Of a stretch of DNA of 27,312 bases, positions 1-27,312 are shown one piece after another. The position numbers and the translations under genes are program-made. The DNA is from a virus. Position 1 is the stretch's first letter. The number at the start of each line of letters is the position of its first letter. The stretch spans positions 1 through 27,312 of IMG/VR virus record IMGVR_UViG_3300019487_000085; one strand, written 5' to 3'. A model generated the notes under the pieces. It ran no database searches. It saw only the letters and a program-made list of their open reading frames with translations, and was not told the origin of the DNA.

Positions 1-10
1 CAAGCAGTAC

Positions 11-535
11 ATGAAGTGTTTCGCGTGCGGCAATCGGTGGGATCTTTCGGGCCCAGCGCCGCGATCCACGCACCCGCATGATGAAGAGAGAGAACCGCAG
101 CCGGTCAAGCTGTTCGGTGATGATCTCGTGTCGAGGGTGATGAATGTGGTGCGGAATCATCCGACGGTATCGAAAAAGGAGAACGCCACGATGAAAGGAA
201 CCATCTGCACCAAGAAGGGTTGTGAGGAGGAAGCCGCGGATGACAGTGTCAAATGTCCCAAACATCGGGACGAGCAACGAAAGAAAAACGAAAAATATCA
301 AGGCCGGGCCGTCCAGGTCACAGGCAGGCCGAAACGCAAATATACCAAACGGGCTGAGGGGGGGGGTACGACGCCCACCGCCGTGGCTGTCCTCACGCGG
401 TCCGCCGTGCTAGTGGGTCGGATGGATCTCTCACGGAATGTGCTGCCGGTGCTCGATCGACTCTTGGTCAAGATGGCCGCCGACGCCGCGGCCGTGACGC
501 GCACGAAGGAGCTCCTCGAGCACTTTCCCCTGTAA
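11..535 (+). CDS. Cys-rich small hypothetical protein (possible zinc binder)
   Basis: Function is not recognised. The 174-residue reading frame has a CxxC near the N terminus (CFACGNRW), resembling the second half of a zinc ribbon. A second Cys/His cluster lies at about residues 66-85 (CTKKGC...KCPKH), followed by a basic linker (RPKRKYTKR), a triple-glycine stretch and an amphipathic C-terminal helix. Start choice is uncertain. ATG 11 overlaps a TGA in another frame (ATGA), as would be expected if an upstream gene ends there, but it has no clear ribosome site. ATG 191 is preceded by AAGGAG at good spacing and would give a 114-residue protein starting at the second Cys cluster. The frame is also open to the left window edge, so a longer gene entering from outside cannot be excluded. 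A run of nine G at 358-366 lies inside the coding sequence. Confidence 0.6.
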   Translation: MKCFACGNRWDLSGPAPRSTHPHDEEREPQPVKLFGDDLVSRVMNVVRNHPTVSKKENATMKGTICTKKGCEEEAADDSVKCPKHRDEQRKKNEKYQGRAVQVTGRPKRKYTKRAEGGGTTPTAVAVLTRSAVLVGRMDLSRNVLPVLDRLLVKMAADAAAVTRTKELLEHFPL

Positions 536-620
536 CGCGTGGTTGCCCAGCACCACTGAGCTGGGCCGGTGTGAGGGGAACATTCGCACTGTCGCCCCCT
601 CGATGAAACACACGAGACGT

Positions 621-658
621 GGGCCCGGCCGATGAGTCGCACGCTTGAAGCCGGGCCC
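621..658. repeat. 9-bp perfect inverted repeat with 20-nt loop
   Basis: GGGCCCGGC (621-629) and GCCGGGCCC (650-658) are perfect inverted copies separated by 20 nt. They lie in the 145-bp gap between the first gene and the next ribosome site. There is no T-run after the stem, so it is not a standard intrinsic terminator. It could be an RNA hairpin or a chance product of GC-rich sequence. Confidence 0.45.
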
Positions 659-680
659 CGCTTGTGAGGCAGGAGGCCGC

Positions 681-743
681 ATGGCGGAGTACTTCGTCGA
701 ACTGAATCGAACGCTCGAGAGGCGAAAGCAGGCCCGCGATTGA
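681..743 (+). CDS. Possible 20-residue micropeptide
   Basis: A 20-codon frame (MAEYFVELNR..., ending KQARD) starts right after AGGAGG at 671-676 with a short 4-nt spacer, and ends 13 nt before the next gene. The product would be a charged single helix. The strong ribosome site is the main support; nothing identifies a function. It may instead be a leader that couples translation to the coiled-coil gene downstream. Confidence 0.35.
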   Translation: MAEYFVELNRTLERRKQARD

Positions 744-756
744 AAGGATGGTGCCC

Positions 757-948
757 ATGGGTATCTCTACTGAACAGCTGGGGCGTGAGTTGGCCCGACA
801 GATTCATATGCTGGCGGCGCTGAAGGAAGAAAAAAAAGAATCCATGAAGGGCTTCCAGCAGCGGGAGCAGGCCATTGTGAAAGAGATTAACCGACTGGCG
901 CTCGATGTCCGGACCGGACAAAGCAGCCTCTATCCCAAGGAGCCTTAA
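757..948 (+). CDS. Small coiled-coil hypothetical protein
   Basis: A 63-residue protein, highly charged and predicted almost wholly helical. The central part (QLGRELARQIHMLAALKEEKKESMKGFQQREQ... written in parts here) has heptad-like spacing of L/I/A, suggesting a short coiled coil. ATG 757 is preferred over ATG 748 because AAAGGA sits at proper spacing before 757, while it directly abuts 748. The stop is 5 nt before the next gene, so the two are probably translated together. No family is recognised. Confidence 0.6.
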   Translation: MGISTEQLGRELARQIHMLAALKEEKKESMKGFQQREQAIVKEINRLALDVRTGQSSLYPKEP

Positions 949-953
949 GCCTA

Positions 954-1166
954 ATGGATTGGATCGTGGGACTCATGACCTTGCTGGCCATGGAGTTGAT
1001 TGCTCGGAAGAAATGGCAGGGCTGGGCCGTGGGGCTGGCTAATCAAGTGCTCTGGTTTTATCTCATTGTCTATCAGCAACAACTCTGGGGGCTCGCGCTG
1101 CTCACGGTCTGTTTGACCTGGCGGTATAGCGTGGCCTTACTGAAATGGCGGCGGGAGACGTCCTAA
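954..1166 (+). CDS. Small membrane protein, two to three predicted TM segments
   Basis: A 70-residue hydrophobic protein. Segments at about residues 2-17, 22-40 and 42-60 are rich in L, V, W and A and separated by short basic or polar loops (ARKKWQ, YQQQ), with a positively charged C terminus (KWRRETS). It probably sits in the inner membrane. The ribosome site is the AAGGAG inside the end of the preceding gene. It lies far from the lysis genes at the right end, so holin function is not assumed; superinfection exclusion or another membrane role is possible but unsupported. The first of three related palindromes starts 18 nt after its stop. Confidence 0.6.
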   Translation: MDWIVGLMTLLAMELIARKKWQGWAVGLANQVLWFYLIVYQQQLWGLALLTVCLTWRYSVALLKWRRETS

Positions 1167-1184
1167 CGTCCCCGTCGCACCACC

Positions 1185-1202
1185 AGTGCACACGTCTGCA
1201 CT
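1185..1202. repeat. Palindrome copy 1 (upstream of the parB-like gene)
   Basis: AGTGCACACGTCTGCACT is an 18-bp palindrome with one mismatched pair. It shares its outer arms and ACGT centre with copies at 7936-7953 and 11412-11435. It starts 18 nt after the stop of the small membrane protein gene and ends 18 nt before the parB-like start codon. The size and position fit a dimeric-protein site or an RNA hairpin. Confidence 0.6.
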
Positions 1203-1220
1203 TCCACCAAGGAGGCACCG

Positions 1221-2693
1221 ATGACAGCGGCGAGCGAGTATCAGGTGATCGAGATCGGGAAGGTCCATGAATCGAAACACAACCCGCGGCAACATTACGA
1301 TGGGCCCGCGCTGGAGCAGCTGGCCGAGAGTATCAAGGCCGTGGGGATCATCACGCCCTTGCTCGTCCGGCCGAATGGGAAAGGGTTTGAGCTGGCGGCG
1401 GGCCATCGTCGGTACCGAGCCGCCAAGCTCGTGGGACTGGAGGAGCTGCCGTGTACCGTGCGGGAGATGAGCGATCAAGTGTTCATGGAAGTGCTGACGA
1501 TCGAAAACTTACAACGCGAGGACGTCCATCCACTCGATGAGGCGACCGGGTACGAGGCGCTGATGGCGGCGCCGTACCGGATGGACGTGCATAAGATCGC
1601 GGCGCGCGTCGGGAAGTCGGTGAAATACATTTACGATCGCGTGAAGCTGTTGGCGCTCAGTCCGCCGGCGCAACAGTTTTTCTGGGACGGCAAGATCGAA
1701 GCCGGTCACGCCATCCTGCTCGCTCGTCTCTCGACGGACGAACAGGCCCGGGTGATTGGGACGAAGACCAGGGACTTTTCAGACGGAGGCCTGTTCCAGC
1801 CTTGCCGCGGACTCTATGACGAGGAAGGCGGCTACGATGATTCGGAGATCAAGTCCTGTAGCGTCCGCGAGCTCGAGGATTACATCAAGCGGCATATCCG
1901 ATTTAATGCGAAGAAGGCCGATGCGTTTCTCTATCCCGAGACCGTCGCGCAAGTCGCTGCGGCAACTCGCGACAAACGGAAGATCATCGAAATCACTCAC
2001 GAGTACCTGGCCAGTGACCAGGTGCGTCAGGCGGGCGATGCGCGGGTGTACGGGGAGCGTGCCTGGAAACGGGCCGATGGCAAAGAGCAGTCCAAGACGT
2101 GTGAGCGGTCGGTGCTCGGTGTGATTGCGTCGGGGCCTGGGCATGGCGAGGCCTTCCAGGTCTGTATCAACAAGGAGCGGTGCGAGATTCATTGGGGCGC
2201 GGAGATCAAGGCGCGGGAGAAACGGGCGAAGCAGACCCCGGCTCAGCGGGTGGCCTCAACTCAGAAAGAGACTGCTGCGGCCAAGAAACAACAGGACGCC
2301 TATCAGTTGCGGGAGGAGAAGCGAAAGGTCTGGGAGAAACATCAAGATCGGATCCTCGCGGCCGTCGTCGAGCGTGTTAAGAAAATGGACGCGAAGCCGA
2401 CCGGGTATCTCGCCGGCCTGGTCGTCGAACATATGAGAGTCGGCCGCGGTGTCGCAGGGTTGACGCGCGGCAAATCACACGAGGATCTGATTCGGTACAT
2501 GGGGGCATGTGTGTTGTCGGAGCGGATCGATGACTGGAACGCCTATGAGGAATTCCCGAAAACGGCGAAGTATCTGGGCGTGGATCTGTCGAAGATTTTC
2601 CCGGCTGCTGTGCCCCTGGCTGCGGTGCAGCCGAAGGAGAAGAAGACGGCGAAGGCGAAGGCGAAGAAGAAGAAGAAGGGGAAGTCCCGATGA
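1221..2693 (+). CDS. ParB-family nuclease/CTPase-fold DNA-binding protein
   Basis: A 490-residue protein. The N-terminal ParB/sulfiredoxin-like domain covers about residues 5-100, with the GHRRYRAAKL box at 61-70 (the GxRR nucleotide-binding motif of ParB proteins) and ENLQRED at 95-101. A helix-turn-helix follows at about 122-145 (KIAARVGKSVKYIYDRV). The C-terminal half has a Cys/His cluster (CERSVLG... VCINKERCEIHW) like the putative zinc-binding region of phage and integrative-element ParB-like proteins, then a charged coiled region and a Lys-rich tail, which presumably contacts nucleic acid. The start follows a strong AAGGAGG. It ends in an ATGA overlap with the next gene. No ParA partner is seen in the window, so a role in DNA segregation is not implied. 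Replication, transcription or genome condensation are alternatives. Confidence 0.85.
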   Translation: MTAASEYQVIEIGKVHESKHNPRQHYDGPALEQLAESIKAVGIITPLLVRPNGKGFELAAGHRRYRAAKLVGLEELPCTVREMSDQVFMEVLTIENLQREDVHPLDEATGYEALMAAPYRMDVHKIAARVGKSVKYIYDRVKLLALSPPAQQFFWDGKIEAGHAILLARLSTDEQARVIGTKTRDFSDGGLFQPCRGLYDEEGGYDDSEIKSCSVRELEDYIKRHIRFNAKKADAFLYPETVAQVAAATRDKRKIIEITHEYLASDQVRQAGDARVYGERAWKRADGKEQSKTCERSVLGVIASGPGHGEAFQVCINKERCEIHWGAEIKAREKRAKQTPAQRVASTQKETAAAKKQQDAYQLREEKRKVWEKHQDRILAAVVERVKKMDAKPTGYLAGLVVEHMRVGRGVAGLTRGKSHEDLIRYMGACVLSERIDDWNAYEEFPKTAKYLGVDLSKIFPAAVPLAAVQPKEKKTAKAKAKKKKKGKSR

Positions 2694-2863
2694 GCCCCGG
2701 GTTCGGGCAAACTCGAGACTGGCGATGCCGGTACTGCGGTTGTACGGACTCGTGTGCATGTCCGGGAGGCTGCTCCTGGATCGCGCCGCGGGTCTGTAGT
2801 CGGTGCGCCGGCAATCTCAGCGAGGAGGGACCGGTGCGGTTACCGGAGGCGCCGCGGCGATGA
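2690..2863 (+). CDS. Cys-rich zinc-binding phage protein, 57 aa
   Basis: A small frame that overlaps the parB-like stop (ATGA at 2690-2693) and the start of the next gene (ATGA at 2860-2863), so it is locked into the operon. The product carries CRYCGCTDSCACPGGC followed by a tryptophan and CSRC: seven cysteines in about 25 residues, arranged as two CxxC pairs plus an inner Cys cluster. Short proteins with a CGCT...ACPGGC core are frequent in phage genomes. They are presumed zinc binders of unknown role. Confidence 0.75.
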   Translation: MSPGFGQTRDWRCRYCGCTDSCACPGGCSWIAPRVCSRCAGNLSEEGPVRLPEAPRR

Positions 2864-3759
2864 GCACCACCATCGAATGGACAGACGCGACGTGGAACCC
2901 GATTCGTGGTTGCTCCCTGGTGAGCGCCGGCTGCAAGAACTGTTATGCCATGAAGCAGGCCCACCGATTCAGCGGACCTGGCAAACCATACGAAGGCTTG
3001 ACCGAGATCGGTCCGCACGGGCCACTGTGGACCGGGAAGATCCGGCTGGTGCCCGAGGCGCTGGAGGAGCCGTTGCATTGGAGGAAGCCGCGACGGATCT
3101 TTGTCAATTCCATGAGTGATCTGTTTCACGAGGATGTGCCGGATGAGTTCATTTGTCGCGTATTCGGAGCAATGCTCGCGGCTAGTCGCCAAATTTTTCA
3201 AGTGCTCACAAAACGCCCTGAGAGAATGCAAAAGCTACTCAGGGATATTGGCTTTGCCAACGATGTTGCCGTCTTTGGGAACTGGGGAGAACCGGTTGTG
3301 CCGTGGCCTCTTCCCAACGTCCATCTCGGCGTCTCTATCGAGGACCAGGCCACGGCGGACGAGCGGATTCCGATCTTGTTGCGGACGCCGGCGGCGGTCA
3401 GGTTTGTGAGTTATGAGCCAGCGTTAGGGCCGGTGGATCTCAGTCAATTTATACCTGTTCACGCACATTCGAGTTTTCGCGCTGCCCGCATGGCTAACCA
3501 AAATCTCCCTTGCATCAACTGGGTAATCGTTGGCGGCGAAAGTGGCCCTGGCGCCAGGCCGTGCGATGTAGCCTGGATTCGCTCGATCAAGGACCAATGC
3601 CAGGCGGCGGGAACTAAGCTGTTCGTCAAACAGCTCGGGTCGTATGTGCGAGTGGAGAACGCTGTGGGCGGACTCTCACGACTGCGGTTGCAGGACAAGA
3701 AGGGCGGCGACATTCGAGAGTTCCCCGAAGATCTGCGCGTGCGGGAGTTTCCATGCTGA
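2860..3759 (+). CDS. Phage Gp37/Gp68 family protein (DUF5131), three-Cys motif
   Basis: A 299-residue protein. The opening IEWTDATWNPIRGC with C18, C25 and C28 (C-x6-C-x2-C) is diagnostic of the Gp37/Gp68 (DUF5131) family. Conserved blocks follow: RIFVNSMSDLFHEDVP at about 86-101, QVLTKRPERM, a VHLGVSIEDQ segment, RFVSYEPALGPVDL and WVIVGGESGPGARP. The family resembles radical-SAM-type enzymes with a Cys cluster, but its reaction is not established. ATG 2860 is chosen because it starts at the conserved N terminus and has GGAGG about 10 nt upstream; an upstream in-frame ATG at 2803 would run through the Cys-rich gene. In many genomes the family is adjacent to a TcmP partner gene; none is seen here. 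Confidence 0.88.
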   Translation: MSTTIEWTDATWNPIRGCSLVSAGCKNCYAMKQAHRFSGPGKPYEGLTEIGPHGPLWTGKIRLVPEALEEPLHWRKPRRIFVNSMSDLFHEDVPDEFICRVFGAMLAASRQIFQVLTKRPERMQKLLRDIGFANDVAVFGNWGEPVVPWPLPNVHLGVSIEDQATADERIPILLRTPAAVRFVSYEPALGPVDLSQFIPVHAHSSFRAARMANQNLPCINWVIVGGESGPGARPCDVAWIRSIKDQCQAAGTKLFVKQLGSYVRVENAVGGLSRLRLQDKKGGDIREFPEDLRVREFPC

Positions 3760-3917
3760 GAGGACAAAAGAAACTCGCCCACCTGTTCGAATCCAAAACG
3801 GTTGGCCTGGTCGTGAAGTCTTTCAAGTATGGCATGAGCATCGAGGAGCTCGCGCATCTTATGGCTGTCAAGCCGGCCCTGATCGAGGAATTTATTCGCA
3901 TGGTGATGACCGGTTGA
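3753..3917 (+). CDS. Small HTH-like hypothetical protein, 54 aa
   Basis: A 54-residue frame overlapping the end of the DUF5131 gene by 7 nt. The segment MSIEELAHLMAVKPALIEEFIRMVM has the helix-turn-helix pattern of short Sigma-70-region-4-like or Rep-like DNA-binding modules, with a basic N terminus (MLRGQKKLAHLF). GGGAG lies 9 nt upstream of the start. A DNA-binding or transcription-adaptor role is inferred from this pattern alone. Confidence 0.55.
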   Translation: MLRGQKKLAHLFESKTVGLVVKSFKYGMSIEELAHLMAVKPALIEEFIRMVMTG

Positions 3918-3994
3918 AAGACCCCAGTTGGAAGCAGTGGCGTAAAGGGCATCCAGAGGAGGTCAAGAAAATGAAGGAACGTATCGAGGGCTGA
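3914..3994 (+). CDS. Possible 26-residue basic peptide (TTG start)
   Basis: A TTG codon overlaps the TGA of the previous gene (TTGA) and opens a 26-codon frame rich in K, E and W (starting LKDPSWKQWRKGHPEE). Translational coupling could drive it. There is no independent ribosome site, and the family is not recognised. It may be a remnant of a longer gene. Confidence 0.28.
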   Translation: MKDPSWKQWRKGHPEEVKKMKERIEG

Positions 3995-4020
3995 AACCAA
4001 TACAAGCGGGTGGAGCTCTG

Positions 4021-4278
4021 ATGGATCGCACCTGGTATACCTTCGATAAACGGATTAAGAAAGACCTGAGTCTGCGCTTGCAGATCGTGGTGTGTTCCTC
4101 GTCAGACTGCCGGCGCGTTGTGCACTGCGATAAGAAACGGGGCCAGCAAAAGAAATGGTGTTCGGATCGGTGTCGCGCACGCGAACGGCAACGGGTGATC
4201 CGGCAGACTGCGCGAAAGAAGCAGCGTGGACCTCGGCATCGCGGGGTGCTCGGGACGGCACACTACTCATTTGGCTGA
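4021..4278 (+). CDS. CGNR-like zinc-finger protein, 85 aa
   Basis: An 85-residue basic protein with cysteines at 25, 30, 36, 47 and 51. The C-terminal part of the cluster reads WCSDRCRARERQR, matching the end of CGNR/treble-clef zinc fingers (WCS..CR.R). An arginine/lysine-rich tail follows, suggesting nucleic-acid binding. The ribosome site is GGTGGAG before ATG 4021. It sits just upstream of the replication-type gene and is probably a small DNA-binding regulator, but this is inference. Confidence 0.65.
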   Translation: MDRTWYTFDKRIKKDLSLRLQIVVCSSSDCRRVVHCDKKRGQQKKWCSDRCRARERQRVIRQTARKKQRGPRHRGVLGTAHYSFG

Positions 4279-4292
4279 GAGAAAGGTTGGGT

Positions 4293-4676
4293 ATGCCGAG
4301 AGAGCGATCGCCGTCCTACCGGAACTATCCGAAGGATTGGCGTGATGTGAAGGTGCGAAGGATGAGCCTGGCTGCACAGGGAGCGTACCGGGCTATCTGC
4401 GATGACATGTGGAGCGATTCCAAGGACCAATGTTCGGTTCTCGACAATAATAAATTTATTGCGAAAAGTTTAGGCGTGTCTGAGGAGGAATGGTTGGTGC
4501 TCCGAGCGGAGATCCAGAACGAAGCTGAGCCGCTTTTGATGGAAAAAAATGGGCGCCTCTATTCGAAGCGCCTGAAGATCGAAGCGGAGAAGCAGCGTAA
4601 CTACAGGGCGGAACAACAAAAACTGGGAGAAGCAGGGGCACGAAAACGCTGGGGGAAAGGCATCAAGATGCTATAG
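4293..4676 (+). CDS. DUF1376/YdaU-like replication-associated protein
   Basis: A 127-residue protein matching the DUF1376 (YdaU) pattern: YRNYPKDWRDVKVRRMSLAAQGAYRAICDDMW near the N terminus (read in parts), then LGVSEEEWLVL, a GRLYSKRL strand and a basic helical C terminus ending GARKRWGKG. Members are phage or prophage proteins found in replication modules, often beside helicase loaders. ATG 4293 is used because GAAAGG lies 7 nt upstream and the conserved motif begins at residue 9; the frame stays open upstream without support. The TAG stop falls inside the first unit of the iteron array, and the long low-complexity tail common in this family is absent from the frame. Confidence 0.75.
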   Translation: MPRERSPSYRNYPKDWRDVKVRRMSLAAQGAYRAICDDMWSDSKDQCSVLDNNKFIAKSLGVSEEEWLVLRAEIQNEAEPLLMEKNGRLYSKRLKIEAEKQRNYRAEQQKLGEAGARKRWGKGIKML

Positions 4677-4776
4677 GGTACCCTATCCTTACCCTATGGG
4701 GTACCCCATTCTTAGACATGGGGTAGCCCATTCTTAGACATGGGGTAGCCCATTTAAAAACATAGGGTAAGGATAG
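4673..4776. repeat. Iteron array with nested palindromes (candidate origin)
   Basis: Five units begin with AT(A/G)GGGTA at 4673, 4696, 4718, 4740 and 4762, giving spacings of 23, 22, 22 and 22 bp. The first two cores are perfect 14-bp palindromes: ATAGGGTACCCTAT (4673-4686) and ATGGGGTACCCCAT (4696-4709). The outer segments form a perfect 15-bp inverted repeat (CTATCCTTACCCTAT at 4683-4697 against 4762-4776). An AT-rich patch (TTTAAAAA) lies near the right end. The units carry stops in shifting frames because 22 is not a multiple of 3, so the array is not coding. Regular spacing of about two helical turns, next to a replication-type gene, fits an origin or a multi-site operator. Confidence 0.7.
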
Positions 4777-4778
4777 CC

Positions 4779-4843
4779 TTCCGATTCCGATTCCGATTCC
4801 GATTCCGATTCCGATTCCGATTCCGATTCCGATTCCGATTCCG
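4779..4843. repeat. Hexanucleotide microsatellite (TTCCGA)10.8
   Basis: Ten perfect TTCCGA units plus a partial eleventh, immediately after the iteron array. In one forward frame it would read Ser-Asp repeats ending SGEDN and a stop, like the low-complexity tails of some DUF1376 proteins. That frame is closed by a TAG just upstream and is not in phase with the DUF1376 gene, so it is probably non-coding now. Unit number is likely to vary between relatives by slippage. Confidence 0.85.
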
Positions 4844-4918
4844 GAGAAGATAATTAAGAATCGGAGCGCTGTGAATAGTGGGGATAACGTGGACAAGCAA
4901 AGAAAGGAAGGAGGAACA

Positions 4919-5089
4919 ATGCCAAAAAACCTGACGGTTCAAAAAGTGTCCGATATCTTCAGTCGAACACCGAGGACCATCTGCGATTGGATCAAGGAGG
5001 GTTTGTTCCCGCATGCTTTCAAGGTCAAAGACGGGTGGTTTATTCCCGTGGCTGATGTGAAACGATTAATGAAAGAACAGAAGCGATGA
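4919..5089 (+). CDS. Excisionase/MerR-type HTH DNA-binding protein
   Basis: A 56-residue protein that is almost entirely one winged helix-turn-helix of the HTH_17/AlpA/excisionase type. LTVQKVSDIFSRTPRTICDWIKEGLFP (read in two parts) forms the two helices, and FKVKDGWFIPVADVKRLM forms the wing and closing helix. ATG 4919 is preferred to in-frame ATG 4871 because a strong AAGGAGG precedes it and the domain begins at once. Such proteins act as excisionases, replication accessory factors or small regulators. The adjacent iteron array is an obvious candidate target. It ends in an ATGA overlap with the next gene. Confidence 0.82.
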   Translation: MPKNLTVQKVSDIFSRTPRTICDWIKEGLFPHAFKVKDGWFIPVADVKRLMKEQKR

Positions 5090-5265
5090 TCATGTGTGAG
5101 CATCGGTGGATCGACATCACGACTCATGCAAATAACGATGATCGTATTTTTCTGCGTGTCAATTGTAGGGCCCAACGGATCGAGACCCATGCGCTTGCCG
5201 CATCAGTACAGGCGTTGATCAACCCACAGACAGATCAAGATTTATCAACACACCCCCCAAAATGA
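5086..5265 (+). CDS. Small hypothetical protein, 59 aa
   Basis: The frame starts in the ATGA junction with the HTH gene and is therefore probably translationally coupled. The 59-residue product (starting MIMCEHRWIDITTH) has an early Cys-x-His-x-Trp, one further Cys at residue 27 and a helical region LAASVQALIN before a polar tail. No family is recognised. It is the last gene before the only gap that looks promoter-like. Confidence 0.55.
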   Translation: MIMCEHRWIDITTHANNDDRIFLRVNCRAQRIETHALAASVQALINPQTDQDLSTHPPK

Positions 5266-5337
5266 TACGCAATCATATGCAAACGTACGCAATCCTGGCC
5301 TAGACACTTCTTTCGATCTCTCGTACATATCGCGGCT
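5266..5337 (+). promoter_or_regulatory. Candidate late promoter/operator region
   Basis: A 72-bp gap between the early block and the packaging genes. TACGCAATC occurs at 5266-5274 and again at 5286-5294, 20 bp apart (two helical turns). A promoter-like pair follows: TAGACA (5301-5306), a 17-nt spacer and TACATA (5324-5329). The -10 match is weak. The HNH start codon is only 8 nt beyond, and no Shine-Dalgarno sequence is present. Confidence 0.35.
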
Positions 5338-5763
5338 ATGCCGCAAGCCTCTCGCCGATCGTGTGCAGCACCAGGTTGTTCGGCTCTCGTAACATCGGGC
5401 CGCTGCCCTGCTCATCGTCTCGCACGTAAGCCAGATCCAAGGCCTTCAGCTGCCCAGCGTGGGTATGGAGCGCATTGGCATCAGACCCGAGCTCGGTACC
5501 TGAATAGCCATCCGTTCTGCGAGAAGTGTGGAGCTCACGCGACAGACGTGGATCACATCCTAGCCAGATCGAAGGGAGGCACCGATGCGTGGAACAATCT
5601 GATGAGCCTGTGTCATTCGTGCCATTCGCGTAAGACTGCACTGGTTGATGGATCCTTTGGCCATGGGGGAGGGCGGGTCGAATCTCTAGGGGATTGGCCT
5701 AGACCGACTGTCCCCCCCACGTTCACGCGGTCGCAGAATCCCGAGGTAAAAAGTGTCAAGTAG
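5338..5763 (+). CDS. HNH endonuclease (packaging-associated)
   Basis: A 141-residue HNH nuclease. The N terminus has a small Cys/His cluster (C9, C14, C23, H26). The HNH domain runs from about 58 to 100: zinc-type cysteines C61/C64 and C92/C95, catalytic DH at 72-73 (DVDHILARSKGG), N87 and the final H96. HNH proteins next to terminase genes, such as HK97 gp74, are needed with terminase for cos-site cleavage, and that role is likely here. ATG 5338 is the only sensible start because the N-terminal Cys motif begins immediately, although no ribosome site precedes it. It overlaps the small terminase by 11 nt. The tail after residue 105 is low-complexity and Pro-rich. Confidence 0.9.
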   Translation: MPQASRRSCAAPGCSALVTSGRCPAHRLARKPDPRPSAAQRGYGAHWHQTRARYLNSHPFCEKCGAHATDVDHILARSKGGTDAWNNLMSLCHSCHSRKTALVDGSFGHGGGRVESLGDWPRPTVPPTFTRSQNPEVKSVK

Positions 5764-6241
5764 TGGCCGTCCCCCAACACCTACGGCGTTGAAGATCCTT
5801 CAGGGCAATCCTGGAAAGCGACCGGTCAACCGGAAAGAGCCGAGACTGGCGGCCGGCAAGCCCGAGATGCCCGAGTGGTTTGTGTCGGATGACGCCACCG
5901 ATCCGGCGTCGATCTACAGCGCCCTTGCTGAGCAACTGCTCTTGTTGCGCGTGCTGACCGTGGCCGATCAACAAGCGTTGGCCGACCTGGCCGACAAGAT
6001 TGCGCTGGTTCGCCGGCTGCGCGTCGAGATGTACGACGGATTTTCTTACGAGACTACGACGAAGCAGGGCTCGACGATGCGCCGGCTGAAGCCGGAGGTG
6101 TCTGCCTTTCTTGGTCTCTCGAGGCAAGTGCGAGAAGGCCTCACCGATTTTGGATTGACGCCTGGATCGCGGACGAAGATTCAGACGACGGAAGAAGACC
6201 AGTTGGATCTGCTGGAAGAGTTTTTAGGGAATGGACACTGA
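5753..6241 (+). CDS. terS: Terminase small subunit, P27 family
   Basis: A 162-residue protein with the P27-type N terminus RPPTPTALKILQGNPGKRP, the hallmark of this small terminase family. A helical core follows (LTVADQQALADLADKIALVRRLR), and the C-terminal FGLTPGSRTKIQ motif matches the family. It recognises the packaging site and hands DNA to the large subunit. The start is GTG 5753, inside the end of the HNH gene, with GAGGT upstream. Its last 11 nt overlap the large terminase start, so the three packaging genes are translationally linked. Confidence 0.93.
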   Translation: MSSSGRPPTPTALKILQGNPGKRPVNRKEPRLAAGKPEMPEWFVSDDATDPASIYSALAEQLLLLRVLTVADQQALADLADKIALVRRLRVEMYDGFSYETTTKQGSTMRRLKPEVSAFLGLSRQVREGLTDFGLTPGSRTKIQTTEEDQLDLLEEFLGNGH

Positions 6242-7916
6242 TGTCACCACGCCACGGGCAGATCACCCGGTTGAAGGCTACGGCCGCCGCGTCCTCCAGG
6301 GTGAGCTCGTGGTCTGCAAGTGGGTCCGTCTCTTTGTCGAGCGGCACTTCCGAGATCTGGAGACCGGCGCCGATCGAGGCCTCTACTTCTCGGTCCCTGC
6401 CGGCGAGCGCGTCCTCCGATTCTTCACCTTGCTTAAGCACTCGAAGGGCGAATGGGCCGGCCAAGAGTTCGCGCTCGATGACTGGCAGAAGTTCTATCTC
6501 TTTGTCCTCTTCGGGTGGCTCCGGATCGACGGGACACGACGGTTTCGGATCGCCTATACCGAGATCCCCAGAAAAAATGGCAAGAGCACGCTGGCGGCCG
6601 GCGTGGCGCTCTATCTGTTTGTTGCGGACGATGAACCGGGCGCTGAGGTGTATTGCGCGGCGACGAAGCGGGATCAAGCCAAGATTGTCTGGAGCGAAAT
6701 TGCCCGGATGGTCAAATCCTCAAGCGGGTTTTGCAAATACATCAAGCCACTCAGAGACAATTTGTCGTGCGAAGGCAAAAACGCGAAGTGTGAACCGCTC
6801 GGCAGTGACGAAGATACGCTCGACGGACTCAACCCGAATGCGGCCATCATTGATGAATTGCACGCGCACAAGAATCGCGGGGTGTGGGACCTGATGACGA
6901 CGGCGACTGGCTCGCGGCGTCAACCGCTCATCTTTGCCATTACCACGGCTGGCTACAATCGTCAGTCGGTCTGCTTCGAGCAGCACGAGTACGCGGAAAA
7001 AGTGTTGGCAGGGACGATCCACGATGATGCGTTTTTTGCGTTCATCACGTCACTGGATGCCGGCGACGACTGGCGTGATCCGAACGTCTGGGCGAAGGCG
7101 AATCCGAATTTAGGCGTGAGCATCAAGCTCGAAAGTCTGCAAGCGCAGTGTTTGAAAGCGCAGCACGATCCGGCGTCGCAGAATGCCTTCCTCCGATTGC
7201 GGCTGAACCAGTGGACCAGTAATGAAATCCGGTGGGTGACCTTCGAGGTCTGGGATCAGAACGCCGGTGTCGTGGATGAAGCCCTGCTCGAGGGCCGCAC
7301 GTGTTTTGGAGGGCTGGATCTCGCCTCGACCACAGACACTGCCAGCTTGATTCTCGCGTTCCCTCCGATCGAACCGAACGGGCGGGTGATTCTCCTGCCA
7401 CGATTCTGGATTCCCTCCGAGAACATGGAACTCCGGGTGTTGCGGGATCATGTGCCCTATGACGCCTGGGTCCGTGACGGCTGGATGCAGGCTACGGAGG
7501 GCAATGTGATCGACTATGACGTGATCCGGAAACAGATCCAGCAGGACTATCGGCGCTTCGCGATTCGGCAGATTCGCTATGACCGCTGGGGGGCGACCCA
7601 GTTGTCGACGCAGCTGGCCGGCGAAGACGGTCTCGAGATGGTGCCTATGGGGCAAGGGTTCGCCAGTCTGTCGAGCCCGATGAAAGAGTTCATGCGTCGG
7701 CTGTTGGACCAGGGCATCGCCCATGGCGGGCATCCGGTGTTGCGCTGGCAGGCGAGCAATGTGATGGCACGGATGGATCCCGCCGGCAACATCAAGCCGG
7801 ACAAAGCCGCGAGCCGTGAGCGGATCGATGGCATGGTCGCCGCGATCATGGCGCTCGACGGCGTCGTGCGGGAACCTGAATCGATCTATGAGCATGAGGG
7901 GATCCGGCATGTCTAA
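6231..7916 (+). CDS. terL: Terminase large subunit (ATPase/nuclease)
   Basis: A 561-residue packaging motor of the Terminase_1 (HK97/P27-associated) type. The Walker A-like loop is IPRKNGKST at about 112-120 and Walker B is AAIIDELH at 204-211 (D208, E209). The TTA(T/G) coupling segment appears as ITTAGYN near 238-243. The C-terminal RNase-H-like nuclease has GLDLASTTD with D363, IRYDRWGA with D451, and a late aspartate in RERIDGMVAAIMALDG. Full length for the family. The second palindrome copy starts 19 nt after its stop. Confidence 0.96.
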   Translation: MDTDVTTPRADHPVEGYGRRVLQGELVVCKWVRLFVERHFRDLETGADRGLYFSVPAGERVLRFFTLLKHSKGEWAGQEFALDDWQKFYLFVLFGWLRIDGTRRFRIAYTEIPRKNGKSTLAAGVALYLFVADDEPGAEVYCAATKRDQAKIVWSEIARMVKSSSGFCKYIKPLRDNLSCEGKNAKCEPLGSDEDTLDGLNPNAAIIDELHAHKNRGVWDLMTTATGSRRQPLIFAITTAGYNRQSVCFEQHEYAEKVLAGTIHDDAFFAFITSLDAGDDWRDPNVWAKANPNLGVSIKLESLQAQCLKAQHDPASQNAFLRLRLNQWTSNEIRWVTFEVWDQNAGVVDEALLEGRTCFGGLDLASTTDTASLILAFPPIEPNGRVILLPRFWIPSENMELRVLRDHVPYDAWVRDGWMQATEGNVIDYDVIRKQIQQDYRRFAIRQIRYDRWGATQLSTQLAGEDGLEMVPMGQGFASLSSPMKEFMRRLLDQGIAHGGHPVLRWQASNVMARMDPAGNIKPDKAASRERIDGMVAAIMALDGVVREPESIYEHEGIRHV

Positions 7917-7935
7917 CGGTGTCCGAGTGAGTGTG

Positions 7936-7953
7936 AGTGCAGACGTCTGCACC
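7936..7953. repeat. Palindrome copy 2 (between terL and portal)
   Basis: GTGCAGACGTCTGCAC at 7937-7952 is a perfect 16-bp palindrome centred on ACGT. It starts 19 nt after the terminase stop and lies 20 nt before the portal start. It shares its core with the copies at 1185-1202 and 11412-11435. Confidence 0.7.
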
Positions 7954-7973
7954 CGCTGGCGCGGTGACGGGCG

Positions 7974-9254
7974 ATGAGATTCCGAAGCCTCATCACGCGA
8001 TTGTTTCGCCGCGAGCAGCGCATGACGCTGGCTGAGATGGACATGCTGATGGATCGCACCATCGGCGGGTTTCCAACCACGTCCGGGATCGACGTGAATG
8101 ATACGTCGGCCATGGGCGTCACGGCCGTCTATGCGGCGGTGCGGCTCATGTCTGAAACCATCGGCTCCCTGCCCGGGCATGTGATGCGAGAGACCGATGC
8201 GGGCAAAGCGAAGGCGTTGACTCACCCGCTCTATCCCATCATTCATGAGCGCGCGAATCCAGAACAGACCGCGATGGAATGGCGGGAAACCGCGATGGGC
8301 CACTTGCTGTTACGGGGCAATCACTTCTCAGAAAAACAAACGGACGGCGCCGGGCGCGTGGTCGCCTTGTGGCCGATTCATCCGGATCGTGTGCGGGTCG
8401 CGCGCGACGGGGCCACGGGCCCGCTCGTCTACCTCGTGAACATCCCCCCGCGGAATATGGACGTGCGAATGAGCCCGGACCGGATCCTCCATTTGCGCGG
8501 TCTCGGCAGCAATGGGGTGACCGGGTTTTCACCCTTGGCCATCGGCCGGCAGTCGATCGGGCTCGCCCTGGCCGCCCAGGAATATGGCGCCCGCCTCTTT
8601 AAGAACGATTCGAAGCCGGGTGGGGTGCTCGAGCATCCGGGAAAACTGAGCGATCCGGCCTATACGCGTCTCAAAACCAGCATTGAGAACGAGCATCAAG
8701 GGCTCACCAATGCGCATCGGACGATGCTGCTGGAAGAGGGCATGAAGTGGCACCAAATCGGGATCAATCCCGATGACGCACAATTCCTCGAGTCTCGCAA
8801 ATTCAGCGTCACAGAAATTGCCCGCCTGTTCAATGTGCCGCCGCATTTTCTCAGAGACTTGGAACGGGCGACCTTCAGCAACATTGAGCACCAAGGGATT
8901 GAGTTCGTCGTCTACACCCTGCGGCCGTGGCTTGTGCGACTGGAGCAGCGGTTGAAGATTGAATTGTTGAGTGACTCCGATCGCATCACGCACTTCATTC
9001 AATTCAAAGTTGAAGGCCTCTTGCGCGGGGACATCAAGACGCGGTTTGAAGCCTATCAAATCGCGAAGCAGAACGGGTGGATGAACGCCGACGAAATTCG
9101 CGGGCTGGAAGATCTGAACCCACTGCCCAATGGTGTGGGAGAAGACTACTGGCAGCCGCTGAATCTCGGCGTCGTCGGAGCGATTCCACCCCCGGATCCC
9201 ACGGATCGCCTGCCGGCAGGGCAGCGCCCAACGCCCGTTGAGGAGGCCGTATGA
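7974..9254 (+). CDS. Portal protein, HK97 family
   Basis: A 426-residue portal of the HK97 type. The N-terminal AVYAAVRLMSETIGSLP segment (about 48-64) is the conserved portal opening. Other conserved blocks are GNHFSEKQ, RILHLRGLGSNGVTGFSPL (read in parts), EYGARLFKNDSKPGGVL, FNVPPHFLRDLERATFSNIEHQ and a C-terminal EIRGLEDLNPLPNG. The dodecameric portal forms the DNA entry channel and head-tail vertex. The ribosome site is weak (GGTGACGGGCG). The stop overlaps the protease start (ATGA). Confidence 0.95.
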   Translation: MRFRSLITRLFRREQRMTLAEMDMLMDRTIGGFPTTSGIDVNDTSAMGVTAVYAAVRLMSETIGSLPGHVMRETDAGKAKALTHPLYPIIHERANPEQTAMEWRETAMGHLLLRGNHFSEKQTDGAGRVVALWPIHPDRVRVARDGATGPLVYLVNIPPRNMDVRMSPDRILHLRGLGSNGVTGFSPLAIGRQSIGLALAAQEYGARLFKNDSKPGGVLEHPGKLSDPAYTRLKTSIENEHQGLTNAHRTMLLEEGMKWHQIGINPDDAQFLESRKFSVTEIARLFNVPPHFLRDLERATFSNIEHQGIEFVVYTLRPWLVRLEQRLKIELLSDSDRITHFIQFKVEGLLRGDIKTRFEAYQIAKQNGWMNADEIRGLEDLNPLPNGVGEDYWQPLNLGVVGAIPPPDPTDRLPAGQRPTPVEEAV

Positions 9255-9988
9255 ACCTGAGTCACACCGTGGAACGGCGGATGATCGAGGCCGCTGAGTT
9301 GCGCCTCGATGGAGACGGCGACGAGCGCACCATTCGCGGCTATGCCGCCATGTTTGATGCGATGAGTTTGCCGCTCGGTGGATTTCGCGAAGTGATTCGG
9401 AAGGGGGCGTTCAAGAAAACGGTGCGCGAGTCGGACATTCGAGCCCTCTGGAATCATGACCCGAACTTTGTCCTGGGGCGGAAGTCGGCACGTACGCTCC
9501 GGCTCGAAGAGGACGAGAAAGGGCTGCTGACCCGCATTTCCCCACCGAAGGCGACCTGGGCGCGAGACCTGATGGAATCCATTGATCGGGGCGACGTCTC
9601 CCAGATGTCCTTCGGATTTCGAGCGGTGAAAGATCGCTGGCATATCGATGAGAAGGGCGAGACGTTGCGCGAACTGTTGGAAGTCCAGCTCTTCGATGTC
9701 TCGCCGGTGACGTTCCCGGCCTATCCGCAAACCGAAGTGCATGTGCGGGCCGTGATGGACGCGGTGTTGAGTCGGATGAAGATGGGCGAGGCGATCGCGC
9801 CAGACGAGCGGGCTGCGATGGCCAGGGCCTTAGAGCACATGAAAGGAAGCTTGCTAGAGCCGGGTGCCCCCCACTCTGGCCCACACACGGAGCCGGGTGC
9901 CCCCCACTCCGAGGAGCCGACGCGCACGCTCCAGGCACGACGTCTGCGCTTGTTGGAATTGTTGGGTTCAACCGGGAGGGCATCATGA
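9251..9988 (+). CDS. Prohead protease, HK97/U35 family
   Basis: A 245-residue maturation protease. Family blocks are present in order: IRGYAAMFD (28-36), FREVIRKGAF (45-54), LWNHDPNFVLGR (66-77) with catalytic-type H69, DVSQMSFGFRAV (115-126) with the serine region around S117/S120, and LFDVSPVTFPAYPQTEV (148-163). It processes the scaffold/delta domain of the capsid protein. The C terminus, beyond about residue 190, carries two copies of EPGAPHS in a Pro-rich linker and is longer than the core fold needs. It overlaps both portal and capsid genes by 4 nt. Confidence 0.94.
   Translation: MNLSHTVERRMIEAAELRLDGDGDERTIRGYAAMFDAMSLPLGGFREVIRKGAFKKTVRESDIRALWNHDPNFVLGRKSARTLRLEEDEKGLLTRISPPKATWARDLMESIDRGDVSQMSFGFRAVKDRWHIDEKGETLRELLEVQLFDVSPVTFPAYPQTEVHVRAVMDAVLSRMKMGEAIAPDERAAMARALEHMKGSLLEPGAPHSGPHTEPGAPHSEEPTRTLQARRLRLLELLGSTGRAS
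9857..9922. repeat. 33-bp tandem duplication in the protease tail
   Basis: A 20-bp identical segment (GAGCCGGGTGCCCCCCACTC) occurs at 9857-9876 and 9890-9909, 33 bp apart. It encodes EPGAPHSGPHT followed by EPGAPHSEEPT in frame. The C-rich composition differs from the flanking codons and suggests a recent duplication or a small inserted repeat. Confidence 0.7.
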
Positions 9989-11397
9989 AGAAAGATCTCG
10001 CAGAGTTGAAGCGTCGGCAGTTGGAGCAGGCGGGAGAACTCCGCGCCATGCTCGATAAAGCAGAGTCGGAGAGTCGCGATCTGACTCCCGCAGAGGATCT
10101 GCAATACAAGAAGATCGAAGGGGAGATTGCGGTTCGGAAGTCGCAAATCGAACGAGAGGAGCGATTGCAGGGCGTCGAAACGGCGCTGGCCACCCCCTCA
10201 CCCAGTGCGACACGGCCGAATCCCAGTGACGGTGGCGGCGCGCATCCCGCCCGGTCCGTCATGCAAGAGGAGGTGCGGTGCCTGGTTCAACAGAAGGATG
10301 GGAGTTTCAAGGAGGGCCGTGCCATCGATCCGGTCAAGGAATTCCGGACCTTTGGCGAGCAGATGGCGGCCGTGGCCAAGGCGGGCATGGGCGGCGGACT
10401 CGATCCACGCCTGGTCAGTCACCGGGCTGCATCCGGATTGAACGAAACCGTGCCAAGTGACGGGGGGTTCCTGGTCCAGCACGATTTCTCCGCAGAAATC
10501 TTCAGGCGCACCTATGAACTCGGCCAAATTCTGAGCCGATGCCGGCGGGTGCCGATCGGCGCGAATGCCAACGGCCTCAAAACCCTGGCGGTGGATGAAA
10601 CCAGCCGGGCCACGGGATCCCGATGGGGCGGTGTGCAGGTGTACCGCGTCAATGAAGCGGATGCCGGCCAGGCCAAGAAGCCGAAGTTTCGCCGGATGGA
10701 GTTGAACCTCAAGAAGTTGATCGGCGTGGCCTATGCGACCGATGAACTCTTGCAGGATTCGACTGCGCTGGAGTCCATCCTCATGCAGGCGTTTCCGGAA
10801 GAGTTCTCGTTCTCGATGGAGCGCGAGATCCTGGAAGGCCAGGGTGCGGGTGAGATGTTGGGCATTCTCAACAGTCCCGCCCTCGTGTCGGTTGCCAAGG
10901 AAACCAGCCAAGTCGCGGCGACGATTGTGGCCGAGAACGTCATGAAGATGTGGAGCCGGTGTTGGTCTCGCTCGCGCGCCAATGCGGTCTGGTTCATCAA
11001 TCAGGACTGCGAGCCGACCCTGTATCAAATGAACGTGAAGATCAAGAACGTGGCCGGCACGGAGAACGTCGGCGGCATGCCGGTCTATATCGGCGCCGGC
11101 GGCCTGTCTGGCAGTCCCTATGCCAGTCTGTACGGCCGGCCGGTGATTCCCGTGGAGTACTGCCAGACCGTCGGCACCAAAGGCGACATCTTGCTGCTCG
11201 ATCTGAGCCAATACATGGTGATCGATAAGGGCGGACTGCAATCCGCCTCCAGCATCCATGTCCGATTCCTGAACGATGAGCAAACCTTCCGGTGGACCAT
11301 CCGCAATGATGGGCAGCCCATCTGGAATGCTCCGCTCACGCCGTTTAAGGGCACGAACACCTTGAGCCCGTTCATCAGCTTGGACACTCGCGCATAA
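9985..11397 (+). CDS. Major capsid protein, HK97 fold
   Basis: A 470-residue HK97-type major capsid protein. The first 100 or so residues are a charged coiled-coil delta domain (starting MKKDLAELKRRQLEQAGELR) that should act as a built-in scaffold removed by the upstream protease. The mature region begins with the N-arm, then LNETVPSDGGFLVQHDFSAE, RFRRMELNLKK-like P-domain strands (KFRRMELNLKKLIGVAYATDE read in parts), the spine helix, and VWFINQDCEPTLYQMN, GGMPVYIGAGG and RPVIPVEYCQT blocks typical of the family. Its start overlaps the protease stop and has GGGAGG upstream. Confidence 0.96.
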   Translation: MKKDLAELKRRQLEQAGELRAMLDKAESESRDLTPAEDLQYKKIEGEIAVRKSQIEREERLQGVETALATPSPSATRPNPSDGGGAHPARSVMQEEVRCLVQQKDGSFKEGRAIDPVKEFRTFGEQMAAVAKAGMGGGLDPRLVSHRAASGLNETVPSDGGFLVQHDFSAEIFRRTYELGQILSRCRRVPIGANANGLKTLAVDETSRATGSRWGGVQVYRVNEADAGQAKKPKFRRMELNLKKLIGVAYATDELLQDSTALESILMQAFPEEFSFSMEREILEGQGAGEMLGILNSPALVSVAKETSQVAATIVAENVMKMWSRCWSRSRANAVWFINQDCEPTLYQMNVKIKNVAGTENVGGMPVYIGAGGLSGSPYASLYGRPVIPVEYCQTVGTKGDILLLDLSQYMVIDKGGLQSASSIHVRFLNDEQTFRWTIRNDGQPIWNAPLTPFKGTNTLSPFISLDTRA

Positions 11398-11411
11398 GGC
11401 GCACGGATCCT

Positions 11412-11435
11412 CGGAGTGCAGACATCTGCACTCCG
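11412..11435. repeat. Palindrome copy 3 (after the major capsid gene)
   Basis: Two perfect 11-bp arms (CGGAGTGCAGA and its inverse) flank a 2-nt centre. The inner 18 bp, AGTGCAGACATCTGCACT at 11415-11432, match the copies at 1185 and 7936. The 18-mer starts 17 nt after the capsid stop. There is no T-run, so it is not a typical intrinsic terminator, though this copy has the longest stem. Confidence 0.7.
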
Positions 11436-11497
11436 AAAGGGGCGATGCCATGACAGTGACGATGCACTAGGTGACGACTGAATAAGGAGGGCCCGTT

Positions 11498-11974
11498 ATG
11501 CAACAGCAATTGATGGAAACAGTCAAAGCGGTCTGGGCCAACGAGCCAAAGAACTATACCGGCGCGGCGGCCACCAAGAAGTGGGTCTCACTCAAGAACT
11601 ACACGAATCTCACCATCGTCATCATCACCGGCGCCTGGGCCGCCGGTACCGCCGCGGTGACGGTGGAGCAAGCTACGGCCGTGGCCGGCACGGGCAACAA
11701 GGCCGTGCCCTTCACCGACTACTGGGATGACGAAGCGCTCTCAGGGGCGCTGGTGAAGAAAGCCGCGGTCAGTAACACCTTCAATCTCACGACGGCGCTC
11801 AAGATGTATGTCATCGAAATCGATGCCCGCATGTTGGACATCGCTGGCGGGTTTGATTGTGTCGCCCTGACCGTGGCCTCACCGGGGGCCAATGCAGACT
11901 TCTACGGCGCTGCGTACATCCTGCATGGCTCACGCTATCAGGGGGCCGCGCAGCCGAGTGCTTTGGTGGACTAA
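11498..11974 (+). CDS. Probable virion protein next to capsid (decoration-like)
   Basis: A 158-residue protein, beta-rich with a conserved-looking core: KKWVSLKNYTNLTIVIITGAW, then AVTVEQATAVAGTGNKAVPF and a late MYVIEIDARMLD strand. It starts with a strong AATAAGGAGG site and lies directly after the major capsid gene, where head decoration or stabilising proteins are common in HK97-like phages. Position and composition suggest a head-associated structural protein, but a decoration role is inference. A gap of about 100 bp, holding palindrome copy 3, separates it from the capsid gene. Confidence 0.7.
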   Translation: MQQQLMETVKAVWANEPKNYTGAAATKKWVSLKNYTNLTIVIITGAWAAGTAAVTVEQATAVAGTGNKAVPFTDYWDDEALSGALVKKAAVSNTFNLTTALKMYVIEIDARMLDIAGGFDCVALTVASPGANADFYGAAYILHGSRYQGAAQPSALVD

Positions 11975-11992
11975 CCGACGACTGAGGGACGC

Positions 11993-12559
11993 ATGCTCGC
12001 AGCCTTAGCGAACATCAAGTCGTTTAAGAACATCACGGAGTCGAATCATGACGCGGAACTCACGCGGCTGATTCCCGTGGTGCAGGCGTTCATGGAGACC
12101 TACTGCAGGCGGGCGTTCCCATTAGACACGGTGACGGAGTACCACACGACGGCGCCGGGGCAGATGAAGATCGTGCTCCGGCGCGCGCCGATCAGCTCCA
12201 TCACGACGATTCATGATGATCCGGAACGCGTCTATGGGCCCGCCACCTTGTTGGCCAGCACGGAGTATGTCCGCAGTAACGATCAGGCGGGCATTGTGAC
12301 GTTCACGCGCCCGGTGTCCAGTGACGCCGTGCACAATCTCAAAGTGGTCTATGTTGGAGGGTACGCAGAGACGTCTCCGGAATGGGCCTTGCTGCAACAG
12401 GCCGCGATCGAATTGATCTGGCTGGCTCGCGATAAGGGCGATCAAGCCTTGCTGGGGTTGAGCAGCAAGAGTGTGGCCGATGCCTCGATGGTCTTACGGA
12501 ACGACTGGCCGGCCGGGGTGGAGGCGATTCTCGATCTGTATCGGTTTCAGGATAGGTGA
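11993..12559 (+). CDS. Head-tail connector (gp6-like adaptor)
   Basis: A 188-residue protein. The N-terminal helices (LANIKSFKNITESNHDAELTRLIP, read in parts, then VQAFMETYCRRAF) match the gp6-like head-tail adaptor family, in which an N-terminal helical bundle is followed by a beta-rich insert (here VTEYHTTAPGQMKIVLRRAPI onward) and C-terminal helices ALLQQAAIELIWLARDKG. It forms the ring attached to the portal. Position right after the head genes supports this. Confidence 0.85.
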   Translation: MLAALANIKSFKNITESNHDAELTRLIPVVQAFMETYCRRAFPLDTVTEYHTTAPGQMKIVLRRAPISSITTIHDDPERVYGPATLLASTEYVRSNDQAGIVTFTRPVSSDAVHNLKVVYVGGYAETSPEWALLQQAAIELIWLARDKGDQALLGLSSKSVADASMVLRNDWPAGVEAILDLYRFQDR

Positions 12560-12562
12560 CGA

Positions 12563-12973
12563 ATGGCCGTGCAAGCCATAGCTGTCAAAGTCTGGTCGAC
12601 CTCACCAGGTCTCCTCAACTATGTGAACACCGGGCGTGAGGCCGCGCAGAAGATTCGCAAGGTCTTGCGTCGAACGGCCAACGCCGGCCGCACGGCAGCC
12701 CGGAGAAAGATCGCCTCAGAGTTCCAAGTCCGGTCCGGATTCCTGCTGCGGCAATCGAGAAAGATGCAGACCAACGTGACCGTGAAGTCCCATGTGATTA
12801 AGGCCGAAGTGAAACCGATTCCGCGGCTCATGAACATCTTTGAGCGCGGGGCGACGTTGGCGCGTGGGCGCGGAATCCTCAGGCCTCGGCCTGTGGTGGC
12901 GCCGGCGCAAGGGGTCATGGACGAGGCGGCGATCCGGGAGATCAATCACGTCTTACGTGAGGTCGGCCAATGA
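12563..12973 (+). CDS. Tail completion / HK97 gp10-like head-tail protein
   Basis: A 136-residue basic protein. Helix-rich N terminus (GREAAQKIRKVLRRTANAGR), then a FERGATLARGRGILRPRPVV segment: an aromatic-Glu-x-Gly motif followed by a Pro/Arg-rich run. This pattern is typical of HK97 gp10-like / minor tail Z-like proteins at the head-tail joint. It starts 3 nt after the connector stop and overlaps the next gene by 4 nt, matching the usual gp6-gp10-terminator order. Confidence 0.8.
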   Translation: MAVQAIAVKVWSTSPGLLNYVNTGREAAQKIRKVLRRTANAGRTAARRKIASEFQVRSGFLLRQSRKMQTNVTVKSHVIKAEVKPIPRLMNIFERGATLARGRGILRPRPVVAPAQGVMDEAAIREINHVLREVGQ

Positions 12974-13413
12974 CCGTGAGCAATCGCACCATCATTCGCG
13001 ATCTGGTGGTCGATACCTTCAGGAAGCGTGAAGGGCAGGATGGGATGCGACTGAACGCCTTCGATGTCAGCACGAACTATCTGACACCGGAGGAATGCAA
13101 GCGCTTTCCCACCTATTGCGTGATTGTCACGAATGAAACGCCGGGGCCCCTCACGCAGGCGCAGCGTGATTGCGTGATGACTCTGATGATCGTGATCTAT
13201 GCGAAGCACGAGAAAGATGTGCGAGCAGACTTGGACGCCGCGATCGAAGACGCGTATGACACGCTGCTGTTGGCGCAAGCCGGCAGCCACGGGGCCTGGA
13301 AATGGGACTTACAAGATCTGAGTACCGATGAGGGAACCACGATCGCCAAGCCGCATGCGCAGGCGATTCAGCGGTGGAACTGTCACCACGGACGCGCCAC
13401 ACGGGCGGCGTAA
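12970..13413 (+). CDS. Probable tail terminator protein
   Basis: A 147-residue protein located between the gp10-like protein and the tail tube, where siphophages encode the tail terminator. Sequence features are mixed alpha/beta: an N-terminal helix (IIRDLVVDTFRKREG), a FPTYCVIVTNE strand, a VMTLMIVIYAKHEKD strand, and a helix RADLDAAIEDAYDTLLLA, which fits the DUF3168/terminator-type fold. The assignment rests on gene order and this layout. The start overlaps the upstream gene (ATGA). Confidence 0.7.
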   Translation: MTVSNRTIIRDLVVDTFRKREGQDGMRLNAFDVSTNYLTPEECKRFPTYCVIVTNETPGPLTQAQRDCVMTLMIVIYAKHEKDVRADLDAAIEDAYDTLLLAQAGSHGAWKWDLQDLSTDEGTTIAKPHAQAIQRWNCHHGRATRAA

Positions 13414-13428
13414 CGAAGGAGGAGCGCA

Positions 13429-13857
13429 ATGCCAACACAAGCGATTTCTGGATATGGGACACAATTAAAGCGGGGAGATGGGGGAGGTCCAGAAACCTTC
13501 ACCACTGTCGGGGAAGTCCGGTCCATCAGCGGGCCGAGTATGGAAACGGATGAAGCCGATGTGACCACGCACAGCTCGGCAGCTGCCGGAGCCTTTCGGG
13601 AATTCATCCTCACCCTCATCGATGCCGGCACCATCGAGTTTGAAACCAATTATGTGCCGAGCGATCCCACGCATATCGGGATCCGCACCGATTTTCTCGC
13701 CCGCACCAAGCGCAATTGGCAAATTGTGTTGCCCGGTGCGGTGCAGACGATCAGCTTTGCCGCCTATGTGAAGGCGATGCCGTTCGAATTTCCGGTCGAC
13801 GACGCCATCATGCAGAAAATCACGTTACGGTGCACGGGCGCGCCGACGTTCAGTTAA
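13429..13857 (+). CDS. Major tail tube protein
   Basis: A 142-residue beta-rich protein of the lambda gpV-like tail tube type. It opens with ISGYGTQLKRGDGGGPETFTTVGEV (read in parts), a typical N terminus for this family, followed by SISGPSMETDEADVTTHSS, a conserved tube-protein block, and a C-terminal strand pair EFPVDDAIMQKITLRCTGAP. It is a compact version without the Ig-like C-terminal extension of lambda gpV. The ribosome site is AAGGAGG. It polymerises around the tape measure to form the tube. Confidence 0.88.
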   Translation: MPTQAISGYGTQLKRGDGGGPETFTTVGEVRSISGPSMETDEADVTTHSSAAAGAFREFILTLIDAGTIEFETNYVPSDPTHIGIRTDFLARTKRNWQIVLPGAVQTISFAAYVKAMPFEFPVDDAIMQKITLRCTGAPTFS

Positions 13858-13910
13858 TTCAGCGTTCAGCTCATTCAGGGGGATGCACGATTTAATAAGG
13901 AGGCTATGTT

Positions 13911-14273
13911 ATGGGACGCACCACGCTCACCCGCACGACGCCCTTAGGACCCTATCCTAGCTTGCAACCAGCCGCCGATGCGCTGGATGCCGTGATGACC
14001 GCCGCCGACGTGGCGAACGGCAATCAGTTCGTACTCGATGGGCCGGTCATGCTCATCTGTCAGAACACGGACGGGGCTGCTGCACGCACGGTCACCCTCA
14101 CCAGTGCTCCGGATCCTCAAAACCGGAGCGGTGATGTGACGGCCTATTCCATCGGCATCGGAGAAATTGCCCTGTTTCGAATTGACCAGGTTGCCGGATG
14201 GAGACAGACGGACGGCATGTTCTATCTCGCAGGCAGTAACGCCGCACTGAAGTTCGGCATCGCGAGGTTGTAG
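13911..14273 (+). CDS. Hypothetical structural-type protein, 120 aa
   Basis: A 120-residue protein with an N-terminal PSLQPAADALDAVMTAADVANGNQF helix region (read in parts) followed by beta strands (FVLDGPVMLICQNT, ARTVTLTSAP, TAYSIGIGEIALFRID) and an aromatic closing segment WRQTDGMFYLAGSN. The pattern resembles small jelly-roll or Ig-like virion accessory proteins that siphophages encode near the tube gene. Preceded by AGGAGG. A tail- or head-decoration role is plausible but not shown. Confidence 0.6.
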   Translation: MGRTTLTRTTPLGPYPSLQPAADALDAVMTAADVANGNQFVLDGPVMLICQNTDGAAARTVTLTSAPDPQNRSGDVTAYSIGIGEIALFRIDQVAGWRQTDGMFYLAGSNAALKFGIARL

Positions 14274-14275
14274 CG

Positions 14276-14692
14276 ATGGAACACGCCCATGAGTTTTTGA
14301 GTAAGGATGAAATTCTCGGGATGGACGACATTCCCATGGAGGCCGTCACCATCCCTGAATGGAAACACCGCACGGTGCTGGTCTGTGGGCTGACGGCCAC
14401 GGCCAAGAATGCCTATCAGGCCTCACTGGTGACGATGCACGGCAAGACGCGCAAGGTCACGCTCGAGCATGCGACCGCCAAACTCTTGGTCCGCACACTC
14501 GTGGATGCGACGCGACAACCCCTCTTCACGGAGTCGGACATTCTGAAGCTCGGCACGAAGAGTGCCGCGGTCTTGGAGCGGCTCGCGAAAGTGGCGAGCC
14601 GGCTGTCCGGTATGGACGAGGAGGAGAACGAGCAACTGTTAAAAAACTCCGAAGCAGCCCAGAGCGACGATTTGCCTACCGTCTCGCTCTGA
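14276..14692 (+). CDS. Tail assembly chaperone, G-like
   Basis: A 138-residue product read without frameshifting. It lies between the tail tube and tape measure genes, the position of lambda G and its equivalents. It has an acidic N terminus (EFLSKDEILGMDDI), a central core KHRTVLVCGLTATAKNAYQAS and an acidic C terminus (GMDEEENEQL). Near its end the codons read TTA AAA AAC, which holds the heptamer A AAA AAC. The 0-frame stop is at 14690-14692, inside a predicted hairpin. The chaperone coats the tape measure during tail assembly. Confidence 0.85.
   Translation: MEHAHEFLSKDEILGMDDIPMEAVTIPEWKHRTVLVCGLTATAKNAYQASLVTMHGKTRKVTLEHATAKLLVRTLVDATRQPLFTESDILKLGTKSAAVLERLAKVASRLSGMDEEENEQLLKNSEAAQSDDLPTVSL
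14619..14691 (+). promoter_or_regulatory. -1 programmed ribosomal frameshift cassette
   Basis: Three elements are visible. A Shine-Dalgarno-like AGGAGG lies at 14619-14624. The slippery heptamer A AAA AAC lies at 14641-14647, in phase with the G frame. A hairpin lies downstream: CAGAGCG (14660-14666) pairs with CGCTCTG (14685-14691), extended by ACG/CGT with a 2-nt bulge. The spacer between slip site and stem is 12 nt. The arrangement resembles the dnaX-type signal and lambda-type G/GT control. Confidence 0.82.
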
Positions 14693-15009
14693 GTTTGGGG
14701 GAACCGAACCCGGACAGGCTGCTGTCCAGAATGTCGGGCCGACGGTTGGCGGAGTGGCAGGCGTATTGGCAGGTGGAACCGTTCGGCGCGCCGGCTGAGT
14801 TTTGGCGAGCCGGATTGATTGCGAGCCTGATCGCGAATGTCAATCGAGCGAAGAATTCAGACCGCGTGATGAAGCCGGAAGACTATATGCCGAGCAGCAT
14901 GACCGCACAGGAGCAGGAACGGGACGCGCCGGATCTGTCCGAGCGCGTCCTTCGGACGTTTCACGACTTAGCCGAACTGAGCAAGCATGGCCAACAAACT
15001 CGTGCTTGA
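14647..15009 (+). CDS. T-like domain of the G-T frameshift fusion
   Basis: The -1 frame downstream of the slippery site encodes about 120 residues: LRSSPERRFAYRLALSLGEP onward, with MSGRRLAEWQAYWQVEPFG, the characteristic motif of T-like/DUF4035 tail assembly proteins. No ribosome site or start suits independent expression. The expected product is the fusion join(14276..14647,14647..15009), about 244 residues, which would recruit tail tube subunits to the chaperoned tape measure. The frame is also open upstream of the slip site (from 14359), as overlap only. It ends 23 nt into the tape measure gene. Confidence 0.85.
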   Translation, partial: LRSSPERRFAYRLALSLGEPNPDRLLSRMSGRRLAEWQAYWQVEPFGAPAEFWRAGLIASLIANVNRAKNSDRVMKPEDYMPSSMTAQEQERDAPDLSERVLRTFHDLAELSKHGQQTRA

Positions 15010-17107
15010 AGTGGTTGCGGATTCCAACGGGTTTGTCAAAGGACTGAACCAGGCGCAGACGCATCTGGAGAAATTCATGAAGGCCTCGGATGCCGCCGGC
15101 GCGTCAGTGGGTGGGGGCCTCAATCGGGCACTTGATACGTTTCGCAATCTGGCGGGCGGTGGAGCCAATGCCGCCGGCGTGCTGGCCGGCGCCTTCGTCG
15201 CGGCGACGACGGCCGCGTTCGGGATGACGGTCCAAGCCGGGAAAATCGCCGAACAAACCGAGCAGCTCAAACAGAAGACCGGCCTTGCCGCGGTCAGCCT
15301 CGAAGGGATGTCCGTCGCGATGGCCCGGCACGGCCTCGAGTCCGGCAGCATTGCCGTCGCGATGAAGAGTCTGTCGAAAGAACTGGTCGGTGTCTCGCAA
15401 GGCACCCAGAGCAGCATCAAACTCTTTCAGTCCCTCGGGGTCAGCTTGCAGACCGTCGAGAAAGGCACCGGGGCCACACTCCGGGCGATCGCGGATGCCT
15501 TCCAGCAGATGCCAGACGGCGCACAGAAGGCCACGTTTGCCGTGGAACTCTTTGGCAAGTCCGGGCTGGACCTCATCCCCATTCTGAACACAGGCGCGGC
15601 GGGTCTCGATGAGGCGATGAAGAAGTCGGCGGAGTTCGGCTTGATCTTGAGCGACACCGCGAGAGGGGATCTCACGGTGTTCGATGATGCGATGGATGAT
15701 CTCGGTTCGGCGCTGAACGGGTTCGCCATGCAAGTTGGTGTGGCCTTCGCGCCGTCACTCACGGCCCTCGTCACAGCCTTTACCGATGTCATCGTGTTCA
15801 CCAAAAACGTCTTCAACCAGTTTGCCGATGCCGCGTCGACATTGACCATTCGTCTGTCCGCGATGGTCGCCTCAGTGCAGGTCATGGCGAATACGCTGTT
15901 CTCCCTCAAGGCGTTCTCGAAAGCCGCGTGGGAAGAGACGATCAACCACGTCAAGGCAATTGACCAATGGGCGGCGGCGGAAATCACAGGGGTCCAGGCC
16001 GCACGGGAATCCGAGACATCGCTGGCCGCGCTCGCGGGCAAACACTTGGATGCGGCCCAAGCCGCTCAAGTCCATGTGGCCAGTCAAGAGCGATTGGGGC
16101 AACAGATCGTCGCCGCGACGAAGATTCAGCTCGCGCAAGCGGCGGCCGCCGGCAAACAGCAGGAACGAATGGGGGCAGACATCGTCTCAGGGACGCAGAT
16201 CATGCTGAGTCAGGAGGCCGCAGAAGGCGACCGGCAAAAGCGACTGGCGCAAGGGATTATCAGCACGACGCAGATTCAGTTGGAGCAGGATCGTCAACGG
16301 GGAGAGTCACAGGAGCGATTGGGGCGGGATATTGTCGCGTCCACCCAGATCCAGTTGGCGGAGGCGTCGAAAGCGAATGCGTTTTGGCGGGCGCAGTTGG
16401 AGGCGCTCGTGGATAGCAACGCCTTCTCGATCGCGCAGATCACCACCATGTGGAGCGGACAATTGGCGAATGCCATCGTGAATGGTGGGACCTTCGTGAA
16501 AGAAGCCTGGCAGGCGACACAGGTGGCGATCATCCAAGGGGCCATCAATACCACCATCCAATATCTCGCACAGTTGGCGCTGCGGTCTGCGGCGGATAAA
16601 GCGGCCGCGATGGGGAGCGGGGCGGTGTGGATGGGAGCGTCCAAAGTGGCGATGGGGGCGTTTGCCGCCGTGGCTGGCGGGATCAAGACGATGTTTGCCA
16701 CCGTGCTCATGCCCGCGATCATTGCGGTCGGCAAGTTCATCATGGGGGTGTTGACGGCCATCGCGCTCGCGATGAAAAAAACCATTTTCGGGATTCCGTT
16801 AGGGGTGGCCATTCTCGCCGGTGTGGTGGCCATCGGGGCGGCATTAGCCGCATCCGGCGCCATTAAGTTTGCCGATGGTGGGATTGCCACGGGCCCGACG
16901 TTGGGGATGGTCGGAGAAGCGGGATCGAGTGAGGCCGTCATTCCCTTGAACAAACGCGGCGCGGCCTTCATGCAAGAGGCCCTCGGGATGCCGCACGAGG
17001 GATCGGGATCGTTGATCGTGCCCGTCTACCTGGATGGCAGGGAGATTGCCCGCTCAGTGGTAGAAGAGCTGCCGAGCGCATGGCGCAGGGCGGGGTTGCC
17101 CATATGA
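14987..17107 (+). CDS. Tape measure protein
   Basis: A 706-residue tape measure protein that sets tail length. An N-terminal helical part (VEVVADSNGFVKGLNQAQ-like, beginning MANKLVLEVVADSNG) is followed by Ala/Gly-rich segments, a TMP-type core LKQKTGLAAVSLEGMSVAMA with repeated helices, and a set of four 25-residue repeats at about 366-465. Hydrophobic, membrane-type stretches lie at about 540-620 (MFATVLMPAIIAVGKFIMGV, then GVAILAGVVAIGAALAASGA). The conserved ending is FADGGIATGPTLGMVGEAG then EAVIPL, typical of siphophage tape measures. It begins inside the T-like frame. At roughly 1.5 angstrom per residue the tail would be about 100 nm. Confidence 0.93.
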   Translation: MANKLVLEVVADSNGFVKGLNQAQTHLEKFMKASDAAGASVGGGLNRALDTFRNLAGGGANAAGVLAGAFVAATTAAFGMTVQAGKIAEQTEQLKQKTGLAAVSLEGMSVAMARHGLESGSIAVAMKSLSKELVGVSQGTQSSIKLFQSLGVSLQTVEKGTGATLRAIADAFQQMPDGAQKATFAVELFGKSGLDLIPILNTGAAGLDEAMKKSAEFGLILSDTARGDLTVFDDAMDDLGSALNGFAMQVGVAFAPSLTALVTAFTDVIVFTKNVFNQFADAASTLTIRLSAMVASVQVMANTLFSLKAFSKAAWEETINHVKAIDQWAAAEITGVQAARESETSLAALAGKHLDAAQAAQVHVASQERLGQQIVAATKIQLAQAAAAGKQQERMGADIVSGTQIMLSQEAAEGDRQKRLAQGIISTTQIQLEQDRQRGESQERLGRDIVASTQIQLAEASKANAFWRAQLEALVDSNAFSIAQITTMWSGQLANAIVNGGTFVKEAWQATQVAIIQGAINTTIQYLAQLALRSAADKAAAMGSGAVWMGASKVAMGAFAAVAGGIKTMFATVLMPAIIAVGKFIMGVLTAIALAMKKTIFGIPLGVAILAGVVAIGAALAASGAIKFADGGIATGPTLGMVGEAGSSEAVIPLNKRGAAFMQEALGMPHEGSGSLIVPVYLDGREIARSVVEELPSAWRRAGLPI
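16082..16381 (+). repeat. Four 75-bp (25-residue) tandem repeats in the tape measure gene
   Basis: Units start at 16082, 16157, 16232 and 16307. Each encodes a variant of (S/Q/R)Q(E/K)RLG..I(V/I)..T.IQL.Q. followed by a charged or alanine-rich end. The units are diverged in DNA but keep exact 25-residue phasing, consistent with older tandem duplication of a helical segment. Confidence 0.8.
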
Positions 17108-18831
17108 TGATCGCCGGCGCACCGCTTGCCTCGACCTGGCTCGGAGAACTCTTCTCTGATCCAGCGCTGGCGATTGACCACATTGACCGATCGGCGATCA
17201 CGACTGAACTCAACGGGGTGCGTGTGTTTCCCAGAATGAATAGCGTCCAGATCAACGACATCCATGCTCAGCCCGTCACGGCGTCGTTCACGCTCGACAA
17301 TCCAGAAACGGTCCCGGTCGAGGGCGACCGGATTCGCATCTTGTACCATTCGCAGCTGATCTTCTCGGGCGGGATCGACCGCATCCAGAAAACCACGGAG
17401 GCCTTTGTCGTCTTTCGCTATCTCTGTGAATGCCTTGACTGGTCGCAGATTCTCATGCGGCGCATGATCCGGCGCAATTTCTCGAACACGTCAGCGCATG
17501 GCGTCGTCGACGAGATCTTACGGCTTGAGCTCGCGGGGGAGCCGCTGACCATCGGGAAGATCGATCACCATGACGCGTTGCCGTTCGTCGATGTCAAGAA
17601 CGCGCGAGCCTTCGACGTGCTGCGCGCACTCGCTGGGAGCACCGGGCAGACGTTCTATGTGGACTTTGACCTCTCCATTCAAATGCGGAGCCTGACCGTG
17701 CAGGCGGCGCCTCATCTCCTGACAGAAGACGCGGTCGAACTCGCTGGCACGACCGTCAAGACTGATCGCGAGGGGTATCGCAACGTACAGCAGATCGTGA
17801 TCGTCGGGACGCCTCCGAATGATGCCGAAGAGCCACAGACGCTCTTTGTTGAGCGCACGAATCCTGAGCAGATTGCCGAGCGTGCGGCGATTGAAGGCGG
17901 CACCGGCCGGTATGAGGACTACGAGGAGATCACCCACCCAGCGAGCAATCTGCTTGTCGATCTCGACGCGCTCGGCATTGGCTATGCGAACCTGCGGCTG
18001 TCGACCTCCGGCTTCTTTCGGCAAACGATTGGCTGCGTCGTGCGTCGCTATGGCTTTCGGGCCGGGCAGCTCGCGACGGTCACGCTGCCGACGTTCGGGA
18101 TCTCGGGGACGTATTTCATTCAGCGCGTGAGCACTCGAGAGCAAGCCGGCAATCGGTTGATCCACACGCTGGAGATCACGACGTCGAGCATCCAGCAACG
18201 CGCCTTTGAGTCCTGGCTCGAGATCTTGCAACAAGGCAAGATCGTCGTGCAGGGCTTGTTTGCGCTCGTGCACTCGTCGGCCGTGTTCACGACGCCCGGC
18301 GCGCACGTCTGGACTGTCCCGGACGGTATCACGATGGTGACCTTCACTGTGAAGGGTGCGAGCGCCGGCGGCGCCGGCGGCGCCATCTGGTGGTTGATGG
18401 GCGGCCAGGCGCAATGCGGGAAAGCGCAGGGTGCGGGCGGCGGAAAAGGCGGCAATGGCGGCCGATGCGTCGTCAATGTGATTGTGCAGCCAGGGCAGGA
18501 GTTCGACCTGTTCATCGGGTCGCGTGGCACGTTCGGCACCGGCGGCCACGTCGGCTGCTTCGCGACGCCGCCACCGACGCCCGGCACACCGGCGACGAGC
18601 ACGACCGTCTTTCGTGACACCGACTTGATCGCAGAGGCGTCTGGTGGAGGCGGTGGGAAGGTCACGTCCAAATTCCTGTCAGCCGGCGCGCCCGGATCTC
18701 CGGGCGCTGGGACTGGCGGCATTGTCACGCCAGGCGGCGGGAAAATCGGCGGCGCCGGCGGCGGCGTGTCGTCGTCGATCGGACTGAATGGAGCGAACGG
18801 CGATCACGGAGAGATTCTGATTGAATGGTGA
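17104..18831 (+). CDS. Tail tip/hub protein with C-terminal glycine-rich domain
   Basis: A 575-residue protein. The N-terminal 400 residues look like a baseplate hub or distal tail protein: a beta-rich opening with VQINDIHAQPVTASFTLDNP, RIRILYHSQLIFSGGIDRIQ, then a hub-like central part with ARAFDVLRALAGSTGQTFYV and FFRQTIGCVVRRYGFRAGQL. From about residue 400 a glycine-rich domain begins (HVWTVPDGITMVTFTVKGAS), continuing with GGGKGGNGG, VIVQPGQEFDLFIGSRG and many GG/GGG runs. This matches phage Gly-rich tail-fibre domains that present receptor-binding loops. ATG 17104 is chosen for the ATGA overlap with the tape measure stop; in-frame ATG 17080 is the alternative. Confidence 0.8.
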   Translation: MMIAGAPLASTWLGELFSDPALAIDHIDRSAITTELNGVRVFPRMNSVQINDIHAQPVTASFTLDNPETVPVEGDRIRILYHSQLIFSGGIDRIQKTTEAFVVFRYLCECLDWSQILMRRMIRRNFSNTSAHGVVDEILRLELAGEPLTIGKIDHHDALPFVDVKNARAFDVLRALAGSTGQTFYVDFDLSIQMRSLTVQAAPHLLTEDAVELAGTTVKTDREGYRNVQQIVIVGTPPNDAEEPQTLFVERTNPEQIAERAAIEGGTGRYEDYEEITHPASNLLVDLDALGIGYANLRLSTSGFFRQTIGCVVRRYGFRAGQLATVTLPTFGISGTYFIQRVSTREQAGNRLIHTLEITTSSIQQRAFESWLEILQQGKIVVQGLFALVHSSAVFTTPGAHVWTVPDGITMVTFTVKGASAGGAGGAIWWLMGGQAQCGKAQGAGGGKGGNGGRCVVNVIVQPGQEFDLFIGSRGTFGTGGHVGCFATPPPTPGTPATSTTVFRDTDLIAEASGGGGGKVTSKFLSAGAPGSPGAGTGGIVTPGGGKIGGAGGGVSSSIGLNGANGDHGEILIEW

Positions 18832-18840
18832 GGTGACGCG

Positions 18841-20409
18841 GTGCAGACCACTCCAGTAACCAACTTTGCGGTCGGGACCGTCACGGCTCCCGGGTATAAC
18901 GCGAGCGATACCAGTATTGTCTTGGTCACTGGGCACGGCTCGCGCTTTCCGTCAACGTTTCCCTATCCACTGATTTGGTGGAATGCGACGGACTTCGCCA
19001 GTCCAGCCGATGATCCGAATCGAGAGATCGTGCTCGTGGTCGGGCGCAGCGGCGATACCTTGACCGTCACCCGAGGGCAAGAAGGGATCAGTGCGACGAC
19101 CAAGAACACCGCGAACAAAACGTATCGGATGTTTCTCGGCATCACGAAGAACATGTGGGACGGGCTGCAATCCCGCGCCTTCACGCAGTCGTTTCGAGGA
19201 GTGTTCCTACAGTCACACCCCGATAGCGATAAGCGGCTCTCGCAGGTGCGCCTGATCAGTGCAGAGGCGATTGTGATGAACGACGGCGAAGAAGTCCGTG
19301 ACTGGCTGGGGCATGTCACGGTGCCGTTTAACTTCGCCACGGCGAACGGCGTCGGCGGCCTGGATACGGGCTCTGAGCAACCGTCGACGTGGTACAAGAT
19401 CTTCGCCCTGTGGAACGGCGTCAATGGCGCCGGCGTGAGAGCCCTCATGGCCCAACGCGCGAAGACCTTGGCGCTCGGGACGGAATATACGACCGGCGAA
19501 GATGCGAGCCAGGGCCTCCGTTCGGCGGTCGATAATTCGACCGTGCGGATCGGGCAGCTCTTTCAGTCGAGCGTCGCGGGCAAGCTCGTCATGGCCGATG
19601 TAAAGCTGGTCCGCACTGGCTCACCCACCGGCAACCTGTGGTTCACGATTGAGACCAACAACGCGGGCGTGCCGAGCAACACCATCCAAGCGACGTCGGA
19701 CTTGATCGACGTGAGCCGCATTCCGACCACTGCGACGGTCGTGCGGATCGGCTTCCGCGTGCCGCCGACGATTCTGGCCGACTTTAATCTCCATGTCGTC
19801 GCGCATGGCGACTATGCGGTCAGCGCGTCGAACTTCATCTCCTGGCGCATGGACGGCTCCGCCGCGTCGTACAGCTTGGGCCATAAGTCGCTCTACGATT
19901 CCGACACAGGCACGTGGACGCAAGACACCGACGACGATATGTATTTTCGGATCTACGTGGCCACCAACGATGCCGCGCTCGTCGTGCCGGGTGGCTACCG
20001 ATACGCACACATCGGGTGGGCGTACAACGATGGGAGTAGCAATCTCCGGCAGTTCGTTCAAGCCGATCGCCATTGGCAACTCGCGAATCTCGGAGAGGGG
20101 CAAATCGTCAATGAGCTCACGGCGGCGATCACGCTCGTGGACTTGCGCGACTGGCTCCCACCGCTCGATATGATCGTAGCGGAGTTCGGTTTGACGGCGA
20201 CCGGTGCGGCGGCGGCGGTGGCGGCGATCGGAGACGTGAAGTGCACGGATCTTTCCAACGTGTCGCCAGCGGGCGCACAGGCGCTCTTGCGTGCTGGTGG
20301 TGCTGCCGAGATCCCGGAATCCAGCCAGCATGTGACGCTCTCATTCAGCGCCCTGATGATTGACTCGTCGGCTGGCGCAGACCTGTATCTCCGGTCATTC
20401 AATTTCTAG
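18841..20409 (+). CDS. Tail fibre-like structural protein, 522 aa
   Basis: A 522-residue beta-rich protein starting at GTG 18841, 9 nt after the hub gene. The N terminus holds TLTVTRGQEGISATTK at about 75-90, a motif seen at the start of many phage tail and neck-appendage proteins. It then has repeated strand-rich segments, including a jelly-roll-like region with LWFTIETNNAGVPSNTIQAT and DMYFRIYVATNDAALVVPGG. No enzymatic motif is seen. Its place after the hub suggests a tail-tip or side-fibre component, possibly with carbohydrate-binding modules. Confidence 0.65.
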   Translation: MQTTPVTNFAVGTVTAPGYNASDTSIVLVTGHGSRFPSTFPYPLIWWNATDFASPADDPNREIVLVVGRSGDTLTVTRGQEGISATTKNTANKTYRMFLGITKNMWDGLQSRAFTQSFRGVFLQSHPDSDKRLSQVRLISAEAIVMNDGEEVRDWLGHVTVPFNFATANGVGGLDTGSEQPSTWYKIFALWNGVNGAGVRALMAQRAKTLALGTEYTTGEDASQGLRSAVDNSTVRIGQLFQSSVAGKLVMADVKLVRTGSPTGNLWFTIETNNAGVPSNTIQATSDLIDVSRIPTTATVVRIGFRVPPTILADFNLHVVAHGDYAVSASNFISWRMDGSAASYSLGHKSLYDSDTGTWTQDTDDDMYFRIYVATNDAALVVPGGYRYAHIGWAYNDGSSNLRQFVQADRHWQLANLGEGQIVNELTAAITLVDLRDWLPPLDMIVAEFGLTATGAAAAVAAIGDVKCTDLSNVSPAGAQALLRAGGAAEIPESSQHVTLSFSALMIDSSAGADLYLRSFNF

Positions 20410-20432
20410 GACGCCATGGTGCGAGGACTCGG

Positions 20433-20882
20433 ATGAGCGAGACGACGAGGACGAAGGAATGGATTCGCCATGGTGAGTGCAATCAGTGCGGGGACTGTTG
20501 TCGACAGGCCACCAATTGTCTCTCCCTGCTGGTCCCGATCGGCGATGAAGCGTACGGCCGGGTTCGGTATGGCGCGCCGCATCCGCAGTTTCGTGGGAAC
20601 GATGGCGCTCGCGTCTTCCACGTGCGAGGGCCAGTGCTCTTGCCCTGTCCGAAGCTCGCCGGCGATCGCTGTTCCATCCATGAGACCAAACCACAATACT
20701 GCATCGACAATCCGTCAACGCCCGAGGACATCGAAGGGACGCGCTGTTCCTACTGGTTTGTGCATCGTGACACTGGTGAGGTGCGCGACGCCGGACACGT
20801 CGCGACAGCAGCGAGCGTGAGAACACTGTCAGCAACAGAGGAGGGTGCGTATGCGACTCAAACGACATTACCGCAGAGATGA
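20433..20882 (+). CDS. YkgJ-family cysteine-cluster protein
   Basis: A 149-residue protein with the CxxCxxCC signature at residues 16-23 (CNQCGDCC) and the companion PCPKLAGDRCSIHETKPQYC at about 71-90. Together they define the YkgJ/UPF0153-type zinc- or iron-binding cluster family. The biochemical role of the family is not established. It is unusual between tail-fibre genes and may be a moron. Its 3' end overlaps the next gene by 32 nt; the last 15 or so residues are low in conserved features. Confidence 0.85.
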   Translation: MSETTRTKEWIRHGECNQCGDCCRQATNCLSLLVPIGDEAYGRVRYGAPHPQFRGNDGARVFHVRGPVLLPCPKLAGDRCSIHETKPQYCIDNPSTPEDIEGTRCSYWFVHRDTGEVRDAGHVATAASVRTLSATEEGAYATQTTLPQR

Positions 20883-21294
20883 GCGCGGTGAACCGGGGGC
20901 AGACGGCCGGCATCCCTTGGTGCTCGATGCCGAGACCGGTCGACCGACGCTCGCCCATATCGAGATCCAGCATACCGGGACGAAGAGAACGCAGCATTTC
21001 TCGGCGGATCTGGTTGCAGCCGCATTGCTTGAAGGGTGGATGACCATCAAGGACAGGACGCTCATGCTCCATGCAGAGCCTGACGCTCTCGTCTATACGA
21101 TTCTTCGGGTTCCGGGACAGTATCCCTCACAGACCCCCGGTGCCGGGTATGAGGTGATCCACTTCTATGAGTGCCTCCTCGATCAGACGCAGCACCAGAC
21201 CTATTGCGCGAAGACCGAACAGCAACGGAAAGAGGATCTGTATCTCGCGATGGGCCTCACGCCCAGACGGAAGGGGGTGGCCCGTGGCGAATGA
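20851..21294 (+). CDS. Hypothetical protein, 147 aa
   Basis: A 147-residue protein starting MRLKRHYRRDERGEPG, with a basic N terminus and a mixed alpha/beta body (LAHIEIQHTG, FSADLVAAALLEGWMTIKD, DALVYTILRVPGQYP, YEVIHFYECLLD). ATG 20851 is chosen over GTG 20845 because GAGGAGG lies at ideal spacing before it. The gene begins inside the YkgJ gene and ends 11 nt into the next. Family not recognised; position suggests a tail-associated or accessory protein. Confidence 0.65.
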   Translation: MRLKRHYRRDERGEPGADGRHPLVLDAETGRPTLAHIEIQHTGTKRTQHFSADLVAAALLEGWMTIKDRTLMLHAEPDALVYTILRVPGQYPSQTPGAGYEVIHFYECLLDQTQHQTYCAKTEQQRKEDLYLAMGLTPRRKGVARGE

Positions 21295-21757
21295 AGTGTT
21301 CAACATTGCAAAAGGCCGGGTGGCTGAGCTCTATAACCGGGTCGATGCGAATGACCCGGCGAACAGCGCCATCATCATCATGGTGCTCGCGACGTCGGGG
21401 TTGGAGTCGGATGCGGTCCTCCGAGACAAAGATGACTTTGCCGCATTGGTGTCAGGGACCACAAACGAAGTCACCAACACGAACTATGCACGGAAGGCCC
21501 TGACCGATTCCGACATCGTCGCCTTTTCGCCGGATGACACGAATGACCGGGTCGATCTGGATATTCCTGACCAGACGTGGACGGGAGTGGCGGCCGGCGA
21601 TGGCTGGAGCAAGTTCGTGACCGGCTTCGATCCGGATACGACTGGAGGAACTGATTCCGCGATCGTGCCGATGACGCACCATGATTTCGTCGTCACGCCG
21701 GACGGGTCCGACATCACGGCCCAGATTGCCGCGGCCGGATTCTACCGGGCGAGCTAA
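21284..21757 (+). CDS. Phage hypothetical protein, 157 aa
   Basis: A 157-residue protein beginning VANEVFNIAKGRVAELYNRV, followed by AIIIMVLATSGLESDAVLRD, YARKALTDSD and a beta-rich C-terminal half with DQTWTGVAAGDGWSKFVTGF and DSAIVPMTHHDFVVTPDGSD. This layout recurs in siphophage tail-fibre regions as a small structural protein, in my recollection without assigned function. The GTG start at 21284 has AAGGGGGTGG before it; longer in-frame starts run through the previous gene. Confidence 0.7.
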   Translation: MANEVFNIAKGRVAELYNRVDANDPANSAIIIMVLATSGLESDAVLRDKDDFAALVSGTTNEVTNTNYARKALTDSDIVAFSPDDTNDRVDLDIPDQTWTGVAAGDGWSKFVTGFDPDTTGGTDSAIVPMTHHDFVVTPDGSDITAQIAAAGFYRAS

Positions 21758-21766
21758 GGAGTCATC

Positions 21767-22483
21767 ATGATGACACACGCGACTGGATGTTTCGCGCGCC
21801 CGCTGCTGATGAGTTTGCTCTGCTGGTGTGTGCTGATGGGGGTCGCGCTGGCTGAGCCTGCCACGCTCACCTGGACGGCGAATACTGAGGCCGACCTGGC
21901 TGGCTACAAGGTGTACCAGTCCGATACGGCGGGGGCCTACGGCGCTGCGCTCGCGACGCTGGGCAAGGTCACGACCTGGTCCACGACGCTGGTTCCGTTC
22001 GTGGGCAGGGATCGCCGCGTCTACTTCACCATTACGGCGTTTGACACGTCGGGGAACGAGAGCGCGAAATCGCTCGAAGTGAGTAAGCTTGTCCCCATGA
22101 TCGTGGCCTTCAAATCCGTGACCGACACAGCGGGCGTCAAGTGGCATCTCGTGAATGCCGCCGCACCATACAAAATCTATCGGAACGACACGGTAGTCAC
22201 CGGGATGGCCGTGGATCTCCGCATACGAAACGGGATTGTGGAGGTGCTCGGGACGGAAACGACGGCACGCAATTGGTACAAGTGGACCGGGACGGCCTGG
22301 ACCCTCTCGATCACCGAAGATACGACGCCGCCGGCCGTGCCGAAGGGCTTGGTCGTCGCGAGTGCGACGCCGGACGCCGTGGTGATTATCGCGAGCGTAG
22401 CGGATTGTCCGCGCGTCCTGACCTCCACGACAGGGTCGAGCGGGGGCGTGAATCGACGGACGGTCCGGTGCGTGCTGAAGTAA
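21767..22483 (+). CDS. Secreted protein with fibronectin type III domain
   Basis: A 238-residue protein. Residues 1-29 form a classic signal peptide: a short basic n-region, a hydrophobic core LLMSLLCWCVLMGVALA, and a likely cut after ALA before EPATL. An FN3-like domain follows at about 32-108 (LTWTANTEADLAGYKVYQSD, then YFTITAFDTSGNES). A WYKWTGTAWTLS motif near 177-188 and a Thr/Pro-rich C terminus with a Cys pair (DCPRVL...RRTVRCVLK) complete it. Phage fibre proteins are not normally exported through Sec, so this product may act on the host surface rather than in the virion. AAGGAG precedes the start. Confidence 0.8.
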   Translation: MMTHATGCFARPLLMSLLCWCVLMGVALAEPATLTWTANTEADLAGYKVYQSDTAGAYGAALATLGKVTTWSTTLVPFVGRDRRVYFTITAFDTSGNESAKSLEVSKLVPMIVAFKSVTDTAGVKWHLVNAAAPYKIYRNDTVVTGMAVDLRIRNGIVEVLGTETTARNWYKWTGTAWTLSITEDTTPPAVPKGLVVASATPDAVVIIASVADCPRVLTSTTGSSGGVNRRTVRCVLK

Positions 22484-22549
22484 GTGTTTTCGCGATCCTG
22501 ACTCTCTCACGTTCGTTCAGGGGTGGTGGTGCAACGAGAGGAAGACGCT

Positions 22550-23029
22550 ATGTGGTTCATCGTACCGTACAAGAGACGGCTCGGCGGCCATAGAGCGGAG
22601 CGGTACTGCGCGATGGACGACTTCACCCCACAGATCTTTGGTGAGGGCGGAACGTGGGCAGAGACGGAGATTCTGGGAGATCGTGCGATCGTGAAAGTGT
22701 CGGCGAGTCTCCCGACACTGGCGATGCTGACGATGACGTTTCAGCGTCTCCCATTAGACCGACTGTCGGATTCATTGTCGGACTTGACGAGCGGTCAGCG
22801 GAGCGCCTTACGAGACCTCGCGGAGTCATGCGGGTATCACTCAGACGAACTTCAAGAGGCGCTAGGGATCGACATGGGTCGGAAGAGGCTGAGGGACTTT
22901 TTGCGATTCTTGACCTTGCGCCGTCGGGAGCCTCGCTATGATGCTGTGACGGATGAGATCGTGTGCGATGGTCTGGAGGTGGCGTGTCGATCGATCGACT
23001 CGGTAGATCGAAAGGTGCCGCATGGCTGA
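22550..23029 (+). CDS. Phage hypothetical protein, 159 aa
   Basis: A 159-residue protein opening MWFIVPYKRRLGGHRAERYC and AMDDFTPQIFGEGGTWAETE, then GDRAIVKVSASLPTLAML. This N-terminal pattern recurs in phage tail-fibre regions, in my recollection. The C-terminal half is helical and charged (SDLTSGQRSALRDLAESCGY, then LRDFLRFLTLRRRE). ATG 22550 has GAGAGGAAG upstream; the in-frame ATG at 22523 is less supported. It overlaps the next gene by 8 nt. No function is assigned. Confidence 0.65.
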   Translation: MWFIVPYKRRLGGHRAERYCAMDDFTPQIFGEGGTWAETEILGDRAIVKVSASLPTLAMLTMTFQRLPLDRLSDSLSDLTSGQRSALRDLAESCGYHSDELQEALGIDMGRKRLRDFLRFLTLRRREPRYDAVTDEIVCDGLEVACRSIDSVDRKVPHG

Positions 23030-23675
23030 ACTGCCGTTTCCATCGACGGAGTTGGTCGATGACTTTAACCGCGCGGATACGGGCCCCCCGCCCAGTGCGA
23101 GTTGGACTACCCATGATGGTGTGGGATTACTGGTAGCAGGAAACCGAGTGAACCCGAGTACGTCGGGTACTGATAATGCAAGCCACTACCATGTGAAGGC
23201 CTACGGGCCTTCGCTGGACGTTACGTGCAAAGTGGATACCAAGGGCGCAAATTGGATGTCGCTCGTCCTTCGATTGACCAATACTGCTGGTGGAGGATTC
23301 CGCGCAATCGAAGTGGCGTGGTTAGTAAGCCCAAATGCTATCGTCGTCTTTGATGCTCTAAATGGCACATACACGCAAGTTGGGCCTCGGTATCCGGTCG
23401 CATGGGCGAGCGGCGACAGCTTGGGGGTGCGCGCAATGGGGTCGGCGATTCGTCCGTATATTCAAGCGGGCGCTGGTGCATGGAATCAGGTCGGGTACAT
23501 TTGGGACACCTCGCACGCGCTGGAGGCGGGGTTTGTGGGAATGAATCTTGGCTCGACGGACATGTTCGGCGATGATCTGAGAGCAGGAACGATTCGTGAT
23601 GATGTGGAACGGTTGGATTTCACTACCTTTCCAAAACATAAGCATCGAGAGGCTGTGCCGCGGAGGGACATCTAA
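23022..23675 (+). CDS. LamG/jelly-roll-like structural protein, 217 aa
   Basis: A 217-residue protein. The opening LVDDFNRADTGPPPSASWTT is the typical start of concanavalin/LamG-like jelly-roll domains (DxFNRAD..LG..W), followed by strands GLLVAGNRVNPS, SLDVTCKVDTKGANWMSLVLRL and SLGVRAMGSAIRPYIQAG. Such domains bind glycans and are common in phage fibres and morons. GAAAGG lies upstream of ATG 23022, within the previous gene. It joins the next gene with no spacing (TAA followed directly by ATG). Confidence 0.75.
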   Translation: MAELPFPSTELVDDFNRADTGPPPSASWTTHDGVGLLVAGNRVNPSTSGTDNASHYHVKAYGPSLDVTCKVDTKGANWMSLVLRLTNTAGGGFRAIEVAWLVSPNAIVVFDALNGTYTQVGPRYPVAWASGDSLGVRAMGSAIRPYIQAGAGAWNQVGYIWDTSHALEAGFVGMNLGSTDMFGDDLRAGTIRDDVERLDFTTFPKHKHREAVPRRDI

Positions 23676-24446
23676 ATGATCCTCGAATTGACGACGGATA
23701 CATTGGAACTTGTTTCTGGCACCGCCGCCGATCTCGATGTGACCGTGTCGTGGGTCGATGCGGCGAGCGCAACCCTCGTGCCATCGGGTGGCGGGACACA
23801 AACGACTGCCGTGACGACGGCGACAACAGCGACCGTGCTCGCGGCTCCGGCAGCCAGCACGCGGCGCACGGTGATGTACCTCTGTGTGCGGAATAAGGAC
23901 ACCGCCGATTCGACGCTTGTCACGATCCAGATGGATCGGAATGGGACGAACGTTGAGCAGTATCAAATCACGATGCAGCCCGGTGATACCTTGGAGTTCA
24001 TGGATAGTCTGGGTTGGTTCCACCTGAAACCGTCCACCCAGGTGGCGACACAATCTGAAATGGAAGCGGCGGCGTCGTTGGTCACCTATGTCACGCCAGG
24101 GCGGTTGCACTTCCATCCCGCCGCCCTCAAGTGCTGGGGCAAGGCAACAGGGGCGGGGACGAGTTTGACGGTGAGCTACAACGTGACGAGCATCAGCGAT
24201 ACGGGCACGGGACGGCTCGGGGTGACCATTGGAACGGATTTTTCGAACGCGAATTATTCGATCACCTCAGAGATTGAGCGAGGGGTCACGACACTGAGTG
24301 CGGTTGATGTGGAGCAATGTTCGATTCGTAACGCATCTCCAGCCGTCGGGAGCTTTGAAATTGAATCGTACGACCACACGGCGACGACTCTGGCGGCCGA
24401 CGATCCGGCGAACTACTTCTGGCAATGCGCAGGAGATCTATCATGA
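23676..24446 (+). CDS. Tail fibre-like protein, 256 aa
   Basis: A 256-residue protein. The N-terminal half has strand-rich, Thr/Ala-rich segments (LELVSGTAADLDVTVSWVDA) and a module YQITMQPGDTLEFMDSLGWF. A QSEMEAAASLVTYVTPGRLHF linker, a typical fibre repeat, precedes the C-terminal domain (KCWGKATGAGTSLTVSYNV, then GRLGVTIGTDFSNANYSITS). The C-terminal pattern is common at the distal ends of siphophage fibres. A receptor-binding or adhesin role is inferred. It ends with an ATGA overlap. Confidence 0.72.
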   Translation: MILELTTDTLELVSGTAADLDVTVSWVDAASATLVPSGGGTQTTAVTTATTATVLAAPAASTRRTVMYLCVRNKDTADSTLVTIQMDRNGTNVEQYQITMQPGDTLEFMDSLGWFHLKPSTQVATQSEMEAAASLVTYVTPGRLHFHPAALKCWGKATGAGTSLTVSYNVTSISDTGTGRLGVTIGTDFSNANYSITSEIERGVTTLSAVDVEQCSIRNASPAVGSFEIESYDHTATTLAADDPANYFWQCAGDLS

Positions 24447-24967
24447 GCGAAATGTATGTGGTCGCCAAATTTCAAGACGGCACCGTGGCGCATATCGCGC
24501 TCCAGACGACCATTCGCGTCAGCGGAGGGGTGCTCCACAAGGCATGGGATACCGACGCGGAGGTGTACCACGAGCTTGCTCGCTATTTTGGCATCTGGGC
24601 GAGCGACGGAAGAGTCATGGTGGGTTGGCGTCGCATCTCGCTCGATGAACATAAGATGTTCGACAAGAACGAACCGGGTCAACGTCGGTGGTATCGGAAT
24701 GCCCTCACCGATACGAACGGCGTCATCGAATACGATATGGACAAAGCCCGCGAGTGTCATCGGCAGCGATTGCGTCACTATCGTTCATGGCACATCACGG
24801 AATTTGACGGCGCGTGGATGCGCGCGATGGGTCGCGGGGACTCGGTCGAGATCGACAAAGCAGAAACCGAGCGGCAACGGCTCCGGGACCTCCCGCAAGA
24901 TCCCGCGATCGACGCCTGTAGCACTGTGGATGAGTTGAAAGCGCACTGGCGAAACTTGAAGAAGTAA
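24443..24967 (+). CDS. Tail fibre-associated/chaperone-like protein, 174 aa
   Basis: A 174-residue protein with an N-terminal beta-type part (MYVVAKFQDGTVAHIALQTT), an aromatic-rich centre (FGIWASDGRVMVGWRRISLD) and a helical C terminus: WMRAMGRGDSVEIDKAETER, then RQRLRDLPQDPAIDACSTVD. The ERQRLRD(L/V)P...D.L...W ending is typical of phage tail-fibre assembly-type proteins. ATG 24443 sits in an ATGA overlap with AGGAG 7 nt upstream; in-frame ATG 24425 is unlikely. It may assist folding of the preceding fibre. Confidence 0.68.
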   Translation: MSEMYVVAKFQDGTVAHIALQTTIRVSGGVLHKAWDTDAEVYHELARYFGIWASDGRVMVGWRRISLDEHKMFDKNEPGQRRWYRNALTDTNGVIEYDMDKARECHRQRLRHYRSWHITEFDGAWMRAMGRGDSVEIDKAETERQRLRDLPQDPAIDACSTVDELKAHWRNLKK

Positions 24968-24970
24968 CCG

Positions 24971-25768
24971 ATGGCTATTTATCCGAATAGAAAATTCACC
25001 TCGAGGGGCTGGTTCAGCCGGTTCGCGACCCCTGTGTCGTGGGTCTGGGAGAACCTGGGTGAGCAGATTGCTCCGAATACGGTCACGCTCGGACAGGCGA
25101 CCGAAACGGATCTGGCTCAGGCGATCGCCAGGCACAAGCAGAAGACGCTGGGGTTGTGCCTGGAAACGGATCTCGCGCAGGCGATTGCGAGGCACAAGCA
25201 GAAGACGTTGGGGTTGTGCCTGGAAACGGATCTCGCGCAGCCAGTCACCGTCGATACGGGCGGGCTGGTGGCGACCGTCAATCAAGTCATCGAGACGGAT
25301 ACCGCGCAGCTCGTCAGCTGGTCACCCAAGCGCCGGCTCGTCAACCAGACGGTTGAGACCGATCTCGCCCAGTCCCTCGCGCACACCAAGGTTAACACAC
25401 TCGCGCAGGCGAGCGAGACCGATCAAGCGCAGCCGCTCACGCATCGCAAGATGAAAACATTGGGCATTCCGCTCGAAACGGATCTGGCTCAGGCGATCGC
25501 GAGGCACAAGCAGAAGACGCTGGGGTTGTGCCTGGAAACGGATCTTGTGCAGGCCATTCTGTGGGCTCCGAAACGCCGGATCATCGGTGACGTCGTGGAA
25601 GTCGACTTGGCGTTCCCGATCACGGTGTCGGTCGGGGAGAAATTGGTGAATATCGTGCGGGTGGTCCTCGAGCTGCGGTCCGCCGTACCTCGAGTCGTGT
25701 CGGTCACCAGTGAGACCGGTGTGGTGGTCGAGGTGTCTCACGCGGTCTCGCGCACGGTGAGGGTGTAG
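24971..25768 (+). CDS. Tandem-repeat protein (ETDLAQ repeats)
   Basis: A 265-residue protein. After a 44-residue N-terminal region (with SRGWFSRFATPVSWVWENLG) come nine units of 20-23 residues, each opening with an ETDLAQ variant and continuing with a basic stretch (such as AIARHKQKTLG or SWSPKRRLV). The C-terminal 50 residues are Val-rich. Alternating acidic and basic short segments suggest a beta-solenoid or extended fibre. Repeats of the ETD.AQ type occur in phage structural regions, in my recollection, without known function. It starts 3 nt after the preceding gene and precedes the BppU-like gene. Confidence 0.75.
   Translation: MAIYPNRKFTSRGWFSRFATPVSWVWENLGEQIAPNTVTLGQATETDLAQAIARHKQKTLGLCLETDLAQAIARHKQKTLGLCLETDLAQPVTVDTGGLVATVNQVIETDTAQLVSWSPKRRLVNQTVETDLAQSLAHTKVNTLAQASETDQAQPLTHRKMKTLGIPLETDLAQAIARHKQKTLGLCLETDLVQAILWAPKRRIIGDVVEVDLAFPITVSVGEKLVNIVRVVLELRSAVPRVVSVTSETGVVVEVSHAVSRTVRV
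25103..25597 (+). repeat. Tandem 60-69 bp repeats inside the ETDLAQ gene
   Basis: Unit starts are 25103, 25163, 25223 (69 bp), 25292 (63 bp), 25355, 25415, 25475 and 25535 (63 bp), and a diverged ninth unit begins at 25598. Units 1, 2 and 7 are nearly identical in DNA although unit 7 is separated from the others by diverged units, which indicates recombination or copying within the array. Confidence 0.85.
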
Positions 25769-25778
25769 GAGGTTCAGG

Positions 25779-26099
25779 ATGGCCTATGAACTCGTCGTCG
25801 GGGACGGTGGCAGCACACTGCATGTGACGGTCGTCGATAGCGAGACCAAAGCGCCGATGGATTTGACTGGGAAGACCGTGCAGGTGCGGTATGCGATCAA
25901 CGGCGGGGCGACGGTCGAAAAATCCATGACGGTGCTCAATCAAACATCCTTTCGCGGTCAGGCCCAGTATCAGTTTCTCACCAGTGATTTGAGTGCGGGC
26001 GGCATACTTGATGGAGAAGTGCGATTGCAGGATGGGCAGCCAGATCAGCTCACCAGCGTGGAGATGTTTCATATCCCCATCCGGGTGCCCTTGCCATGA
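25779..26099 (+). CDS. BppU-like N-terminal Ig-fold baseplate protein
   Basis: A 106-residue all-beta protein. The pattern GDGGSTLHVTVVDSETKAPM then DLTGKTVQVRYAINGGATVE, with a late GEVRLQDGQPDQL strand, matches the N-terminal Ig-like domain of BppU/upper baseplate proteins and small fibre-attachment proteins. Here the domain stands alone. AGGAGG lies upstream. It probably links fibres to the tail tip or decorates the virion. Confidence 0.75.
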   Translation: MAYELVVGDGGSTLHVTVVDSETKAPMDLTGKTVQVRYAINGGATVEKSMTVLNQTSFRGQAQYQFLTSDLSAGGILDGEVRLQDGQPDQLTSVEMFHIPIRVPLP

Positions 26100-26123
26100 G
26101 TGTCCTGCAGCACAGGTGACGTC

Positions 26124-26276
26124 ATGCCCTGGTATCGACGCTGCCCCCAGTGCCGGCGGCTGCTGAAAAAAGAGGATCCCATGGAGGCCTGGCGCTGTCA
26201 CTGTGGATGGACCTGCGGCGATGATGTGAGTCGGAGGCCGGATGGACCCGATCGAAACCCAACTCGTCAAGCATGA
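26124..26276 (+). CDS. Zinc-ribbon protein, 50 aa
   Basis: A 50-residue frame with CPQC and CHCGWTC spaced by 15 residues, a rubredoxin/zinc-ribbon arrangement, followed by a basic tail. AGGTGA sits before ATG 26124. It overlaps the lysozyme start by 35 nt. Its role is unknown; a zinc-binding structural or regulatory peptide is the safest description. Confidence 0.65.
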   Translation: MPWYRRCPQCRRLLKKEDPMEAWRCHCGWTCGDDVSRRPDGPDRNPTRQA

Positions 26277-26736
26277 GGGAGAGCGGCTGAAGCCGTATGT
26301 CGATTGCTGTGGGAAATCCTGGCGGGTCTGCACCTGTGCGGAGAAGGGGAAGCTGACGATCGGCGTCGGCCGCAATCTGGATGACGTCGGCCTCACGCAC
26401 AACGAGTCGCGCTATCTCTTGGAGAATGATCTGGGGCGCGTGCGCGCCGAGCTCGATCAGGCGTTGCCGTGGTGGCGTGACCTCGATCTGATTCGACAAG
26501 ACGTGCTGGTGAATCTGGGGTTCAATCTGGGGGTGTTGACGCCGCCCGAGACGGCCAAGCTGTTGACGTTCCGCACGACGTTGGAGCTGATTCGGACGGG
26601 GCGCTACGATGCTGCCGCGGACAATCTGACCAAGACCCTCTGGCATGACCAGGTCAAATCCAGGGCGCTCGAGCTGGAGGCTTTGTTGCGTCGTCCCGTG
26701 TCGACCGCACAGACGGAGCGCGGGAATGGCCGATGA
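26242..26736 (+). CDS. Endolysin, T4-type lysozyme (GH24-like)
   Basis: A 164-residue muramidase. The N terminus HEGERLKPYVD carries the catalytic Glu (E12) and Asp (D21), and LTIGVGRNLDDVGLT carries the Thr (T39): the Glu-8aa-Asp-5aa-Thr pattern of T4-like lysozymes, but with a 12-residue Cys-rich insertion (C22, C23, C30, C32) between Asp and Thr. The C-terminal lobe (RQDVLVNLGFNLGV) and the ending LWHDQVKSRALELEALLR match the family. It degrades peptidoglycan at the end of infection. No signal peptide, so it needs a holin to reach its substrate. GGAGG precedes the start. Confidence 0.92.
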   Translation: MDPIETQLVKHEGERLKPYVDCCGKSWRVCTCAEKGKLTIGVGRNLDDVGLTHNESRYLLENDLGRVRAELDQALPWWRDLDLIRQDVLVNLGFNLGVLTPPETAKLLTFRTTLELIRTGRYDAAADNLTKTLWHDQVKSRALELEALLRRPVSTAQTERGNGR

Positions 26737-27121
26737 GCAGGACCAGTCGATTCACGCGACGCTCTTTGGGCAAAGCGTGTCCGCGAAGGGCACGAGCGCC
26801 ATTATTATTCTGGTGTTGCTGGTCGCGACGATCGGGGCCGGCGTGCTGTTGTACGATCGGATGCAGCAGAGTGAGCAGCATCTCGACACCCTCGCGGTCC
26901 AACAGGCGGCGGATCGCGACAAGCAAACCAAACAGATGGTCATCGAGCATACGGCGATTGTCGAGGCGATCCAGGCGTTGAAGGATGTCAATGAGAGTAT
27001 TCGCAAGGGCATGGACGAGTCGACGTTTATCAATCTGGCCAACGAGCGCGAGCGGGCCGACATGAAGAAGCGCTTGGTGATGCCGGAGAGTTTGCGGCGG
27101 AAATTGGACCGCGGGTATTAA
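26726..27121 (+). CDS. Membrane/coiled-coil protein, i-spanin-like candidate
   Basis: A 131-residue protein with a 22-residue polar N terminus (starting MADEQDQSIHATLFGQSVSA), one transmembrane segment at about 24-45 (TSAIIILVLLVATIGAGVLL) and a charged helical C-terminal domain with coiled-coil spacing (MQQSEQHLDTLAVQQAADRD onward). This N-in/C-out layout next to the lysozyme is that of i-spanins, and also of some holin-associated proteins. ATG 26726 is used for GGAG upstream; the longer frame has no support. It overlaps the lysozyme end by 11 nt. Confidence 0.7.
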   Translation: MADEQDQSIHATLFGQSVSAKGTSAIIILVLLVATIGAGVLLYDRMQQSEQHLDTLAVQQAADRDKQTKQMVIEHTAIVEAIQALKDVNESIRKGMDESTFINLANERERADMKKRLVMPESLRRKLDRGY

Positions 27122-27134
27122 CGACGGAGGCGCC

Positions 27135-27312
27135 ATGGATCACAGTTGCATCCGATACAAGGGCTATCGGTCTCCGACTCTGCACTTGGTCTATCTGGGA
27201 TTTGTGACGGGCACCCTCTTGCTGCTCGCCGGCGTGATCGATCAGCAGGTGTGGGAGGGCAGCGTGCTCGGGCTGCTCTCGGCCTATGTCGTCGCCGGCG
27301 GGATCAGTAAAG
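27135..27312 (+). CDS. Holin-like membrane protein (partial at window edge)
   Basis: The frame opens at ATG 27135 after GGAGG and runs off the window, 59 codons in. Two hydrophobic segments are visible (LVYLGFVTGTLLLLAGVI and GSVLGLLSAYVVAGGI) separated by a short polar turn DQQVWE. Location directly after the lysozyme and i-spanin-like genes makes a two-TM holin likely, but the C terminus is not available. Confidence 0.6.
   Translation, partial: MDHSCIRYKGYRSPTLHLVYLGFVTGTLLLLAGVIDQQVWEGSVLGLLSAYVVAGGISK

Follow-up and report, generated by a model that had tools for sequence, protein, structure and literature searches.

Introduction

The G/GT frameshift of tail assembly chaperone (TAC) genes is a textbook case and one of the most widespread recoding events. 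Two other bacterial systems have to be considered beside it, IS911 of the IS3 family, which slips on the heptamer A AAA AAG, and the E. coli dnaX gene, in which a Shine-Dalgarno (SD) sequence lies about 10 nt upstream. In lambda, G is located on the tape measure protein, T recruits the tube protein, and the G:GT ratio is about 30:1 (PMC5009743; this and the other sources are cited throughout for the parts of them that were available). The lambda heptamer is G GGA AAG (PMC7618472), and in HK97-like TAC genes a frameshifting level of 6-7% was measured (PMC3711429). Some tailed-phage shifts, as described in the available part of PMC5009743, seemingly need no stimulator. Conserved hairpins were reported in three of five phage clusters (PMC4066793), and structured phage signals are therefore not new as such. 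Stimulators in the form of a three-way junction are known from IS911 (PMC5009743), where this RNA, with its stem-loops, lies downstream of the heptamer and an SD-like sequence upstream (PMC5009743, PMC4066793). The dnaX signal also combines an SD-like sequence with a downstream RNA structure, but this structure is a simple stem-loop, the heptamer is A AAA AAG, the efficiency reaches about 50%, and the shifted frame ends one codon later (PMC5009743). According to the available part of PMC4066793, the spacer before a downstream structure is usually 5-8 nt long, SD-like words 6-17 nt upstream fall in a range treated as experimentally proven, and A_AAA_AAC is a low-efficiency heptamer in E. coli. 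In searches of an open-access library, which lacks most subscription papers, no three-way-junction stimulator for a phage tail chaperone was seen.

The virus record analyzed here (the window) is a stretch of 27,312 bases. The comparison with its relatives makes it quite probable that it carries a G/GT-type -1 frameshift in a siphophage tail-chaperone gene with a three-way-junction stimulator.

Results

Reading frames and slippery heptamer

The features of the locus are as follows.

13429-13857, upstream of G: major tail protein (lambda-like tail tube; PF16461, phrog_158)
13911-14273: ORF between the tail tube gene and G, no convincing family match
14276-14692, + strand: gene G, tail assembly chaperone, 138 aa (phrog_344, E 7.7e-24)
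14618-14626, + strand: SD-like GAGGAGGAG (AGGAGG = 14619-14624); distance to the heptamer 14-16 nt, strongest anti-SD duplex -11.7 kcal/mol
14641-14647, + strand: slippery heptamer A AAA AAC, in phase with G and near its end
14647-15009, + strand: T, read in the -1 frame, contributing 120 aa past the shift (PF06223 Phage_tail_T, E 8.9e-15; phrog_337)
14690-14692, + strand: 0-frame stop of G, TGA (from the reading frames)
14987-17107, + strand: tape measure protein gene, starting within the end of T (phrog_8462, E 1.3e-21)

The gene order is MTP-ORF-G-T-TMP, with G placed between the tail tube and tape measure genes. The match of G to PF06222 (E 8e-5) is slightly below the curated cut-off. The ORF at 13911-14273 is conserved at the corresponding position in L195, L196, L074, L115, and L181 (48-65%). 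An earlier note on this DNA, made from the sequence alone, had proposed that the heptamer stands in the right phase and that the -1 frame reads into the motif MSGRRLAEW, and both statements hold: the -1 frame is open from 14647 to 15009 and reads LRSSPERRFAYRLALSLG...MSGRRLAEW. The label DUF4035, which the note attached to T, was not supported; Pfam gives PF06223, a match found in all 10 members of alignment A1. The predicted GT fusion comprises 124 + 120 = 244 aa. The distance from the heptamer to the 0-frame stop is 42 nt, and it is the same in all 18 members of the clade to which the window belongs (clade A).

Relatives were gathered by the T protein alone, without regard to the heptamer. 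This gave 80 loci, of which 78 entered the count (L117 and L132 are copies of contigs already counted) and 64 were distinct. An in-phase X XXY YYZ heptamer with an open T frame after it was present at the junction in 58 of the 64, being AAAAAAC in 46 of these 58, and was missing in the remaining 6. The background frequency of such in-phase heptamers was 3 in 5250 codon positions upstream in G (59 loci). Set against this background, the heptamer conservation, a check which the earlier note had itself suggested, indicates a lambda G/GT-type -1 frameshift of the ordinary kind. Moreover, a scan for the pattern of hairpin 1 (see below), blind to the heptamer, matched 17 contigs, and AAAAAAC was found in every one of them. 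In the distant loci L134, L138, L149, L157, L158, L167, L168, and L193, the 0-frame stop directly abuts the heptamer (e.g., A AAA AAC TGA), so that G and GT would diverge right past the slip site.

The note had named a real start for the T frame among the findings that would speak against the fusion. In 14 of 18 clade members, the stretch from the preceding stop of the -1 frame to T codon 27 contains no ATG, GTG, or TTG, and the conserved beginning of T could thus be reached there only via frameshifting. In the window, T codon 17 is TTG (14695) and codon 29 is ATG (14731). Codon 17 is CTG or CTC in 13 of 15 sequences, and no more than 12 of the 15 have ATG at codon 29. A G-T tail chaperone fusion via a -1 frameshift, as the note had proposed, is therefore well supported by the gene families, the gene order, the conservation of the heptamer, and the lack of a T start; the frames, the families, and the conserved heptamer are established by comparison of sequences. 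The warning that automated annotation may miss such fusions was fair: in the related TAC of Streptomyces phage Rooney, T is annotated as a separate gene, and in phage Dubu as a join.

RNA structure downstream of the heptamer

The region past the heptamer is predicted to fold into a three-way junction, the elements of which are given below.

14648-14653, + strand: spacer, 6 nt (alignment A3 and structure)
14654-14659, + strand: closing stem, 5' arm GCAGCC, partner 14717-14722; 100% of cells paired (17 sequences)
14660-14691, + strand: hairpin 1, 14660-14669 with 14680-14683 and 14686-14691; 98.2% of cells paired
14693-14715, + strand: hairpin 2, 14693-14699 with 14709-14715; 97.5% of cells paired; coding for T only
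14717-14722, + strand: closing stem, 3' arm GGCTGC; conservation falls off directly 3' of this arm

The whole element covers 14654-14722 and begins 6 nt past the heptamer, within the usual 5-8 nt (PMC4066793, available part); hairpin 1 alone would start 12 nt away. The earlier note had described a 7+3 hairpin at the latter distance which spans the 0-frame stop. This hairpin exists (14660-14669 with 14680-14691), its 3' arm ends at TGA 14690-14692, and its conservation, also named by the note as a check, extends to all 18 clade members; it forms one arm of the predicted three-way junction.

The same three-way junction was obtained from single-sequence folding, from RNAalifold (15 relatives), and from pair counts (17 sequences). 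In the latter, 98.5% of 391 cells were paired, and sliding the partners by 1-3 columns lowered the value to 26-43%, a control that is biased towards this structure because the structure was derived from the same sequences. For the 69-nt element, minimum-energy folding yields the three-way junction in all 17 sequences and in the later-found L181, so that it is predicted in 18 of 18. The pairing of hairpin 2 in the minimum-energy fold is shifted in L002, L008, and L028. With 120 nt of downstream context, the mean pair probability of the closing stem was 0.41 in the window, 0.01 in L002, and 0.66-1.00 in the other 15. The folding energy of the plain 73-nt stretch 14648-14720 of the window gave a modest z-score of -1.56, and the exact element, whose bounds were picked after the fact, gave -4.15. 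For an 80-nt stretch, the clade mean was -2.38, with 12 of 18 members below -2, while 41 other loci had a mean of -1.09, with 7 of 41 below -2; these others are a non-random set chosen for a heptamer at the same place, from which clade A copies and duplicates were removed and in which L115 was kept. No Rfam family was found in the window at the gathering threshold.

Selection on the RNA

Mean nucleotide identity was 0.905 within the 83-nt element (15 sequences, 105 pairs), and in flanks of equal length it was 0.684 upstream and 0.682 downstream. The codon test also used 15 of the 17 sequences; L008 and L017 were left out, because the contig ends within their T. Past the 0-frame stop, in T codons 16-26, the same synonym was used in 760 of 973 same-residue pairs (0.781), and from codon 27 on in 1944 of 4059 (0.479). 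Shuffling of synonyms within each sequence gave a null value of 0.380 +/- 0.026 with a maximum of 0.474 in 500, but the proper baseline for related sequences is 0.479 rather than the shuffle. The comparison thus establishes a synonymous constraint and a conserved, though predicted, RNA fold.

The substitutions within the stems point in the same direction. The closing stem of L082 is GCAACC/GGTTGC instead of the GCAGCC/GGCTGC of the others, a double compensatory change with A-U for G-C; its nearest relative (L005/L022) has the common form, which indicates one compensatory event. Pair 32-47 of alignment A3, in hairpin 1, is A-U in 8 sequences, G-C in 4, G-U in 4, and unpaired in 1. In L181, the protein sequence PERR is changed to PDER and the bases of hairpin 1 are locally rearranged, yet the hairpin reforms at the same place. 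Changes on both sides were found in only 2 of 23 pairs, and the covariation is thin because the element hardly varies. Taken together, a structured stimulator at the junction is very likely, and the three-armed fold probably tunes the frequency of slipping.

The SD-like sequence

The AGGAGG named in the earlier note is present upstream of the heptamer, though 16 nt separate the two, close to the upper limit of the 6-17 nt given in the available part of PMC4066793. The window is an exception in this respect, combining this strong distant site with a weak near one, and its relatives favor closer spacing. An SD-like word within 6-17 nt (PMC4066793, available part) was found in all 17 clade members, but synonymous shuffles gave 15.7 (P 0.21), because the glutamate-rich protein yields such words anyway. 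The simple presence of an SD-like word was therefore dropped as evidence of conservation, and tests of pairing energy and of GAG codons were used instead. Anti-SD pairing at 2-8 nt was stronger than in shuffles (P 0.013; 0 of 300 with a slightly different set and shuffle), and in a 4-14 nt window it was not significant in the clade (P 0.083). Of the glutamate codons at positions -3 to -6, all 37 are GAG, whereas in the rest of G this holds for 71 of 106 (Fisher p 9e-6, with related rows). These sequence-based tests indicate selection at close spacing on the SD side.

Relatives, alternative arrangements and host

A T match was found in 5 of 175 Nitrospira-family genomes. Two of these loci, L092 and L093, encode T proteins 55% and 53% identical to that of the window, carry a run of 8 A (heptamer A AAA AAA), and lack the fold, with 20-22 bits in the R1 model. 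L094 has AAAAAAC and lacks the fold (30 bits). The element is missing in these three relatives by T protein and is thus not obligatory. L095, which belongs to the same genus as the Nitrospira MAG, and L115, a viral contig, have the heptamer A AAA AAT, and their best fold is one long hairpin that starts within about 5 nt of it. A reading of L095 as a clear three-way junction, its closing stem shifted in register, was downgraded, as a single hairpin has the minimum energy when more context is folded. In the T tree, a weakly supported branch joins L092, L093, L095, and L115 to clade A, and L094 lies elsewhere. A single origin of the element is not resolved by this tree, on which clade A needs 2 changes; 13% of the bootstrap trees recover clade A as one group.

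A wider set of 58 contigs has AAAAAACTCCGANNCNGNCCAGAGCG in common. It was suspected that the same RNA occurs across this set, but the idea was dropped, because most members lack it by their R1 scores: clade members reached 103.6-116.9 bits, L095 65.5, and all other sources at most 42 (51 loci searched). A CCAG-GC/GC-CTGG hairpin common to the wide set was weighed by eye and also dropped, as many members break it. BLASTN of a 301-base junction against 50,697 phage records gave no match at E<=1, and a 106-base junction gave only short weak matches at E<=10, two of which lie at TAC genes, in the Streptomyces phages Rooney and Gibson. In Planctomycetota genomes, T matches were found in 23 of 392 and were mostly weak, and the strict motif at five such loci gave nothing usable; L074 lies in a contig binned as Phycisphaerales. 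The prophage-like stretch L073 in a Nitrospira MAG is 84.5% identical to the window in the tail tube protein, 71.5% in G, and 60% in T. These protein identities make a Nitrospira host likely, and the virus of the window probably infects Nitrospira.

Discussion

Compared with lambda, the locus has the same gene order, homologous G and T parts, a -1 shift near the end of G, and an implied low copy number of GT. It differs from lambda in the heptamer, which is G GGA AAG there and A AAA AAC here, and in the conserved branched RNA downstream. The earlier note had placed the layout closer to dnaX than to lambda. The part of this claim that concerns a structured stimulator is very likely correct, and dnaX shares with the window an A-rich heptamer, an SD-like sequence upstream, and RNA structure downstream. 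However, the best-supported fold here is branched rather than a simple stem-loop, the heptamer is A AAA AAC and not A AAA AAG, and the shifted frame adds a domain instead of ending one codon later. The AGGAGG of the window lies 16 nt upstream, compared with about 10 nt for the SD of dnaX, and relatives favor closer sites. The layout resembles IS911 more than dnaX, by description, since a three-way junction is predicted 6 nt after the heptamer in 18 of 18 clade members; SD-like words lie upstream as well, though about as often in synonymous shuffles. Unlike in IS911, the product is a tail chaperone and not a transposase, the heptamers differ, and the site does not lie between orfA and orfB of an IS3-family element, as phage tail genes are present on both sides.

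Several other explanations of the conserved sequence have to be weighed. A plain G/GT frameshift without a functional RNA, in which nucleotide conservation only reflects two overlapping frames, seems unlikely to us. The 42 nt past the heptamer are indeed coded in both frames, the loop of hairpin 1 is conserved there, PERR and QS motifs are kept in distant relatives that lack the fold, and some tailed-phage shifts seem stimulator-free (PMC5009743, available part). However, T codons 16-26, which are beyond the overlap, are still frozen at synonymous sites, the conservation stops at the closing stem, and L092 and L093, with similar T proteins, have quite different DNA. The view of the earlier note, a simple dnaX-like cassette in which only the SD-like sequence and hairpin 1 matter, would agree with the presence of hairpin 1 in every clade member and with the one long hairpin apparently used by L095 and L115. 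It has only a small likelihood, as hairpin 2 and the closing stem are equally conserved, with synonymous freezing and a compensatory pair, hairpin 1 alone is 12 nt off, outside the 4-10 nt rule given in the available part of PMC4066793, and the AGGAGG of the window is 16 nt away.

Translation of T from its own start (e.g., ATG 14731 or TTG 14695), which would require no frameshift, could rely on the candidate codons 17 and 29 of the window and on the separate T gene annotated in phage Rooney. We regard it as highly improbable, because the conservation of T in the -1 frame already begins at codon 1, ahead of these candidates, the ATG of codon 29 is not constant, and most clade members are startless before codon 27. 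Transcriptional slippage on the A run instead of ribosomal frameshifting could be considered in view of the 8 consecutive A of L092 and L093, which lack the fold. Such slippage usually requires longer runs than the 6 A present in the window and its clade, and both the structure 6 nt downstream and the upstream SD preference would be roleless; the chance that it accounts for this locus is slight.

The preferred reading, a ribosomal -1 frameshift stimulated by the three-way junction, would work in the following way. Most ribosomes would end G at 14692. A minority, with Lys-tRNA on AAA and Asn-tRNA on AAC, would meet the three-way junction 6 nt ahead, be held by it, and stall, after which both tRNAs, or the P-site tRNA alone, would re-pair one base back on A AAA AAC. 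Translation would then proceed into T and yield the 244-aa GT fusion. By analogy with lambda, G may coat the tape measure protein and the T domain may recruit the tail tube protein. The low efficiency of A_AAA_AAC in E. coli (PMC4066793, available part) would account for the need for a strong stimulator; the branched RNA would raise slippage at this weak heptamer and so set the G:GT ratio, and in most relatives the SD-like stretch behind the ribosome may assist it. Actual frameshifting, its efficiency, and its stimulation by the RNA are what we infer from the comparison. In evolutionary terms, we see an even chance that these probable Nitrospira phages evolved a three-way-junction stimulator independently of IS911, making the weak A AAA AAC a set-point of the G:GT ratio, and that near relatives replaced it, L095 and L115 by a long hairpin and L092 and L093 by a longer A run, as interchangeable solutions to one dosage problem.

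The clade of this locus provides strong comparative evidence that a phage tail chaperone can have a complex stimulator, while its close relatives lack it or have another. This natural series allows the trade-offs between RNA structure, heptamer strength, and SD spacing to be studied at one protein ratio. Moreover, a 95-nt covariance model was obtained, which can be used to find and annotate such fusions.

Other features of the window

A ParB-like gene (PF02195, PF17762; 1221-2693) and a DUF5131 gene (2803-3759) are located at the left end of the window, and the product of the latter shares 59% identity with a protein of L195, a stretch of the Nitrospira MAG. The hexamer TTCCGA is repeated in 10.8 perfect copies at 4779-4843, next to a 22-bp repeat present three to four times (4673-4769); such perfection in a simple repeat is unusual for a phage. 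The ORF at 20433-20882 has a weak match to a CxxCxxCC zinc/iron-chelating domain (PF03692, slightly below the cut-off) and is 67.6% identical to an ORF in the Nitrospira MAG prophage stretch L195. Within the ORF at 24971-25768, a probable virion protein, a 60-bp direct repeat (25103-25240; 2.3 copies, 93%) encodes ETDLAQAIARHKQKTLGLC repeats.
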